From Pseudomonadota bacterium (GTDB lineage Bacteria; Pseudomonadota; Alphaproteobacteria; Caulobacterales; Caulobacteraceae): a stretch of 64,000 nt of DNA. The notes beneath the pieces were generated by a model. That model was given only the letters and a program-made list of their open reading frames with translations. It was not told where the DNA came from and made no database searches. The position numbers and the translations under genes were made by a program. The stretch spans positions 1 to 64,000 of the forward strand of contig JAIUNU010000003.1 of NCBI GenBank assembly GCA_020161365.1, given 5' to 3'. Shown piece by piece: positions 1-64,000 of this stretch (positions are counted from its first letter, which is position 1; the number at the start of each line of letters is the position of its first letter).

Positions 1-929
<929 letters not shown>

Positions 930-952
930 GTTGACATTGACTCCAGCTATTT

Positions 953-974
953 AGTTCGGAGGAAAATCCGAACT
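953..974 (-). other. rRNA leader hairpin just 5' of 16S
   Basis: A perfect inverted repeat, AGTTCGGA / TCCGAACT with a 6-nt loop, lies about 25 nt upstream of the mature 16S 5' end. It is likely a leader structure used in 30S precursor folding or RNase processing. The structure is seen; the role is inferred. Confidence 0.5.
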
Positions 975-1140
975 GCGTATCTGGTTTGCATAGTATCTTG
1001 ACGAGTTCCCATCACTCGATCGACCCGAAGGCCAACCGGCGTAATGGTGTCTTCTTCAAGAGACCGCATTCGTCAGCGTCAGTTGATGACCCGAAGGTCA
1101 TCGCCAGAGCGCCGCCGCCTGCGTTTCTCTTTCCAATTCA

Positions 1141-1153
1141 ACAATGTCAAAGA
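1141..1153 (-). promoter_or_regulatory. boxA-like antitermination element of the rRNA leader
   Basis: The minus strand reads TCTTTGACATTGT, resembling the rRNA boxA consensus (TGCTCTTTAACA) that recruits NusB/NusE. It lies between the promoters and 16S, where boxA is expected. It contains TTGACA, but no convincing -10 follows at 17 nt, so it is not called as a promoter. Confidence 0.55.
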
Positions 1154-1209
1154 CCCGAGCCACCTCCCGGCGACCCCATCGTTTAGCGCCCGATGTCGGC
1201 GGAGGCGGC

Positions 1210-1238
1210 TATCTATCCAACCTCGTTTTCCGTGTCAA
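1210..1238 (-). promoter_or_regulatory. rRNA promoter, proximal (TTGACA-N17-TAGATA)
   Basis: On the minus strand TTGACA and TAGATA are separated by exactly 17 nt and followed by GCCGCC. The upstream flank is A/T-rich with A-tracts, like an UP element. It is the closest of a tandem series to the 16S gene. Confidence 0.6.
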
Positions 1239-1307
1239 ATCGTTTTTTTCAAAACTTTTCGACTTTCTCCGCCGGTCCAGCCCGAAGGCTTTCTGCGGAG
1301 CCGGCAG

Positions 1308-1336
1308 CTTCTAAAGAAGTCGCCGGAGCCAGTCAA
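1308..1336 (-). promoter_or_regulatory. rRNA promoter, second (TTGACT-N17-TAGAAG)
   Basis: Minus-strand TTGACT and TAGAAG are spaced 17 nt, with an A-rich upstream flank. The -10 is the same TAGAAGC seen in the next copy, and it resembles the Caulobacter housekeeping -10 (GCTANAWC). Confidence 0.6.
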
Positions 1337-1424
1337 GCAACTTTTTCTAGGAAAAAGCTAAGCTCTTCTGGAAGGAAATACTTAGAAGCTCTTTCGAACT
1401 ACTCTGCATTTCCAAGGAGCGCGG

Positions 1425-1453
1425 CTTCTAACGAAACCGAATTCCCAGGTCAA
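1425..1453 (-). promoter_or_regulatory. rRNA promoter, third (TTGACC-N17-TAGAAG)
   Basis: Minus-strand TTGACC and TAGAAG with a 17-nt spacer, preceded by an A-rich stretch (AAAAATGAAAAG). It has the same layout as the copy about 117 nt downstream. Confidence 0.6.
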
Positions 1454-1651
1454 CCGATCTTTTCATTTTTGTCTTCTTTGCCAGCAAAGCCAGCTCAGAG
1501 CACAAAAACCACCGTTGGCGCACCAGGGGCGCGCCGCGAGCTCGAAAGAGATTCGACTGAGGCTGCGGAACTTAGCGATCAGCGGGTCGAAACGCAAGCC
1601 CCGAGAGGCCCAGTTTCGGTCCGTGGCGCGTGGCCCCGAAGCGAGGGGCGG

Positions 1652-1680
1652 CTTCTAGGCTCCCTCCCCCGCAGCGGCAA
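1652..1680 (-). promoter_or_regulatory. possible distal rRNA promoter (TTGCCG-N17-TAGAAG)
   Basis: A fourth minus-strand element has the same TAGAAGCC -10 and 17-nt spacing but a weak -35 (TTGCCG). It may be a weak or relic fourth promoter. Between about 1681 and the rrf2 palindrome nothing else is seen; reading frames there lack coding features. Confidence 0.3.
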
Positions 1681-1783
1681 GCGTGAAATCCGCGTTTCAT
1701 CCCCAATCGTCCGCATTCCCTGTGCATGAACACCGTCATGCAAGACTTGCGCTGCAGGCTCACCTCGCTCAGAACGCGGACCA

Positions 1784-1793
1784 CTCTATAGAG
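1784..1793. promoter_or_regulatory. palindrome CTCTATAGAG upstream of the Rrf2 gene
   Basis: A perfect 10-bp palindrome followed by CGC lies 46 nt upstream of the Rrf2 start. A 12-bp version with the same flanks recurs just after the gene. Rrf2 regulators often bind palindromes in their own promoter, so this is a candidate operator; the TATA core could also be part of a -10. Confidence 0.35.
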
Positions 1794-1839
1794 CGCACCC
1801 GCAAGGGTGCACGCCCTATCCACGAAGGTCCCGGCGTCC

Positions 1840-2271
1840 ATGTTGTCTCAAAAGGCCCGCTACGCCCTTCGCGCAATGATCGAGTTGGCGCGAGCCGATA
1901 CCCAGGTGACCGCCGGCGAACTGGCCGAGCGCGCCGATGCGCCGCGGAAGTTCCTGGAGGCGATCCTCCTGTCGCTCTCGCGAGAAGGGCTGGTGATCAG
2001 CCGACGTGGCAAGTTCGGCGGCTATGTCCTGGCGCGCGCCGCCGACGCCATCAGCTTTGCGGAAATCATCCGCTTGGTCGACGGGCCGCTGGCGCTGACC
2101 CCCTGCGTCAGCCGCACCGCTTTTCGACGCTGCGAGGACTGCCGCGACCTGGCGCGTTGCGCCCTGCGGGAGGCCTTACTACGCGCCCGCGACGCCACCG
2201 CGGCGGTCTTAGAAGGCTACAGCCTCGCCGACGCGGTCGCCGGGGCCGGCGCCGAGCTCATCGAAGGCTAG
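1840..2271 (+). CDS. Rrf2-family transcriptional regulator, probable Fe-S type
   Basis: A 143-residue protein with the N-terminal winged helix typical of Rrf2 (residues 1-65, starting MLSQKARYALRAM, the usual family opening). It has four cysteines near the C-terminal half, Cys89, Cys98, Cys101 and Cys107. IscR, NsrR and RirA ligate a Fe-S cluster with three cysteines in this region; this C-x8-C-x2-C-x5-C spacing differs but suggests a redox, iron or NO sensor. An upstream in-frame ATG adds 11 residues unlike the family, so the internal ATG is preferred; GAAGG lies about 12 nt before it. It faces the minus-strand CBS gene. Targets are unknown. Confidence 0.88.
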   Translation: MLSQKARYALRAMIELARADTQVTAGELAERADAPRKFLEAILLSLSREGLVISRRGKFGGYVLARAADAISFAEIIRLVDGPLALTPCVSRTAFRRCEDCRDLARCALREALLRARDATAAVLEGYSLADAVAGAGAELIEG

Positions 2272-2291
2272 CCACGCTCTCTATGCAATCA

Positions 2292-2303
2292 CTCTATATA
2301 GAG
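2292..2303. promoter_or_regulatory. palindrome CTCTATATAGAG in the convergent gap after Rrf2
   Basis: A perfect 12-bp palindrome followed by CGC, matching the element before the Rrf2 gene (ACTCTATA..GAGCGC). It lies between the 3' ends of two convergent genes, where an ordinary promoter operator is unexpected. A half-match (CTCTATATA) lies on the minus strand at about 2791-2799, before the CBS gene. Confidence 0.3.
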
Positions 2304-2337
2304 CGCCGCTCGTCTAAGGATGGAGCCCGCCGTTCGC

Positions 2338-2769
2338 TCACCCTGCGGCGATATAGGCCTTAAGACCCTCGGCCTCGGCCTGGGTCGCCTGGATCTTGTA
2401 CTTCACCAGATCGCCGATCGAGATGATCCCCGCCAAGCGCTCACCCTTCACCACCGGGAGGTGGCGGATACGACGATCGGTCATTCTCTCCAGGAGCGCG
2501 TCGATCGTCTCGTCAGGCTGAGCGAACACGACATTGGCGCTCATGCAGCTGCTGATCGGCTTGGTCAGCGCCGCAGCGCCTTCCTTGGCGACCATGCGGA
2601 CGATGTCGCGTTCGGAGACGATACCGACGACGGCCTCCTTGTCGTCGACCACCACCATGGCCCCGACCCGTCGCGTATGCAGCAGCGCCGCCGCCGCACC
2701 GACCGTCTCCTGTGGAGAGGCCGTGAACACGAGATCACCCTTGTCCTTGAGGATTTGAGAAACCAGCAC
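2338..2769 (-). CDS. CBS-domain pair protein
   Basis: A 143-residue stand-alone CBS pair (Bateman module). The first CBS repeat spans about residues 8-62 (VSERD near its end) and the second about 75-130 (RIRHLPVVKGERLAGIISIGD). Such small proteins bind adenine nucleotides and act as energy sensors or modulators of other enzymes; the partner is unknown. The start is taken as GTG at 2769 because GGGAG lies 8 nt upstream and the protein then begins MLVSQILKDKG, as in homologues. A longer frame would run through a promoter-like TATATAA stretch. The gene follows the rhomboid gene on the same strand. Confidence 0.88.
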   Translation of the reverse strand: MLVSQILKDKGDLVFTASPQETVGAAAALLHTRRVGAMVVVDDKEAVVGIVSERDIVRMVAKEGAAALTKPISSCMSANVVFAQPDETIDALLERMTDRRIRHLPVVKGERLAGIISIGDLVKYKIQATQAEAEGLKAYIAAG

Positions 2770-2777
2770 CGCGCGTT

Positions 2778-2782
2778 CTCCC
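2778..2782 (-). promoter_or_regulatory. ribosome binding site fixing the CBS-protein start
   Basis: Minus-strand GGGAG lies 8 nt before a GTG. No comparable site precedes the ATG 57 nt upstream, and CTCTATATAAAAG (possible -10 region) falls between the two. The GTG is therefore preferred. Confidence 0.55.
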
Positions 2783-2826
2783 TTGTCTTTTATATAGAGA
2801 GAGGGTCCTCCAAAGACGCCGTTCAA

Positions 2827-3498
2827 TCAATGGGCTTGGCGATCATCGGTATCAGACAGTCCAGCGGGCGGTCCGGCCCAGCGCGCGAAGGGCCCGATCA
2901 GCAGCACCCCGGCGGCGAAGCCGATCAGGTGAGCCTCCCAGGCGACGGCGCCCGCGCCCATGGTCAGCAGCCCGCCGGCCACGGCCATGACGAGGTTTAC
3001 GACCAGCCAGCCCAGACCAAGCGAGATCACACGCGGCCCAAAGATCGGCCCCAAACGGCCGGGCGCGCTGTCCATCGTCCGGCCGGCCGCACCCATCAGT
3101 CCGGAAATGGCGCCGGAGGCTCCCACCACCGGCGACATGCCCTGCGGGTGGATCAACGCAAAGCCGACGCCCGCAACGATCCCGCACGCCAGGTAGAACA
3201 GGCAGAAGATTCCCCCTCCCCGGCCGTTAAGTCCTAGCAGCCGCGCGACGGGCGCGCCGAAGGCCAGGCCAAACGCCGCGTTGGTGAGCGCATGGATCCA
3301 GCCGCCATGCACGAACAGCATGGTGATCACACCTGTCCAGCGGCCCTCCCAGAACTCCCGAGGCACCAGGGCCAACGAGTAGATCGTGTCCTCGCTGGCG
3401 TTCATCAACAGCAGGTGCGGGACGATCACGGCGGCCGCGACCAGCAGCGCCGGCCAGGGCGCGTTGAAGAGAGGCTCGGGGCGCTGAGGCTGATCCAT
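2827..3498 (-). CDS. rhomboid-family intramembrane serine protease
   Basis: A 223-residue polytopic membrane protein with about six hydrophobic segments. The catalytic serine is in GASGAISG (Ser128) and the partner histidine is His190 in the segment WEAHLIGF, the Ser-His dyad of rhomboids. The HGGWIHALTN motif at 64-73 matches the conserved early H/N region. It would cleave single-pass membrane proteins within the inner membrane; the substrate is not evident. It lies 57 nt upstream of the CBS gene and may be cotranscribed. No strong ribosome site precedes the ATG. Confidence 0.92.
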   Translation of the reverse strand: MDQPQRPEPLFNAPWPALLVAAAVIVPHLLLMNASEDTIYSLALVPREFWEGRWTGVITMLFVHGGWIHALTNAAFGLAFGAPVARLLGLNGRGGGIFCLFYLACGIVAGVGFALIHPQGMSPVVGASGAISGLMGAAGRTMDSAPGRLGPIFGPRVISLGLGWLVVNLVMAVAGGLLTMGAGAVAWEAHLIGFAAGVLLIGPFARWAGPPAGLSDTDDRQAH

Positions 3499-3595
3499 GA
3501 CGTCTATCTAGGGGCTCCCGCGACGATTCGAACCCCACGCCGAGGGTTAACCATTTTTTCGAGACCTTGGCGCTATGCCTCACTCTGTCTCTTTT

Positions 3596-3611
3596 TGGCA
3601 CGAGGGTTGCT
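3596..3611 (+). promoter_or_regulatory. sigma-54 (RpoN) promoter of the hfa operon
   Basis: TGGCACGAGGGTTGCT matches the sigma-54 consensus TGGCACG-N4-TTGCW at every defined position. The GC end is 34 nt before the hfaA ATG, leaving a short 5' leader. Sigma-54 drives late flagellar and polar genes in Caulobacter, which fits a polar adhesin whose expression follows the cell cycle. The match is seen; activity is inferred. Confidence 0.75.
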
Positions 3612-3644
3612 TGCCGCTCCGTGTCGACAGTCGCGGAGCCGCTT

Positions 3645-4088
3645 ATGGCCTGGCATCGGAAATCCAAAACGCGTGGAGCGGCGGTTGTCGTCGCCTTCAC
3701 GCTGGGCGCGGCCGGAGGCGTCGCGGCGCAATCGATGTCGACCAATTCGGCCTCGTTCAACGCTGGCTATGGCCGCAGCTCGGGCCAGGAAAGCCGGATG
3801 GTCGAGTACTCCACCCGCGACGCGAACGGTAACCGGGTGGTCGTGGACGGCGTGATGCTGACCGGCTCGGATCAGAGCGTCTTTTCCTCCAGTCGCAGCT
3901 CGGGCTCGCTGGACGCCTATTCGGGGGTGGGCGCGGTCGGCGGCTACGCGGGCTCGACGGCGATCGGCAACAATCTGACGGTCATCACCCAGGGCAACAA
4001 CAACACCGTCATCGTCAATTCCAACCAGGTGAACACCGGCAACGTCACCGCCGGGTCGAACGTCGTGAAGGGCGGTGCTCCCAAATGA
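3645..4088 (+). CDS. hfaA: holdfast attachment protein HfaA (curli-subunit-like)
   Basis: A 147-residue exported protein starting MAWHRKSKTRG, with a signal peptide (residues about 8-29, ending GVAAQ). The mature part is rich in Ser, Asn, Gly and Val. Its C-terminal NNLTVITQGNNNTVIVNSNQ segment is an Asn-rich alternating pattern like curli (CsgA) repeats. In C. crescentus HfaA is an outer-membrane amyloid-like component of the complex that anchors the polysaccharide holdfast to the cell pole. GGAG precedes the chosen ATG; a longer upstream frame would cover the sigma-54 promoter. The stop overlaps hfaB by ATGA. Confidence 0.93.
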   Translation: MAWHRKSKTRGAAVVVAFTLGAAGGVAAQSMSTNSASFNAGYGRSSGQESRMVEYSTRDANGNRVVVDGVMLTGSDQSVFSSSRSSGSLDAYSGVGAVGGYAGSTAIGNNLTVITQGNNNTVIVNSNQVNTGNVTAGSNVVKGGAPK

Positions 4089-5098
4089 TGGTCAAGCGCA
4101 CAGGCTTGGTCTTGGCCCTGTTGGCGACCGCGGCGCTCAGCGCCTGCGGCAGCACGCCGGTGGCCTCGACGGCCGGCAACTACGCCCAGCCTATCGGCGG
4201 CGCGCCCGTGACGGCGAACCCCACCGACTATTCGTCCGCCCTGGTCTGCCTGAACCAGTATGCGCGCTCGAACCGCATCGTCGCCCCGCGCATCGCGGTC
4301 GGGCGCATCGCCGACTATACCGGCAAGGAGGAGTCCGACGGATCGGGCCGCAAGGTCACTCAGGGCGCCTCGCTGATGGCCGTCTCGGCCTTCGCCAAGG
4401 CCGGCATGCCGCTGGTCGAACGCTTCGACACCTCGGTGTCGGAGTTCGAGCTGAAATACGCCAACAACAAGCTGATTTCCGACCGCCCCAACCCCGCGCC
4501 TGAGGTCCCGGCGGACTATCGCAAGATCCTGGCGGGTCAGGTGCCGGGCTCGGACTTCTATGTGATCGGCGGCATCACCGAGCTGAACTACAACATCCGC
4601 TCGGCGGGCGTGGACGCCTATGCCGGCGACAAGGACACCGACGGCCTGAAGGGCAACTTCCGCCGCCGCGTCTTCATCATGAACATCGCACTGGATCTGC
4701 GCCTGGTGAACACGCGCACGCTCGAGGTGGTGGATGTGATCTCCTACCAAAAGCAGGTCGTCGGCCGCGAAGTCAGCCTGGGTGTGTTCGACTTCCTGAA
4801 CGGCAACCTCTTCGACATCTCCGCCGGTCGCGGGGCCCTGGAGCCCATGCAGCTGGCGGTCCGCGCCCTGATCGAACGCGCCACCGTCGAGATGGCCGCC
4901 AACCTCTATGGCATGCCCGGTCCGCAAAGCTGCCTGCGCTACGATCCGTTCGGTGACGCCACCGTCGGCCAGACGGGCGCCTTCACGCCGGCCTACAACA
5001 ATCTGGGAACGAACAATGCGCAGACCCGCGATGACCCGTCTCGCTGGAACGCTCGCCGCGATCCCGATATCCGTGATGCTAAGCGGGGTCGCTACTAG
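4085..5098 (+). CDS. hfaB: holdfast anchoring protein HfaB (CsgG-like outer-membrane secretion channel)
   Basis: A 337-residue lipoprotein with signal peptide and lipobox LSAC (Cys21). The CsgG domain spans about residues 50-290, including a DFYVIGGITELNY segment and long amphipathic strands; the C-terminal 50 residues are polar and extra to E. coli CsgG. In Caulobacter HfaB is needed for stability and surface delivery of HfaA and HfaD, by analogy with CsgG exporting curli subunits through the outer membrane. It overlaps hfaA by 4 nt and hfaD starts inside its 3' end, so the three are translationally linked. Confidence 0.94.
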   Translation: MMVKRTGLVLALLATAALSACGSTPVASTAGNYAQPIGGAPVTANPTDYSSALVCLNQYARSNRIVAPRIAVGRIADYTGKEESDGSGRKVTQGASLMAVSAFAKAGMPLVERFDTSVSEFELKYANNKLISDRPNPAPEVPADYRKILAGQVPGSDFYVIGGITELNYNIRSAGVDAYAGDKDTDGLKGNFRRRVFIMNIALDLRLVNTRTLEVVDVISYQKQVVGREVSLGVFDFLNGNLFDISAGRGALEPMQLAVRALIERATVEMAANLYGMPGPQSCLRYDPFGDATVGQTGAFTPAYNNLGTNNAQTRDDPSRWNARRDPDIRDAKRGRY

Positions 5099-6275
5099 CC
5101 AGACGACCGCCGGACCGACGGGGCCGAGTCCGGTTCTGAACAGCCAGATCAATCTCGGCGAGATCTTCTCCGAGCAGACCCTGAACGTTCAAACGGTCAG
5201 CGACGGCGTCACGGCCAGCACCACCGCCCAGGCCAACGGCGTCTCGGTGGGCGTGACCAATGCTGACGCGTCGGTCACATCGAACCAGGACAACAAGGGC
5301 GTGGTCTATGGCCATGGCGTGGTCGATGTCGGCGCTGACGCCGGAACGTCCAGTGCGGTGCGCACCACCGCCGTCGGCAACGCCGCCGCCCTATCCGCCT
5401 CGAGCGGCACGATCTCGGCGTTCGCGGTCCAGACCAACTCGGCCGCCGTCACCGCGCGCGGCCAGGTGGAAGCCGCCGACGCCCAGGCCGCCGACCTGAC
5501 GGTGTCGACCCTGGCGATGGGCAACAGCGCCGGCGTCAACCTGGACAACGGCTCGGCGGGCGCTCGGATCAGCCAGTCCACCACCGCCGACGTCCTGGCC
5601 GATGGCGGGGCGATCGTCGGCTATGTCTCCGGAACCAGCGCCGTCACCTCGACCACGGCCGGCAACAACATCAATATCGGCGGGGCCAATCAGTCGGCTG
5701 TCCGAGCCATCACCGATCAGGCCAACACCGCCGAGGTCACCCAGGCCAGCAAGTTCACCGCCTACGGCAACAGCAACCTCACGGCGACGGCGGCGACGGC
5801 GACCGCCAACAATCTGGCGCTGACCAACGAAGGGCCGCTGGCGGACGTGACCTCCAACCAGTGGAACACGTCCTACGTGCGGGGTCAGGCCGAGGGTTCG
5901 TCCTACCTGTTCGGCGCGGCCCAGACCACCGCCTATGCGGCCGGCAACTCCTCGCAGGTCAACAACATCGGCGCCGAGCTGGTTCTCGACAACCTCCAGA
6001 CCAACACCGGGGGCGGCGTCGAGGCGACCGCCAGTTTCGTCGGCCAGGACGGCTATGACGCCGTGACGACGGCGACCGCCATGGGCAACGCCGTGACCGG
6101 CTACGCCTGCTCGCGCTGCAATGGCCGGATGAGCGTGACGAACAACCAGACCAACGGGGCCGATGTCGGCGCGTCGTCGTCCTCGACCGTAGCATCAAGC
6201 GGCCGTCAGGTGACCGGCGTCTCGACGGCGATCGGCAACAACGCCAGCTTCAACGTCAACGCCCCCGGGAACTAG
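5016..6275 (+). CDS. hfaD: holdfast anchor protein HfaD (surface beta-repeat protein)
   Basis: A 419-residue exported protein with a signal peptide ending near ATSQT. The remainder is a low-complexity stretch rich in Ala, Thr, Asn, Gly and Val, with repeated units such as GN(N/S/A)xxx(V/I)N and TNxAxVT that suggest a beta-helix or amyloid-like fold. HfaD is the surface component tethering the holdfast in C. crescentus. Two ATGs 15 nt apart (5016 and 5031) are possible; both overlap the end of hfaB by about 70-80 nt in another frame. Few aromatic residues and almost no Cys are consistent with a secreted structural protein. Confidence 0.92.
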   Translation: MRRPAMTRLAGTLAAIPISVMLSGVATSQTTAGPTGPSPVLNSQINLGEIFSEQTLNVQTVSDGVTASTTAQANGVSVGVTNADASVTSNQDNKGVVYGHGVVDVGADAGTSSAVRTTAVGNAAALSASSGTISAFAVQTNSAAVTARGQVEAADAQAADLTVSTLAMGNSAGVNLDNGSAGARISQSTTADVLADGGAIVGYVSGTSAVTSTTAGNNINIGGANQSAVRAITDQANTAEVTQASKFTAYGNSNLTATAATATANNLALTNEGPLADVTSNQWNTSYVRGQAEGSSYLFGAAQTTAYAAGNSSQVNNIGAELVLDNLQTNTGGGVEATASFVGQDGYDAVTTATAMGNAVTGYACSRCNGRMSVTNNQTNGADVGASSSSTVASSGRQVTGVSTAIGNNASFNVNAPGN

Positions 6276-6402
6276 GCGGCCTCATAGTCCGATGCCCGGC
6301 GGAGTCCGGATCAGACGAGAATTTGGCGTTCCTTCAGCGCTCGGCCTGCTATACGCCCTCTCCTCCCGCGACATTCCGCGCCTGATCCTGATCCAGACGA
6401 CC

Positions 6403-8229
6403 ATGGCCTCTCCCGCCCGCGCGCCCGTACTTGCTCTGAAGGACGTCCGTCTCGCCGACGGCGCCAAGCCCCTGTTCGACGGAGTCGATCTGGCGCTGGA
6501 ACCGCGGGTCCGCGCCTGTCTGGTGGGTCGCAACGGCGCGGGCAAGTCGACCCTCCTGAAGATCCTGGCCGGTCAGGGCGTCGAAGCCGACAGCGGCGAA
6601 CGGGCCGTCCAGCCCGGCGCCAAGGTCGTCTATGTCAGCCAGGAACCGGAGATCACTGGCGAGACCCTGCTGGACTACGCCACCGCCGGCGGCGCGCAGG
6701 ACTACGAAGCCCAGGCCGCCCTTGCCGATTTCGGGCTCGATCCCAACAAGAGCGCCAGGGGCCTTTCGGGCGGCGAGACCCGCCGCGCCGCCCTCGCCCG
6801 CGCCTTCGCCGAACAGCCCGACGTGCTGCTGCTGGACGAGCCGACCAACCACCTGGACATCTTCGCGATCCAGACCCTGGAAGACGAGCTGGCCGCCTCG
6901 AAGTGCGCCGCCCTGATCGTCAGCCACGATCGCGCTTTCCTCAATCGCGTCACCGAGCGCTGCTTCTGGCTCGAGCACCGCAAGATCCGCCGCCTCGACA
7001 AGGGGTTCTCGGAGTTCGAGGCCTGGGCGGACTCCATCATGGCCGCCGACGCCGAGGAGGCCCGTCGCCTGGACAAGGTGCTGGAGCGCGAGAACGCCTG
7101 GCTGGCGCGGGGCGTCCAGGGCCGCCGCGCTCGCAACGAGGGTCGCCGCCGTGCTCTGCTGGCCTTGCGCGCGGAGAAGAAGGACCGCCAGTCCGAGATG
7201 CGCGGGACCATGACCATGGCCGTGGAGTCCGCCGGAACCTCGGGCAAGCGCGTGATTGAGGCCAAGGGCGTCACCAAACGCTTTGGCGACCGAACGATCG
7301 TCGAGAACTTCTCCACACGCATCCTGCGCGGCGACCGCGTGGCGCTGGTCGGCCCCAACGGCGCGGGCAAGACCACCCTGGTCAAGCTGCTGCTGGGTGA
7401 GCTGGAGCGCGACGCCGGCTCGGTGCAACTCGGCACCAACCTGGAAGTCTCGTATATCGACCAGGCGCGCATGGCTCTGTCGGACAAGATCACGGTCTGG
7501 GACTTCCTGACGCCCGGCGGCGGGGACTCGATCATCGTGCGCGGCCATCCCAAGCACGTTGCCGGCTACGCCAAGGAGTTCCTGTTCACCGACGCGCAGT
7601 TGCGTCAGCCGGTGACCAGCCTGTCGGGCGGTGAGCGAAACCGCCTGCTGCTGGCCCGCGCCTTGGCCAACCCCACCAACCTGATGGTGTTGGACGAACC
7701 GACCAACGACCTGGATATGGACACGCTGGACCTGCTCGAGGATTTGCTGGCCGACTTCGACGGCACGTTGATCCTGGTCAGCCACGACCGCGACTTCATC
7801 GACCGCCTGGCCAGCTCGACCATCGCTCTGGACGGCAAGGGCAAGGTCGTCGAGACCCCCGGCGGCTGGACCGACCTGATGGACCAGAACCCGGACTTCT
7901 TCAAAGCGACCAAGGCCGGGACCGCCTTTGCGCCGGTGTCCAAGGCCGCCGCCAAGCCCGCGGCCGCCGCGCCGGCCGCGCCGAAGAAGACCGTCAAGCT
8001 TTCCTACAAAGATCAGCGTCGCCTAGAAGAGTGCGAAGCCCTCATCGCCAAGAGTCCGGCGATCATCGCCAAGCTTGAGGAAACCCTTGCCGATCCGAAC
8101 CTCTACACGCGCGATCCGGCGACCTTCGACAAGACCATGAAAGCGCTCGACAAGGCCCGCGCCGACCTGGAACAGGCCGAGATGGAATGGCTGGAACTGG
8201 AAGAGAAGAAGGAAAACCTGGCCGGCTGA
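6403..8229 (+). CDS. hfaC: ABC-F family ATPase, HfaC
   Basis: A 608-residue protein with two ABC domains and no membrane segments. The first Walker A is GRNGAGKST (42-50) with signature LSGGE; the second is GPNGAGKTT, also with LSGGE. LLDEPTNHLD and LDEPTNDLD are the Walker B regions. A C-terminal coiled coil (last about 80 residues, LEECEALIAK to LELEEKKENL) is typical of the Uup branch. ABC-F proteins act on ribosomes or DNA rather than transport. hfaC lies at this place in the C. crescentus hfa locus, but its part in attachment is doubtful. The 127-bp gap after hfaD may hold its own promoter. Confidence 0.88.
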   Translation: MASPARAPVLALKDVRLADGAKPLFDGVDLALEPRVRACLVGRNGAGKSTLLKILAGQGVEADSGERAVQPGAKVVYVSQEPEITGETLLDYATAGGAQDYEAQAALADFGLDPNKSARGLSGGETRRAALARAFAEQPDVLLLDEPTNHLDIFAIQTLEDELAASKCAALIVSHDRAFLNRVTERCFWLEHRKIRRLDKGFSEFEAWADSIMAADAEEARRLDKVLERENAWLARGVQGRRARNEGRRRALLALRAEKKDRQSEMRGTMTMAVESAGTSGKRVIEAKGVTKRFGDRTIVENFSTRILRGDRVALVGPNGAGKTTLVKLLLGELERDAGSVQLGTNLEVSYIDQARMALSDKITVWDFLTPGGGDSIIVRGHPKHVAGYAKEFLFTDAQLRQPVTSLSGGERNRLLLARALANPTNLMVLDEPTNDLDMDTLDLLEDLLADFDGTLILVSHDRDFIDRLASSTIALDGKGKVVETPGGWTDLMDQNPDFFKATKAGTAFAPVSKAAAKPAAAAPAAPKKTVKLSYKDQRRLEECEALIAKSPAIIAKLEETLADPNLYTRDPATFDKTMKALDKARADLEQAEMEWLELEEKKENLAG

Positions 8230-8483
8230 CGCCGCCCCAGCGCCGGTGATTCATGCGACGCCCAATCGCGGCAGCAGCGCCGACAGAGAACCTCTGCGAC
8301 GAAACGACACAGTTTGCGATCTAAGCGCAACCTTAGGCGTGGGAGGCGTATTGATTGAAGCGTCGCGTCTCCACGCTCGTCGCGCGAGAGAAAACGGCTT
8401 GGCTCGGTTTGCCCGTTGTGTGGCCCTACGCCTCAACCGTCTTCTCCGCGTGGCGGCGCGCGCTGTAGGGGGATCTTCGCGGG
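8230..8483. other. intergenic gap between hfaC and histidine kinase
   Basis: About 250 nt with no convincing coding frame, hairpin terminator or consensus promoter. It ends with GGGGGATC a few nt before the kinase start. Confidence 0.5.
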
Positions 8484-10574
8484 ATGCCGCAGCGTCTGGA
8501 ACGATATGAGCAGGGACGGCAGAGCACCATGCTGCTCGGCCTGTCCGTCGCCGTGGTCGCGAGCCTCATTTTCAGCGGCTATCTCGCCTTTCTGAGCCGG
8601 ACCCCCTTGGGCGTGGCCACCTTTTGGCCCGCTAACGCCCTGCTGGTGGCTGGGTTGATCACCCTAAGCGGCGCACGGCGCGTCGCGTTGCTGATCATAT
8701 TCGCCGTCTGTCACCTCATGGTGGACCTGCTTGTGAACATGGGTTGGGTCCGCCCGTTGCTCTTTACCATTGTAGACCTGTTGGAAGCCGTGGTGATCTG
8801 GCGGCTCGTCGTCAGCCTCGCCGGCGCGGCGCCGAGGGTGCGCAATCTACGCGCGCTGGTTCAGCTTCCCGCGATCACGACACCGGTCGCGTTGGCTTCG
8901 GGTCTTGTCTGCGCGACGGCGCTCCATCTGCTGCTCGGTGCGCCCTTATGGGCGGGCTTCTGGGACTGGACGCTGCGGGACGCCCTGGGTCTGGCCGTGA
9001 TCCTGCCGGCCGCCCTTGTACTGATGGACGCTGAGCATCGCCGCTCCTTCCAACGGCCCTGGCGCGAGCAAGTGTTGTTGCTGTTCGCGGTTGCGATGGT
9101 GACCCTGCTGTGCGTCCACCCCGCCAGCGGCGCGCCGCCGTTCCTGATTTTCCCCGTCGCCCTACTGGCCGCCTATCGTCTGGGCGCGCGCGGCGCCGCC
9201 TTGGCGTCTTTGCTGGTGGCGGCGATCACCCTGCCCGTGGCCATGTCCGGGGGCTCGCCCCGCTTCAACGCCATTCTGGGCCCCGTCGACCAAGCGCGCA
9301 CGGTCCAGGTGTTCATCGGTGTCCTGTTCTACACGAGCCTCGCCGCCGGCCTGGCGCTGGCCCAGCAGGATCGGCTCAAGCGCCTTCTGCTGCGTCGCGA
9401 GCAACTGACCCGCGCGGCGCGAGCCCGAGCGCTTGCGGCGACGGAAGCCAAGACCGAGTTCCTGGCGACCATGAGCCATGAGATTCGTACGCCGCTGAAT
9501 AGCGTGCTCGGCTTCGCGCAGCTTCTGGCCGCCCGCGACGACCTGCCGCCGGACGCGCGCCGACAAGTGAACCTGATCGACAGCGCCGGCGCCGCCCTGC
9601 TCACCGTCGTCAATGACATCCTGGACTTTTCACGGGTCGAAGCCGGGCAGATCGAGCTGCTGCCCCAGCCCACGTCGGCCGCCACGCTGCTCCGCGACAC
9701 CGTCGCGATCATGGTTCCAGAAGCGCGCGCCAAGGGCCTGTCGATGGACGTGCAGATCGTCGATCCAGTCGACGTGCTGCATGACCTTGACGCCGACCGG
9801 CTGAGGCAGGTGCTGATCAATCTGCTGAACAACGCGGTGAAGTTCACTGACGAGGGGCGTATCGACGCGCGCCTTGTGGTCGAGCCCGGCGATATAGAAG
9901 ACCGCCTGCGCTTCGAAGTGCTCGACACCGGCGTCGGTATCGAACTCGACAAGCAAGCCTTGCTATTCCAGCGCTTCTCGCAGGCCGACAGCTCGATGAG
10001 CCGACTGCATGGCGGCGCCGGGCTGGGCCTGGCGATCTGCCGCGCGCTTGTCGAGGTCATGGGCGGCAAGATCGGCGTCGACAGCGTTCCAGGCCGCGGT
10101 TCGTGCTTCTGGATCGAGCTCAGCGCGCCGGTCGTTGACGCGATCCCCCTCCCCGAACGGCCCAAACCCGCTGCGCCCGGGGCGGCGCGGGTTCTGATCG
10201 TCGACGACCATCCTATCAATCTGGAGATTGGAGCAGCGCTCCTGACGCTGGCCGGATGCGAGGTCGATCTCGCCGAGAACGGCAAGGAGGCCGTGGATAA
10301 GGCCGCGTCAGCCGACTACGACATCATCCTGATGGACATCCATATGCCACACATGGACGGTCTAGAGGCGACCCGGGCGATCAAGGCGCTACGCGGCTCC
10401 GCCGGCAAGGTTCCGATCATTGCGATGAGCGCCGACGCCCTCCCCCGGCAGGTCGAGCGCTGCTACGCCGCGGGGATGGTCGACCACATCGCCAAGCCTA
10501 TCCAGCGCGAGGTGCTGTACGCCAAGATCGAGCGTTGGCTGCACCCGCGCCCCGACGACCAGTCCCATACCTAG
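8484..10574 (+). CDS. membrane hybrid histidine kinase (MASE1-HisKA-HATPase-REC)
   Basis: A 696-residue sensor. Residues about 20-290 form eight or so membrane segments of MASE1 type (TFWPANALLVAGL is characteristic). A dimerization helix follows with phosphoacceptor His332 in [10 protein letters not shown], then an HATPase with N box (NLLNNAVKF) and G boxes (DTGVGI, GAGLGLAI). A C-terminal receiver carries phospho-Asp618 in MDIHMPHMDG and Lys in AKP. The ligand is unknown and no response regulator or phosphotransfer gene is adjacent. An alternative ATG 45 nt in, with AGGGACGG upstream, would remove only the cytoplasmic tip. Confidence 0.9.
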   Translation: MPQRLERYEQGRQSTMLLGLSVAVVASLIFSGYLAFLSRTPLGVATFWPANALLVAGLITLSGARRVALLIIFAVCHLMVDLLVNMGWVRPLLFTIVDLLEAVVIWRLVVSLAGAAPRVRNLRALVQLPAITTPVALASGLVCATALHLLLGAPLWAGFWDWTLRDALGLAVILPAALVLMDAEHRRSFQRPWREQVLLLFAVAMVTLLCVHPASGAPPFLIFPVALLAAYRLGARGAALASLLVAAITLPVAMSGGSPRFNAILGPVDQARTVQVFIGVLFYTSLAAGLALAQQDRLKRLLLRREQLTRAARARALAATEAKTEFLATMSHEIRTPLNSVLGFAQLLAARDDLPPDARRQVNLIDSAGAALLTVVNDILDFSRVEAGQIELLPQPTSAATLLRDTVAIMVPEARAKGLSMDVQIVDPVDVLHDLDADRLRQVLINLLNNAVKFTDEGRIDARLVVEPGDIEDRLRFEVLDTGVGIELDKQALLFQRFSQADSSMSRLHGGAGLGLAICRALVEVMGGKIGVDSVPGRGSCFWIELSAPVVDAIPLPERPKPAAPGAARVLIVDDHPINLEIGAALLTLAGCEVDLAENGKEAVDKAASADYDIILMDIHMPHMDGLEATRAIKALRGSAGKVPIIAMSADALPRQVERCYAAGMVDHIAKPIQREVLYAKIERWLHPRPDDQSHT

Positions 10575-10673
10575 GCGCCAACCGAACCGGAGAAAGCCGC
10601 TAGGTTTGGGTTCTGGCTTGGAACTGCACGCCGACACCCCTAACTTGGCCGCGGATAACGGGAGATGTCCTCG

Positions 10674-11672
10674 ATGCAGCGCCGCGCCTTCGCCGCCCTG
10701 GGCCTGATGGCTCTTCTCGCCGCCTGCTCGCCCGCGCCCAAGAAGGACGCCGCGACCGCCGGTCAGACGCCCATCAAGCTGGCCACCGACTGGCGCGCCC
10801 AGGCCGAGCTGGGGGGCTACTATCAGGCGCTTGCGACTGGCGAATACAAGAAGCGCGGCCTGGACGTGACCCTGATCCAGGGCGGTCCGGCCGTGAACGT
10901 GCCGCAGTTGCTGGCCACCGGCGCGGTCGATGTCGGCGTCGGCTCCAACAGCTTCATCATCATGAACCTGGCCAAGGAGAACGCCCCGGTCAAAGCCGTG
11001 GCGGCCTTCATGCAGAAGGACCCGCAGGTCCTCATCGCGCACCCTGACCAGGGCATCAGCGGCATCGCCGACATGAAGGGCCGGCCCATTCTGCTGTCGG
11101 ACGCTTCGGTCACCGCTTTCTGGGTCTGGTTGAAGGCCAAGTACGGCTTCACTGACGATCAGGTCCGCAAGTACAACTACTCGTCCGCGCCGTTCCTGGC
11201 CGACAAGCGGGTCGTGCAACAGGGCTACGCGACCAGTGAGCCGTACCTCATCGAGAAGGAAGGCAAGATCAAGCCGGCCGTCTTCCTGCTGGCCGACAGC
11301 GGCTATCCCGCCTACGCCTCGTTCGCCCTCGTGCCCGACAGCCTGATCGCCAAGAACCCGGCGGCTGTGCAGGCCTTCGTCGAAGCGACGGCGGCGGGCT
11401 GGACCTCGTACCTCTACGGCGACCCCAAGCCTGGCGACGCGGCGATCCTGAAGGACAATCCGGAGATGACCCAGGACGTCCTGGATCAAGCGCGAGAGAA
11501 GATGCGCTCCTACGGCATCGTCAGCGCCAACGGCGGCAAGGGCGACGTCGGCCAGATGACCGATGCGCGGTGGGCAGAGTTCTTCAAGGTCGCGTCCGAA
11601 CAGGGCGTCTACCCCAAGGACATGGACTACAAGAAGGCTTACACGCTGCAGTTCCTGCCCAAGGGCCAATGA
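10674..11672 (+). CDS. ABC transporter substrate-binding lipoprotein (NMT1/SsuA-like)
   Basis: A 332-residue periplasmic binding protein. The lipoprotein signal ends in LLAAC (Cys about 18). The domain resembles the NMT1/SsuA/TauA group: the DWRAQAELGGYYQALATGEYKKRGLDV opening and LATGAVDVGVGS are typical. Substrates in this group include sulfonates, nitrate and thiamine pyrimidine precursors; HMP-type is plausible but not proven. GGAG directly abuts the first ATG (10665) but sits 9 nt before the one chosen, which also gives a better signal peptide. ATGA overlap with the ATPase gene marks an operon. Confidence 0.85.
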   Translation: MQRRAFAALGLMALLAACSPAPKKDAATAGQTPIKLATDWRAQAELGGYYQALATGEYKKRGLDVTLIQGGPAVNVPQLLATGAVDVGVGSNSFIIMNLAKENAPVKAVAAFMQKDPQVLIAHPDQGISGIADMKGRPILLSDASVTAFWVWLKAKYGFTDDQVRKYNYSSAPFLADKRVVQQGYATSEPYLIEKEGKIKPAVFLLADSGYPAYASFALVPDSLIAKNPAAVQAFVEATAAGWTSYLYGDPKPGDAAILKDNPEMTQDVLDQAREKMRSYGIVSANGGKGDVGQMTDARWAEFFKVASEQGVYPKDMDYKKAYTLQFLPKGQ

Positions 11673-12418
11673 GCGGCCCAGTCGCCAGCCTCTCCGCCGT
11701 CGCGGTCGACTACCCGCGCGGCCGCGCCCTGGGTCCGGTCGATCTTGCACTGGCGCCCGGGGAGATCGTGGCCTTGGTGGGACCATCGGGCTGCGGCAAG
11801 TCGACGGCCCTGCGTCTGCTGGCCGGACTGGAGGCCCCGACCCAAGGCGCCGTGACCCGCGCGACCGGGCGGGGCGAAACCTCAGTCGTCTTCCAGGCGC
11901 CGACGCTGGCGCCGTGGCTGTCGGCCCGTGACAACGTCGCCTTGCCGCTCGAACTCGCCGGTGTCGGCAAGCGCGAGGCGCGCGCGGCCGCCGAAGAAGC
12001 CCTGGCCAAGGTCGGCCTCGCCAGCGCCGCCGCCGCCCGGCCCGCCCAGCTATCGGGCGGCATGGCCATGCGGGTTTCGCTGGCCCGCGCCCTGGTGACG
12101 CGTCCCCGGCTCCTGCTCCTGGACGAGCCGTTCGCCGCGCTCGACGAGATCACCCGCCGCGTCCTGGCTGACGACGTTCTCGCCCTCGCGGCCGAGCTCG
12201 CGCCGGCCGTGGTCTTCGTCACGCACAATGTCGAGGAGGCGGTTTACATGGCCGGGCGTGTCGTGGTCATGACACCGGGCCCTGGACGCATCGCCGGAGA
12301 GATCGCCATCGAAGGCGCCGTCCCTCGCCCACCGGGCTTTCGCACCACGGCCGCCTTCCGCGCCGCCGCCGAGGCGGTGTCCGAGCTGCTGGCCACCGCC
12401 TCGGAGCGCGCGGCGTGA
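11669..12418 (+). CDS. ABC transporter ATP-binding subunit (SsuB/TauB type)
   Basis: A 249-residue nucleotide-binding subunit. Walker A is GPSGCGKST, the Q loop is VVFQAPTLAPWLSARDNV, the signature is LSGGM and Walker B is LLLLDEPFAALD, followed by VTHNVEEAVYMAGRVVVM. This arrangement, including the EEA after the switch His, is typical of nitrate/sulfonate/taurine importers. It is inner-membrane associated and energizes the permease encoded next. The start overlaps the binding-protein stop and the stop overlaps the permease start. Confidence 0.9.
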   Translation: MSGPVASLSAVAVDYPRGRALGPVDLALAPGEIVALVGPSGCGKSTALRLLAGLEAPTQGAVTRATGRGETSVVFQAPTLAPWLSARDNVALPLELAGVGKREARAAAEEALAKVGLASAAAARPAQLSGGMAMRVSLARALVTRPRLLLLDEPFAALDEITRRVLADDVLALAAELAPAVVFVTHNVEEAVYMAGRVVVMTPGPGRIAGEIAIEGAVPRPPGFRTTAAFRAAAEAVSELLATASERAA

Positions 12419-13173
12419 AGCGGATCCTGCCTCCCCTGATCCTGGTCGCGGCGCTTTTGGCCGGCTGGGAGATCGCCTGCCGAGCGCTGGTCGTCCCGCC
12501 CTATCTGCTGCCGCCGCCCAGCGCTGTCTGGACCGCGCTGCTGGAGTCCTGGCCCCTTTTGCTGAGCTCGGCCTGGGCCACCCTGTCGACGGCCCTGCTG
12601 GCGCTGGTCATCGCCAGTCTGGTCGCGTGTGGTCTAGCCCTGACGGTGAGCCTGAACCGGGTTCTCGAAGACGCGGTCCGCCCGATCGCGGTGACGTTGC
12701 AGGTCACGCCGCTGGTGGCGATCGCCCCGCTGGTGACGATCTGGGCCGGCATCGACCACCCCGAGCGCGCCGTGATCGGTTTGGCCGCCGTGGTGGCCTT
12801 TTTTCCGATTTTCTCCGGGGCGCTCGCCGGGCTGAAGTCCGTCGACCCCGATTTGGCGCGCCTCTTCGACCTGCATGGGGCGACGCCGTTCCAACGCCTG
12901 ACCCGTCTGCGTTTGCCCTCGGCCGTGCCCGCGCTGTTGGAGGGCCATAAGGTGGCCGCAGGTCTGGCGGTGATCGGCGCCGTCGTGGCTGAATTCGTGG
13001 CGGGTTCCGGCGGCGCGCAGGGCCTGGCCTGGCGCATTCTCGAGGCCTACAACCGGCTGCAGACGGCCAAGGTCTTCGCCGCCCTGGTCATGCTCGCGAT
13101 TCTAGGCGTCGCGCTGCACGCGATCATGGAAGCGCTGGAACGTCGACTTCTCCACTTTTGGCGCGGGCGTTAG
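12415..13173 (+). CDS. ABC transporter permease (SsuC/ThiX type)
   Basis: A 252-residue inner-membrane protein with about six hydrophobic segments and the BPD_transp_1 EAA-like loop (DLARLFDLHGATPFQRLTRLRLPSAVP). PPYLLPPPSAVW near the N-terminus is a family hallmark. The start is GTG within GTGA, overlapping the ATPase stop. With the two preceding genes it completes an importer. No thiamine or sulfur gene is adjacent to define the substrate. Confidence 0.88.
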   Translation: MKRILPPLILVAALLAGWEIACRALVVPPYLLPPPSAVWTALLESWPLLLSSAWATLSTALLALVIASLVACGLALTVSLNRVLEDAVRPIAVTLQVTPLVAIAPLVTIWAGIDHPERAVIGLAAVVAFFPIFSGALAGLKSVDPDLARLFDLHGATPFQRLTRLRLPSAVPALLEGHKVAAGLAVIGAVVAEFVAGSGGAQGLAWRILEAYNRLQTAKVFAALVMLAILGVALHAIMEALERRLLHFWRGR

Positions 13174-13232
13174 CCCAAGATTAAATCGGTCGCGCTAGAG
13201 CTCGAGGCTGACATTGCTTCGCCCGGACCGCC

Positions 13233-13847
13233 ATGCGCCTTGCCGTTCTCATCGCCGCCCTGGCCTGCGCCACCGCCGCGCAAGCCGAAGGCGCGCGCGA
13301 GAACCGCTACGGCCCCGCGCCCGCACGGGCGCCAGCCGCTGTGGACAGCCGCGCGCCGCTCTTCAACGGCGCAACCTACAGCGCACGCACCCTGGGCTGG
13401 ACCGGCAAGCGCGACGCCGTGGCCGAGGCGGTCGAGGCCAGCGCGCCACAACCCTGGTGGGTCCGCGAGCAAGCTCAGGCCCGGGTTCAGACCACGCCGC
13501 CCCGCATGGAGCGGGCCGCGCCCATCCAAGCCAGCGCCCCCGCACCGGTCGCGCGCGCCCCAGCGGCCTTGCCGCAAAGCATCTTTGACACGCCAGCGCC
13601 GGTAGCCTCCGCCCCACTGACGCAAACCGCCCTGGCCGCCCCGCCGATGCAGCCGGGGCAGGTGGGCGCGCGAACCTATTCCGTCGGACGTCAGTTCGGG
13701 ATGACGCCCGACCCCATTCCCGCCGCGGGTCCATCGCGCATGGTCCTGATCGCGCCGCCGCCGGCCCCGGCCGAGGACGAGGCCAAACCCGGTGTTCAGG
13801 AAGGCGGCGAGTGGTCGGGAAGCGCCGAGAAGGACGGCGATCTCTAA
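13233..13847 (+). CDS. exported Ala/Pro-rich protein of unknown function
   Basis: A 204-residue protein with a clear signal peptide (MRLAVLIAALACATAAQA). The rest is about 40 percent Ala and Pro with scattered Arg and Gln and no recognizable fold, so it is probably largely disordered in the periplasm or envelope. An acidic tail (PAEDEAKPG to EKDGDL) ends the protein. Its TAA stop overlaps the ATG of the DUF2336 gene (TAATG), implying translational coupling. Confidence 0.7.
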   Translation: MRLAVLIAALACATAAQAEGARENRYGPAPARAPAAVDSRAPLFNGATYSARTLGWTGKRDAVAEAVEASAPQPWWVREQAQARVQTTPPRMERAAPIQASAPAPVARAPAALPQSIFDTPAPVASAPLTQTALAAPPMQPGQVGARTYSVGRQFGMTPDPIPAAGPSRMVLIAPPPAPAEDEAKPGVQEGGEWSGSAEKDGDL

Positions 13848-14935
13848 TGCAGTCGCGAATCCACGATCTCATCGCCCTGGCCAACGAGCCCTCCAGCGCC
13901 AAGCGCCGCGAGCTGCTGCGCGGCGTCACCGATCTGTTCTTTCAGGGCGACGGCCACAACAGCGTCGAGATGGGCCTCTTCGACGACGTCCTGAGCCAAT
14001 TGGCCGGTGACATGGAAGAGGCGGTCAAGGCGGAGCTGGCTGAGCGGATCAGCGAAACCGCCACCCCGCCGCGCGGCCTGTCCCGCACGCTGGCGGCCGA
14101 CTCGATCGCCGTGGCCGCGCCAATCCTGCGCAATTCCCGCGCGCTGACAGACGATGATCTGCTGCACGTCGCACGGACCCAGGGTCAGGACCACCTGCGG
14201 GCCATCTCCCAGCGCAGCAGCGTGTCGAGCGTGGTGTCGGACGCTATTGTCGCGCGCGGTGACGACCAGACCCTGGGCGTCCTCCTACGAAACGAGGGCG
14301 CGGTGCTGTCGCGCGAGGCGCACGAGACCGTCGTCGACCGCGCCGCCGCCAACCCCGCCCTGCACGAAGCGGTGATCGACCGGCAAAGCCTGCCCGTCGA
14401 CCTGCTGAACGAAATGTACTTCATGGTCGAGGCGCGGCTGCGCGACCGGATCATGGAAAAGAACGCCGGCATGGATCCGGCGGTGCTGGAAGCGGCCCTG
14501 ACCGCCGGCCGCAAGCGCGTGGCGACGCAGGACGGCGCCCTGCCTGCCGACTACGAGGAAGCCGAACGCGAGTTCCGCACGCTTCGCGGCAAGGTGCAGA
14601 TCTCGCCGCAGATTCTGGCCAACATGCTGCGCAACCGGAAAACCACCTTGTTCTTGGTGGCTCTGGCCGAACTGGCGGAAGTGGACTTCCACACGGCGCG
14701 CAAGATCCTCGAGCGTCGCGAGATGGACGCCCTGGCGGTGATCTGCAAGGCGGCCGACTTCGACCGTTCGCTGTTCCTGACCTTCGCGCTGTTGATCCTG
14801 GACCAGTCCGACGAGGTGATGATGCGGGCCAAGGCGTACGGCGAACTTTACGCCAACCTCCCGCGAGACTCGGCGCTCCGCACCATCCGGTTCTGGCGCC
14901 TGCGACGCCAGACGGGGGACGTCGCAGCCGCCTGA
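13847..14935 (+). CDS. DUF2336 family protein
   Basis: A 362-residue soluble, largely alpha-helical protein of the DUF2336 family common in alphaproteobacteria. It shows HEAT-like helical pairs (for example LLNEMYFMVEARLRDRI and ARKILERREMDALAVICKAADFDRSLF). No catalytic motif is seen. Function is unknown. The start is placed at the ATG overlapping the preceding stop; an in-frame upstream ATG exists but would overlap the upstream gene by 37 nt. Confidence 0.82.
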   Translation: MQSRIHDLIALANEPSSAKRRELLRGVTDLFFQGDGHNSVEMGLFDDVLSQLAGDMEEAVKAELAERISETATPPRGLSRTLAADSIAVAAPILRNSRALTDDDLLHVARTQGQDHLRAISQRSSVSSVVSDAIVARGDDQTLGVLLRNEGAVLSREAHETVVDRAAANPALHEAVIDRQSLPVDLLNEMYFMVEARLRDRIMEKNAGMDPAVLEAALTAGRKRVATQDGALPADYEEAEREFRTLRGKVQISPQILANMLRNRKTTLFLVALAELAEVDFHTARKILERREMDALAVICKAADFDRSLFLTFALLILDQSDEVMMRAKAYGELYANLPRDSALRTIRFWRLRRQTGDVAAA

Positions 14936-15032
14936 CCTGCGGCAGGGCTAAAAGCCGCCTACCTCGCGCCTTGCGTGCGCCATCCGGGACAGCCAAGGTG
15001 CGCGCCTTGTTCTCTCCTGCCCTGGATTCTCG

Positions 15033-17963
15033 ATGATCAGCGCTTCGCGCCTGGCGATTGTCGCGGCCGCCGGCCTTTCGGTAGCCGCCTGCTCCCAGCT
15101 CCCCAAGCCTTCGATTCCGCTTCTGAAGAAAGATACCGGCGAGTCGCCGGCGCCGAAGATCGCGGAAGCGCCGGCGCTGGCTGGCCCCAAGGTCGCCGAC
15201 CTGAAGCCGGGCCAATGGGCGCAGGAGATATCCGACGTCGCGCCCGATCCCGCCTGGCGCTTTGGCGTGCTGCCGAACGGCATGCGCTACGCCCTGCGTA
15301 AGAACGCCACGCCGCCCGGCCAGGCCGCGCTACGCCTGTGGTTCGATGCCGGCTCGATGATGGAGGCGGACGACCAGCAGGGTCTCGCCCACTTCCTGGA
15401 GCACATGGCCTTCAACGGGTCGAAGAACGTGCCCGAAGGCGAGATGATCAAGATCCTGGAACGGCACGGCCTGGCGTTCGGAGCCGACACCAACGCCTCG
15501 ACCAGCTTCGACGAGACGGTCTACCAGCTCGACCTGCCCAAGACGGACGACGGCACGGTCGACACCTCGCTGATGCTGCTGCGCGAGGCCGCCGGCGAGC
15601 TGACCATCGCGCCGGAAGCCGTCGACCGCGAGCGCGGCGTGGTGCTGTCGGAAGAGCGAGCGCGCGACACGCCCGGCTATAGGGTCGCCATCAAGACGCT
15701 GTCGGCGCAGATGGAAGGCCAGTTGCCGCCCAAGCGCATTCCGATCGGCAAGACCGAGGTGCTGAAGACCGCGCCCGCCCAGCGAATCCGCGACTTCTAC
15801 GAGGCCTATTATCGGCCCGAGCGCGCCGTGCTGGTCGCCGTGGGCGACTTCGACGTCGACGCTATGGAAGCCAAGATCAAGGGCAAGTTCGGCGACTGGG
15901 TCGGCAAGGGCGCGAACGGTAAGAATCCCGACGTGGGTCCGGTCGCCAAGCGTGGCGCGACGGCCAAGATGATCGTCGAAGCGGGCGCCCCGTGGTCGAT
16001 CCAGATGACCTGGATGCGCAAGCCCGACGGCCTTCTGGAGACCAAGGCGGTCGACGAGCGGGACACGCTGGAGAACCTGGCTTTCTCGGTTTTGAACCGC
16101 CGGCTGCAGGCCTTGGGGCGATCGGCGGAGCCGCCCTTCATCGCCGGCGGGGCCTTCAAGGGCGACCAGTATGGCGCCGTGCGTGTCACCACCTTCGGGG
16201 CGACGGCGCAGCCGGGCCGCTGGCGCGAGGCGATGACCGCCCTCGACGCCGAGCAGCGCCGGGCCGTGCAGTACGGCGTGCGCCAGGACGAACTGGATCG
16301 CGAGATCGCCAACCTGCGCGCCGGTCTGGTCGCCGCTGTGGCCGGCGAAGCCACCCAGCGCACGCCCGCGCTCGCCAACCAGTTGGTCGGCACACTGGGT
16401 GACGGCGAAGTCGTCACCTCGCCCAGCCAGAACCTCGCGGCGTTCGATCTGATCGTGAAAGGTCTGACGGCGGAACGCGTCAACGCGGTGCTCAAGAGCG
16501 CCTTCGCCGGCTCTGGGCCGCTGCTCGTCCTGGCCGCGCCGACCGCTGTCGAAGGCGGCGAACCGGCGATCCTCAAGGCTTACGAGGACCTCAAGGCCCA
16601 GCCTGTCACGCCGCCCACCGCGCCGGGCGTGACGGTGTGGCCCTATTCCAGCTTCGGTCCGACCGGAAAGGTCGTCGAACAGAAAGACGTCTCCGATCTG
16701 GACGCTGTCTTCGTGCGCTTCGAGAACGGCGTGCGCCTGACGGTCAAGCCGACCAAGTTCCGCAACGACCAGGTCATCGTGAAGGTCCGCGCCGGCCACG
16801 GCCTGCTCGACATGCCGTCGGACAAGCAGAGCCCGCTTTGGTCAGGCTCGGCCTTCATCGAGGGCGGTCTCAAGCAGATCACGGCCCAGGACATGGAACG
16901 CGTCCTGACCGGCAAGATCTGGAACGCCCAGCTGGGCGTCGAGGACGACGCCTTCACGCTGAACGGTCGCACGCGGCCTGAAGACCTGACGACCGAGTTG
17001 CAGGTGCTGGCGGCGTTCGCCAGCGAGCCCGGCTGGCGGCCCGAGGCCTTCAATCGCATCAAGACCAGCTACGGCACGCTGCACGACCAGCTGCAGAGCA
17101 CCACCGGCGGCGTTCTGGGCCGCGACCTGGGCGGCCTGATGCACGGTGGCGACCAGCGCTGGACCTTCCCGTCGCGTGAACAGATCGCCACCGCGTCACT
17201 GGACGACCTCAAGGCCGCCGTGGCCAATCCGTTGGCCAAGGGCGACCTGGAGGTCGTCATCGTCGGCGACACCACGGTCGACAAGGCGATCACGGCGGTC
17301 GCCGACACCTTCGGCGCCCTGCCCGCGCGCCCCGGTGATCCGCCGCTGCCCGGCGCGGACAACGCCCCCTTCCCCGCCCCGTCCGCTCAGCCCGTGGTCC
17401 GCACCCACAAGGGCCGCGCCGACCAGGCCGCCCTGTTCATGACCTGGCGCACCGATGACCTGTTCTCGAACCTGCAAAGGTCGCGTGACGTGTCGGTGCT
17501 GGGTCAGGTGATGCAGCTTCGCCTGACCGATGAGCTGCGCGAGAAGCAGGGCGCGACCTATTCGCCCAACGCGTCGGCGACCGCCAGCGTCGTCTTCAAG
17601 GACTGGGGTTATCTGGCGGTCAGCCTTGAGGTCCCGCCCGAGAAGCTGGAGGGCGTGGTGGCTTCGATCCGCAAGATCGCCGCCGACCTGCGCGACAAGC
17701 CGATCTCCGCCGATGAGCTGGAGCGCGCCAAGAAGCCGCGGATCGACGCGATCGAAAAGGCCCGGGTCACCAACGAGTACTGGGTCGGCGCGCTCTCGGG
17801 CGCCCAGAGCGATCCTCGCCTGCTGGACGCCACGCGTTCGGTGATCGCGGGCCTCTCGCGGGTGACGCCGGGGGACGTGCAAAAGGCGGCGCAGACCTAT
17901 CTCGCCGACGAGAAGTCCTGGCTGCTGCTGGTGAAGCCCGAGGCTGCGGCTCCGGCCAAGTAG
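15033..17963 (+). CDS. M16-family zinc peptidase lipoprotein (duplicated pitrilysin fold)
   Basis: A 976-residue lipoprotein (lipobox VAAC, Cys20) with two M16 halves. The N-terminal half carries the inverted zinc motif HFLEH (His120, Glu123, His124), with the third ligand among Glu200/Glu207 in ERGVVLSEE. The C-terminal half (about 520-960) lacks the zinc motif but has the R/Y region near RLTDELREKQGATYSP, typical of the inactive M16 half. It is likely periplasmic or membrane-anchored and degrades peptides. It has its own intergenic gap (97 nt) and a strong terminator. Confidence 0.92.
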   Translation: MISASRLAIVAAAGLSVAACSQLPKPSIPLLKKDTGESPAPKIAEAPALAGPKVADLKPGQWAQEISDVAPDPAWRFGVLPNGMRYALRKNATPPGQAALRLWFDAGSMMEADDQQGLAHFLEHMAFNGSKNVPEGEMIKILERHGLAFGADTNASTSFDETVYQLDLPKTDDGTVDTSLMLLREAAGELTIAPEAVDRERGVVLSEERARDTPGYRVAIKTLSAQMEGQLPPKRIPIGKTEVLKTAPAQRIRDFYEAYYRPERAVLVAVGDFDVDAMEAKIKGKFGDWVGKGANGKNPDVGPVAKRGATAKMIVEAGAPWSIQMTWMRKPDGLLETKAVDERDTLENLAFSVLNRRLQALGRSAEPPFIAGGAFKGDQYGAVRVTTFGATAQPGRWREAMTALDAEQRRAVQYGVRQDELDREIANLRAGLVAAVAGEATQRTPALANQLVGTLGDGEVVTSPSQNLAAFDLIVKGLTAERVNAVLKSAFAGSGPLLVLAAPTAVEGGEPAILKAYEDLKAQPVTPPTAPGVTVWPYSSFGPTGKVVEQKDVSDLDAVFVRFENGVRLTVKPTKFRNDQVIVKVRAGHGLLDMPSDKQSPLWSGSAFIEGGLKQITAQDMERVLTGKIWNAQLGVEDDAFTLNGRTRPEDLTTELQVLAAFASEPGWRPEAFNRIKTSYGTLHDQLQSTTGGVLGRDLGGLMHGGDQRWTFPSREQIATASLDDLKAAVANPLAKGDLEVVIVGDTTVDKAITAVADTFGALPARPGDPPLPGADNAPFPAPSAQPVVRTHKGRADQAALFMTWRTDDLFSNLQRSRDVSVLGQVMQLRLTDELREKQGATYSPNASATASVVFKDWGYLAVSLEVPPEKLEGVVASIRKIAADLRDKPISADELERAKKPRIDAIEKARVTNEYWVGALSGAQSDPRLLDATRSVIAGLSRVTPGDVQKAAQTYLADEKSWLLLVKPEAAAPAK

Positions 17964-17972
17964 AGCGACGAA

Positions 17973-18000
17973 AAAGGCCCCGGTTCGGACCGGGGCCTTT
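17973..18000. terminator. bidirectional intrinsic terminator
   Basis: A perfect 12-bp stem AAAGGCCCCGGT / ACCGGGGCCTTT with loop TCGG, flanked by A and T runs. It serves the M16 gene on plus and the Cys/Pro-rich gene on minus. Confidence 0.85.
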
Positions 18001-18024
18001 CTATGTCTTGGGATCGTGAGGCGA

Positions 18025-18951
18025 CTAGTAGACGACGCCGCCGACGCCGCCATCCAGGCTGAAGCTGGTCGACAGCGACTGGCGTTCCTGCACCGTTTCC
18101 TCGCGGTAGGCGGTGTAGGTCTCGGTGGTCAGCATGCTCAGGATCTTCACGCCGGCGCCAAAGCGGCGCAGCAGCGAGCGCTCGTTACAGTCGCGCGCGG
18201 GCAATTGCGGACGGCATGACACCGTGGCCTGCCCCGCACCAGCGCCACGCGCATAGTAAAGCGCCTCGTTCTTGCGGCAGATGAAGGTCTGGCCGGGCGC
18301 CCCGGTGGAGATGTCGATCTGTCCGGCGTACTCGGCGATCACGTACTGCAAGCGTGCGCCCGCGATGCAGCGATAGAGCTCGCCGTCATAGGCGTCGTCG
18401 ATGTCGCGGTCGGGGGTCACCTGCGAGGCCGGATGCGGCACGTCGCGGTCGTCCAGGCAGACCGCGCGAACGATGACCCTGCGCGTGCGGGTGCGCGTGG
18501 CCTCATAGGCCTGGCGCCGGCGGACCTCGCCGCCCTCGACGTTCAGACCCTGGATGTACCCGGTGGTCATCGGCCCCGAATAGTAGCCGCCGTGCCCGCC
18601 GCCACCGTAGTAATTGACGACTCCGCCGGCGGTCGAACCGGCGCCGGACGAGGAGCCGGAGGTCGCGCCCGCGTTGGCGACGGCCGAGGCGTTCGTGGTG
18701 GCGTTGACGATCACCGTCGAGCCGATGTTCACGTTGACGCCTGGAATGTTGACGTTGTGGCCACCGCCGCAGCAGCCGGTCGGCGGCGCGGGGGGCTTCG
18801 GCGGCGGCGGCGGCGGCTTGCAGCACGTCGGCGGGGGCGGCGGGCAGGCGTTGGTGCAGCCGGCATAGGCCGCTCCGCCCAACAGCAGGCCGCCCAGCAT
18901 CGCCCCGAGGGCGATCGTCCATGCGCGCGCGTTCAGTTTCAGCGCCTTCAT
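18025..18951 (-). CDS. exported Cys/Pro-rich protein of unknown function
   Basis: A 308-residue protein with signal peptide (cleavage near GAAYAG). The mature N-terminus is unusual: CTNAC, then poly-Pro runs broken by TCCK and GCC, then a GGGHNVNIPGVNVNIGSTVIVNA segment and a Ser/Gly/Ala tract with YYGGGGHGGYY. The C-terminal 150 residues look folded and have more cysteines (VCLDD, YRCIAG, FICRKN, VSCRPQ, DCNERS), suggesting disulfides. The Asn/Val alternation recalls HfaA. GAAGGG precedes the chosen ATG; an upstream frame would run over the next promoter region. Function unknown; a cell-surface role is likely. Confidence 0.72.
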   Translation of the reverse strand: MKALKLNARAWTIALGAMLGGLLLGGAAYAGCTNACPPPPPTCCKPPPPPPKPPAPPTGCCGGGHNVNIPGVNVNIGSTVIVNATTNASAVANAGATSGSSSGAGSTAGGVVNYYGGGGHGGYYSGPMTTGYIQGLNVEGGEVRRRQAYEATRTRTRRVIVRAVCLDDRDVPHPASQVTPDRDIDDAYDGELYRCIAGARLQYVIAEYAGQIDISTGAPGQTFICRKNEALYYARGAGAGQATVSCRPQLPARDCNERSLLRRFGAGVKILSMLTTETYTAYREETVQERQSLSTSFSLDGGVGGVVY

Positions 18952-19126
18952 CCGGCGTTTCCCTTCACCTCGGGTCGTACCGCTTCCGGTTAAGCAAGAA
19001 TCGGGCCGAGGGCGGCCGCCCGCCTGGATTTGCGCCAGAATGGGACGGTCGAGCCCTTGGCCCGGTTCTCCCAGCAAGCCCTGTGCGGTCGAAAACAGCC
19101 GCGGAAGGACCCGCCAGGGGACGACG

Positions 19127-19672
19127 ATGTTCCATCCAAGCACGGAACGGTTGATAGACTATTGGCGCGACAAGAAGGGTGAATCCGCCCTGCCCCGCCG
19201 CGCCGACATCAATCCGGGCGATTTCCTGGAGTTGCTGCCCCAGGTGTTCGTGCTGGGGCGCGACGGCGGCAGGCTGCCCTTCCGTCTCGCGGGCGGCTTC
19301 GTGTCCGACCTCCATGCGCGGGACCTGCGCGGCCAGGACGCCCTGTCGCTGTGGGCCTTGGCTCATCGCTTGGAGCTGAAAAGCGCGCTGGATGTCGCCC
19401 GCAAGCGCCGCACTCCAGTGGTCGTCACCGCCGACATCCGCGCGCACGGCGTTCCCTCGGTCGGCATGGAAGTGCTGTTCGCGCCGCTGCAAGGCGCCAA
19501 CGGCGAAACTGACCGCTTCCTGGGCCTCTATCAGCCGATCGCAATGATGGCCCGCCTGATGGGCCGACCGGCCTATGAACTGGGCCTGCGCGAGATCAAG
19601 CCGCTCGGCGAAGGCAACCAGGACATGCCGCGTCTGCGTCTGGCCACGCTGGACGGTCGCCGGATCGCCTAG
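19127..19672 (+). CDS. PAS-domain protein (PAS_5 / DUF1457 type)
   Basis: A 181-residue soluble protein made of one PAS_5-like domain: STERLIDYWRDKKGESALPRRADINPGDFLELLPQVFVL at the start is the family signature. No output domain is attached. Single-domain PAS proteins of this kind occur in Caulobacter and relatives and some influence the cell cycle; this one is not identified further. AGGGGACG precedes the ATG. It is divergent from the Cys/Pro-rich gene (175-bp gap) and its stop overlaps the convergent aldo/keto reductase stop by 4 nt. Confidence 0.85.
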   Translation: MFHPSTERLIDYWRDKKGESALPRRADINPGDFLELLPQVFVLGRDGGRLPFRLAGGFVSDLHARDLRGQDALSLWALAHRLELKSALDVARKRRTPVVVTADIRAHGVPSVGMEVLFAPLQGANGETDRFLGLYQPIAMMARLMGRPAYELGLREIKPLGEGNQDMPRLRLATLDGRRIA

Positions 19673-20613
19673 CGACCCGCCTGATCAAGCGTGGCCCGGA
19701 CGTCGTCGGGCAAATCTAGCCGGGCAGCGCCCATAAGGTCTTCGAGCTGTTCGATCGACGTGGCGCTCGCGATCGGCGCTGTGATCGACGGATGGCCCAT
19801 AATCCAGGCCAGCGCGACCTGAGCCTGCGACGCCCCGACCGCCACGGCGGCCTTGTCGAGGGCCGACAGCACCGTCCGCCCTCTGTCGTTCCAATAGTCG
19901 CGCAGGATGGTCCGACCTCGGGCCCGGCCCTCCAAGTCGGCCTCGCTGCGATATTTCCCGCTCAGGAAGCCCGCAGTCAATCCGTAGTAAGGAATGATTC
20001 CCAGGTCCTCGGTGCGCGCCAATTCAACGAGCGCTCCCTCGACCTGCTCGCGATCAACCAGATTGAACTTCGGCTGGATCGTCTCATATCGGGCCAAGCT
20101 CTGTGCTCGAGAAGCCTCGAGACTGGTCTTCAGGCGCGTCGGTGAGAAGTTTGAGGCTCCGACCGCGCGCACCTTGCCGGCACGCACAAGGCGATCAAAC
20201 GCGCGCAGCGTCTCCTCCTGAGACGTTTCAGCGTCGTCCTGATGGGATTGGTAGAGATCGATATAGTCAGTTTGAAGGCGGCGCAGCGAGTCCTCTACGG
20301 CCGCTTCGATGTTCGCCGCCGAGAGGCCGGGCCGTTTGGGCCACATCGCCACCTTCGTCAGGATGAGAACCCGATCGCGTTTACCCGAGGCCCCGAGCCA
20401 ACGGCCGATCACACTCTCGGATTCCCCGCCCGCGTGGCCGGGAACCCAGGCCGAATAGACATCCGCTGTGTCGATGGCGTTGAAACCGCCGTCCACGAAG
20501 GCGTCGAGCAATCGATGCGACATCGCCTCATCGGCGGTCCACCCAAAGACGTTGCCACCAAAGATCAGCGGCGCAGTCGACAGGCCCGAACGGCCCAGCG
20601 GGCGATGTCGCAT
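19669..20613 (-). CDS. aldo/keto reductase
   Basis: A 314-residue NADPH-dependent oxidoreductase with a TIM-barrel fold. The Asp and Tyr of the catalytic tetrad are in AIDTADVYS, the Lys in LILTKVAM, and the His position is in YQSHQDD. Ordering matches the AKR family of YghZ/Tas-like enzymes. It reduces aldehydes or ketones; the specific substrate is unknown. The ATG follows GTAGGAAAGG. It begins 10 nt after the GMC oxidoreductase stop on the same strand, so both are probably one operon. Confidence 0.92.
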   Translation of the reverse strand: MRHRPLGRSGLSTAPLIFGGNVFGWTADEAMSHRLLDAFVDGGFNAIDTADVYSAWVPGHAGGESESVIGRWLGASGKRDRVLILTKVAMWPKRPGLSAANIEAAVEDSLRRLQTDYIDLYQSHQDDAETSQEETLRAFDRLVRAGKVRAVGASNFSPTRLKTSLEASRAQSLARYETIQPKFNLVDREQVEGALVELARTEDLGIIPYYGLTAGFLSGKYRSEADLEGRARGRTILRDYWNDRGRTVLSALDKAAVAVGASQAQVALAWIMGHPSITAPIASATSIEQLEDLMGAARLDLPDDVRATLDQAGR

Positions 20614-20623
20614 GAAGCCTTTC

Positions 20624-22291
20624 CTACTCCGCCGCCACCGCGCGCCCGTCCTCATAGACCGGCACGTCGAGCGGCGCGGCCGGGGCCTTGCCTCGGATCA
20701 GGTCGGCGGCGCGCTCGGCGATCATGATGGTCGGGGCGTTGGTGTTGCCGCCAATCAGGGTCGGCATGACCGAAGCGTCGATCACCCGCAGTCCCTGGAC
20801 ACCCTGAACGCGGAGCTGATCGTCGACCACCGCCAGAGGGTCGCCCGCCACGCCCATGCGGCAGGTGCCGACAGGGTGGTAGATCGTCTCGGCCTTGGCC
20901 CGGATCCAGGCGTCGAGATCGGCGTCCGACTTCACGTCCGCGCCCGGCGCGTATTCGGCGTCGCGGTAGGGATCGAAGGCCGCCTGAGCGACGGTCTCGC
21001 GGGCGATGCGAACGCCCTCGCGGATCGCGCGCCGGTCCTCCTCCGTCGAAAGATAGTTGGCCAGGATGGTCGGATCGTCGAACGGATCGGCCGAGCGCAG
21101 GCCCACCTTGCCCCGGCTTTCGGGACGCAGTTGGCAGACGTGCAGGGTAAAGCCGTCCTTCTCGACCACCACCTTGCCGTGGTCCTGCATGATGGCCAGC
21201 ACGCCGTGAATCTGCAGGTCCGGACGGTCGAGATCCGGGCGTGATTTCAGGAAGGCGCCGCTTTCCAGGAACTGCTGGCGCCCCAGGCCCTTGCCGAAGA
21301 ACATGTAGTTCATGCCGACGCCCAGCTTGTTCAGCCCCTTATTGGCCGAGTAGGCGGTCTTGAGGTTCTTGGCGGTCCAGGAGACGCAGACGTCCAGGTG
21401 GTCCTGCAGGTTGGCGCCGACCCCCTTGGACTCATGCGCCACGGCGATACCATGCGGCGTCAGGTCGTCCGGCGCGCCGATGCCCGACAGCTGCAGGATC
21501 TGTGGCGATTGCACCGCGCCGGCGCTCAGCAGCACCTCGGCGTCGGCATAGGCGATCTTCTTCTCGCGCGACTTGCCGACCACGTACTCGACGCCGACGG
21601 CGCGGCGCTTCTCCAGGATGATCCGCGTGGTGCGGGCCTCGGTCACGCAGGTGAGGTTCGGACGCGACAGGGCCTCGGACAGATAGGCCATGGCCGCGCT
21701 CCAGCGCTGGCCGTCGCGGATGGTCAGGTCGTAGGGGCCAAAGCCTTCCTGCTGATAGCCATTGAAGTCCTTGGTGGTCTTGTGCCCCGCCTGGCGACCC
21801 GCCTCGATCAGCGTGCGGTAGAACGGACTGTCGGACTCGCCCTTCGACACATGCAGGGGCCCCTTGTCGCCGTGATAGGCGTCGCCGCCGGCGTGATGGG
21901 TTTCCGAGCGCTTGAAATAGGGCAAGACCTCCGAATACGACCAGCCGGTCAGACCCATCTGCCGCCACTGGTCATAGTCGCGGGCGTGACCGCGAATATA
22001 GATCATACCGTTGATGGCCGAGCTTCCGCCCAGGCCCTTGCCGCGCGGCCACCAGAGTTTGCGGTTGTCGAGGTGCGGCTCGGCTTCGGTCCAGAAGCCC
22101 CAGTTCTGCTCGCCCTTGTCCTTGATCAGCTGGCCGACGCCGGCCGGCATCTTCACCAGGATGGACTTGTTCTTGCCGCCGGCCTCCAGCAGTAGAACCT
22201 TGACGTTCGGATCCTCGGTCAGGCGCGCGGCCAGGACGCAGCCGGCGGAGCCGCCGCCGATGACGATGTAATCAAAGCGCTCGCTGGCCAT
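20624..22291 (-). CDS. GMC-family FAD-dependent oxidoreductase (choline/alcohol dehydrogenase type)
   Basis: A 555-residue flavoenzyme. The FAD dinucleotide motif is GGGSAGCVLA (12-21), GMC signature 1 is in GKGLGGSSAINGMIYIRGH, and signature 2 is GAVQSPQILQLSGIG. The catalytic His is in IYHPVGTCRMG and the closing NTNAPTIMIAERAADLI is conserved. Such enzymes oxidize choline or primary alcohols to aldehydes; no betaine aldehyde dehydrogenase or BetI is nearby, so an alcohol dehydrogenase role (AlkJ-like) is as likely. The downstream aldo/keto reductase may handle the aldehyde product. Confidence 0.93.
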   Translation of the reverse strand: MASERFDYIVIGGGSAGCVLAARLTEDPNVKVLLLEAGGKNKSILVKMPAGVGQLIKDKGEQNWGFWTEAEPHLDNRKLWWPRGKGLGGSSAINGMIYIRGHARDYDQWRQMGLTGWSYSEVLPYFKRSETHHAGGDAYHGDKGPLHVSKGESDSPFYRTLIEAGRQAGHKTTKDFNGYQQEGFGPYDLTIRDGQRWSAAMAYLSEALSRPNLTCVTEARTTRIILEKRRAVGVEYVVGKSREKKIAYADAEVLLSAGAVQSPQILQLSGIGAPDDLTPHGIAVAHESKGVGANLQDHLDVCVSWTAKNLKTAYSANKGLNKLGVGMNYMFFGKGLGRQQFLESGAFLKSRPDLDRPDLQIHGVLAIMQDHGKVVVEKDGFTLHVCQLRPESRGKVGLRSADPFDDPTILANYLSTEEDRRAIREGVRIARETVAQAAFDPYRDAEYAPGADVKSDADLDAWIRAKAETIYHPVGTCRMGVAGDPLAVVDDQLRVQGVQGLRVIDASVMPTLIGGNTNAPTIMIAERAADLIRGKAPAAPLDVPVYEDGRAVAAE

Positions 22292-22424
22292 GGCCCCGAC
22301 GCCCTCCCTGGAAGGTTATCATTGTTAAGGCAGAGATTGGTCTGGCTTTGAGCCGTGCGCAAGGCGCTTGAAGATCACACGACGCCAACGGGGCGAGTTT
22401 CGATTTCCCCGCAACCTGAAATCC

Positions 22425-22443
22425 TGTATATACTACCTATACA
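22425..22443. promoter_or_regulatory. inverted repeat TGTATA-N7-TATACA upstream of the GMC gene
   Basis: 6-bp arms in an A/T-rich island, 133 nt upstream of the GMC start (minus strand). It is a possible repressor operator. No regulator gene is adjacent. The rest of the 22292-22551 gap shows no gene. Confidence 0.3.
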
Positions 22444-22551
22444 CGAAATGTGGATCAACACAGCTATTCTGTCTTAGCGCGGTAGATCGCGGCGGAAGCT
22501 GGATCCGCCGTGAAACGTTCTTCGCGCGCGCACGTGTCCCGCGCGAGGAGC

Positions 22552-22592
22552 GGGAGCGCCGCCCCGCCCCCCCAACTGCGGGCGGCGCTCCC
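22552..22592 (-). terminator. hairpin after the gamma-carbonic anhydrase-like gene
   Basis: 13-bp perfect stem GGGAGCGCCGCCC / GGGCGGCGCTCCC with a 15-nt loop, 23 nt after the stop. No T run follows, so it may be an RNA 3'-end stabilizer or a weak terminator. Confidence 0.5.
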
Positions 22593-22614
22593 AACATCCG
22601 TTCGGGTCCAACGT

Positions 22615-23148
22615 CTATTCGGCCACGACCGTAAGATCGCGCGCGTAGCGTTTCCAGTTCTCGACATAGTGCAGAGCCGAGGCCTGCAGGATCATGGCGT
22701 GCTGCTCGCCGATCTCGCGGACCACCTTGCCGGGCGCGCCCATCACCATCGAATTGTCCGGAATTTCCTTGCCTTCGGTGATCAAGGCGCCCGCGCCGAT
22801 CAGGCAGTTCTTCCCGATCTTGGCCCCATTCAGGACAATCGAGCCGATGCCGATCAGCGAGCCGTCACCGATCGTGCAGCCGTGCAGCATCACCATGTGA
22901 CCGATGGTGACGTTCGCGCCAATGGTCAACGGAACACCAAGATCAGTGTGGAGCACCGAGCCGTCCTGAACGTTGCTGTTCTCGCCGATCGTAATGGGAT
23001 CGTTGTCTCCCCGCGCGATCGCGCCCCACCAAATACTGGCGTTCTTCTTGAGAATCACGTTCCCCATCACGCTCGCGGTCGGGGCGATCCAGTATTCGCC
23101 TGGCGCGGGAAGCGTCGGCGCCGTGGCGCCTAGGGAATAGACAGTCAT
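22615..23148 (-). CDS. gamma-carbonic anhydrase-like hexapeptide-repeat protein (YrdA/PaaY type)
   Basis: A 177-residue left-handed beta-helix protein. Hexapeptide repeats run from about residue 20 to 145 (for example [36 protein letters not shown]). The three zinc-ligand histidines of gamma-carbonic anhydrases correspond to the His in VLHTD and those in GHMVMLHG. Family members bind zinc or similar metals; some are active carbonic anhydrases and others are thioesterase-like or inactive. It stands alone on the minus strand. Confidence 0.9.
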
Positions 23149-23233
23149 CCGTATGCCTCGTTTTCTTGCGCGCGATTTTCAGGTTAACGCCCCGGAAACC
23201 ATGATGCGCCATTGTAGTTGGGCGATTCGAGAG

Positions 23234-23259
23234 GGAACATTCCTCAAGCGGGAATCATT
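23234..23259 (+). promoter_or_regulatory. possible EcfG/SigT-type promoter (GGAAC-N17-CATT)
   Basis: GGAAC followed 17 nt later by CATT resembles the general-stress ECF promoter of alphaproteobacteria (GGAAC-N16/17-CGTT), with one mismatch. It points at a non-coding stretch ending in a strong terminator. Confidence 0.35.
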
Positions 23260-23265
23260 TTCCTT

Positions 23266-23465
23266 TCGTAACGGGTCCGAGGACAAGCGCCTCGTATCCG
23301 CCCGCTGACGAAGACGAGGTGTGGCTCTTGGCGTTTCGGCGTACAGCACCGTCTCCAGGGACTTCTCCCTGCGGAAGCGTTCCCGAGCCGTCCCGCCGCG
23401 CACGCGACTTCGTGACAACCCAGCTCACCGCCAAGGACGACGCCTCAAGGCCTCGTCCTTTTTTC
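23266..23465 (+). ncRNA. candidate small RNA upstream of phoH
   Basis: About 200 nt with no plausible coding frame lie between a promoter-like element and a strong intrinsic terminator, before phoH has its own ribosome site. The stretch contains a tight hairpin CAGGGA-CTTC-TCCCTG near the middle. It does not look like tmRNA, SRP RNA or RNase P RNA. The 5' end is a guess from the promoter position. Confidence 0.35.
23433..23465 (+). terminator. intrinsic terminator before phoH
   Basis: Stem AAGGACGA / TCGTCCTT extended by GCCT / AGGC, with loop CA and six T residues. This is a textbook rho-independent terminator, yet no protein gene on this strand precedes it within about 5 kb except across minus-strand genes. 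Confidence 0.85.
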
Positions 23466-23485
23466 ATGTCTGAATGGAGGCTTTG

Positions 23486-24265
23486 ATGACCAAGCGAGCC
23501 CTGAAGCGGATGGCGCGCGAAGGCGTGCAGGAGACCGGCCAATATGACGACGCCAAGGTGCGTCGCCTGCCGGTCGATCACCGCGGCGGCTGGTCACCTC
23601 TGCCTGCCGAGGGAGGCGCGAGAGGGGATAGTCGGGACCAGAGCTACCTAAAAACGATAAAACCGAAATCGCCCGGCCAGGCGCAGCTGATGGAAGCTAT
23701 CGACGAGAAGAACCTCGTCATGGCCCTGGGCCCGGCGGGCACCGGCAAGACCTACATCGCCATCTCCAAGGCCGTAGAGGCGCTGGAAGCCGGCCGCGTC
23801 AGCCGCATCGTGCTCTCGCGCCCCGCCGTCGAAGCCGGCGAGTCGATCGGCTATCTGCCAGGCGACATGGAGGACAAGCTGGCCCCCTATCTGCGCCCGC
23901 TCTACGACGCTCTCACCGACCGCCTGTCGGTCAAGCGCATGCGGGCCCTGATGGCCGAGGGCGCCATCGAGATCGCGCCGGTCGGCTTTATGCGCGGCCG
24001 CACCCTCAACAATGCCTTCGTGGTGATCGACGAGGCTCAGAACTGCACCTACATGCAGCTGAAAATGCTGCTGACCCGCCTGGGCTGGCACTCGACCATG
24101 GTGGTCACCGGCGACCCGAACCAGTCCGACCTGCTGCCCGGCATCTCAGGCCTGGCCGAGGTGGCCGCCAAGTTCGACGCGGTCTCCAACATCGCCGTCG
24201 TCCGCCTCGCCGATCGCGACATCGTCCGCCACCCGCTGGTGGCCGAGATGCTCGGGGTGCTCTAG
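23486..24265 (+). CDS. phoH: PhoH-family ATPase
   Basis: A 259-residue P-loop protein. Walker A is GPAGTGKT (near residue 80), Walker B is VVIDEAQN, and TGDPNQSDLL is the conserved sensor region, as in PhoH/PhoH2 ATPases with a helicase-like RecA fold. The first 60 residues are basic and variable (MTKRALKRMAREGVQ). No PIN or KH domain is fused, so it is the short PhoH type. GGAGG lies 5 nt before the chosen ATG; another ATG overlaps that site. It stands alone, downstream of an intrinsic terminator. Confidence 0.92.
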   Translation: MTKRALKRMAREGVQETGQYDDAKVRRLPVDHRGGWSPLPAEGGARGDSRDQSYLKTIKPKSPGQAQLMEAIDEKNLVMALGPAGTGKTYIAISKAVEALEAGRVSRIVLSRPAVEAGESIGYLPGDMEDKLAPYLRPLYDALTDRLSVKRMRALMAEGAIEIAPVGFMRGRTLNNAFVVIDEAQNCTYMQLKMLLTRLGWHSTMVVTGDPNQSDLLPGISGLAEVAAKFDAVSNIAVVRLADRDIVRHPLVAEMLGVL

Positions 24266-24285
24266 GCCTCAAAGACAAGAAGCGG

Positions 24286-24316
24286 AGGCCGCCTCATCTT
24301 GGGATTGAGGCGGCCT
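24286..24316 (+). terminator. hairpin after phoH
   Basis: 11-bp perfect stem AGGCCGCCTCA / TGAGGCGGCCT with a 9-nt loop, 20 nt after the stop. The T run is weak (TTCGCGTGTTT). Confidence 0.6.
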
Positions 24317-24386
24317 TCGCGTGTTTGAGCTTTACATCGCCGAAAGGTTGAGAAACTCTTCCAAGACACTAATTGGAGGATAGGGT

Positions 24387-24755
24387 ATGTTTAACGGCAA
24401 GATGATCATGGCCGGGCTCGCCCTCGGTCTTTGTGCGGTTTCGGCCGCTTCGGCGCAGCAGCAGCCGCCGCCGTCGCCAGCGCCGAACCAGGCAACCCCC
24501 AATCCTACGATCTTCCTTGCGCCTGGCCCGACTCCGTTTCGGAGCTTGGAGGTCGACGCTTGGCGCCACGTTCAAACGATCCGCGCTCAGGTGAAGGCCC
24601 AGACCACACCTGACCAATGGCGACGCGCTCAGCAGGCCGCCAGCTTGATCAACGCCAACCAGTGCGTCAACGCCTACAAGCTGGCCGTGATCGAACAGGA
24701 CGAGCAGCTGGCGAACTCGGTAAAAATGACCTGCGCCGGGCGCACACGCGGCTAG
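24387..24755 (+). CDS. small exported protein of unknown function
   Basis: A 122-residue protein with a signal peptide (MFNGKMIMAGLALGLCAVSAASA) and a Pro/Gln-rich mature start (QQQPPPSPAPNQ). The C-terminal 70 residues are helical, with two cysteines (NQCVNAYK and MTCAGR) that could form a disulfide. TTGGAGGATAGG precedes the ATG closely. It is likely periplasmic; no family is recognized. A terminator hairpin closes the unit. Confidence 0.7.
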   Translation: MFNGKMIMAGLALGLCAVSAASAQQQPPPSPAPNQATPNPTIFLAPGPTPFRSLEVDAWRHVQTIRAQVKAQTTPDQWRRAQQAASLINANQCVNAYKLAVIEQDEQLANSVKMTCAGRTRG

Positions 24756-24817
24756 AGTTTTGCAGCGATGATCGTCACCGGACACGTGATGATCGCAAAA
24801 ATCGAGACTTGAGTTTG

Positions 24818-24858
24818 AGGCGGTCGGGCGTGCAAGGTCCGGCCGCCTTAATCTTTTC
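24818..24858 (+). terminator. intrinsic terminator abutting the OPT gene
   Basis: Stem AGGCGG-T-CGG pairs with CCG-G-CCGCCT (10 bp with one T-G pair) and is followed by TTAATCTTTTC. It ends only about 6 nt before the first ATG of the next gene. Confidence 0.7.
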
Positions 24859-24864
24859 TTGGAC

Positions 24865-26865
24865 ATGTTCATGGCCGATACGACCGCGCCGCGCACGGAA
24901 CTCACCCTTCGCGGGGTCCTCCTCGGCATTCTGATCACGCTGGTCTTCACCGCCGCCCAGGTCTATCTGGGCCTGAAGGTCGGCCTGACCTTCGCCACCT
25001 CGATCCCCGCCGCCGTCATCTCGATGGCCCTGCTGCGGGCGTTCAAGACCTCGACCATCCAGGAAAACAACATCGTCCAGACGATCGCCTCGGCGGCGGG
25101 CACGCTGTCGTCGGTGATCTTCGTCCTGCCCGGCCTGTTGATGATCGGCTGGTGGGCCAATGTGCCGTTCCTGCCGACCTTCGGCGCCTGCGCGGTCGGC
25201 GGCATCCTAGGGGTGATGTACACCATTCCCCTTCGGCGAGCCTTGGTGACCAACTCCAACCTGCCCTACCCCGAAGGCGTCGCCGCCGCCGAGGTTCTGA
25301 AGGTCGGCACAGGCTCTCGCGAAGGCGCGGCCGAGGGCAAGGCGGGCCTCGCCGCTGTCAGCATGGGCGCGATCGCCTCGGCGCTGTTCGGCGCCTTGGG
25401 CGCGGCCAAGCTGTTCGCGGCTGAGGTCGCCGGCTATTTCAAGTTTAAGCTCGGCGCCGCGTCGGGCGCGACCGGACTGGGCGCCTCCAGCTCGCTGGCC
25501 CTGATGGGCGCGGGTCACCTGATGGGCATCACGGTCGGCGTCGCCATGTTCGCAGGCCTGTTCATCGCCTGGGCGATCCTGACGCCGATCCTCACCGTCG
25601 CGACCCCGATGCCGGACGCCGACGCGGCCACCCACGCCCTGACCGTCTGGAAGACCCAGGTGCGGTTCCTGGGCGCGGGCGTCATCGGCGCGGCCGCGAT
25701 CTGGACGCTCGCCAAACTGGTCGGGCCGATCACAGCCGGCCTGAAATCGGCCTTCGCCGCCGCCAAGACGCGGAAGGCCGGCGGATCGACCCTTCCCCGC
25801 GTCGAGCAGGACATCCCCATCGGGATCGTGGGCCTCGTGTCGGTTCTGCTGCTCGCCCCCGCCGGCTGGTTCCTCGCCCACTTCCTGACGGGCGGACCGA
25901 TCGCCCAGCTGACGACGCCGCTGGTCGCCATCGGCATCGGCTATCTGGTCTTCGCGGGCCTGCTGGCCGCCGCCGTCTGCGGCTACATGGCCGGCCTGAT
26001 CGGCTCGTCCAACAGCCCGGTGTCTGGCATCGCCATCCTGAGCGTCCTGGGCGCCTCGCTGATGGTCGGCATGGTCGGTCGGGGCGTCATTGGTCCCGAC
26101 GTAACCAAGGCGCTGATCGCCTTCGCCCTCTATGTCACGACGTGCGTCCTGGCCGTCGCCGTTGTCGCCAACGACAACCTTCAGGATCTGAAGACCGGCC
26201 AGCTGGTCGACGCCACCCCGTGGAAGCAGCAGGTCGGCCTGATCATCGGCGTGCTGTCGGGCTCGGTGGTCATTCCGTTCGTGCTGGAGCTCCTGAACCG
26301 CTCCAACGGCTTCGCCGGCGCGCCGAACCTGCAAGCGATCGCCGATGAGCCACTGGCCGCGCCCCAGGCCACGCTGATCTCGACCCTGGCCAAGGGCGTG
26401 CTGGGCGGAAACCTCGACTGGGGCCTTCTGGGCTACGGCGCCGTGATCGGCCTGGCTCTCGTCGCGGTCGACGCCATCCTGCGCAAGACCAGCAAGGATC
26501 GCCTCAGCCTGCCGCCGCTCGGCGTGGGCCTGGCGATCTATCTGCCCAGCTCCGTCACCGCCCCGGTCGTCGTCGGCGCCGTCGCCGGCTGGCTGTTCGA
26601 GAAGATTGTGGCCAAGGACCGCTCGGCCGAAGCCGCCAAGCGCCTAGGCGTGCTGATCGCCTCGGGCTTCATCGTCGGCGAGAGCCTGTTCAACGTGTCC
26701 CTGGCCCTGCTGATCGTCTCCACAGGCAAGGGCGAACCGCTCGCCGTGCCCTTCGCGCCGTCCGAGCATGTCGGGATGGTCCTGTCCCTGGCCGCCGCCG
26801 CGATCGTGGTGGTCAGCCTCTACCGCTGGGCCCGCAAGGCCGGCGCTAAGGCGATGGGGGCTTAG
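24865..26865 (+). CDS. OPT-family oligopeptide transporter
   Basis: A 666-residue inner-membrane protein with about 14-16 hydrophobic segments. The N-terminus ELTLRGVLLGILITLVFTAAQVYLGLKVGLTFATSIPAAV and the NSNLPYPEGVAAAEVLKVG motif are hallmarks of the bacterial OPT family. These carriers import small peptides or peptide-metal complexes. ATGs at 24865 and 24871 are both possible; neither has a clear ribosome site, and the preceding terminator leaves almost no leader, so a leaderless transcript is conceivable. A strong terminator follows. Confidence 0.92.
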   Translation: MFMADTTAPRTELTLRGVLLGILITLVFTAAQVYLGLKVGLTFATSIPAAVISMALLRAFKTSTIQENNIVQTIASAAGTLSSVIFVLPGLLMIGWWANVPFLPTFGACAVGGILGVMYTIPLRRALVTNSNLPYPEGVAAAEVLKVGTGSREGAAEGKAGLAAVSMGAIASALFGALGAAKLFAAEVAGYFKFKLGAASGATGLGASSSLALMGAGHLMGITVGVAMFAGLFIAWAILTPILTVATPMPDADAATHALTVWKTQVRFLGAGVIGAAAIWTLAKLVGPITAGLKSAFAAAKTRKAGGSTLPRVEQDIPIGIVGLVSVLLLAPAGWFLAHFLTGGPIAQLTTPLVAIGIGYLVFAGLLAAAVCGYMAGLIGSSNSPVSGIAILSVLGASLMVGMVGRGVIGPDVTKALIAFALYVTTCVLAVAVVANDNLQDLKTGQLVDATPWKQQVGLIIGVLSGSVVIPFVLELLNRSNGFAGAPNLQAIADEPLAAPQATLISTLAKGVLGGNLDWGLLGYGAVIGLALVAVDAILRKTSKDRLSLPPLGVGLAIYLPSSVTAPVVVGAVAGWLFEKIVAKDRSAEAAKRLGVLIASGFIVGESLFNVSLALLIVSTGKGEPLAVPFAPSEHVGMVLSLAAAAIVVVSLYRWARKAGAKAMGA

Positions 26866-26887
26866 AGCCTCGATCAACCACTCATGG

Positions 26888-26923
26888 GAAACCCCGGAAG
26901 GTCAGCCTTCCGGGGTTTCTTTT
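26888..26923. terminator. bidirectional intrinsic terminator
   Basis: 14-bp perfect stem GAAACCCCGGAAGG / CCTTCCGGGGTTTC, loop TCAG, followed by TTTT on plus. It separates the OPT gene from the convergent GNAT gene. Confidence 0.88.
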
Positions 26924-26931
26924 GAGCGTTG

Positions 26932-27621
26932 TTAGGCCTCGCCGGGTTGGAGGATCGTGAACACCAGCTCCCGCCGCCCGCGATAGCCCAGCGACTCATA
27001 GAGCCGGATCGCCGTCGCATTGTCGGTGTAGCTGTGCAGGAAGGCCTTCTCGCCGCGCGCCAGGATCCGGGCGGTCACTTCGCGCAATAGTCTGGCCGCA
27101 TAGCCTTGGCCGCGATGGTCGGGATGGACGCAGACGCCGCTGGCCTCGGTATAGCCGTCCGGACGCATGCGTTGGCCGGCCATGGCAATGAGTTGACCGT
27201 CCCGCCGCACGCCGATGAAGTCGCCGAGCTGGTGCGTGCGCGAGAAGAACGGGCCAGGCTTGGTCAGGGTGGCCAGGGCCAGCATCTCGGGCCCGTCGGC
27301 GTCGCCAAGGTCCAGCATCTCGAAGGCGACGTCCCAGGCGGGCGCGACCTCGATCGCCTCCATCTGCAGACACACCGCGTTGGAGACCACCTCGGTTCCG
27401 GGAACCGGCGGCGTCGCTTCAGGCGCGATCAGTCCCACCGTCCCGCGGTCGCGCACCAACGCGCCGAGGTCGGCCAGCGCCTCAGGACCTTCATCCTCGA
27501 GACCGGCGAACAGGCCGAAGTCGGGATGCATCCGGAAGGCGCGCCCACGCCGGATCGCCAGATGACTCTGTCGGCCCATCAGGGTTGAGCACACGGGGCG
27601 GTCGAGAACATGAAAGGTCAT
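26932..27621 (-). CDS. GNAT-family N-acetyltransferase (FR47-like)
   Basis: A 229-residue protein whose C-terminal half (about 130-225) is a GNAT domain. The acetyl-CoA motif A is VCVHPDHRGQGYAARLL and motif B is NATAIRLYESLGYRGRREL. The N-terminal half is a degenerate GNAT-like region, as in two-domain FR47 proteins. The acceptor is unknown. It is a single gene on the minus strand. Confidence 0.9.
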   Translation of the reverse strand: MTFHVLDRPVCSTLMGRQSHLAIRRGRAFRMHPDFGLFAGLEDEGPEALADLGALVRDRGTVGLIAPEATPPVPGTEVVSNAVCLQMEAIEVAPAWDVAFEMLDLGDADGPEMLALATLTKPGPFFSRTHQLGDFIGVRRDGQLIAMAGQRMRPDGYTEASGVCVHPDHRGQGYAARLLREVTARILARGEKAFLHSYTDNATAIRLYESLGYRGRRELVFTILQPGEA

Positions 27622-27695
27622 GCCCCATTCAAGCGGGGCGGAGGTCGGGGATCAACGCCCGACAGAGCCGCAGATACTCAAGATCGCGGCCGCCT

Positions 27696-27722
27696 CCGCC
27701 CTGTCGATCACCAACAGGGCGG
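27696..27722 (-). terminator. hairpin after the DUF3126 gene
   Basis: 9-bp stem CCGCCCTGT / ACAGGGCGG with a 9-nt loop, 12 nt after the stop on the minus strand. There is no T run, so terminator function is tentative. Confidence 0.45.
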
Positions 27723-27734
27723 GACGCGTTCGAT

Positions 27735-27941
27735 TTAGTCGAGGTCTTCGCCGAGAATGGCCATCTCGAACATGAACGAGCCGTCCTCGTCCTCGTCCTG
27801 GAACACGACGCCGATGAACTCGCCGGCGACTTCGACCTCGGCCGAGTCCTTCTGCTTCGGGCGCGGCTTCACCTGGATGTGCGGGTTGCCGAAGGTGCGC
27901 TTCAGGTGCTTTTCGAGCTTGGCGACGGTCGTGGCGTCCAC
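27735..27941 (-). CDS. DUF3126 family protein
   Basis: A 68-residue acidic small protein of the DUF3126 family found across alphaproteobacteria. MDATTVAKLEKHLKRTFGNP forms a helix, followed by beta-strands with IQVKPRPKQKDSAEVEVAGEFIGVVFQDEDEDG. The function is unknown. It lies between the GNAT and LysR genes and probably has its own promoter. Confidence 0.85.
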   Translation of the reverse strand: MDATTVAKLEKHLKRTFGNPHIQVKPRPKQKDSAEVEVAGEFIGVVFQDEDEDGSFMFEMAILGEDLD

Positions 27942-27992
27942 GGGGGTATCCTCATTGATGGCTGGGCGCCCGGGGCGCTTGTCCGCGCGAAA

Positions 27993-28922
27993 CTAGCGCC
28001 CGCCGCGAGAACGGCAAGCCGCTTGAGGTGGAGAAGGTGTGGACGCTCCCTCCGACAGCAGCCAATCGCGGAACAGAAGGGTCTCCTGCGTAGCGCCGTC
28101 GGGCGGTGTGACGGCCACGATCTTGGCTCGTCCGGACGTGAAACCCAGCGGCGCCACCAGCCGGCCGCTGGCCAGATCGCGCTGGACAAAGGCCCAGGGA
28201 CCGATCGCGACGCCCAGGCCTGCGGCCGCCGCCTCGATCATGTAGAAATAATGGTCGAACTCCTGCTCGCTGACCGCCGGCGGTAGGTGGTCGAGTTCGA
28301 CGTTTCGCGCCCAGTCGGACCAACTCTCGACGAAGGTTCGCGTCAACAGGCGCGGCATGGCGAAAATCTGCTCCAGGGTCATTGAGCTGGTCGCCAGCTC
28401 CGGCGCCATGACGGGCCCGTGATAGTGCTCCATAAACGGGGTCGCGACCGCCTCGTAGGTCACCACCGTGTCCGGCGAGCGCATGCGAATCGCCAGATCG
28501 ATCCCGTCGGCCTTGAAATCGAACGGTCCATTGGACTCCGCCACGCGCACCGGAATCTCGGGGTGCGCCGCCTGGAAGCGCGGCAGGCGCGGAATGAGCC
28601 ACTTCATCGCAAAGGTCGGCAGGCAAGACACCACCAGCGGCTTAGGTCCCGCCTGGACATGGCGTGGCACGGCCGCCTCGATCTGGTCGAAGGCGGGCGA
28701 CAGCGCCTGGGCCAGTTTCAAGCCCTCCGCCGTCAGGCGCAGACGCGAGCGCGGCCCTTCGGTCAAGGTCACGCCCAGCTGTTCCTCAAGCTGCCGGATC
28801 TGGCGGCTGACAGCCCCGTGCGTCACGCACAGTTCGTCGGCCGCCAGGGTCATGCGTCCATGCCGGCCGAACGCCTCGAAAGCGCGTAGCGCGTTCAACG
28901 AAGGCAGTTGCCGCCGAGCCAT
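27993..28922 (-). CDS. LysR-family transcriptional regulator (GcvA-like)
   Basis: A 309-residue regulator. The winged helix-turn-helix spans residues about 5-62 (LPSLNALRAFEAFGRHGRMTLAADELCVTHGAVSRQIRQLEEQLG) and the LysR substrate-binding domain about 90-295. The opening resembles the GcvA/AmpR subgroup. The ATG giving MARRQLP is preferred to one five codons upstream. It is divergent from a small membrane-protein frame, a usual place for a LysR target, though none is proven. Confidence 0.92.
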   Translation of the reverse strand: MARRQLPSLNALRAFEAFGRHGRMTLAADELCVTHGAVSRQIRQLEEQLGVTLTEGPRSRLRLTAEGLKLAQALSPAFDQIEAAVPRHVQAGPKPLVVSCLPTFAMKWLIPRLPRFQAAHPEIPVRVAESNGPFDFKADGIDLAIRMRSPDTVVTYEAVATPFMEHYHGPVMAPELATSSMTLEQIFAMPRLLTRTFVESWSDWARNVELDHLPPAVSEQEFDHYFYMIEAAAAGLGVAIGPWAFVQRDLASGRLVAPLGFTSGRAKIVAVTPPDGATQETLLFRDWLLSEGASTPSPPQAACRSRGGR

Positions 28923-28995
28923 GTGAAAAAACCTCACAGAAGGTCGACGGATAAGTCGTTATCGCGAGCGGCGCAACCGAGGGATAGTCCGGGCC

Positions 28996-29172
28996 ATGCC
29001 GCAGACCGTTCCCCGCCTCTCAAGCCGAGAGATTACCCTCCCGCAGGTTCTGGCCGCCTTGGCCATCTGGACGGGCGTTGTTTACGGCCTGGCGCAGGCT
29101 AAGGCGCCGGAGGCCAAACAGATATCCTTGAAGCAGAGGCCCGCCCTCACCGCCTGTGCGCCCCAAGGCTAA
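28996..29172 (+). CDS. possible small single-pass membrane protein (58 aa)
   Basis: A short frame beginning MPQTVPRLSSREITLPQ, with one hydrophobic segment (VLAALAIWTGVVYGLA) and a basic C-terminal tail ending CAPQG. GAGGGA lies about 10 nt before the ATG. It is divergent from the LysR gene and ends before a strong hairpin. Codon usage looks coding, but there is no family match I can recall. Confidence 0.45.
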   Translation: MPQTVPRLSSREITLPQVLAALAIWTGVVYGLAQAKAPEAKQISLKQRPALTACAPQG

Positions 29173-29187
29173 AGGCGGATATGATTT

Positions 29188-29217
29188 GGGCCCCGGCGCG
29201 TCTCGCTGCCGGGGCCC
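29188..29217. terminator. GC-rich hairpin between convergent units
   Basis: 10-bp perfect stem GGGCCCCGGC / GCCGGGGCCC with a 10-nt loop. No T run on either side. It is placed where a bidirectional 3' end is expected. Confidence 0.5.
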
Positions 29218-29295
29218 AGGTCCGCCCACTAGGTCGGGGGGGCGTAGAGGGGCGGACGTCAGGGAAACGCCCTGCCCCGACGGCGGTTCCGTCGT

Positions 29296-30078
29296 CTATC
29301 GCGCTTCGGTCGGTTTGATTTCGAAGAGCACCGGCCAGAGCTTGCCGGTGACGAACAGGCGGTCCGCCACCGGATCGTAGGCGATGCCGTTGAGAACATC
29401 GTCGCGGTCGCCGGTGACGCCGGCTTCCTTCAGCAGACCGCCGAGTTCGATCCAGCCCTTGACTCGGCCTGTGGTCACGTCGATGCGCGCAATGCGGGTC
29501 GTTTGCCAGACATTGGCCAGCAGTTCGCCCTTCACCCACTCCAGTTCATTGAGATTGGTGACCGGGACGCCATTGTCAGTGACCTGGACGCGCCCGGTCT
29601 CCTTCAGCGTCTCGGGGTCGAGAAAGCGGATGAAGGCGCTGCCGTCGCTCATCATGATCCGCTTGTCGTCGCGGGCCAGGGCCCAGCCTTCGCCCGGATA
29701 GCTGAACTCGCCGAGCTTCTCGAAGCTGTCGATGTCGTAGATGAAGCCGACCTGGTCGGTCCAGGTCAGCTCATAGAGCCGGTTCTTCCAGTCGACGATG
29801 CCCTCGCCGAAGTAATGAGAATCCACGGTACGCTCGGCTTCGATCGCGCCGGTTTCCAGGTTCCATTTGCGAATGAAGGAGCGACCGCGCAGGCCGGTGC
29901 TCTCAAAGATGAACCCGTCGCGATAGAGCAGACCCTGCGTGAACGCCCGGCTATCGTGGGGATAGCGTTTGACGATCGCATAGCCGCCCACCGGTGCAGG
30001 GTCCGCCAGCGCCGGCGCGGCGAACCCAATGAGGGCGGCCAAGAACAGGCCGCCGAGACGACGCGAAAAGCGCTTCAC
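29296..30078 (-). CDS. glutaminyl-peptide cyclotransferase (plant/bacterial beta-propeller type)
   Basis: A 260-residue exported protein: signal peptide ending PALAD, then a five-bladed beta-propeller of the glutamine cyclotransferase family (Pfam Glu_cyclase_2). Typical motifs are YPHDSRAFTQGLLYRDGFIFESTGLRG, FGEGIVDWKNRLYELTWT, NLNELEWVKGELLANVWQT and VLNGIAYDP. It converts N-terminal Gln to pyroglutamate on exported peptides, in the periplasm. The start is a GTG immediately after the serine acetyltransferase stop, so the two are cotranscribed. Confidence 0.92.
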   Translation of the reverse strand: MKRFSRRLGGLFLAALIGFAAPALADPAPVGGYAIVKRYPHDSRAFTQGLLYRDGFIFESTGLRGRSFIRKWNLETGAIEAERTVDSHYFGEGIVDWKNRLYELTWTDQVGFIYDIDSFEKLGEFSYPGEGWALARDDKRIMMSDGSAFIRFLDPETLKETGRVQVTDNGVPVTNLNELEWVKGELLANVWQTTRIARIDVTTGRVKGWIELGGLLKEAGVTGDRDDVLNGIAYDPVADRLFVTGKLWPVLFEIKPTEAR

Positions 30079-30918
30079 TCAGATCTCGTAGCTGTTGGGC
30101 GAATAGACCGTCTCGGCCAGGGTGTGGTCCATGGTCTTGGCCGGCTCTTCGCAGGTCGGGCAGTTGACCAGGCGAGCGGGGACCCCGGCGGCCGTGCAAT
30201 GCGCGGGAACCGGCCGCAGCACCACCGAGCCCGAAGCCACCTTGGCGTAGTCGCCGACCGTGATGTTGCCCAGCACCTTGGCGCCGGCGCCCAGCAGCAC
30301 GCCCTTGCCGATCTTGGGGTGACGGTCGCCGCGCTCGGCGCCCGTGCCGCCCAGGGTCACGCCGTGCAACATGGAGACGTCGTCGCCGACCACCGCCGTC
30401 TCGCCGATGACGATGCCGGTGCCGTGGTCGATGAACACACCCTTGCCGATCTTGGCGGCCGGGTTGATGTCGACCTGGAAGACCTCGCTGGAGCGGCTCT
30501 GCAGATAGAAGGCCAGGGTCTCGCGCCCCTGGTTCCACAGCCAGTGCGACACGCGGTGGGTCTGCAGCGCCAGGAAACCCTTGAAGAACAGGAACGGCTG
30601 GACGTAGCCCTTACAGGCCGGATCGCGCTCGAACACCGCCTTCAGGTCGGCCTCGGCCGCCTCGACAATCGAGCGATCATCCGCAAAGGCGTCGGCGGCG
30701 AACTCGCGCGCCGTCATCGCCCGCATTTCCTGGTCGCCCAGCTTGCGCGCCAGCTGGAAAGTCAGGGCGTCGGCCAGATTGTCGTGACTGAGGATCACCG
30801 CATTGAGCAGCGAAGCCAGCGCCGGCTCGGCCTTGGCCGCGTGTTCGGCCTGGTTTCGCAGCGCGACCCACACCGGCGTTTCGGTATCGGACGTCACCAC
30901 TTCGAGATGCTTGGCCAT
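30079..30918 (-). CDS. cysE: serine O-acetyltransferase
   Basis: A 279-residue enzyme making O-acetylserine for cysteine synthesis. An N-terminal helical domain (about 15-145, with HDNLADALTFQLARKL) is followed by a left-handed beta-helix (DINPAAKIGKGVFIDHGTGIVIGETAVVGDDVSMLHGVTLGGTG). The His of IDHGTG and the upstream Asp are catalytic. The C-terminus has a CPTCEEP segment and ends SYEI; the C-terminal Ile is the one used by CysE to dock cysteine synthase CysK. AAGGGAGAG precedes the chosen ATG. Confidence 0.93.
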   Translation of the reverse strand: MAKHLEVVTSDTETPVWVALRNQAEHAAKAEPALASLLNAVILSHDNLADALTFQLARKLGDQEMRAMTAREFAADAFADDRSIVEAAEADLKAVFERDPACKGYVQPFLFFKGFLALQTHRVSHWLWNQGRETLAFYLQSRSSEVFQVDINPAAKIGKGVFIDHGTGIVIGETAVVGDDVSMLHGVTLGGTGAERGDRHPKIGKGVLLGAGAKVLGNITVGDYAKVASGSVVLRPVPAHCTAAGVPARLVNCPTCEEPAKTMDHTLAETVYSPNSYEI

Positions 30919-30994
30919 CGGGCTCTCCCTTCCCAGGCGCGAAACGAACATAGCGCATCTTTTTTAGAAATGCTCTAGCCCGATGAACCGCGCC

Positions 30995-31624
30995 CTATGC
31001 GAGGATCAGAGCGGCCAGGGCGGCCGGCAGTTCGCCTCGCACCGCCATATGGTGCGTTCTCAGCAACAACGCCACTGTAATTGCGTCGGGCATGTGGCCG
31101 GCGACCGCCGCGTTCAGCGCGTCGCGGAAGGGCACGCGCGCCACGGCGAAGTCCTCGGTCTCGTCCGGCTCGCCGTTCGTGGTCGAAAGGCCCATCGCCA
31201 GGAAGCCAAAGGCGATCTCGTCGGTGACGGAGTTGGAGAGCTCCATGCGCAGGATCAACCGCCAGTCAGCGGCCTGCAGCCCGACCTCCTCGGCCAGTTC
31301 GCGCTTGGCCCCATCCAGCGGATCCTCGCTGTGCGGCGCGCCGCCCTCCGGCAACTCCCAGCTATAGTTCGCCAAGGCGAAGCGGTTCTGGCCGACGATG
31401 GTCACCGTCCCGTCGTCGTGCAGCGGCACGATCCCGATCGCCTGATTCTTGAAGCCGACCTTGCCATAAAGCGCCGGACGTCCGGTCGGCGCGACCGCCT
31501 GATATTCTGTCAGGGTGATCCAAGGGTTGTCGTAGACCACCCTGCTGGACGATACGCCCCAGGGTCGTCCATGCGACCTGAGCCAATCGGGCTTGCGGTT
31601 GGAGTCGTCGACCAATGCGCTCAT
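30995..31624 (-). CDS. Nudix hydrolase (ADP-ribose pyrophosphatase-like)
   Basis: A 209-residue hydrolase with the Nudix box GGAPHSEDPLDGAKRELAEEVGL (G-x5-E-x7-REL-x-EE-x-G-L, fully conserved). The upstream beta-rich part (VVYDNPWITLTEYQAVAPTG, IGIVPLHDDGTVTIVGQNRF) and the downstream MELSNSVTDEIAFGFLA resemble ADP-ribose pyrophosphatases. It would clean up nucleoside diphosphate derivatives. Two ATGs 27 nt apart compete; AAGGG abuts the chosen one, so the longer form is possible. The TTG-start nitroreductase gene is divergent, 62 nt away. Confidence 0.88.
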   Translation of the reverse strand: MSALVDDSNRKPDWLRSHGRPWGVSSSRVVYDNPWITLTEYQAVAPTGRPALYGKVGFKNQAIGIVPLHDDGTVTIVGQNRFALANYSWELPEGGAPHSEDPLDGAKRELAEEVGLQAADWRLILRMELSNSVTDEIAFGFLAMGLSTTNGEPDETEDFAVARVPFRDALNAAVAGHMPDAITVALLLRTHHMAVRGELPAALAALILA

Positions 31625-31686
31625 CCCTTGTCGCGACCGCGTTGCGGCCATAGGTCTGCGGCTTACAGCGCTTCGGAGAGATCGTC

Positions 31687-32295
31687 TTGGCCGGTTCCGT
31701 TCCCCCCGCCCCCGCGTTTGGCGAGACCCTGCCGGTCGAGGCCGCGCCTGAGGTCGTGGCCTTCCTGGCCAAGCGCCGCTCGGCCAGCGCCATGACCTTG
31801 ACCGCGCCGGGGCCCGACGATGCGCAGCTTGGCGAGATCTTGCGTATCGCCGCGCGCGTGCCCGATCATGGCAAGCTAGCCCCGTGGCGCTTCATCGTCC
31901 TGACAGGCGAGGCCAAGGACGTCTTCGCCGAACGGATCGCGGTGCTCGCCGACAGCCAAGCCAATCCCACCAAGGCGACGGCCGCCCTCCGCAAGCTGAC
32001 CCGCCCGCCCGTTTGCGTCGCGGTTGTCTCACGACACATCCCCGGCGAGATCCCGGAGTGGGAGCAGCGTCAGAGCGCCTCGGCGGTTTGCCATCAGCTC
32101 TTGCTCGCGGCGGCCGCCCTGGGCTGGGGCGCCAACTGGATCACCGACTGGTACAGCTACGACCCGCGCGCGACCGCAATCCTCGGACTCAGCGCCGGCG
32201 AGCAGGTCGCCGGCTATCTCTACTTGGGCACGCCCACCGAACAGCCTCAGGAACGCGCGCGCCCGGACGTCGCGGCGATCACCAGTTACTGGTGA
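31687..32295 (+). CDS. nitroreductase-family flavoprotein
   Basis: A 202-residue FMN-binding protein of the nitroreductase/YdjA group. KRRSASAMTL near residue 30 binds phosphate, VPDHGKLAPWRFIVLTG is diagnostic, and LLAAAALGWGANWITDW carries the dimer helix. It reduces nitro compounds or quinones with NAD(P)H; the natural substrate is unknown. The start is TTG, with GGAGAG 7-8 nt upstream, since no ATG occurs early enough. Confidence 0.9.
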   Translation: MAGSVPPAPAFGETLPVEAAPEVVAFLAKRRSASAMTLTAPGPDDAQLGEILRIAARVPDHGKLAPWRFIVLTGEAKDVFAERIAVLADSQANPTKATAALRKLTRPPVCVAVVSRHIPGEIPEWEQRQSASAVCHQLLLAAAALGWGANWITDWYSYDPRATAILGLSAGEQVAGYLYLGTPTEQPQERARPDVAAITSYW

Positions 32296-32307
32296 GCCTA
32301 GGGAAGC

Positions 32308-32763
32308 TCAGCCCCGGCCGCGATAAGGCGCGACGCCCTGATCGGGAACCCACAGCCCCTCGGGCGCGGGTCCGGTCTGCCAGAACACGTCAATCGGAAT
32401 GCCGCCACGCGGATACCAGTAGCCGCCGATACGCAGCCAGCGCGGCTCTGCGATCTCGACCATCTTCCGCGCGACCTTGACCGTGCAGTCCTCGTGGAAC
32501 GAGCCGTGGTTACGGAAGCTGGTGAGGTAGAGCTTCAGGGACTTGCTCTCGATCAGCCAGTCGCCGGGCGCATAGTCGATCACGAGATGCGCGAAGTCGG
32601 GCTGGCCGGTCACGGGGCACAGCGAGGTGAACTCGGGCGCAACGAAGCGCGCCAGATAGAGCACATCGCTCTGCGGATTGGGCACGCGCTCGAGGACGGC
32701 GGCTTCGGGGCTTTCGGGCGCGTCGACGACGCGGCCCAACTGGGTGACGTTCAGATCGGTCAT
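32308..32763 (-). CDS. queF: NADPH-dependent 7-cyano-7-deazaguanine reductase
   Basis: A 151-residue, short type-I QueF. Catalytic Cys49 in [13 protein letters not shown] and Asp56 align with the known residues, and [21 protein letters not shown] is the NADPH-binding signature. It reduces preQ0 to preQ1 in queuosine biosynthesis for tRNA wobble position 34. No other que gene is adjacent and no preQ1 riboswitch was seen upstream. Confidence 0.95.
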
Positions 32764-32849
32764 CGGCGCGGTTTAGGCCTCCGCGCCCCGCGAGACAAGC
32801 GCGCGGCGCCCCGCTACAAGGTCGCAAACAGATGTTCGGGAGAGATGCG

Positions 32850-33653
32850 ATGTCGGGACGGGATTTCGAAGGCTTCACCGTGGTGGTCACCGGCGGCTCC
32901 ACCGGCCTTGGCCGCGCGATCGCCGTAGAGACCGCCCGACGCGGCGCGGGCCTCGTGGTGATCAACTTCGCCCGCAGCGCCGAGGAAGCTGAAGAAACCG
33001 CCCGACTGGTCGAGGCCCAGGGCGCCAAGGCGGCGCTGGCTCAAGGCGACGTGTCCAGCGACGAGGACTGCCGCAGGATCGCCGCCGCCGCCGACGCCTC
33101 GGGCCGCATCGACGCGCTGTTCAACAACGCCGGCATGACCAAGTTCGCCCCGAACCACGCCGACCTCGACGCGGTGAACGCGGAAGACTTCCTGCGGCTC
33201 TATTCGGTGAATGTGGTCGGCGCCTTCCAGATGGTCCGCGCCGCGCGCTCGCTGCTGGAAGCCGCCCCCGCCCCCGGCGCGGTGGTCAACACCTCTTCGA
33301 TCGCGGGCGTGGTCGGCAACGGCTCCTCGGTGCCCTACGCCGCGTCGAAGGGCGCGATGACCACCATGACCCTGTCGCTGGCCCGCGCCCTGGCGCCGCG
33401 CATCCGCGTCAACGCCGTCTGCCCCGGCTTCATCGACACACCTTGGTTCGGAAAGGCCATGGACGCCGAGCGCGTCGAGCGCCTGCGGGCCGGCGCGGCG
33501 GCAGCGACGCCGCTGAAGGTCGCCTCAACCGCCGAGGACATCGCCGGAGCGGCCGTCTTCCTGGCGTCACCGGCCTCGCGACACGTGACGGGCGAGACCC
33601 TGCTGGTCGATGGGGGCCTGCATCTCGGGGGCGCAAGCCTTTCCATGCGGTAA
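32850..33653 (+). CDS. short-chain dehydrogenase/reductase
   Basis: A 267-residue Rossmann enzyme. The cofactor motif is TGGSTGLG, followed by NNAG, catalytic Ser in NTSSIAG and the YAASK Tyr/Lys pair; VNAVCPGFIDTPW and TGETLLVDGG are typical of the classical FabG-like group. Substrate unknown. GGGAGAGATGCG precedes the chosen ATG; an ATG 18 nt upstream is less well placed. A hairpin follows the gene. Confidence 0.93.
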   Translation: MSGRDFEGFTVVVTGGSTGLGRAIAVETARRGAGLVVINFARSAEEAEETARLVEAQGAKAALAQGDVSSDEDCRRIAAAADASGRIDALFNNAGMTKFAPNHADLDAVNAEDFLRLYSVNVVGAFQMVRAARSLLEAAPAPGAVVNTSSIAGVVGNGSSVPYAASKGAMTTMTLSLARALAPRIRVNAVCPGFIDTPWFGKAMDAERVERLRAGAAAATPLKVASTAEDIAGAAVFLASPASRHVTGETLLVDGGLHLGGASLSMR

Positions 33654-33680
33654 AGACACAGCCAAGCTGGATTCGCTTTT

Positions 33681-33707
33681 CAGGCGCATGTTGCCCCCAT
33701 GCGCCTG
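33681..33707 (+). terminator. hairpin after the SDR gene
   Basis: 10-bp perfect stem CAGGCGCATG / CATGCGCCTG with a 7-nt loop, 27 nt after the stop. No T run. Confidence 0.5.
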
Positions 33708-33801
33708 CATTGAAGCAAAATCGTCACACATCGCCCAAAGTTTGAGCCATGCACGCCCTTCTGACTGGCGTTCGCCACCGCTCGATTGCACTTAGAGACG
33801 T

Positions 33802-33846
33802 GTCCCCGACTAATCCAACGGGGACGCAAATGCGCTTGCAGGCGCA
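33802..33846 (+). promoter_or_regulatory. two hairpins in the probable 5' leader of the porin gene
   Basis: GTCCCCG / CGGGGAC (loop 10 nt) is followed by TGCGC / GCGCA (loop 6 nt), ending 52 nt before the ATG. Stem-loops in leaders of abundant porin mRNAs often stabilize them; this role is inferred. Confidence 0.3.
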
Positions 33847-33898
33847 GTCGGGGGCCGGGAACCAACCTGGCTGACGGCACAGATAAGGGGATAAGACT

Positions 33899-34591
33899 AT
33901 GAACTCGATGAAGATCGCGCTGGCCGCCGCGGCCGCCACGCTCGCCCTCGCGGGCGCCGCCTCGGCCCAGGAGCTGAAGGCTTCGTACAATGTCGGCGTG
34001 ACCAGCGACTACGTCTTCCGCGGCGTGAGCCAAACCCAAGAAGATCCGGCCCTCCAGGGCGGCATCGACCTGTCGTACGGCATTGGCTACGCCGGCGTGT
34101 GGGCCTCGAACGTCGACTTCGGCGCCAACGACCCGAAAACCGAAATTGACTTCTACGCCGGCGTGAAGCCGACCGTGGGCGACACCTCGCTCGACTTCGG
34201 CGTGCTGTACTACGGCTACAGCAAGGACAAGGGCCTGACGCCCGGTTCCTACAGCTACGTTGAACTGAAGGCCGCCGCCTCGCGCGCCTTTGGCCCGGCC
34301 ACCCTGGGCGCCGCCGTGTACTACTCGCCGGAATACCCGGGCAAGGGCGGCGACGCGACGTACTTCGAAGCCAACGCCGCCATGCCCGTCGCTGAAAAGC
34401 TGACCCTGTCGGGCGCCGTCGGCCACCAGTCGATCAAGAACTACAAGGACTACAACACCTGGAACGTGGGCGTGGCCTACGCCCTGACCGACAAGCTGTC
34501 GGCCGACCTGCGCTACCACGACACCGACGAACACAGCCTCGGCAAGATCTATGACAGCCGTCTGGTCGTCAGCCTGAAGGCCGCTTTCTAA
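33899..34591 (+). CDS. TorF-family outer-membrane porin-like protein
   Basis: A 230-residue exported beta-barrel of the TorF / TIGR02001 family. The signal peptide ends AASAQ, and SYNVGVTSDYVFRGVSQTQEDPALQGGIDLSYGIGYAGVWASNVDF is diagnostic. Alternating strands rich in Tyr and Gly continue to a C-terminal SLKAAF, with the terminal Phe used for barrel assembly. Codon use is strongly biased to C/G, as for highly expressed genes. AAGGGGAT precedes the ATG. The transported solute is unknown. Confidence 0.88.
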   Translation: MNSMKIALAAAAATLALAGAASAQELKASYNVGVTSDYVFRGVSQTQEDPALQGGIDLSYGIGYAGVWASNVDFGANDPKTEIDFYAGVKPTVGDTSLDFGVLYYGYSKDKGLTPGSYSYVELKAAASRAFGPATLGAAVYYSPEYPGKGGDATYFEANAAMPVAEKLTLSGAVGHQSIKNYKDYNTWNVGVAYALTDKLSADLRYHDTDEHSLGKIYDSRLVVSLKAAF

Positions 34592-34614
34592 GCGACACAA
34601 CAGGGTAGACATCG

Positions 34615-34647
34615 AAGCCGCCCCGGCTCCACCGGGGCGGCTTTTTT
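34615..34647. terminator. intrinsic terminator after the porin gene
   Basis: 12-bp stem AAGCCGCCCCGG / CCGGGGCGGCTT with loop CTCCA and a run of T residues on plus. It also lies just beyond the stop of the convergent MFS gene. Confidence 0.9.
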
Positions 34648-34656
34648 GTGCGTCTG

Positions 34657-35934
34657 TCAGGCGATCGGCGCGCGGGGCGGGCGCATCACGAGGACCGCCA
34701 CGAACACCAACGCGGTGACGGCGGCGAAGAGTTCGAACGTCGGGGTGAAGCTGCCCAGCCGGTCGCGCATGGCGCCGGCGATGAACGGCCCCGCCGCCGA
34801 CACGGCCCCGACCAGACAGGTCAAGGAGAACAACTCCAGATTGCTCTGGCGACCGTAGTAGTTCAGCAGCAGCACCGTCACGGCCAAGACCGTCAGGCCA
34901 AAGCCGACACCTGTCCCGATCGCATAGACCAGCATCAGCGCGGGGGTCGTCGCCTTGGACAAGGCCAGCAGGCCGACCACCAACATTCCCTGAGCAAAGA
35001 CCAGCAGCCACCGCGGATCCACCCGGTCCCCCAAGGCGCCGCCGGCGAGCCGGGCCAGGGTCTGCATCAAGGCCTCCAGGCTCAGCATCTTGGCGGCCAA
35101 AGCCCCAGCCGCCACGGCCGCCACACCGGCGGCGACGCCCAACTCGGTGAGGTGCGAGACCGAGACGCTGGCGACGGTGACCCCGACCAGCAGGTGAGAG
35201 AAATAGGCCGACACCAGGATGTAGAACTGCGGCGTCCGCAGCGCCTGGCGGACCGTCCATTCGTGCGCGGTCCGATAGACACGGGCGTTGGCGAGCGCTT
35301 GCCGCGCCGCCTGCTCGACCTCGATGTCGACCTCGTGGGCGGCGGCCGCCAGCCATTTTGAGCCGCCCACCATCAGGGCGCAGAATCCCCCGACCACGAC
35401 GGCCAGAACCGCCTGCACCATCCAGAAAACGCGCCAGTCGCCGCCGCTGGCGCCCATCAGGGTGAGCACCATCCACGGCCCGGCGGCGCCGCCGAGCGAT
35501 CCGAAGGTGAAATAGACGCCGAACGGCAGGGCGCGCTGGCGAAACAGGGCCGACAGCACGTGGGTGCCCGGGATCAGCGCGGCCATCTGAAAGCCGACGC
35601 CGCAAGCCGCTGCGCCGACATAGTAGCTGAGCAGGCTCTCGGCGTTGGCTAGGCCCACAAAACCGCCGGCCAGCACGACCGCACCCGCCAGCAGAGTCCC
35701 GCGAACGCCAATCTTCCGGATCAGGATCGCCGGCAGCCAGGACGAGGCGCCGGTGAAGACGCCCAGCACGGAAAAGCCCAGGAACGCCTTTTCAAAGCTC
35801 CAGTTCAGTTCGCCGATCATGGCGGGCAGAACCACACCCAGCGAGCCGTAGGTCGAGGCAGTGATCAGGAACAGCAGCAGGCTGAACGCCGCCAAGAGCG
35901 ACCAGGGACGGAAACGAGACGCGGTGTCGATCAT
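34657..35934 (-). CDS. MFS transporter
   Basis: A 425-residue inner-membrane carrier with 12 hydrophobic segments and a central cytoplasmic loop near 200-225 (LAAAAHEVDIEVEQAARQA). The opening SLLAAFSLLLFLITASTYGSLGVVLPAMIGELNWSFEKAFLGFSVLGVFTGASSW resembles the monocarboxylate/oxalate-formate antiporter subgroup. The ATG follows GAGGAGGCAAGG, part of which comes from the adjacent inverted repeat. It lies downstream of the siderophore-type receptor on the same strand and could work with it; substrate unknown. Confidence 0.85.
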   Translation of the reverse strand: MIDTASRFRPWSLLAAFSLLLFLITASTYGSLGVVLPAMIGELNWSFEKAFLGFSVLGVFTGASSWLPAILIRKIGVRGTLLAGAVVLAGGFVGLANAESLLSYYVGAAACGVGFQMAALIPGTHVLSALFRQRALPFGVYFTFGSLGGAAGPWMVLTLMGASGGDWRVFWMVQAVLAVVVGGFCALMVGGSKWLAAAAHEVDIEVEQAARQALANARVYRTAHEWTVRQALRTPQFYILVSAYFSHLLVGVTVASVSVSHLTELGVAAGVAAVAAGALAAKMLSLEALMQTLARLAGGALGDRVDPRWLLVFAQGMLVVGLLALSKATTPALMLVYAIGTGVGFGLTVLAVTVLLLNYYGRQSNLELFSLTCLVGAVSAAGPFIAGAMRDRLGSFTPTFELFAAVTALVFVAVLVMRPPRAPIA

Positions 35935-35942
35935 CAGCCTTG

Positions 35943-36084
35943 CCTCCTCACCCGTGAAACGGGGGAGGTGGCGCGATGCGCGGCATCGCGACGGAGGGGG
36001 CGTCGTGCGGCCGCTAGCGCCCCCTCCGTCACGTCGCCTTTCGGCGCCGCGCCACCTCCCCCGCACGCTTCGCTACGGGGGAGG
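35943..36084. repeat. GC-rich palindromic repeat, copy 1
   Basis: Two inverted arms meet at CGCCCCCTCC/GGAGGGGGCG. Each arm carries CCTCCCCC..GGGGGAGG hairpin sequence and GGTGGCGCG. Two further copies lie near 52.0 and 53.2 kb, all outside genes. It sits between the MFS start and the TonB-receptor stop and may affect transcript stability. Confidence 0.85.
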
Positions 36085-36100
36085 AAGAATAGCTCGATCA

Positions 36101-38494
36101 TCAAAAGGTCCGCTTCAGGGTGGCCCGCCACTCGCGCCCCTTGCCGGGCAAGGCGCCGAGGTTGGCGTAGGTGTCGGCGTCGGGCGTGAAATAGAAGGTG
36201 TCGAACAGATTATCGACATTGAACGATACGGTGTACGGCCCGCGCGTCACATACGCCGACGCATTGACCACCTCATAGGCCGGATAGCGCACCGCATTCT
36301 GCACCGTACCTGAGGTGCGGCCCACATGGCTGATGCCCAGCGTCGCGCCAGCCTGACCCCAGTCGTAGCCCTTGCTGGTGTAGGTCCCGTAGAGGCTGAG
36401 CACCGACTTCGGCGTCAGGGTGTAGGCGTAGTCGCCGCTCCGGCCCGGCAGGCCGGCAAAGCTCCACACCAAATAGGAACCGCCATAGGCCTGCGCGCCC
36501 GGCACGCCGGCGGTGTAGGCCGGGATGTACTGGAACGAGCTGTCCGGTCCCTTGATCGTCGTGCGCTGGTTGTTGCCGGCGAAGGTGAAGGACAGCCGCT
36601 CGGACGCCAGCCAGCGGATCTCCAGTTCCATGCCCTTGGCGTGCGTGCCCTGGACGGTGGGCGGAGCGATCGCGCCGGTGATCTGGGTGCGGTTCTGGCG
36701 ATAGGCGGCCAGCGAGCCGATCAAGGTCCCACGCAGCAGCTGGAACTTCACCCCGGCCTCGGCGAGATCCGAACTGGAGAGCCACGAGCCGTCGGCCACC
36801 AGACCCGGTGCGATGTCGCCGCCCTGGCTCATCTCCAGCGCCGCAGCCTTGGCGTAGCTGGCGTAGGGCATCAGGCCAATCGGAAGCTTGTAGGTCAGGC
36901 TGGCGTTCCAGGTCGCCCTGTTGCGCTCGGCCGTCTTGCGGCCCGTGACCGTATAGCTGAGGAAGCCGGTGTCCTGGCTCTCGACGCTGTAGCGATCCCA
37001 GCGCCCGCCCAGGATCAGGTTCAGGGGGCCGACGTCGATGTCGGTGGTGACGAAGACGCCGGTCTGTTTCCAGGTCGAGCGGTTGTCGTTCTCCCACTTC
37101 AGCCCGACGCCGCCCGGCTCGTCGTCGAACGGGCTGTCGATGATGTCGGTCGGGGTCGCGCCAAAGCTGATGTCGCGACGATCCAGGGCGATCATGCCGC
37201 TGTTGTAGCTCTCACGCCGCCGCCCCTCGAACCAGCGATGGGAGCCGCCGACCAGTGTGCGGGCGCTGGCCGCGCCAAGGGTGGTCGGGAAGGCGTAGGT
37301 CAGGCGGATCTCGCTGACCTTGGCGTCGATCGCCGACGGATAGCCGTAGGAGACGTACCGCTTGTTGTCCTGACGGTCGTGGAACAGCTGCAGCTTCAGC
37401 ACGCGATCCTCGCCCAGGTCCTTGGCCAGATCGAAGTACAGCGTCTGGGTGTCGGTCTTCGAGAAGTCGGCGGGGCTGATATAGACCGTGCGGCGGTCCA
37501 GCTTTTTGGTCCCGACACCGACGTCCAGCGTATGGACCGCATCGGTACTGAAAAAGCCGTAGTACGGGATGTAGAGCGCGCTGGCGAAGGGATAGAAGCC
37601 CACCTCGTTGGGCGTCAGCCGGCCGTTGCCGTCCGTGTCCTTCAGCGTCGTATCGCGGCCAGTGATGTAGGTGCGGTTGTCGATCAGGTCCTGGGTCAGG
37701 CGGTTCCAGCCCGGCGTCTGCACGTCGCCCCGCGAGCGGAACAGCATCCCGCCGAAAGCGGTGCTCCAGCCGTTCCCGAGGTCGAAATCGGACGACAGCT
37801 CCAGGGTCTGGTGACGCGGATAGATCCCCTTGTAGAAGCTGTGGCTGTCCTCGGCCTCGCCATAGACATAGACCCCGCCCTCAGCGCCGCCGAGGCTCAC
37901 CGGCGCGCCGAACTGGGCGGTGAGCAGCTTCTTGTTGTAGCTGCCGAAGGTGGCGCTCACCTCCCCTTCCGGTCCGGCCAGGAACCGGCCCTCGTCGCGG
38001 GCGGACTTCGGAACGAAGTTGACGAGGCCCCCGACCTTGCCCGCGCCGTACACGGGGGTCGGCGGACCGCGCAGGATCTCGAGGCGCGCCGCGCCGCCGA
38101 TCGGGGTCGAGTAGGTGCCGCGGTTCTCGACGCGCTTGAAGCCCCGGAAGTAGTTCTCGGCCAGGGTGCCGCGAATGTTCAGCGAGCCGGGCACACCATA
38201 GAAACTGGCCGTATGCGTGCCGGGCGCGACCTTGGTGGCGCCGTCCAGGGTGAGAACGCCATAGCGCTCCAGCGTCAGGTCGCTGACCAGACTGGCCGAG
38301 CGTGGCGTCTCGATCAGCGGCTTGTCGATGCCGAACACCGTCTGGCTGGGCTCTTTCTCCAAAAGGCCTGCCTTGTCGCGCGCCACGATCACCACCGCAT
38401 CGACGCGGTCGGAAAGCTGCGCGTCTGCCAGGGCGGGCGACGCGGCGGAGAGGGCCAGGAGGCTGGCCGACAGGAGGATGCGCGGAGACGACAT
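36101..38494 (-). CDS. TonB-dependent receptor (siderophore type)
   Basis: A 797-residue outer-membrane receptor. The signal peptide ends SPALAD. The plug domain (about 30-165) has LIETPRSASLVSDLTLERYGV, NIRGTLAENYFRGFKRVENRGTY and LEILRGPPTPVYGAGKVGGLVNF, as in ferric-siderophore receptors; the 22-strand barrel ends in LKRTF. An extracellular loop near residue 290 has DTDGNGRLTPNE, an EF-hand-like calcium loop. The ATG after GAAGGTT is preferred to an upstream GTG. An FCD-GntR gene lies just upstream and a palindromic operator candidate lies between them. Substrate unknown; FCD control hints at an organic acid or sugar derivative rather than iron alone. Confidence 0.9.
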   Translation of the reverse strand: MSSPRILLSASLLALSAASPALADAQLSDRVDAVVIVARDKAGLLEKEPSQTVFGIDKPLIETPRSASLVSDLTLERYGVLTLDGATKVAPGTHTASFYGVPGSLNIRGTLAENYFRGFKRVENRGTYSTPIGGAARLEILRGPPTPVYGAGKVGGLVNFVPKSARDEGRFLAGPEGEVSATFGSYNKKLLTAQFGAPVSLGGAEGGVYVYGEAEDSHSFYKGIYPRHQTLELSSDFDLGNGWSTAFGGMLFRSRGDVQTPGWNRLTQDLIDNRTYITGRDTTLKDTDGNGRLTPNEVGFYPFASALYIPYYGFFSTDAVHTLDVGVGTKKLDRRTVYISPADFSKTDTQTLYFDLAKDLGEDRVLKLQLFHDRQDNKRYVSYGYPSAIDAKVSEIRLTYAFPTTLGAASARTLVGGSHRWFEGRRRESYNSGMIALDRRDISFGATPTDIIDSPFDDEPGGVGLKWENDNRSTWKQTGVFVTTDIDVGPLNLILGGRWDRYSVESQDTGFLSYTVTGRKTAERNRATWNASLTYKLPIGLMPYASYAKAAALEMSQGGDIAPGLVADGSWLSSSDLAEAGVKFQLLRGTLIGSLAAYRQNRTQITGAIAPPTVQGTHAKGMELEIRWLASERLSFTFAGNNQRTTIKGPDSSFQYIPAYTAGVPGAQAYGGSYLVWSFAGLPGRSGDYAYTLTPKSVLSLYGTYTSKGYDWGQAGATLGISHVGRTSGTVQNAVRYPAYEVVNASAYVTRGPYTVSFNVDNLFDTFYFTPDADTYANLGALPGKGREWRATLKRTF

Positions 38495-38578
38495 GGATCG
38501 AACCTTCACGGCGCCGGGCCAGGGGCCCCGGCGGTCACGGGTCGATATCTGGGGATCTCTTGATCTTCGTCAAAATGC

Positions 38579-38596
38579 CTTCTGACATTTCAGAAG
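38579..38596. promoter_or_regulatory. palindrome CTTCTGA-CATT-TCAGAAG (candidate GntR operator)
   Basis: Perfect 7-bp arms around a 4-nt centre, 85 nt upstream of the TonB-receptor start. On the minus strand its core reads CTGAAATGTCAG. A near-identical site, CTGAAATGTTAG, precedes the GntR gene. The matching pair suggests the regulator controls both its own gene and the receptor. Confidence 0.5.
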
Positions 38597-38681
38597 AGAT
38601 TGCGAAGAAGGTGTGACCTGAATGCTGCAGCTTACGTAAAGGGAACAATGATCTAGGGGACGTGACGCCCAGGCCTGCGAT

Positions 38682-39398
38682 CTAAGATCGAGCGCCAGCC
38701 TCGGGCTGGACGTCGAGGATCCGCAGCATCGCTTGCCGCGAGCCTTCGACGTCACCACTGGCGATCACGCGCGCGACCTGACGATGCTCCTCGATCTCAT
38801 CGAGAAGTTCCTGCTCAGACGCGCCGTTGAATGAGAACACCCAGAAGCGGGCGGCCTTGTGCTGTAAGGGGATCAAGATGCGGGCCAGGGCCAGATTGCC
38901 CGAGGCGCGGGCGACGGCGGCGTGGAAACGCAGGTCCATCGCCACCAGGGCCGGCAGATCGCAGGTCCGAGCGGCCTCCTCCCCGTCGGCGAACACATCG
39001 TACATCGCCTGGGCCTCGGCCTTGCTGGCCGTCTTGGCCGCGAGCTGGGCGCAGTGCGGCTCGATCAGCACCCGCGCCTCGTAGCCCTGGCGCAGCTCCA
39101 CCAGGTCCAGCGGCGCGACCGTGGTGCCCGACCGCGCGCGGCGGATGACCAGGCCCTCCAGCGCCAGGCGCCCGAGGGCGTCGCGGACGCCCGCCAGGCC
39201 GGTGTCGTAGTGCGCCGCCAGCGATTGCTCGTCCAGGCGCGAACCGGCCGGCAGTTCGCCCAGGATCAGGTCCAGCAGGATCCGCTCATAAACCTTGGTC
39301 TTCTGCAACTCAGGCGCCCAGTCCTCCAGGCCGGAGGAATTGGCGACATCCAGCACAAGGCGGCGTCCAACGGGCAATTTCAGCGACGGCGAGGCCAT
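38682..39398 (-). CDS. GntR-family regulator (FCD subfamily)
   Basis: A 238-residue regulator. The winged helix (about 30-95) has KVYERILLDLILGELPAGSRLDEQSLAAHYDTGLAGVRDALGRLALEGLVIRRARSG; the all-helical FCD domain follows, with probable metal-binding His residues (RFHAAVARASGN and EEHRQV). FCD regulators sense organic acids. The ATG giving MASPSLKLP is preferred over a 25-codon longer form that would overlap the operator. The receptor is encoded next on the same strand. Confidence 0.9.
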   Translation of the reverse strand: MASPSLKLPVGRRLVLDVANSSGLEDWAPELQKTKVYERILLDLILGELPAGSRLDEQSLAAHYDTGLAGVRDALGRLALEGLVIRRARSGTTVAPLDLVELRQGYEARVLIEPHCAQLAAKTASKAEAQAMYDVFADGEEAARTCDLPALVAMDLRFHAAVARASGNLALARILIPLQHKAARFWVFSFNGASEQELLDEIEEHRQVARVIASGDVEGSRQAMLRILDVQPEAGARS

Positions 39399-39433
39399 GG
39401 AGAATCCGTGAGCAGCAGGCGCTGATAGGTAAG

Positions 39434-39445
39434 CTGAAATGTTAG
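39434..39445 (+). promoter_or_regulatory. CTGAAATGTTAG, second candidate GntR operator
   Basis: Differs at one position from the core of the palindrome upstream of the TonB receptor (CTGAAATGTCAG). It lies 36 nt upstream of the GntR start, a good position for autoregulation. Confidence 0.45.
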
Positions 39446-39498
39446 AGGACGCTAGAGGACGGAGACTCCCCACCCCTGGGGAGAAACGCGCCGTCCCC

Positions 39499-40305
39499 TC
39501 AGAACGCCGGAACCACCGCGCCGGCGTACTTCTGCTCGATGAACGCCTTGACCTCGGGCGTGGTCAGAGCCGCCGCCAGTTTCTTGACGCGCGGGTCGTC
39601 CTTATTGTCGGGACGGCCGACCAGATAGTTCACATAGGGGCTGGTCTTGTCCTCGATGATCAGGGCGTCATTGCTGGGGTTCAGCTTGGCGTCGAGGGCG
39701 TAGTTGGTGTTGATAACCGCCAGATCGACCTGGTTCAGCACCCGCGGCAGGGCCGGCGCCTCCAGCTCCTTGAACTTCAGGTTCTTCGGGTTGCTGGTGA
39801 TGTCGCGCAGGCTGGTCAGCGGGTTCTTGGGGTCCTTGATGGCGATGACGCCGTTCTTGGCCAGCAGAATCAGGGCGCGGCCTTCGGTCGAGGCGTCATT
39901 GGGGATGGCGATCACAGCGCCATTCGGAACCTCGGCGATCGACTTCCACTTGGCCGAATAGGTCCCGATCGGCTCGACGTGGACGCCCTGTAGCGGGATC
40001 AGGTTGGTCCCCTTGTCGCGATTGAAGCTCTCCAGATACGGCAAGGTCTGGAAGTAGCTGACGTCGATGCGCTTTTCGGCGACCTGGGTGTTGGGCTGAA
40101 CGTAGTCGTTGAACACCTTGATGTCGATGTTCAGGCCCTGCGCCGCCAGCTTTGGCTTGATGAACTCCAGCACTTCCGCGTGCGGCACGGCGGTGGCGGC
40201 CACGGTCAGGGTGTTGGCGTCGCTGGCCTTGGGGGCCTTCGGGCCGCAGGCGGTCAGCGCCAGGGCGGCGAGGCTGAGGGCGACGAAGGCGCGGCGGGCG
40301 ACCAT
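39499..40305 (-). CDS. metQ: methionine ABC transporter binding lipoprotein MetQ
   Basis: A 268-residue NlpA/MetQ-family lipoprotein: lipobox LTAC near residue 20, then VAATAVPHAEVLEFIKPKLAAQGLNIDIKVFNDYVQPN, the family signature. It binds D/L-methionine in the periplasm and delivers it to MetNI. GGAG lies 8 nt before the chosen ATG. It is the last gene of the metN-metI-(unknown)-metQ series, separated from the unknown gene by 102 nt. A short hairpin (CTCCCC / GGGGAG) lies beyond the stop. Confidence 0.93.
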   Translation of the reverse strand: MVARRAFVALSLAALALTACGPKAPKASDANTLTVAATAVPHAEVLEFIKPKLAAQGLNIDIKVFNDYVQPNTQVAEKRIDVSYFQTLPYLESFNRDKGTNLIPLQGVHVEPIGTYSAKWKSIAEVPNGAVIAIPNDASTEGRALILLAKNGVIAIKDPKNPLTSLRDITSNPKNLKFKELEAPALPRVLNQVDLAVINTNYALDAKLNPSNDALIIEDKTSPYVNYLVGRPDNKDDPRVKKLAAALTTPEVKAFIEQKYAGAVVPAF

Positions 40306-40407
40306 GAACAGCTCCATAAAGGCGATCTTAGCGGTAGGCTTTTGCCCTGATACGCATCACGCACGAAATCAGATTTCCTGACGAGCCCTCAAGAAGAGAG
40401 CGGCCGC

Positions 40408-40755
40408 TCAGACTTCGTCGTCCACGTCATTGGCGACGTCCGGCGGTCCCTGGATGATCCAGCTGGCCACGAAGTCGGGCTTGTCGCCCGCCAAGCTGGT
40501 CAGGCCCGCCTCGGCCTTCTGGATGGCGGAGGTCTGCGGCGGCAGGGTGTAGGTGTCCCCGTCGTGCTCGCCCAGCAGATCCAGCACGATCCCCTCATGT
40601 TCGGTGGCGTCGATAACCACGCCGAAGAACTGCTGGCGCTCCTGCACCTCACCCTCGTCGTCGAGGAAGGTCAGGTTCATCAGCAGGGTCTTGCCGAGCA
40701 AGCTCTCGGCGACAGCGGCGTCCCAGTGGGGGTCGTGGTCGGCTTCAATCGTCAT
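40408..40755 (-). CDS. small acidic protein of unknown function inside the met transporter operon
   Basis: A 115-residue soluble, acidic protein (MTIEADHDPHWDAAVAESLLGKTLLMNLTFLDDEGEVQERQQFFGVVIDATEHEGIVLDLLGEHDGDTYTLPPQ), predicted as a small beta-barrel-like fold from its strand pattern. No signal peptide or membrane segment. It begins 10 nt after metI and precedes metQ. MetNIQ operons normally lack such a gene. A GTG two codons upstream is an alternative start. Confidence 0.72.
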   Translation of the reverse strand: MTIEADHDPHWDAAVAESLLGKTLLMNLTFLDDEGEVQERQQFFGVVIDATEHEGIVLDLLGEHDGDTYTLPPQTSAIQKAEAGLTSLAGDKPDFVASWIIQGPPDVANDVDDEV

Positions 40756-40765
40756 GTTCACAGAC

Positions 40766-41425
40766 CTACTTGTGCGAAACGTGGCGCACCACCGCGTCGC
40801 CGATCATCTGCAGCACCTGCACCAGCACCAGCATCAGCACCACGGTCACGACCATCACGTCGGTCTGGAAGCGCTGATAGCCGAAGCGGATAGCCAGGTC
40901 ACCCAAACCGCCCGCGCCGACCACGCCGGCCATGGCGGTGTAGGAGACCAGCGCCACGGCCGTGACGGTCGCGGCCGCAACGAGGCCCGGCAGCGCCTCG
41001 GGCAGCAATGCGCCCAGCACCACCTGGCGCCGCTTGGCGCCCATGGCGAAGCTGGCCTCGATCACGCCCTTGTCGACCTCGCGCAGGGCGGTCTCGACCA
41101 GACGCGCAAAGAACGGCGCGGCGCCGGCCACCAGCGGCGGGATCGCGCCGGCCACGCCCAGCGACGTGCCGACCAGCGCCACCGTCAGCGGGATCATCAC
41201 GATCAGGAGGATCACGAACGGCACCGAACGCAGGATGTTGACCAGCAGCGACAGCGCCCCGTTGGCCAGCCGGTTCTCCAGCATCTGGCCCTTGCCGGTC
41301 AGGAACAGGATCACGCCCAGCGGCAGGCCGACCGCGATGGTGAGAACCATCGAGCCGCCCAGCATGGCCAGAGTGTCGAGCGTGGCTTGGCCGATCTCGC
41401 TCCAGTCGATGTTCGAGGCGCTCAT
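40766..41425 (-). CDS. metI: methionine ABC transporter permease MetI
   Basis: A 219-residue inner-membrane permease with five hydrophobic segments and the conserved loop [47 protein letters not shown] and [26 protein letters not shown] are MetI hallmarks. The start overlaps the metN stop by 4 nt. Confidence 0.94.
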
Positions 41426-42420
41426 TGGGCGGTCTCCCCGGAAAGCTCATCCACGCGCACACCGGAGGCCTGGAACTGGGCGATGGCGGCGGCGACGTCG
41501 CCGCCGGTCAGGGCCAGGGTCAGTTGGCCGTAGGGCGTCTCGCGCAGACGATGGATTCGCCCGCCCAGGATGGAATAGTCGACGCCGGTGGCGCGGGCCA
41601 CCTCGCCCAGCACCGGCTTGTAGGTCGCCTCGCCCTTGAAGGTCAGGCGCACCACACGGCCGCCCACGCCCGGCGCGGCGGAGACATCGCCCTCGGCTTC
41701 GCGCACGAAGCGGCGCGCGGTGTCACTGGTCGGATGCAGGAACACTTCTTCGACAGCGCCCTCCTCCACCACACAGCCGGCGTCCAGCACGGCGACGCGG
41801 TCGCAGACGCGGCGCACGACGTCCATCTCGTGGGTGATCAGCACGATGGTCAGACCCAGTTCCCGGTTCAGGCCCGAAATAAGGTCCAGGATCTGCTCAG
41901 TGGTCTCCGGATCCAGCGCGCTGGTGGCCTCGTCGCAGAGCAGGACCTTGGGATTGGTGGCCAGGGCGCGGGCGATGCCGACGCGCTGCTTCTGACCGCC
42001 GGAGAGTTGGGCAGGATACTTGTCGGCATGGACGGTCAGTCCCACGCGCTCCAGCAGCTCGGCCGTCCGCGCCCTGACCTCGGCGGCGGGACGGCCGGCC
42101 AGCTTCAGCGGAAAGGCGACGTTCTGGGCGACCGTCTTGCCCGACAACAGGTTGAAGTGCTGGAAGATCATCCCGACCCGGCGGCGCAGGGCGCGCAGGC
42201 CTTCGACGCCCAGGGCGGCGACGTCGTCGCCATCGACGATCACGTGGCCGGCGCTTGGGGCCTCCAGGCCGTTGATCAGCCGGATCAGGGTGGACTTGCC
42301 AGCGCCCGAGGCGCCAATCACGCCGAACACCTCGCCGGCGTTCACCGACAGAGAAACCCCGCGCAACGCAGGCGGCGCGCCCTCGGCGTAGGTTTTAGAG
42401 ACGTCCTGGAAGGTGATCAC
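41422..42420 (-). CDS. metN: methionine ABC transporter ATPase MetN
   Basis: A 332-residue ATPase. Walker A is GASGAGKST, the Q loop IFQHFNLL, signature LSGGQKQR and Walker [12 protein letters not shown], all as in MetN. The C-terminal 80 residues ([36 protein letters not shown]) form the NIL regulatory domain that binds methionine and inhibits transport. The start is taken as GTG, giving [14 protein letters not shown]; an ATG 24 codons upstream gives a Gly/Arg-rich extension unlike the family. No SAM riboswitch was recognized in the 103-nt gap upstream. Confidence 0.92.
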
Positions 42421-42523
42421 GCGGCCAAGTCCAAGCAGGGTTTCGGGCGGCCCCAGGCCGCGAGCCGCTCGATTTAGGCGCTTGCCGGGCAAAGGTGAAG
42501 GAAAACCAACGTCCCCGCCCGGA

Positions 42524-44596
42524 TCAGCGCGCCATAACCTGGCCTATGCCGTCCAGAAGGGCCGAGACTGTTATCGGCTTGGCCAGGTGCAGATCAGCGC
42601 CGGCCTGCAACGCATCCTGCCGGTGGCTGGCCATCGCGTTGGCGCTGAGCATGATGATCGGCATGTGCGGCCCATCCCCTTCCCTCGCGCGGATGGCTCG
42701 GGTTGCGGCCAGACCGTCCATCACCGGCATCTGCATGTCCATCAGGACGATGTCGAAGGCCTGGGACGCTGTGGCCGCCACGGCCTCCGCGCCGTTCTCG
42801 ACCACGGTCACCTCGGCGCCGCACGGTTCGAGGATCAGTTGCACCACGCGCTGGTTGATCGGGTGATCTTCAGCCAGCAACACCTTCAAGCCCTCGCCCC
42901 AAACGTCTTGGTACGCCGCGTCGGTCTCGGCGTCAGCCGCCAGCACCGCCCGGTTCAACGGCAGCACCACCCGGAAGAGGCTGCCCGCGCCGGGCTTGGA
43001 CCGCGCCGTGATCTCGCCGCCCATCATCTCGACCAGGGTCTTGCTGATCGACAGACCCAGACCCGACCCGCCGAACCGGCGCGTGATCGTGCTGTCGGCC
43101 TGGCTGAAGCGCTGGAAGATCACGTCGGCCTTGTCAGCGTCGAAGCCGACACCCGTGTCTTCGACTTCAACGCAAAGGCGCGGCGCCTCACCTTCGCCCG
43201 CCTCATTCACCTCGACGCGAACGGTCACTTCGCCCTGGTCGGTGAACTTCACGGCGTTGGACAGCAGGTTGCTGATCACCTGGCCGATCCGCACGCTGTC
43301 GCCCAGGAAGCCGCCGGTCGCGGCCGCGCTCCGTTCCAGGCGGACGCTGACGCCCTTGTCCTTGGCCCGCAGTCGCGCGACATCGAGCAGCCCGTCGATC
43401 AGCCCGCCCAGATCGAAGGCGTGCGCCTGTATGGTGATCTGGCCCGCCTCGATCTTCGAGACGTCGAGGATGTCGGAGACGAGGCGCTCCAGGGTCTCGC
43501 CCGAACGCCGGATCATGTCGACCATCTCCGCCTGCTTCGGCGTGAGCGGGGTCTCGCCCAACGCCGCAGCGATGGCGATGACGCCGTTCAGCGGGGTGCG
43601 GATCTCGTGGCTCATATTGGCGAGAAAGTCGCTCTTGGCCCGGTTGGCTGCTTCGGCGGCGTCTCTGGCCTCGGCCATCTCCGCCTCGATCCGAAGCCGC
43701 TCGGTGACGTCGCGCGCAACCCCGAAGAACAGGTCACCGAACCGTCGGGAACGCCACTCCAGCGGACAGTACGAGCCGTCTGCGCGCCGATAGCGGTTCA
43801 CGAAGCCATTGACCTCACCGTCCGCTTCGGCCTGCTCCATATGGGCGCGGGTCGCCGCCACATCATCCGGATGCAGCAGGGGCAGCAGGGCCTTGCCTTC
43901 CAGGGTCTCGACAGGATGGCCCAGCACCGTTTCCCACGCTCGGTTCACCTTGACGAACCGCCCCTCCAAGTCCCGGATGCAAAGCAGGTCGGCCGACACG
44001 TCGAAGAAACTGGACAGGTTCCGCGCGGTTTCCAGGGCCTGCTCAGCCGCCAGCCGCGCGCGCGCCTCGCTGGCCGCCAGCTCCTCCTCGGCGCGTCGCC
44101 GGTCGATCGCGAACGCCGCCAGCTGAGCGGCGGCTTCGATGAAGGCGATGTCTTCCTTGTCGGGCGCACTGATCTCGCGGTGATAGATCGCGAAAGTTCC
44201 GACCACGGTCCCGTCGTAGGTCCTTATCGGCTCGGACCAACACGAGGCCAGTCCAGCCTCCGCCGCCAGATCGCGAAAGTCGACCCACAGCGGACTGGAC
44301 TGGATGTCATCGATGGTCACCCGACGCCCCAGATAGGCCGCCGTTCCGCAGGAGCCCACCGACGGCCCGATCTCCAGGCCCTCGATCGCTTTGTTGTAGA
44401 AGCTCGGCAGGCTGGGCGCGGCGCCCAGCAACAGCCGCCGGCGTTCGGCGTCCAACAACAGGATGCTACAGAGGATCGTGGGGTCCTCGGCCTCTACGGC
44501 CTGCACGATCGCCTTGAGCGCCGACGCCAGAGGCTTGCCGCCGGCGATCAGATTCATCGTTCGCCGAAAGGCGCGGTGAGCGGTCGTTCGACTCAT
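42524..44596 (-). CDS. soluble hybrid histidine kinase (GAF-PAS-HisKA-HATPase-REC)
   Basis: A 690-residue cytoplasmic sensor kinase without membrane segments. A GAF domain (about 10-165; [26 protein letters not shown]) is followed by a PAS domain (about 195-300; [16 protein letters not shown]). His330 in [10 protein letters not shown] is the phosphoacceptor; the HATPase has NLLSNAVKF and GSGLGLSI. The receiver has phospho-Asp620 in [13 protein letters not shown] and PAS suggest sensing of a small molecule, light or redox. No partner regulator is adjacent. It lies upstream of metN on the same strand. Confidence 0.92.
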
Positions 44597-44731
44597 GGTG
44601 GTGTCTCCGGGCGCGACCTTGCCATGGGCGGCGAGTTCGGGCGATCGGATAGGGCCTTCCTACGGAGCGCAGGGGCGCGACACAACGGCGCGGGCGCCGC
44701 CCCGCTTAGGACAAGCGGGGCGGCGTCGCTC

Positions 44732-47191
44732 TTACTTGGTCTCGCGCTTGGGCGCGTTCTTCACGTACTTGTCCATCCACTGGCTCATTTCCCAGAGGGT
44801 GTGGCCGGTGGACTCCCGCGCGCGATAGCCGTGAGCCTCATTCGGCAGGGTCACGTAGCGCACCGTCGCGCCCGCCCCCTTCAGCGCGGCGTAGAAGCGC
44901 TCGCTCTGCACCGGGAAGGTGCCCGAATTGTCGTCGGCCTCGCCGTGGATCAGCAGGATCGGGTCCTTGATGTTCGGGGCGTAGGTGAACGGGCTCATCT
45001 TCGTATAGGTGTCGGTCGCCTCCCAGTAGGTGCGCTGCTCAGCCTGGAAGCCGAACGGCGTCAGGGTGCGGTTGTAGGCGCCCGAGCGGGCGATGCCGGC
45101 CCGGAACAGGCGCGTGTGGGCCAGCAGGTTGGCGGTCATGAACGCGCCATAGCTGTGGCCGCCGACGGCGATGCGGTCGCGGTCGGCCACGCCCATCGCC
45201 ACCACCGCATCCACGGCCGCTTGAGCGTCCGCCGTCAGTTGCTGGATGTAGGTGTCGTTCGGCTCGGCCCCGTTCTGGCCGATGATCGGGAACGCCGGAT
45301 TGTCGAGGATGGCGTAGCCCTGGGTCAACAGGAACAGGTGGCTGGTCCCGCCCGGACGCGTGAAGCGGTTGCCGTCGTCCACGGTCTGGCTGGCCACGGC
45401 CGCATCGGTGAACTCGGCAGGGTAAGCCCACATCAGCAGCGGCAGCGGACCGTCCTTGGCCTTGTCATAACCCGCCGGCAGATAGAGCACGCCCGACAGG
45501 GTCACGCCGTCCGCACGCTTATAGGTGATGGTCTGCTTGGTGACGCCGGCGAACTGCGGCGCGCGGTCGGGGAAGCCGGTCAGGGCCCTGGCCTTGGCGC
45601 CCGGGGCGACCGCTTGGATGTAGTAGTTGGGTTGCTCCTTGGCGCTTTCGCGGCGGGTGATCACCGTCTTGCCCGCTTCGTCGGCCAGGGCGACCGGCAC
45701 CTGATAGTACGGCGCCTGGGCTTGCCAGAGCTTGGTCACCTTGCCGTCGGCCAACGACATGCGGCCCACGAACGGGAACTCGCCCTTGGCCGACGCGCCG
45801 TCGCCGGCGACGAACACCGACTTGCCGTCCGGCGTGAAGTGCAAAAGATCCTCGCCCTTGGCGTCCCGACGGGTCAGGGCGCGACCCGGATCATTGTAGC
45901 GATCCTGATAGTTGCGATCGACGATCACCCGGCCGGTCCCCGGCTTCGACGGATCGATCAGGATGAGCTTCTGGTTGCGGGTCTGCCACCAGCGGCTGGT
46001 CAGCAGGGCCACGTCGCCGCGCCCCCATTCGATGCCGCGATAGCGCTGCTCCAGGTCGATCAGCTTGGTCGGCGCGCCGTTGAACGGCGCAGCCTGCATG
46101 AAGACGCTGTCGTGGATCGCCACCTTCTTGCGCGGCTCGCCCCCGTCCTGGGCCTCGGCCCAGACCAGGGTGGCCGGCGCATCGGCGCGCCAGGAGACCG
46201 AGCGCACGCCGGTGGGTACGGCGTCGAAGGCGGCCGGCAGGTTGTCGGCCAGGGGGCGGTCGACCAGCGTCTTCACCGGCTGGCCGTCGATGGTCGAAAC
46301 CGCGATCTCGGTCGGGAACTGGCTGGCCGGGACGAGATAGCTGTAGGGACGCTTCAGGCGGTTGGTCAGCACGTACTGGCCGTCGGGCGAGATACTGGCG
46401 CCTGAGATCACCCCGGGCTTGCCGACCGCCGTCGCCTTGCCATCGACCAGGTCCACCCGGGTCAATTGCGAGGTGAAGTAGTAGTCGAACAGCGCCTCGT
46501 CATAGGCGTTGGTCAGCAGGTCCTGGTAGGTCCGGATGGCGGCGGTGCGGCCCTTGGACTCCTGGATCGTCGGCCCCGCCGGCGTCAGGTCCTTAGTGGG
46601 GGGCGCGCCACGGCCTGACGCCACCGCCTGCACCAGGAATCCGGAACCGTCCGGCAGCCAGTCATAGCCCGAGCCGAACACGCCGCTGACGGCGACGTCC
46701 GAGACCCTGCGCGCGGTGGCGGCCTTCACATCGACAACCCACAGCTCAAGGCCGTTCTTGGCGTCCATGACGAAGGCCATCTTGCCGCCGTCCGGCGACC
46801 AGCTGGGCGACAGGAAGCGCGCGCCGGCGGGCAGGGCCACCGCGCGCGTCTTGCCGGTCGCGACGTCCTGCAGCGTCAGGGCGTTCATCCAGGCGGCGCG
46901 CGCCTCGATCGGGCCGTTGTTGCGCGGGTTGATGCGATAGCCGCCCAGCCGCAGGATCGGCTCCGACACGGCGGCGATGGACGGCAGGTTCTCGCGTCCC
47001 AACTGGGCCAGGACCTTGCGGTCGGGGCTGACCGACACGCCCGGCGTCGGCGCCGCATCCAGGATCTGGGCGATCGGCGCGGGCGGCGCCTGATATCCGT
47101 CGGCGGCCAGCGCGGCGCCCGACGACAGCGCCGCGAATGCCACCGAAGCCGCCAGCGCGAGCGCGCGGCGCCGGAAAGACGTCTGGAACAT
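44732..47191 (-). CDS. S9-family prolyl oligopeptidase-type serine peptidase
   Basis: An 819-residue exported peptidase with signal peptide ending GAALAA. A beta-propeller (about 60-560) precedes the alpha/beta-hydrolase domain. The catalytic Ser is in GGHSYGAFM, the Asp in LLIHGEADDNSG and the His in LPNEAHGYR. The length and motif set match glutamyl endopeptidase-like S9 enzymes of bacteria. It is periplasmic or secreted and trims peptides. The ATG giving MFQTSFRRR is chosen because the shorter form starts with a normal signal peptide. Confidence 0.92.
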   Translation of the reverse strand: MFQTSFRRRALALAASVAFAALSSGAALAADGYQAPPAPIAQILDAAPTPGVSVSPDRKVLAQLGRENLPSIAAVSEPILRLGGYRINPRNNGPIEARAAWMNALTLQDVATGKTRAVALPAGARFLSPSWSPDGGKMAFVMDAKNGLELWVVDVKAATARRVSDVAVSGVFGSGYDWLPDGSGFLVQAVASGRGAPPTKDLTPAGPTIQESKGRTAAIRTYQDLLTNAYDEALFDYYFTSQLTRVDLVDGKATAVGKPGVISGASISPDGQYVLTNRLKRPYSYLVPASQFPTEIAVSTIDGQPVKTLVDRPLADNLPAAFDAVPTGVRSVSWRADAPATLVWAEAQDGGEPRKKVAIHDSVFMQAAPFNGAPTKLIDLEQRYRGIEWGRGDVALLTSRWWQTRNQKLILIDPSKPGTGRVIVDRNYQDRYNDPGRALTRRDAKGEDLLHFTPDGKSVFVAGDGASAKGEFPFVGRMSLADGKVTKLWQAQAPYYQVPVALADEAGKTVITRRESAKEQPNYYIQAVAPGAKARALTGFPDRAPQFAGVTKQTITYKRADGVTLSGVLYLPAGYDKAKDGPLPLLMWAYPAEFTDAAVASQTVDDGNRFTRPGGTSHLFLLTQGYAILDNPAFPIIGQNGAEPNDTYIQQLTADAQAAVDAVVAMGVADRDRIAVGGHSYGAFMTANLLAHTRLFRAGIARSGAYNRTLTPFGFQAEQRTYWEATDTYTKMSPFTYAPNIKDPILLIHGEADDNSGTFPVQSERFYAALKGAGATVRYVTLPNEAHGYRARESTGHTLWEMSQWMDKYVKNAPKRETK

Positions 47192-47424
47192 GGAAAGGCC
47201 CCTCACCTGAAACGCGCGCCGTGGATCCGACGCATCAATCAAGGGGCATGATTATGCAGGGCGTCGCCCTGAGGGAACCATTTTCAGTCGCGATTCCGGC
47301 GAAGAGGCGCGATTTGCACATCATTTTTTGCCGAGCGGCGCGGATTTCGGTTTCCCGGGCGCCACATCGTGTCGAGCGCGAAATACTGACGCCGTTCAGG
47401 CTCAAAGCGGGCTAAAGCCGAAGG

Positions 47425-47451
47425 CATCCCGAGCGGAGCGCGCTCGGGATG
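47425..47451 (-). terminator. hairpin after the alpha-glucuronidase gene
   Basis: 10-bp stem CATCCCGAGC / GCTCGGGATG with a 7-nt loop, 17 nt after the stop on the minus strand. The same family of sequence is often repeated in such genomes. The remaining gap up to the peptidase start holds no gene. Confidence 0.55.
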
Positions 47452-47468
47452 ACACAGCCTTGTACACC

Positions 47469-49613
47469 CTATTTTCCGTTCCCCGGCGCCCAGGGGAATT
47501 TGAGGCTCTTGTAGTCCTCCAGCGACTTCTCCGGCGGCTTTTCGCCCGGCGGCAGCGGGCGCTTGGAAAAGGTCTGGAACCAGGCGATCGAAGCGTCGCG
47601 CCACCACTGCGCTTCGCTCCGCTGGATCTCCAGGTAGTCGGCGACCTCACGGTGGCGCGGCGCGTCGACATAGGGGGCCAGCCCCGCCCAGGTCTTTTCC
47701 ATGCTGTCCACATAGGACACGCCCCGCGAATAGGACTTCACCAAGCCGTTCCAAAGGGTGTCGCCGGACTTCAGGCGATAATCCCAGGGCAGGTGGTGGA
47801 ACCAAAGCAGGTCCTTCTCGTCGACACACTTGAGGTCTGCGTAACAGGCGCCGACGGGCGGCGCGTACTGGGCCGTGGCGTTGCTGCCGGTGGGGGTGCG
47901 ATCAAAGCCGATCCCCGTTTCACTGGCCTTGGCGTAGTAGACGCTGGTCCAGTCGGCGCGCGGGCCGCCACTGACCCAGGGACCAGGGCCATAGTGGTGC
48001 CCCTCGCCCATCTGGTGGTGCAGACCCAGCGGCGTCATGTAGTCCACCGCCGCCTCGCGCGAGCCCATCATCATCGACACGACCGGCGTCACCAGGCGGG
48101 GGTCGGCGCCGAAGGTCATCTTGGTCCAATCCTCGGCGATGGCGCGTGTCCCCGCCTCAGGGTCCCAGGCGAGGCGCCCGAAGACGTACCAGTTGGCCTG
48201 GTCGAACTGCGAGCCGCTCCAGTTGCGGTCCGAGCCGATATTGGCCACGCCGGCCATGGCGGTCAGCTTGCGACCGTCCAGCGCGCCGTCGACCACCTTG
48301 GCGACCGTCGAGCCCTTGCCCTTGGCCATGGTGTCAGAGCGCAGGGTCTCCTCGAACAGCGGGCCCAGATAGACAAGGTGGGTCGAGAAGCCGAGGTATT
48401 CCTTGGTGATCTGGAACTCCATGCCGAGATTGGTCTTGGGCATGGCCCCGAACAGCGGGTGGAACGGCTCGCGCGGCTGGAAGTCGATCGCGCCGTTCTT
48501 GACCTGGATGACCACGTTGTCGCGGAACTGGCCGTCGAACGGCTTGAACTCGTTATAGCCCTGCTTGGCGCGATCATCGGGCTGCTCGTGCGAATAGACG
48601 AAGGCGCGCCAGAACACGACGCCGCCATGCGGACCGACCGCGTCGGCCAGCATGTTGGCGCCGTCGACATGGGTGCGACCATAATCCTGCGGCCCCGGTT
48701 GCCCCTCGGAATTGGCCTTCACCAGGAAGCCGCCGAAGTCGGGGATGGTCTTGTAGATCTCGTCGGCCTTGGCCTTCCAGAAGGCGCGCACCGCCGGGTC
48801 CAGCGGATCGGCGGTCTTGAGGCCCCCGATCTCCATCGGCGCCGAGAAGCGGGCCGACAGATAGACCTTGATCCCGTAGGGCCGGAAGGTGTCGGCCAGA
48901 GCCGCGGCCTTGATGAGGAACGGCGCTGTCAGGCTGTCGGCCTTGGCGTTGACGTTGTTCAGGACCGTGCCGTTAATCCCCAGCGAGGCGTTGGCGCGGG
49001 CGTAATCGACCATGCGCGGATCCACATGGCCGGGCAGCCGCCACCAGTCGAAGATCGACTGGCCCGAATAGCCGCGCTCGACATGGCGATCCAGGTTGTC
49101 CCAGTGATTCAGCATGCGCAGCTTCACCTTGGGGACCGAGACGATGTCTAGCTTCTCGACGCTTTGGCCGGTCTGGATCAGCGAAAGATAGCGGTACACG
49201 CCGTACAGTACGCCGATGTCGCGGTTGGCGGCGATGACGGTGGTGGCCTTGCCGCCCACCGACACGGTGCGGATCAGGTAGCCCTCCTCGCCCAGCGTCT
49301 GCAGCGGCAGGCCAAGGCCGGTGATGGCCGGCGTCGCGCCCGCGCTCAGCAGGACCACGCCGTCGCGCGACCCGGCGGCGGCCGAAGCGGGCGCGCCAAC
49401 GAGGCCGGTCAGTCCGCGCTCCAGTTCGGCGCGCGCCACCGCCAGGGTCGGGGTGTCGGCGACGGGGGCGATGGCGGCGGCCCGAGCGGCGTAGGCGGCG
49501 CGCGCCCCACCCTCGACGGGCTTGTAACGGAGCCAGAGATCATAACCGTCCTCGGCGCGCGCGGCCGGGGCGGCCAGCAGCGTAAGACCGAGGATCAGAG
49601 CCATCAGGCGCAT
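47469..49613 (-). CDS. aguA: alpha-glucuronidase, GH67
   Basis: A 714-residue exported glycoside hydrolase that removes 4-O-methyl-glucuronic acid from xylo-oligosaccharides. The signal peptide ends ARAED. The GH67 N-terminal domain (about 25-150) precedes the TIM barrel; acid/base Glu303 lies in FLVKANSEGQPGPQ, and catalytic Asp377 and a Glu at 399 or 405 lie in the region DFQPREPFHP to MEFQITKEYLG. The C-terminal helical domain has LHHQMGEGHHYGPGPW. ATG after GGGAG is preferred to a GTG three codons upstream. It is divergent from mannonate dehydratase, linking glucuronate release and catabolism. Confidence 0.95.
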   Translation of the reverse strand: MRLMALILGLTLLAAPAARAEDGYDLWLRYKPVEGGARAAYAARAAAIAPVADTPTLAVARAELERGLTGLVGAPASAAAGSRDGVVLLSAGATPAITGLGLPLQTLGEEGYLIRTVSVGGKATTVIAANRDIGVLYGVYRYLSLIQTGQSVEKLDIVSVPKVKLRMLNHWDNLDRHVERGYSGQSIFDWWRLPGHVDPRMVDYARANASLGINGTVLNNVNAKADSLTAPFLIKAAALADTFRPYGIKVYLSARFSAPMEIGGLKTADPLDPAVRAFWKAKADEIYKTIPDFGGFLVKANSEGQPGPQDYGRTHVDGANMLADAVGPHGGVVFWRAFVYSHEQPDDRAKQGYNEFKPFDGQFRDNVVIQVKNGAIDFQPREPFHPLFGAMPKTNLGMEFQITKEYLGFSTHLVYLGPLFEETLRSDTMAKGKGSTVAKVVDGALDGRKLTAMAGVANIGSDRNWSGSQFDQANWYVFGRLAWDPEAGTRAIAEDWTKMTFGADPRLVTPVVSMMMGSREAAVDYMTPLGLHHQMGEGHHYGPGPWVSGGPRADWTSVYYAKASETGIGFDRTPTGSNATAQYAPPVGACYADLKCVDEKDLLWFHHLPWDYRLKSGDTLWNGLVKSYSRGVSYVDSMEKTWAGLAPYVDAPRHREVADYLEIQRSEAQWWRDASIAWFQTFSKRPLPPGEKPPEKSLEDYKSLKFPWAPGNGK

Positions 49614-49687
49614 CGGTTTCACTCCCTCGCGATGTTCACGCGAACATTCTTGTCTGGCCCCGTCGAAGGTCGGGACACCCTGTCATA

Positions 49688-49700
49688 GTGGTCAGACCAC
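49688..49700. promoter_or_regulatory. GntR (FadR/UxuR-type) operator GTGGTCAGACCAC
   Basis: A perfect palindrome whose core TGGTCAGACCA fits the FadR-subfamily consensus TNGTNNNACNA at every defined base. It lies between the divergent aguA and manD genes, just upstream of a TTGACA (49705-49710). The FCD-GntR encoded downstream of manD is the obvious candidate binder. Confidence 0.65.
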
Positions 49701-49704
49701 CGGG

Positions 49705-49710
49705 TTGACA
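49705..49710 (+). promoter_or_regulatory. -35 element of the manD promoter
   Basis: TTGACA sits between the GntR-type and LacI-type palindromes. With normal spacing the -10 falls around 49727-49737, overlapping or just after the second palindrome, so a bound repressor would block it. Confidence 0.45.
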
Positions 49711-49717
49711 AGCTTTA

Positions 49718-49731
49718 TGGTACCGGTACAT
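49718..49731. promoter_or_regulatory. LacI-type operator TGGTACCGGTACAT
   Basis: A near-perfect palindrome around a central CG, the hallmark of LacI-family sites, and similar in shape to the Caulobacter xylose operator. It overlaps the spacer/-10 region of the manD promoter. No LacI gene is in the window, so a regulator encoded elsewhere would be needed. Confidence 0.5.
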
Positions 49732-49829
49732 CGATAGGCAGGGAGGAGATGGGAGGCACGCGCGGCAAGCCGCGCGCCGTGGCTTTCGCCCCTGCCCAGT
49801 GCTGTGTCTCAACGAGGTCGAAGCGTCCC

Positions 49830-51041
49830 ATGCCCAAAATTATCGCCGCCAAGACCATCGTCACCTGCCCGGGACGCAACTTCGTCACGCTGAAGATCAT
49901 CACCGACGAGGGCGTGTACGGCCTGGGCGACGCCACGCTGAACGGCCGCGAGCTGGCGGTCGAGGCCTATCTGACCCAGCATGTCATTCCCTGCCTGATC
50001 GGCCGCGACGCCCACCAGATCGAGGACATCTGGCAGTACCTCTATCGTGGCGCCTACTGGCGCCGGGGCCCGGTGACCATGGCCGCCATCGCCGCCGTCG
50101 ACACCGCCCTGTGGGACATCAAGGGCAAGATCGCCGGCCTGCCGGTGTACCAACTGCTGGGCGGCGCATGCCGCACGGGGGTCGTGGTCTACGGCCACGC
50201 CAACGGCGAGACGATCGACGAGACCCTCGACAACGCCGCGATCTACGCCGAGCAGGGGTACAAGGCCATTCGCCTGCAGACCGGCGTGCCCGGCATGAGC
50301 GGGACATACGGCGTCTCCAAGGACAAGTTCTTCTACGAGCCGGCCGACAGCGACCTGCCCAAGGAGACGATCTGGTCGACCGAGCGCTACATGCGCTCGA
50401 CCCCGGCCCTGTTCGAGGCCGCGCGCGCCCGGCTGGGCGACGACGTCCACCTGCTGCACGACGTCCACCACCGCCTGACCCCGATCGAGGCTGGCCGGCT
50501 CGGCAAGGATCTCGAGCCCTACCGCCTGTTCTGGATGGAGGACGCCACGCCGGCCGAAAACCAGGCCAGCTTCCGCCTGATCCGCCAGCACACCACGACG
50601 CCGCTGGCCGTGGGCGAGATCTTCAACGCGATCTGGGACTGCAAGCAGCTGATCGAGGAGCAGCTGATCGACTACATCCGCGCCACGGTCGTCCATGCCG
50701 GCGGCATCACGCACCTGAAGAAGCTGGCCAGCTTCGCCGACCTTTACCAAGTACGCACCGGCTGCCATGGCGCCACCGACCTGTCGCCGGTGTGCATGGG
50801 CGCGGCTCTGCACTTCGACCTGTCGATCCCGAACTTCGGCGTCCAGGAGTACATGCGCCACACGCCTGAGACCGATGCGGTGTTCCCGCACGCCTACACC
50901 TTCAAGGACGGCATGCTGCATCCGGGCGATGCGCCGGGCCTGGGCGTCGACATCGACGAGGATCTGGCCGCCAAGTACCCCTACCAGCGGGCCTATCTGC
51001 CGATCGCGCGCCGCCTCGACGGCTCGATGCACGACTGGTGA
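49830..51041 (+). CDS. manD: D-mannonate dehydratase ManD (enolase superfamily)
   Basis: A 403-residue enzyme converting D-mannonate to 2-keto-3-deoxygluconate in glucuronate catabolism. Metal ligands Asp211 (LLHDVHH), Glu237 (FWMEDATP) and Glu263 (AVGEIFN), with Tyr160 and His213 as acid/base residues, match characterized ManD enzymes shifted by one. The C-terminal [25 protein letters not shown] is typical. The start giving MPKIIAAKT is taken over a 27-codon extension that crosses the promoter. It acts downstream of AguA and is followed by a terminator and the GntR gene. Confidence 0.95.
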
Positions 51042-51086
51042 GCGAGGCCAGACCTCTGCGACGATCCGCGCCAAAAAGGAGGCTCT

Positions 51087-51143
51087 TCGGCGTTGTGCGG
51101 CGTGGTAGGGATTCGCTTCTCCCTACGTCCGCCGAGCGTTTTT
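51087..51143 (+). terminator. intrinsic terminator between manD and gntR
   Basis: Outer stem TCGGCG / CGCCGA and inner stem GTAGGGA / TCCCTAC, followed by GCGTTTTT. It ends about 25 nt before the regulator ATG, leaving hardly any leader for gntR. Confidence 0.75.
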
Positions 51144-51168
51144 AAGCGCCTGCTCAAGCCCGATCGCC

Positions 51169-51918
51169 ATGTCTGACAACGTCAAGCTCTACCGCAAGAT
51201 CGCCGACTCCGTCGCCGACGATATCGAGGCCGGCCGTTACAAGCTGGGCGACCGCCTGCCGACCGAGCGCGAGCTGGCCGAGCAGTTCGGGGTCTCGCGG
51301 CCGACCCTGCGCGAGGCGATGATCGCCCTGGAAATGCTGGGCATGATCGAGGCCCGCCATGGCCTGGGCATCTATGTCACCGGCAATGTCCGCCCCATGG
51401 CGCCGTCGGCCGAGATCGACTTCGAGATCGGCGCCTTCGAACTGATCGAGGCTCGTCGTCTGTTCGAGGGCGAGGCCGCAGCCCTGGCCGCCACCTCGAT
51501 CAGCGACGAGCAGATCGAGGTCCTCGAAGGGCTGCTGACCCGCATGCACGAGGAGGAGGAAATCCGCGGCGAGGACGCCGACCGCGAGTTCCACCTGACC
51601 ATCGCGCGGGCCACCGGCAACGGCGCGATCATCGCCACGATCGAAAACCTGTGGGACTGGCGCAACCGCTCGCCCTTGGCTCGCAACATCCTGACCCGTG
51701 CGCGCGGCATGGGCCTGGAACCTCGCATCGCCGAGCATCGCCGCGTCGTCGACGCCCTCAAGGCGCGCGACCCCGCCGCCGCCCGCCAGGCCATGCGCGA
51801 CCACCTGGAACGGGTCATCGACCACCTGTTGCACGCCACCGAGACCGAAGCGGTGCAGCGCGCACAGGAAGAAACCAACGCCCGCCGCAGCGCCATGGCC
51901 AAGCGAGTGGCGATCTAG
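51169..51918 (+). CDS. GntR-family regulator, FCD subfamily (uronate regulator candidate)
   Basis: A 249-residue regulator. The winged helix (about 5-75) has LYRKIADSVADDIEAGRYKLGDRLPTERELAEQFGVSRPTLREAMIALEMLGMIEARHGLGIYV, close to UxuR/ExuR. The FCD domain (about 90-225) has the metal/ligand residues in DREFHLTIARATGN and AEHRRVVDAL. It likely represses aguA and manD until glucuronate or fructuronate is present. No ribosome site is visible before the ATG. It is followed by a palindromic repeat. Confidence 0.92.
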   Translation: MSDNVKLYRKIADSVADDIEAGRYKLGDRLPTERELAEQFGVSRPTLREAMIALEMLGMIEARHGLGIYVTGNVRPMAPSAEIDFEIGAFELIEARRLFEGEAAALAATSISDEQIEVLEGLLTRMHEEEEIRGEDADREFHLTIARATGNGAIIATIENLWDWRNRSPLARNILTRARGMGLEPRIAEHRRVVDALKARDPAAARQAMRDHLERVIDHLLHATETEAVQRAQEETNARRSAMAKRVAI

Positions 51919-51928
51919 GGGCAGAAGC

Positions 51929-52063
51929 GCCCCCTCCGTCGCGTCGCCTGGCGGCGCCGCGCCACCTCCCCCGCGAAGGGGGGTGAGGAGGAAGCGGCCT
52001 TATCCCTCCTGCCCCGCGTGCGGGGGAGGTGGCGCGATGCGAAGCATCGTGACGGAGGGGGCG
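51929..52063. repeat. GC-rich palindromic repeat, copy 2
   Basis: Same arms as copy 1: CGCCCCCTCCGTC at one end and GACGGAGGGGGCG at the other, with internal CCACCTCCCCCGCG and CGGGGGAGGTGG. It fills the gap between the GntR and acyltransferase genes. Confidence 0.88.
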
Positions 52064-52074
52064 TCTCATGGCAC

Positions 52075-53166
52075 ATGCCTGCCATGCCCAAGCTCCCCCC
52101 GCTCCAACCCGATTCCGACCAGATGCTGCATCTAGACGCCCTGCGCATCGTCGGCGCCGTGATGATCGTGGTGTTCCACTTCAACCGCTTCATCAATCTG
52201 GACGGCCAGTGGCAGTGGGCGGACGATACGATCAAGACGTTCAGCCTGATCGTCGACCTGTTCTTCTTCATCTCCGGCTACGTCATGGCGGCGATCTATA
52301 CCGGCCGCCTGACCAGCTTCGACAAGTACCGCGACTTCATCCAGAAGCGGGTGGCGCGGCTGGGGCCGCTGCACTGGGCGACGATGCTGGTGTTCATCGC
52401 CGTGGCCGCCGCCGGCGCGGCCGGCTGGATCCAGGATCGCGACCCGCGCCGCTATGACGTGGCCTGCATCGTGCCCAACATCATCTTCGTCCACGCCTGG
52501 GGCGTCTGCCACTCCCAGACCTGGAACTTCGTCAGCTGGGCGATCAGCGCCGAGATGGCGATGTATCTGGTCCTGCCGCTGATCTTCCTGCTGACCGCGC
52601 GTGGTCCCTGGGTGACCCTGGCCGTGGCCCTGGCCTCGATCGTCGTGATGCTGCAGACGCCCCATGGCGACCGGCCGTTCCACCAATGGACCTGGGACTA
52701 CGGCATGCTGCGGGCTGTGCCCGGCTTCCTGATCGGCATGGCCGCGTTCCAGCTGCGCGACTGGCTGGCCAAGATCCCGCGTCCGAACCTCCTGATGTGG
52801 CTGCTGCTGGGGGCCTATCTGATCCTGTCGTGGGCCGGGGTGGAGCGGACGATCCTGCTGTTCGTCGTTTACGCCATCGGCCTGCTGGGCGTGGCGGCCG
52901 ACGCCAAGGGCGCGCACGGCGGAGTCAGCCAGCGCCTGGCGCCCTGGGCGCAGCTGTCGTTCAGCCTGTACCTTCTGCACCCCATCGCCCTGAAAATGGG
53001 CCTGGCCTGGGTGGGACTGGGGATGTGGAACCTGAGCGGCGACCTGATGCGCTTGTGGGTGTTGTTCTGGGTCGTGGCCTTGTTCCCGATCGCCTATCTG
53101 TCGCTGGTGTTCTTCGAGCGCCCGGCGCGGGACTGGCTGGCGAAGGTGGGGAAAAAGCGGGCTTGA
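52075..53166 (+). CDS. acyltransferase family 3 membrane protein
   Basis: A 363-residue inner-membrane O-acyltransferase with about ten hydrophobic segments. LHLDALRIVGAVMIVVFHFNRF contains the conserved His near the first membrane helix, and FFFISGYVMA, RLGPLHWATM and SFSLYLLHPI are family landmarks. It would transfer acyl groups to surface or exported carbohydrates; no polysaccharide cluster is adjacent, so the acceptor is unknown. Start choice is uncertain: ATGs at 52075 and 52084 are both possible, and the preceding purine-rich site belongs to the repeat. Confidence 0.85.
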   Translation: MPAMPKLPPLQPDSDQMLHLDALRIVGAVMIVVFHFNRFINLDGQWQWADDTIKTFSLIVDLFFFISGYVMAAIYTGRLTSFDKYRDFIQKRVARLGPLHWATMLVFIAVAAAGAAGWIQDRDPRRYDVACIVPNIIFVHAWGVCHSQTWNFVSWAISAEMAMYLVLPLIFLLTARGPWVTLAVALASIVVMLQTPHGDRPFHQWTWDYGMLRAVPGFLIGMAAFQLRDWLAKIPRPNLLMWLLLGAYLILSWAGVERTILLFVVYAIGLLGVAADAKGAHGGVSQRLAPWAQLSFSLYLLHPIALKMGLAWVGLGMWNLSGDLMRLWVLFWVVALFPIAYLSLVFFERPARDWLAKVGKKRA

Positions 53167-53167
53167 G

Positions 53168-53282
53168 CGCCCCCTCCGGCCCTCCGGGCCACCTCCCCCG
53201 CTCCGCAGGGGAGGATGACACCCCTCCTGCCCCGCTCGCGGGGGAGGTGGATCGGCGCGGTGCGCCGAGACGGAGGGGGCCC
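53168..53282. repeat. GC-rich palindromic repeat, copy 3
   Basis: CGCCCCCTCCGG.. at the left and CGGAGGGGGC at the right with internal CCACCTCCCCCGC and GCGGGGGAGGTGG. Shorter and more diverged than the other copies. It occupies the whole gap between the acyltransferase and HAD genes. Confidence 0.85.
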
Positions 53283-53283
53283 T

Positions 53284-53985
53284 TTAGCGCGAAATCCCCT
53301 CCACCCAAGCCGGTAATTCCCCAATGCTAGCCAGCTCGACGTAGCGCGGATGCCCCACCGGCGCCTCGGCGGCCTCGTGGGACCAGACCAGCGGGTACGG
53401 GATCAAGGCGCCCCAGCAGCCGGCCTCCAGAGCCGGCAGAATGTCCGAGCGCATCGAGTTGCCGGCCATCACCGCCTGCTCCGCGCCCGTGCCGTAACGG
53501 TCGAAGACCCGGCGATAGGTATCAGCGTCCTTCTCCGACACGATCTCGACAGCGACGAAATAGTCACCCAGGCCCGACGAGGCCAGCTTCTGCTCCTGGT
53601 GCAGCAAGTCCCCCTTGGTGATCAGGATCAGGCGGTAGCGGTCAGACAGCGCCGAAAGCGCGTTCTCGACGCCCGGCAGCGGCTCGATCGGCTCGGTCAG
53701 CATCTCGCGCCCGACGGCCAGGATTTCGCGGATCACGCGGGTGTCGACCGCGCCGTCGGTGACCTCCAGCGCCGTCTCGATCATCGACAGGGTGAAGCCC
53801 TTGGCCCCGTAGCCATAGACCCGCAGGTTGCGTTTCTCGACCGCCAGCAGCTGGGCCTCGATCTTCTCCGGATCGCCGTGCTCTGACAGCAGGTCCAGAA
53901 AGCGGGCGTGGGACAGGCGGAACAGGCTCTCGCAGTGCCAGAGGGTGTCGTCGGCGTCGACGCCGACGGTCGTGATCGTGCTCAT
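53284..53985 (-). CDS. HAD-superfamily hydrolase (YjjG-like)
   Basis: A 233-residue phosphatase with HAD motif I DADDTLW (nucleophile Asp plus acid/base Asp), motif II in LILITKGD, motif III in EKDADTYRRVF and motif IV in MAGNSMRSDILPAL. The cap between motifs I and II is helical (C1 type). Family members dephosphorylate nucleotides or sugar phosphates. An ATG four codons upstream is possible. Its 3' end touches the third palindromic repeat. Confidence 0.9.
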   Translation of the reverse strand: MSTITTVGVDADDTLWHCESLFRLSHARFLDLLSEHGDPEKIEAQLLAVEKRNLRVYGYGAKGFTLSMIETALEVTDGAVDTRVIREILAVGREMLTEPIEPLPGVENALSALSDRYRLILITKGDLLHQEQKLASSGLGDYFVAVEIVSEKDADTYRRVFDRYGTGAEQAVMAGNSMRSDILPALEAGCWGALIPYPLVWSHEAAEAPVGHPRYVELASIGELPAWVEGISR

Positions 53986-54101
53986 GGCGGCAGGCATAGC
54001 AGGCCCGCACCGGACGGTCCTCGGGGAATTTGCACGCCTTGGCGGTTGTGGTCCGCCGCTGGGAGCGCCAAAGACTGAACGGGGACAAACTGCGGCGCGC
54101 C

Positions 54102-55595
54102 ATGACCGATCTCGTCACAAACCAGGCCTGGACGCTCGTCGACCACGGGCGGCCCGCCGACGCCCTGAGGCTCACGACAGCTCCGGCCGCCCTGCCCCAG
54201 GCCACGCCCGGCCTCTTGATGGTTCACGCGGCTGCGCTGAAGGCCTTGGGCCGGACAGGCGAGGCCCTGGCGTTCAACCGCCGCGCCGTGACCCGCGCGC
54301 CCGGCGACCGCTTTGCCTGGTACAATCTGGCCGCCACCTTGGGCGACCTCTCGCTGGACGATGAGGCCGAAGAGGCCGCGCGTAAAACCATCGCGCTGGG
54401 CCTTGATGTCCCCGAGGTGCGGCTGGTGCTGGGCAGGGCGCTGCAGGCGCTGCACCGCTATGACGAGGCCGAAGCGACGTTCGAACGGGCTCTGGCCGCG
54501 CGCCCGAACGACGCCGCCGTCCACCTGAACCTGGCCCAGCTGCGCTGGATGCGCTCGGGCCGCGCCGAGGTCGCGCTCGGTCAACTTGACCGAGCCCTCG
54601 CCCGACATCCCGATGACGCCAATCTGTGGACGATCCGTAGCAACGTCCTGACCTTTGCGGGCGACCACACCGGGGCCGACGCGACGCTGGCGGACGCCCT
54701 GGCCCGCGCGCCCGGCGATCTGGGCTTAAGGATCGCGGCGGCGCGGGCGGCGGGGGCGGTGGGCGACCCGGCGCGGATGCTGTCCCACGCCCGCGAGGCC
54801 GCGCGTCTCGCGCCAGGTGCTGCGGAAAGCCAGACGGTGCTGTGCGAAGCGCTGCTGGCGCACGGCGACGCCGAGGCCGCCGCGCGCACGGCCGAGACCC
54901 TGGTCGCCGGCGCGCCCGACGACCAGTACGCCCTGGTGCTGCGCAACACCGCCTGGCGGATCACCGGCGATCCGCGCGGCGATCTCTTCCGCGACTATGC
55001 GGCGCTGGTGCGCACCGACAAGCTCGATACCCCGGACGGCTGGGAGAGCCTCGACGCCTTCCTCGACGCCCTGCGCGACCGGATGCTGCAACTGCACGAT
55101 CTGAAGACCCACCCGCTGAACCAATCCCTGCGGGGTGGCAGCCAGGTTCCGTCGTTGGACCGTTCGCGCGACCCGTTGGTGCAGGCCTTCTTCGCCTCGG
55201 CCGGCAAGGCTGTGGCGCGGTATGTCGAGGCCTTGGGCGCGGGCGAGGATCCGATCCGCAGGCGGCGGTCATCCGACTTCGCCTTTGCGGGCGGCTGGTC
55301 GGTGCGGCTGAGGTCCGAGGGCTTCCACGCAGACCACGTGCATCCGCGCGGCTGGATCTCGTCGGCCTTCTATCTGGACCTGCCGGGCCGGTTTGACGAT
55401 GAGACCACGCGCGCCGGCTGGCTCCGCTTTGGCCGTCCGGGGTGTCTGACGCGGCCGACGCTCGAGGCCGAGCACTTCATCAAGCCCGAGCGCGGAACCC
55501 TGGCGTTGTTCCCGTCGTGCCTGTGGCACGGCACCCAGCCGTTCACCGAGGCCGACCACCGCCTGACGATCGCCTTCGACGTCGTTCCGCGCTGA
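54102..55595 (+). CDS. TPR-repeat 2OG-Fe(II) oxygenase
   Basis: A 497-residue cytoplasmic protein. Residues about 1-290 are tetratricopeptide-like repeats (for example ALQALHRYDEAEATFERALAARPNDAAVHLNLAQLRW). The C-terminal part (about 330-495) is a double-stranded beta-helix oxygenase of the Pfam 2OG-FeII_Oxy_5 type: FHADHVHPRGWISSAFYLDLP carries metal-binding His/Asp, and ERGTLALFPSCLWHGTQPF the distal His; the closing RLTIAFDVVPR carries the 2OG-binding Arg. It probably hydroxylates a protein or peptide. The ATG giving MTDLVTNQAW is chosen over an upstream TTG. Confidence 0.85.
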   Translation: MTDLVTNQAWTLVDHGRPADALRLTTAPAALPQATPGLLMVHAAALKALGRTGEALAFNRRAVTRAPGDRFAWYNLAATLGDLSLDDEAEEAARKTIALGLDVPEVRLVLGRALQALHRYDEAEATFERALAARPNDAAVHLNLAQLRWMRSGRAEVALGQLDRALARHPDDANLWTIRSNVLTFAGDHTGADATLADALARAPGDLGLRIAAARAAGAVGDPARMLSHAREAARLAPGAAESQTVLCEALLAHGDAEAAARTAETLVAGAPDDQYALVLRNTAWRITGDPRGDLFRDYAALVRTDKLDTPDGWESLDAFLDALRDRMLQLHDLKTHPLNQSLRGGSQVPSLDRSRDPLVQAFFASAGKAVARYVEALGAGEDPIRRRRSSDFAFAGGWSVRLRSEGFHADHVHPRGWISSAFYLDLPGRFDDETTRAGWLRFGRPGCLTRPTLEAEHFIKPERGTLALFPSCLWHGTQPFTEADHRLTIAFDVVPR

Positions 55596-55621
55596 GGCGC
55601 AAGCCATCGCTCAAAAGAAAA

Positions 55622-55645
55622 CCCGCCTCAATCGCTTGAGGCGGG
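55622..55645 (-). terminator. intrinsic terminator of the large TonB receptor gene
   Basis: 10-bp stem CCCGCCTCAA / TTGAGGCGGG with loop TCGC, followed on the minus strand by TTTTCTTTT. It also lies just after the convergent oxygenase gene. Confidence 0.88.
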
Positions 55646-55694
55646 CCTTCGAAATCAGGGTTTCCCCGCCGCCGAAACGGCGGGGACGCCTCGA

Positions 55695-58616
55695 TTAGTA
55701 GCGCAGGCGGGCGTTCAGGAAGAACGTCCGGCCCAGCACGTCGTACGTGGCGGGGTAACCGCTGTTCGACGGCGAGGCGTTGCCGCCCAGGATCGGATAG
55801 GCTTCCTGCGTCAGGTTACGCACGCCGGCCGTGAAGGCCAGGTTGTCATTGACGTTCCAGTCGGCCGACAGATCCCAGTAGTTCTTGGCGCCGATACGCT
55901 CGACGGTGAACTTGCTGGCGGGGTTGTCGTCCAGCACGTCGTCCAGGTGGTTCCAGACGATGTTCACGCCGAACTGGTTCATGGTCCAGTTCATCGTCGA
56001 ACGCAGCTTGTGACGCGGGGTCGGGTTGCCGCAGCGCGTACCGAACTTGTCGGCGCACTTGATCGGCGTCGAGATTTCGTCCGGCGTCGACGTCGAGTCC
56101 CAGGTGTTGGTGTACAGCGAGCGGAACGCCAGCGAGCCCCAATCCGGCAGACCCAGTTGTTCCAGGGTCGTGCGGTACGAGACACCGATGTCGAAGCCAG
56201 CGGTCGTGACCGTCGCGACGTTCTGGTTGGTCAGGGTGACGAAGTCGATCGAGCCGTTCGACAGGCGCTTGATGGCCTGGCAGTACGGCGAGTTCGGGTT
56301 ACCGTTGACCAGCGGGCCGTAGCAGACGTTCATCACGTTGGCGGCGCTGCCGCCGAACGAGGCGATGGCGTCCGTGATCTCGATGTCGAAGTAGTCACCG
56401 GTGATCGAGAAGCCCGGCAGCCACGACGGCGTGTACACGAAACCGGCCGTGAAGGTCTTGCCCTCTTCCGGACGCAGGTTCGGGTTGCCGCCCGTCAGGG
56501 TCTGGGTCTGCTGGTTGGCGTTGATCAGGCCCACGACGCTAGCCGCAACGCCCGAGTTAATGCAGGCTTGGCGGATCGCGGCGGTCGGCGCGCCACGGGC
56601 CGAGCAGGGATCGGTGGCGGTCGGGAAGTTGTTGCTTTGCGGCGAGAACAGTTCGCCAACCGACGGAGCGCGGATCGCCTTGTTGTACGAGGCGCGCAGC
56701 ATCAGGTCGTCGAACACCTTCCACGAACCGGCGACCTTGTAGGTCTGAACGGCCTTCGGCTGACCGGTGTAGTCCGACGTACGGCCGGCCAGTTCCAGGT
56801 CCAGCGACTTGACCAGCGGCAGGTCCTTCAACAGCGGAACCAGCACTTCGGCGTAGCCTTCGTACACGTCGAAGCGACCGGCGACCGGCGGGCTGGCGTT
56901 GAAGCCCGTCAGGTTACCCGTGGCCAGGTCTTGGCTGGGGTTGAAGTTGAAGTCTTCCGAACGGTACTCGAAGCCCACGGCGAAGCCGATCGGGCCCGCG
57001 GGCAGCGAGAACTGGTTGGCCGTGTCACCGTTGATGCTGAAGCCACCGTACATCTGCTCGTAGTCTTGCGACGAGTTGATGCGGGTCTTGATGAAGTTGG
57101 CCGCGGCCGCCGACATCGTGCCCTGACCGAAGATGTTCACCGGGACGCAGCCGCCCGACGGATCGGCGCAGGCGGTGCCGGCGGCGTTCAGCAGCAGGCC
57201 TTGCTGGATGCGAGCCAGGCTGGTGTCGCCCAGCAGCGAGTTGCTGCCGTGGGTGTTGCCGTATTGATAGTAGATGTCGAAGCCGCCGTTGATGGCCTCG
57301 ATATTGCCCTTCAGGCCCAGTTGCATCTGGAAGCCGGTGAAGTTGAACGCCGAGACGCGCGGGCCAACGTCGCTGAGGCGCTTGTTGAACACGCCCGTGA
57401 CGGTGTCGAACAGGCCATCGCCGTCGGTGTCGACGTCGGTGTAGGTGCCGGTCGCCCAGGGGCTCGAGGTCGGGATCGAGTAGCTGGTGCTGGAACCCAG
57501 GCTGTTCAGGGCCGTCTTGGCGGCCGCCGTCAGGAACGGGTTGTTGTCCAGCGTGAAGCGGAAGATGCGGCTGCCGACCGGAGTCGGAGCCAGCTGGGTG
57601 ACGACCTTCGAGTTGACGAAGTTGCCCTTGGCGTAGGCGGTCAGACCCGGCTTGATCTCATAGCTGGCCAGCGAGGTGACCGAGAAACGCTCTTGCGGGG
57701 TCTGCAGATAGTTGACCGGCGCGAAGTTGTAGGTGTCGTTGTTCGCGTCATAGAGGCGAACGTCACCGGTCGGCAGGAAATAGGCCGAGTTGGCGGCGCT
57801 GTTGGCGACGCCCGGCAGCGTCACGAACTTGCCCGCAACGAACGGATCGACGCGGCCCGGTTCCATCGAGCCCGAACCCGACGGCACAAGGCCCGTACGA
57901 GCGGCGTTGTCGCCCCAGGCGCGGGCCAGCATGCCGCCGCGCTCGCCTTGGGTCAGGGCTTCACGCTTGTTGTAGCCGAGGCTCAGGACGACGTTGCCCT
58001 TACGATCGGCGAAGTTGGCGCCCATCGTCAGGTCGGCCGAGTAGATCGGCGCTTCGCCGCCGTCGGTCTCCGAGTAGCCAGCCGAGAACTCAAGGCCTTC
58101 GAAGTCGTTCTTCAGGACGAAGTTGACGACGCCCGAGATAGCGTCCGAGCCGTAAACGGCCGAGCCGCCGCCCGACACGACGTCGATGCGCTTGATCAGG
58201 GCCGGCGGGATCAGGTTCAGGTCGACGCTACCGGCCGAGGTGGTCGGGGTCTGACGCTTGCCATCGACCAGCACCAGGGTGCGGTTCGAGCCCAGGCCGC
58301 GCAGGTTCACCGTGGCGGTGCCGTTGTTACCGTTGTTGACGGTCGAGGTGATGCCCGGAACGGCCTGCGGCAGGGTGTTCAGCAGGTTTTCGGTGTTCAC
58401 CACGCCCGACTGCTTCAGCTCCTTGTCGCCGACTTGGGCGATCGGGCTGGCCGAGGTCAGGTCGGCGCGCGCGATGCGCGAACCGGTGACGACGATTTCT
58501 TCGACCTGGGCGGGCTCTTCGGCCTGTTGCGCCCAAGCAGCGGCGGCCGGCAGCATGACGCCGCACAGGATGGAAGAGGCCAACAGGCTCTTTCGACGGC
58601 TAACAAAACCCAACAA
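55695..58616 (-). CDS. TonB-dependent receptor (Oar-like, large)
   Basis: A 973-residue outer-membrane receptor. The signal peptide ends AAAWAQ; a TonB box-like VEEIVVTGSRI precedes the plug (NTLPQAVPG, NLRGLGSNRTLVLVDGKRQ, IDVVSGGGSAVYGSDAISGVVNFVLK). The barrel ends in FFLNARLRY with terminal aromatic residue. A loop near 400 has DVDTDGDGLFD, a calcium-binding type-3 repeat-like sequence. Such Caulobacter receptors import oligosaccharides or other large nutrients. The start is TTG with GGAGGT 6 nt upstream. It lies between two 2OG-oxygenase genes. Confidence 0.9.
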   Translation of the reverse strand: MLGFVSRRKSLLASSILCGVMLPAAAAWAQQAEEPAQVEEIVVTGSRIARADLTSASPIAQVGDKELKQSGVVNTENLLNTLPQAVPGITSTVNNGNNGTATVNLRGLGSNRTLVLVDGKRQTPTTSAGSVDLNLIPPALIKRIDVVSGGGSAVYGSDAISGVVNFVLKNDFEGLEFSAGYSETDGGEAPIYSADLTMGANFADRKGNVVLSLGYNKREALTQGERGGMLARAWGDNAARTGLVPSGSGSMEPGRVDPFVAGKFVTLPGVANSAANSAYFLPTGDVRLYDANNDTYNFAPVNYLQTPQERFSVTSLASYEIKPGLTAYAKGNFVNSKVVTQLAPTPVGSRIFRFTLDNNPFLTAAAKTALNSLGSSTSYSIPTSSPWATGTYTDVDTDGDGLFDTVTGVFNKRLSDVGPRVSAFNFTGFQMQLGLKGNIEAINGGFDIYYQYGNTHGSNSLLGDTSLARIQQGLLLNAAGTACADPSGGCVPVNIFGQGTMSAAAANFIKTRINSSQDYEQMYGGFSINGDTANQFSLPAGPIGFAVGFEYRSEDFNFNPSQDLATGNLTGFNASPPVAGRFDVYEGYAEVLVPLLKDLPLVKSLDLELAGRTSDYTGQPKAVQTYKVAGSWKVFDDLMLRASYNKAIRAPSVGELFSPQSNNFPTATDPCSARGAPTAAIRQACINSGVAASVVGLINANQQTQTLTGGNPNLRPEEGKTFTAGFVYTPSWLPGFSITGDYFDIEITDAIASFGGSAANVMNVCYGPLVNGNPNSPYCQAIKRLSNGSIDFVTLTNQNVATVTTAGFDIGVSYRTTLEQLGLPDWGSLAFRSLYTNTWDSTSTPDEISTPIKCADKFGTRCGNPTPRHKLRSTMNWTMNQFGVNIVWNHLDDVLDDNPASKFTVERIGAKNYWDLSADWNVNDNLAFTAGVRNLTQEAYPILGGNASPSNSGYPATYDVLGRTFFLNARLRY

Positions 58617-59202
58617 ATTCCACCTCCAAAAGCTTCGGCGTCGTCCCGCCCGAACGAGACAGACGCTCCCCCCCGGTTCTGTGACGAAACGGGCATTGGG
58701 CGCAGGTAGGCTTTGTCAGACGGAATTGGTCAACGGCGGCGCGTGTCTGCGTAGCAAGAAATTCGCACCAGTGTCTCAAATGCGACACATTCGCGTCCGC
58801 CCAGGCGGGGCTAGGGCAGGAAATCTCCAGCCGCTAGGAAGCATAAGCGTTACATGTACGTTCGCGACAGGAAACATTGAAGAATATCTAACCCGCGCCA
58901 GTAGGATGAGCGACCATTTGCGCTCAGTAGACCGGCTTCGACGCCACCGGTCGCCCTCCGTCGACAACTGACGCGCCGCACGTTGGCGCGGAAAATCATG
59001 CCCCACAAACGGCCGCCGCCAGTTCTGCTAGTGCTACCGGGCGCTACGCAGCGCGCGTTAATCTTGAGCCGTATGTTTCACCCGTGAAGAATCTCGGACA
59101 AGGCAAGATCGATCGGCGCGCGGTTGCGCCGCGACCAGAAGCAACGCTTGAATAGGCGAAAGGCGGCTCAAGCCCGCCCATCCGTCGCGTATCCGAGCTC
59201 CG
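58617..59202. other. intergenic region between the TonB receptor and 2OG oxygenase
   Basis: 586 nt without a convincing gene. An inverted repeat GTGTC-N8-GACAC lies at 58771-58788 and a short CCGCC/GGCGG stem just after it; both sit about 155-185 nt upstream of the receptor and could be regulatory. No tRNA or small RNA recognized. Confidence 0.45.
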
Positions 59203-59937
59203 ATGCCCCATCACCCGCCGTTGAGAATCAACACCGACCTGCCGATCGACACCCTTGCGGAGCGTTTCGCGCGCGACGGCCATGTGCAGATCCCCGTGTT
59301 CCTGGAGCCGCAGGACGCCGACGCCGTCACCGGGCTTTTGGAGTCGCTGACCTGGAACATCGTCGCCCCTGACGAGGCTTCCGAAACGCTGGTCATCACG
59401 CCGGAGGTCATCAAGAAGTTCGGCGAGGCGCAGGTGCGCCAGTTCCTGCAAGGCGCCCTCAAGCGCGCCGCCCGGGGGTTTTCGTTCGTTCACATGTCCT
59501 ACGCGCTGCAGGACGAGTATCCGCGCGCGCCGACCGCGCCGATCCACCGGGCGACGGAGTTCCTGGAGAGCCGCGCCTTCCTCGACTTTGGCGGCCAGAT
59601 CATCGGCGCGCCCGAGGTGGGCGGCGTACGGGTCCAGGCCTCCTACTATCGTCCCGGCGACTTCCTGACGGTGCATGACGACAGCCATCGCAAGGATTAC
59701 CGCCTCGCCGCCTTCACCCTGGGCTTCACCCGCCGCTGGCGACCAGACTGGGGCGGTCAGCTGCTGTTCCATGACGCCGCGGGCGACGTGGCGCGCGGCC
59801 TCGCGCCGGGCTTCAACGTACTGACCCTGTTCAAGGTGCCGACGCCGCATTCAGTGGCCCAGGTGGCCAGCTACGCCGAGGCAAAGCGCCTCTCCTTGAC
59901 CGGCTGGCTGCTGGGTGGAAAGAACGACGCGTCGTGA
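59203..59937 (+). CDS. 2OG-Fe(II) oxygenase (prolyl-hydroxylase-like)
   Basis: A 244-residue cytoplasmic dioxygenase. Residues about 150-235 form the double-stranded beta-helix: the His-x-Asp metal pair is in LTVHDDSHRKDYRLA, the distal His in VPTPHSVAQV. WRPDWGGQLLFHD matches the prolyl 4-hydroxylase alpha-subunit-like group. An N-terminal helical region precedes the core. The substrate is unknown; it could act on a protein or a compound imported by the divergent TonB receptor. It is followed directly by a small exported protein gene. Confidence 0.85.
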   Translation: MPHHPPLRINTDLPIDTLAERFARDGHVQIPVFLEPQDADAVTGLLESLTWNIVAPDEASETLVITPEVIKKFGEAQVRQFLQGALKRAARGFSFVHMSYALQDEYPRAPTAPIHRATEFLESRAFLDFGGQIIGAPEVGGVRVQASYYRPGDFLTVHDDSHRKDYRLAAFTLGFTRRWRPDWGGQLLFHDAAGDVARGLAPGFNVLTLFKVPTPHSVAQVASYAEAKRLSLTGWLLGGKNDAS

Positions 59938-59948
59938 GGAACACCATC

Positions 59949-60476
59949 ATGCTGCGTCCCGCCCTCGTCCTGCTCGTGACCCTGTCAGCCGGCGCCGCCC
60001 TGGCCCAGTCCGGGCCCGAGCCCGACGTGATCAAGGCGCTGAAGGCCTGCAGCACGATCAAGACCGACGGCGAGCGTCTGGCCTGCTATGACAAGGCCGC
60101 CCAGTCGGTGACCAAGGCCCAGGAGACCGGCGAGGTCATCATCATCGACAAACAGACGGCCCGCGCGGCGCGCCGCCAGGCATTCGGCTTGGAGCTGCCC
60201 ACCCTGTCGATCCTGGATCGCGGCGCCGACAAGGCCGAGACCGAGACTCTCGAGGCCGTCGTCAAGGCCGCCCGCACCGACGCCGAGGGCCGCCTCGTGG
60301 TCACGCTCGAAGACGGCGCGGTCTGGCGCCAGATCGATCAGGAGATCCTGAGCAAGCCGCCCAAGGCCGGGACCAGCGTCGAGATCCGCAAGGCCGCCAT
60401 GGGCAGCTATCGCATGAAGGTCGGCAGTCAGCCGGCCATACGCGTGCGCCGCAGCGAGGCTGGGCCGGCGCGCTGA
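59949..60476 (+). CDS. exported protein of unknown function
   Basis: A 175-residue protein with signal peptide (MLRPALVLLVTLSAGAALAQ). The motif KACSTIKTDGERLACYDKAA contains two cysteines in the C-x(I)..RLACYD pattern seen in many periplasmic proteins. The C-terminal part is a small beta-rich domain (LVVTLEDGAVWRQIDQEIL). GAGGAA lies 7 nt before the chosen ATG; a GTG overlapping the previous stop is an alternative. It is cotranscribed with the oxygenase. Confidence 0.75.
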   Translation: MLRPALVLLVTLSAGAALAQSGPEPDVIKALKACSTIKTDGERLACYDKAAQSVTKAQETGEVIIIDKQTARAARRQAFGLELPTLSILDRGADKAETETLEAVVKAARTDAEGRLVVTLEDGAVWRQIDQEILSKPPKAGTSVEIRKAAMGSYRMKVGSQPAIRVRRSEAGPAR

Positions 60477-60840
60477 GGCGCACGGCCCTTTGCTCCAGGA
60501 AGCGGCGCTGGGCGCCTTCGATTTGAGCCCGCCGCCCTCTCGTTGACGGCGAGCGGCGCCTGCCGCGCCCCCTCGCCGGCCGGCGCCCGAACCCTGGACG
60601 GCGAGGAAATCCGCGTCGCACCCCGCTCGAAGAACCCTTTTCCCTGGTAAGGCAAGTTTGCAGCCGGATCGGTAGCCAATTGCTTCGCGCGTGCAAACAG
60701 AGGGCGCGGAAACATTACATCTGAGAAATATTTGACCTCAGACACTGGTCTGCGTCAGAACTTCCACCGCGTGAGATTCCGGCCGGTCCGGAACAGGCGA
60801 GACCGTGCCCCGGATCGTGGGCCACTGGGGAGGAGACACC
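60477..60840. other. intergenic region before tldD
   Basis: About 360 nt. The first 240 nt are GC-rich with no convincing gene. An inverted repeat TCTGAG-N11-CTCAGA at 60720-60742 lies in an A/T-rich island about 100 nt upstream of tldD and is a candidate promoter/operator site. Confidence 0.45.
60720..60742. promoter_or_regulatory. inverted repeat TCTGAG-N11-CTCAGA upstream of tldD
   Basis: Perfect 6-bp arms around an A/T-rich 11-nt spacer (AAATATTTGAC), close to where the tldD promoter should lie. No regulator is adjacent. Confidence 0.35.
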
Positions 60841-62472
60841 TTGGATAGACGACAATTCCTCGCGGCCTGCGGCATCGGCGCCGGGGGCGTGCTGCTGCCG
60901 GGCTTTGGCCAGGCGATCGCCGCCGAACAGCTGGTCGAGACCATGGACGTCGCGGTCAAGAAGCGTCTCGCCGACGCGGCTTTGACCGCGGCCAAGGCGG
61001 CTGGCGCCACCTATTGCGACGTCCGCGTCGGCCGCTACCTGCGCCAGTTCATCCTGACGCGCGAGGCCAATGTCCAGGGCGTGACCAACACCGAGTCCAG
61101 CGGCGTGGGCGTGCGCGTCATCGCCGGCGGCGCCTGGGGCTTCGCCGCCACCAACAACATGTCGCCGGAGTCGGTGGCCCAGACAGCCCGCCTGGCCGTC
61201 GCCATCGCCAAGGCGAACGCCAAGAACCAGACCGCGCCGGTCCAGCTGGCGCCGACCAAGGGCGTCGGGGAGGTGAAGTGGGCCACGCCCATCCGCCGCA
61301 ACGGCATGGAAGTGTCGCTGCAGGAGAAGGTCGACCTCCTGATGCGGGTCAACGGCGCGGCCCTGAAGGCCGGGGCCAACTTCGTCAATTCCAGCCTGTT
61401 CCTGATCAACGAGCAGAAGTACTTCGCCAGCAGCGACGGCTCCTACATCGACCAGGACATCCATCGCGTCTGGGCGCCGTTTACGGTCACTGCGATCGAC
61501 AAGGCCACCGGCAAGTTCCGCTCGCGCGAGGGCCTCTCGGCCCCGATGGGCATGGGCTACGAGTACCTGGATCCCAAGGCCGAGGATAAGGTCCTCTCGC
61601 CCAACGGCATCATCAGCTACAACAAGTCCTACGACATGGTCGAGGACGCCCAGGCCGCCGCCGTCCAGGCGCGCGAGAAGCTGACCGCCAAGTCGGTGAA
61701 GCCGGGCCGTTACGACCTGGTGCTGGATCCCAACCACCTGGGCCTGACCATCCACGAGTCGATCGGCCACCCGCTCGAGCTGGACCGCGTGCTGGGCTAC
61801 GAGGCCAACTACGCCGGCACCAGCTTCGCCACGCTGGACAAGCGCGAACAGCGCTTCCAGTACGGCAACGAGATCGTCAACATCGTCGCCGACAAGCTGC
61901 AGCCGGGCAGCCTGGGCGCCGTCGGCTATGACGACGAGGGCATCAAGACCAAGAGCTGGCCACTGATCAAGGACGGCAAGCTGGTCGACTACCAGGCCAC
62001 CCGCGACCAGGCCCACATCCTGGGCAAGACCGAGAGCGACGGCTGCTCGTACGCCGACTCCTGGTCGACGGTGCAGTTCCAGCGCATGCCCAACGTGTCG
62101 CTGCAGCCCGGCAAGAAGCCGCTCAGCCTGGCCGACATGATCGGCAACGTCGAGAACGGCATCTACATCCTGGGTCGGGGCTCGTTCTCGATCGACCAGC
62201 AGCGCTACAACGCCCAGTTCGGCGGCACGCTGTTCTACGAGATCAAGGACGGCAAGATCACCCAGCCGCTGGAGGACGTCGCCTACCAGATGCGCACGCC
62301 CGAGTTCTGGAACGCCTGCTCGGCGATCTGTGACGAGCGGGACTACCGCCTGTTCGGGTCGTTCTTCGACGGCAAGGGCCAGCCCAGCCAGGTTTCGGCC
62401 GTCAGCCACGGTTCGTCGACCACCCGGTTCGACGGCATCAACGTCATCAATACCGCGCGCTCGCTCGGTTAA
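60841..62472 (+). CDS. TldD-family metallopeptidase with a Tat signal
   Basis: A 543-residue TldD-like protein. The zinc motif HESIGH (H-E-x3-H) is intact near residue 310. The N-terminus is MDRRQFLAACGIGAGGVLLPGFG, a twin-arginine signal with a hydrophobic stretch and Ala-rich end (IAAEQ), unusual for TldD, which is normally cytoplasmic. The start is TTG, because GGAGGAG lies 6-7 nt upstream and an earlier GTG has no site. TldD/TldE heterodimers degrade unfolded peptides and mature some bacteriocins. The TldE-like gene follows after 21 nt. Confidence 0.9.
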   Translation: MDRRQFLAACGIGAGGVLLPGFGQAIAAEQLVETMDVAVKKRLADAALTAAKAAGATYCDVRVGRYLRQFILTREANVQGVTNTESSGVGVRVIAGGAWGFAATNNMSPESVAQTARLAVAIAKANAKNQTAPVQLAPTKGVGEVKWATPIRRNGMEVSLQEKVDLLMRVNGAALKAGANFVNSSLFLINEQKYFASSDGSYIDQDIHRVWAPFTVTAIDKATGKFRSREGLSAPMGMGYEYLDPKAEDKVLSPNGIISYNKSYDMVEDAQAAAVQAREKLTAKSVKPGRYDLVLDPNHLGLTIHESIGHPLELDRVLGYEANYAGTSFATLDKREQRFQYGNEIVNIVADKLQPGSLGAVGYDDEGIKTKSWPLIKDGKLVDYQATRDQAHILGKTESDGCSYADSWSTVQFQRMPNVSLQPGKKPLSLADMIGNVENGIYILGRGSFSIDQQRYNAQFGGTLFYEIKDGKITQPLEDVAYQMRTPEFWNACSAICDERDYRLFGSFFDGKGQPSQVSAVSHGSSTTRFDGINVINTARSLG

Positions 62473-62493
62473 GCGGATCGAGGGAGACACATC

Positions 62494-63825
62494 ATGGGTA
62501 TCATGACGGAAGCCGAGGCCAAGACGATCCTCGACAAGGTCCTCAAGTTCTCGACGGCGGACGAATGCACCGCCCAGTTGACGGGCTCGATCGAAGGCAA
62601 CATCCGCTTCGCGCTGAACAACGTCTCGACCAGCGGCGTGGTCAGCGACACCAATCTGGGCGTCTCGGTGGCCTTCGGCCGTCGGGTGGGCACGTCGTCG
62701 ACCAACGACTTCTCGGACGCGTCCCTGGCCCGCGCGGTCAAGCGCGCCGAGGAGCTGGCCCGCCTGGCGCCGGAGAACCCCGAGTTCATCCCGGCGGTCG
62801 AAAAGCAGGTCTACAAGCCCAGCTCGACCTTCAGCGCGGCGACGGCGGCCATCACGCCCGAACAGCGCGCCGACATCGCCATGGCGTCGATCGCGCCCTG
62901 CCGGTCCAAGAGCCTGATCGCGGCCGGGTTCCTGAACGACGAGCAGAGCTTCGTGGCCTTCGCCAACAGCAAGGGCGCGTTCGGTTATCAGCGCTCGACC
63001 GAGATGGATTACACCTGCACCGTCCGCACGGCCGATGGTCGCGGTTCGGGCTGGGTCGCCCGCAACCTGCAGGACTCCACCCCCTTCAAGCCGGCCAGCG
63101 ACATCGAGATCGCCATGCGCAAGGCCAGCGCCTCGGCCGAGGCCCAGGCCCTGGAGCCGGGCAAGTATACGGTGATCCTCGAGCCGGCCGCCGCCTCGGG
63201 CCTGATCTCGTTCATGTTCAACTTCTTCGACGCCCGCGCGGCGGACGAAGGCCGCAGCTTCCTGTCCAAGAAGGGCGGCGGCAACAAGCTAGGCGAACAG
63301 GTCTATGACCCGCGCGTCAGCTTCATCTCCGACCCCTGGCACCCGGACCTCGCGGTCCTGCCCTGGGACGGCTCGGGCCGCGCCCGCGAGAAGATGGCCA
63401 TGGTCGAGAACGGCAAGATCGCCAACCTGATGTACTCGCCCTACTGGGCGCAGAAGCAGGGCAAGAAGGTCGTCGGCCGCCCGGGCAACATCATCATGTC
63501 GGGCGGAACCAAGTCGACCGCCGACCTCGTGCGCGAGACCGAGCGCGGCATCCTGGTGACCCGCACCTGGTACATCCGGATGGTCGATCCGCAGACCGTG
63601 CTGCTGACGGGCCTGACCCGCGACGGCACCTTCTACATCGAGAACGGCCAGCTGAAGTACCCGGTGAAGAACTTCCGCTTCAACGAGTCGCCGGTGATCA
63701 TGCTGAACAATATCGACGACCTGGGCCGTCCGGTCCGCGTCAGCGAAGGCGGCGGCATGAAGTACATGATCCCGCCGATGCGCGTGCGGGACTTCACGTT
63801 CACCTCGCTGTCGGACGCCGTCTGA
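62494..63825 (+). CDS. TldE/PmbA-like partner protein
   Basis: A 443-residue protein of the TldD/PmbA superfamily lacking the HExxxH zinc motif, as TldE does. MTEAEAKTILDKVLKFSTADECTAQLTGSIEGNIRFALNNVSTSGV matches the usual N-terminus, with no signal peptide or membrane segment. GGTKSTADLVRETERGILVTRTWYIRMVDPQTVLLTGLTRDGTFYIENG is the conserved C-terminal region. It would pair with the TldD-like protein. GAGGGAGAC precedes the ATG. Confidence 0.9.
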   Translation: MGIMTEAEAKTILDKVLKFSTADECTAQLTGSIEGNIRFALNNVSTSGVVSDTNLGVSVAFGRRVGTSSTNDFSDASLARAVKRAEELARLAPENPEFIPAVEKQVYKPSSTFSAATAAITPEQRADIAMASIAPCRSKSLIAAGFLNDEQSFVAFANSKGAFGYQRSTEMDYTCTVRTADGRGSGWVARNLQDSTPFKPASDIEIAMRKASASAEAQALEPGKYTVILEPAAASGLISFMFNFFDARAADEGRSFLSKKGGGNKLGEQVYDPRVSFISDPWHPDLAVLPWDGSGRAREKMAMVENGKIANLMYSPYWAQKQGKKVVGRPGNIIMSGGTKSTADLVRETERGILVTRTWYIRMVDPQTVLLTGLTRDGTFYIENGQLKYPVKNFRFNESPVIMLNNIDDLGRPVRVSEGGGMKYMIPPMRVRDFTFTSLSDAV

Positions 63826-63834
63826 CACACACCC

Positions 63835-64000
63835 ATGGCCAGCAGTCGCGTAACCCGTTCGGAGTGTCTGCGTCTGCTGGCGGGCGGTGCGATGGGAGGT
63901 TGGCTGGCCAGCCTCCCGTCGTCTCCCAAGGCCGCTATTAGGGCCGCTGCGGCCTATGATTTCTGGTTCACGCGCCTGCGCTACGACAGCGGCGACTGGG
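63835..64000 (+). CDS. DUF4159-like protein, N-terminal part (cut by window end)
   Basis: The first 55 residues are visible: a hydrophobic, signal-like start (RSECLRLLAGGAMGGWLASLPSSPKAA), then YDFWFTRLRYDSGDW, which resembles the start of DUF4159 domains. The signal may be of Tat type but lacks an RR pair. It begins 9 nt after the TldE-like stop and is probably in the same operon. Identity rests on one short motif. Confidence 0.6.
   Translation, partial: MASSRVTRSECLRLLAGGAMGGWLASLPSSPKAAIRAAAAYDFWFTRLRYDSGDW

Follow-up and report, generated by a model that had tools for sequence, protein, structure and literature searches.

The window, that is the whole 64,000-nucleotide stretch of Caulobacteraceae DNA analysed here, carries genes for an FCD-family GntR regulator (REG), a TonB-dependent receptor (TBDR1) and, next after the receptor gene, an inner-membrane MFS transporter (MFS1), with one short operator-like dyad upstream of the receptor gene (O1) and another upstream of the regulator gene (O2) (Table 1). 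The identities that an earlier note on this DNA had given to the regulator and the receptor were borne out by Pfam matches to GntR and FCD, both exceeding the cut-off, and to Plug and the TonB barrel. REG is 96% identical to its counterpart in C. vibrioides DSM 9893, which places the host in Caulobacter.

Immediately 5' of REG and in the same orientation are genes for a methionine-type ABC importer, and these met genes are kept beside REG in many Caulobacter loci. They were not found in the Phenylobacterium loci or in some Caulobacter loci, and hence are treated as neighbours and not as members of the system. In one Caulobacter clade, genes for an Xre-like antitoxin and a RES toxin, apparently a toxin-antitoxin module, are found between REG and the receptor gene. 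A 16S rRNA gene is cut by the window edge.

Table 1. Location of genes and sites in the window and in related loci.
Feature	Location	Strand	Details
REG, FCD-family GntR regulator, 238 aa	38682..39398	-	Pfam GntR 53.7 bits, FCD 88.1 bits; ATG at 39398
TBDR1, TonB-dependent receptor, 797 aa	36101..38494	-	Pfam barrel 84.5 bits, Plug 35.1 bits; ATG at 38494
MFS1, inner-membrane MFS transporter ORF	34657..36066	-	likely start near 35934
Operator O1, upstream of TBDR1	38579..38596, core 38582-38593	-	18-mer CTTCTGAAATGTCAGAAG; core 12-mer CTGAAATGTCAG
Operator O2, upstream of REG	39434..39445	+	CTGAAATGTTAG; reads CTAACATTTCAG toward the gene
metQ, small gene of no known function, metI, metN	39499-42492	-	methionine-type ABC importer
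16S rRNA gene	1-928	-	cut by window edge
Third site, upstream of TBDR2	own genome, contig C5, 244187		GTGAAATGTCAG
Second RutA-like monooxygenase and isochorismatase pair	own genome, L074:10203-11893 (G000:C13)		no receptor or operator
Perfect palindrome at further MFS gene	L114:7194, L116:6428, L122:7294, L125:7443		CTGAAATTTCAG
Xre/RES gene pair	L022:6778-7985		orthologous loci L023, L025-L027, L051
Sister palindrome, REG paralogue/ribD gap, Caulobacter	L134:7468, L135:7408, L133:7639		CTAACATGTTAG or near form

Operator sites and their association with REG

Both 12-mers were found where the earlier note had placed them, and at regulatory distances as it had described, O1 ending ~88 bp 5' of the TBDR1 start codon and O2 spanning 36-47 bp 5' of that of REG. 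The site before the receptor gene had also been called a perfect 18-bp palindrome; the site is present, but it is not perfect, as the 18-mer agrees with its own reverse complement at 16 of 18 positions and one of the nine dyad pairs (columns 8 and 11) is broken. The O2 dyad is weaker than that of O1. At one mismatch or fewer, CTGAAATGTCAG and CTGAAATGTTAG are the sole two matches in the window, compared with a shuffled average of 0.18. Exact matches in the 4.43-Mb genome (25 contigs) are confined to O1 and O2, and the reversed-pattern control has 0 exact matches in the same sequence. A sigma-70-type scan around both operators found no promoter.

Footprinting drew on 46 homologous loci in Caulobacter, Phenylobacterium and genera related to them, with some genomes present twice, and the gene order REG-TBDR-MFS is common to most of them. 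The consensus CTGAMATKTYAG was derived from the same loci that it was used to score, and its presence at one mismatch or fewer upstream of 45/52 REG genes (a count that includes the mis-anchored rows L051 and L053) and 52/57 TBDR genes is therefore descriptive. Among shuffled upstream regions, 2 of 2180 matched at this threshold. The operator keeps a steady distance from the gene across loci, which is 40-95 bp at most REG genes and 58-124 bp at most TBDR genes.

Orthologues of REG were identified in 40 of 61 Caulobacter genomes. Sites matching STGAMATKTYAG are present in every one of these 40 genomes and in 7 of the 21 that lack REG (Fisher 5e-9, with shared ancestry ignored), at means of 4.5 and 0.67 strand matches per genome, respectively, whereas the reversed-pattern control is about equally rare in the two groups (0.55 and 0.71). 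As the site recurs before REG and TBDR orthologues and co-occurs with REG in the 61 genomes, the leading candidate for the operator-binding protein is REG itself. The same observations strongly support the autoregulation and receptor control predicted in the earlier note, and a REG regulon can be proposed with high confidence.

Catabolic genes linked to the operator

The genome scan for the motif that the earlier note had suggested revealed a third site in the same genome, ~90 bp upstream of a second receptor gene, TBDR2. The genes after TBDR2 encode a transporter (MFS2), a RutA-like luciferase-family monooxygenase (LLM), an isochorismatase-family hydrolase (ISOCH) and an M20 enzyme, and TauD, Rieske and extradiol dioxygenase genes lie 3' of the M20 gene (locus L073). 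TBDR2 and MFS2 are paralogues of TBDR1 and MFS1, and an operator before a TBDR2-type operon is also found in four other species. The genome's other sites at one mismatch, which either precede argD-like and lexA-like genes or fall within genes, look like chance occurrences, as the reversed control gave 13 strand matches against 25.

Phenylobacterium and other Caulobacteraceae have a single cluster with the order REG-TBDR-MFS-monooxygenase-isochorismatase-M20-TauD-SDR-TauD-Rieske-extradiol-acetamidase/formamidase-AraC. Judged by this arrangement, the cluster is split in the window's lineage, with the operator on both halves. The same enzymes, at 45-73% identity, are encoded together on a plasmid of Kozakia baliensis, and the MFS-monooxygenase-isochorismatase-M20 core is found with a flavin reductase on plasmids of Paraburkholderia graminis and Acinetobacter. 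The plasmid copies of the module lack REG, and a gene of the Tsx-type nucleoside-channel family adjoins the Paraburkholderia module. The joined cluster in relatives and the plasmid modules indicate that the cluster genes genuinely work as a unit, with REG most likely in control of both uptake and catabolism; the inclusion of the catabolic operon in the regulon can be predicted with good confidence.

In three Phenylobacterium genomes, a ribokinase-like gene close to the cluster also has the REG operator, ~45-65 bp on its 5' side; the ribokinase-like gene of the window's genome has no operator. Another MFS gene, located near pheS/rplT, has the perfect palindrome CTGAAATTTCAG 23-53 bp before it in some members of the genus Caulobacter, though not in the window's genome, and may also belong to the regulon. 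The window's genome further includes a second RutA-like monooxygenase and isochorismatase gene pair, and this monooxygenase is 74% identical to that of the Phenylobacterium locus L041.

The nearest solved structure to the monooxygenase is RutA (237 bits), and a hand alignment showed conservation of the RutA O2-pocket residues T105, N134 and V136, with Met in place of L65. The isochorismatase resembles RutB and biuret hydrolase. For the M20 enzyme, the best solved relative is 5-nitroanthranilate aminohydrolase (279 bits), which removes a ring amine. The Rieske and extradiol enzymes in the cluster imply a benzenoid ring in the substrate. Taken in order, the enzymes suggest that a uracil-like ring, fused to an aromatic one, is opened, after which the ureido part is removed, the amine replaced and the remaining ring cleaved.

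A role in the uracil/thymine (Rut) pathway with its uptake is suggested by the RutA-like monooxygenase and the adjacent RutB/BiuH-like isochorismatase, together with a RutE-like reductase encoded beside REG in Phenylobacterium. However, the L041 monooxygenase, which is the Phenylobacterium orthologue of LLM, scores 266 bits against the RutA equivalog model TIGR03612, where the cut-off is 498, the isochorismatase is under the RutB cut-off, the cluster has neither RutC nor RutD, and uracil needs no Rieske, extradiol or aminohydrolase enzymes. As a separate true RutA (699 bits) is encoded with RutC and RutD elsewhere in the window's genome, uracil was rejected as the substrate, and this reading is extremely improbable. 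Uptake of a ferric siderophore by the receptor, with the link to the GntR regulator being secondary, is scarcely better placed and is very improbable. The solved structures to which the receptor is weakly related are siderophore receptors, through similarity in the plug. On the other hand, TBDR1 scores 98.6 bits against the siderophore-receptor model TIGR01783 (cut-off 223.5; TBDR2 scores 109.7 bits), and the conserved linkage is to a catabolic cluster and not to iron genes.

The presence of genes for RutA-like, isochorismatase, aminohydrolase, TauD, Rieske, extradiol and amidase enzymes in a cluster with REG-TBDR-MFS suggests that REG most likely controls both the import and the degradation of an N-heteroaromatic compound, as opposed to a siderophore and with no demonstrable case for an organic acid. 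The suggestion in the earlier note of a ligand other than a siderophore thus agrees both with this predicted catabolic operon and with the receptor score. Its assignment of REG as an organic-acid type sensor finds nothing specific in its favour other than the family name. The FCD family leaves the ligand open, the sequence by itself does not decide on a metal-bound carboxylate effector, and a flavin-like heterocycle is what the neighbouring genes suggest. Like the FCD-GntR autoregulators of the FadR/PdhR/LldR type, REG combines a GntR wHTH with an FCD domain and has a short dyad at its own promoter and at transport and catabolic genes. It differs from these in its operator, STGAMATKTYAS, in the predicted control of TonB receptors and a RutA-like catabolic operon, and in a ligand that is probably no simple carboxylate.

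Riboflavin synthesis genes and the candidate substrate

No homologue of RibAB or RibD was found in the window's genome, which is therefore a candidate riboflavin auxotroph. RibAB is absent from 17 of the 61 Caulobacter genomes, this one included, and present in 44; RibD is likewise absent from the 17, several of which are closed or near-closed chromosomes. All 17 have REG, compared with 23 of the 44 genomes with RibAB (p = 2e-4, uncorrected for phylogeny), a correlation that is structured by ancestry. Supported branches of the REG tree force at least six changes of rib status, when G022, which keeps just the GTP cyclohydrolase II half, is scored as rib-minus. All rib-minus genomes retain REG-TBDR-MFS intact. 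Many REG-bearing bacteria, including that of the window, hence appear unable to make riboflavin. A published protocol for Caulobacter strain K31 includes growth with added riboflavin (PMC5590869).

A paralogue of REG (42-46% identity) is encoded divergently from ribD-ribE-ribAB-ribH, and the sister palindrome CTAACATGTTAG or a near form of it is found in the gap between the paralogue gene and ribD, ~105-120 bp from the former, in about a dozen genomes. CTAACATGTTAG is therefore a candidate operator of a riboflavin-biosynthesis regulator, and no match to an FMN riboswitch was found in three such loci. The C. crescentus counterparts are the regulator CC_0884 (CCNA_00928) and the rib operon CC_0885-0889, reported to be Fur/iron regulated (PMC3751524). 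Regulators of this type are like REG in the wHTH (56-61% identity) and have a similar 12-bp dyad, but differ from it in the operator, in their link to biosynthesis instead of uptake, and in a ligand domain that is only 32-33% identical.

The best explanation of these observations is that the REG operator regulon serves the uptake and breakdown of a flavin (riboflavin, FMN or lumichrome), and a probability of about 0.5 is assigned to this reading, as to a flavin substrate itself. The autoregulated REG would bind the dyad STGAMATKTYAS, idealised as CTGAAATTTCAG, at three places, namely the promoter of its own gene, that of TBDR1-MFS1, and the site before the TBDR2-MFS2-RutA-like-isochorismatase-M20 operon. 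Entry of the ligand via the receptor and MFS pair would release REG and induce the uptake and breakdown genes, repressor polarity being assumed from family precedent. The RutA-like enzyme would then open the uracil-like ring, the isochorismatase would remove the ureido part, the M20 enzyme, which is NaaA-like, would take off the ring amine, and the remaining steps would fall to the TauD, Rieske, extradiol and amidase enzymes.

The choice of a flavin follows from the retention of REG in all of the RibAB-less genomes, from the REG paralogue and sister palindrome at the rib operon, from the operator at the Phenylobacterium ribokinase genes, which fits a ribose-bearing substrate, from the Tsx-type channel gene beside the Paraburkholderia module, and from the parallel with lumichrome breakdown. 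In the lum cluster of Nocardioides simplex, ring opening by LumH is followed by a 24-kDa hydrolase (LumI) acting on the urea moiety, a 52-kDa hydrolase (LumM) acting on the amine, and Rieske and extradiol enzymes, and the pathway also uses the P450 LumU, the TPP decarboxylase LumKL and the xanthine-oxidase LumJ (PMC12746152). The REG-linked cluster shares this order of steps, with ISOCH and the M20 enzyme matching LumI and LumM by size, but has an oxidative RutA-like opener in place of LumH, and includes a TonB receptor and TauD enzymes.

Several observations count against a flavin. None of the LumU-type P450, LumKL-type TPP decarboxylase or LumJ-type xanthine oxidase is among the genes called in the ~20-kb clusters read (L073, L158-L164), and REG and the rib-linked paralogue have little identity in the ligand domain. 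The correlation with rib loss is structured by phylogeny, the ribokinase-like gene in the window's genome lacks an operator, and the weak solved relatives of the receptor are siderophore receptors. It is also odd that a riboflavin auxotroph would degrade flavin, though the contradiction might be avoided if induction occurs at excess alone, or if it is lumichrome that is actually broken down.

The same REG regulon might instead act on a different N-heteroaromatic, one containing a lactam or uracil-like ring, such as a quinazoline-2,4-dione, a pterin or a quinolone-type compound, the riboflavin links being coincidental. The enzyme set demands no more than a fused N-heteroaromatic, the best solved relative of the M20 enzyme acts on 5-nitroanthranilate, and the cluster enzymes are unlike those of the lum pathway. 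However, coincidence would have to account for REG in each of the 17 genomes without RibAB, for the paralogue and sister operator at the rib operon, and for the ribokinase-like genes under the operator, and this reading is considered rather unlikely. Binding of the dyad by a different regulator, for example an AraC-type or TetR-type protein near the catabolic half, is improbable. An AraC gene does lie in the extended cluster and a TetR gene precedes TBDR2 in the window's genome, but neither type adjoins REG in the window, the site is upstream of REG in nearly all genomes and largely missing where REG is missing, and the REG paralogue has a sister dyad at its own gene.

The flavin reading can be extended to an FCD-GntR protein that responds to flavin or lumichrome and has TonB receptors, MFS transporters and a new oxidative flavin catabolism under its control, while a paralogue with a sister operator controls riboflavin synthesis, which was repeatedly lost in lineages with the regulon. 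This fuller proposal is tentative, at somewhat less than even odds. A literature search, with most subscription journals outside its scope, found no description of such a receptor, regulator or system. A pair of short repeats has thus led to a defined regulon whose ligand can be tested. If that ligand is a flavin, the system would provide a TonB-dependent route for vitamin B2 across the outer membrane, regulatory proteins for flavin metabolism at loci with no FMN riboswitch match, and a second genetic route for natural flavin recycling beside the lum pathway of 2025, and it would account for the lack of riboflavin synthesis in many Caulobacter genomes.
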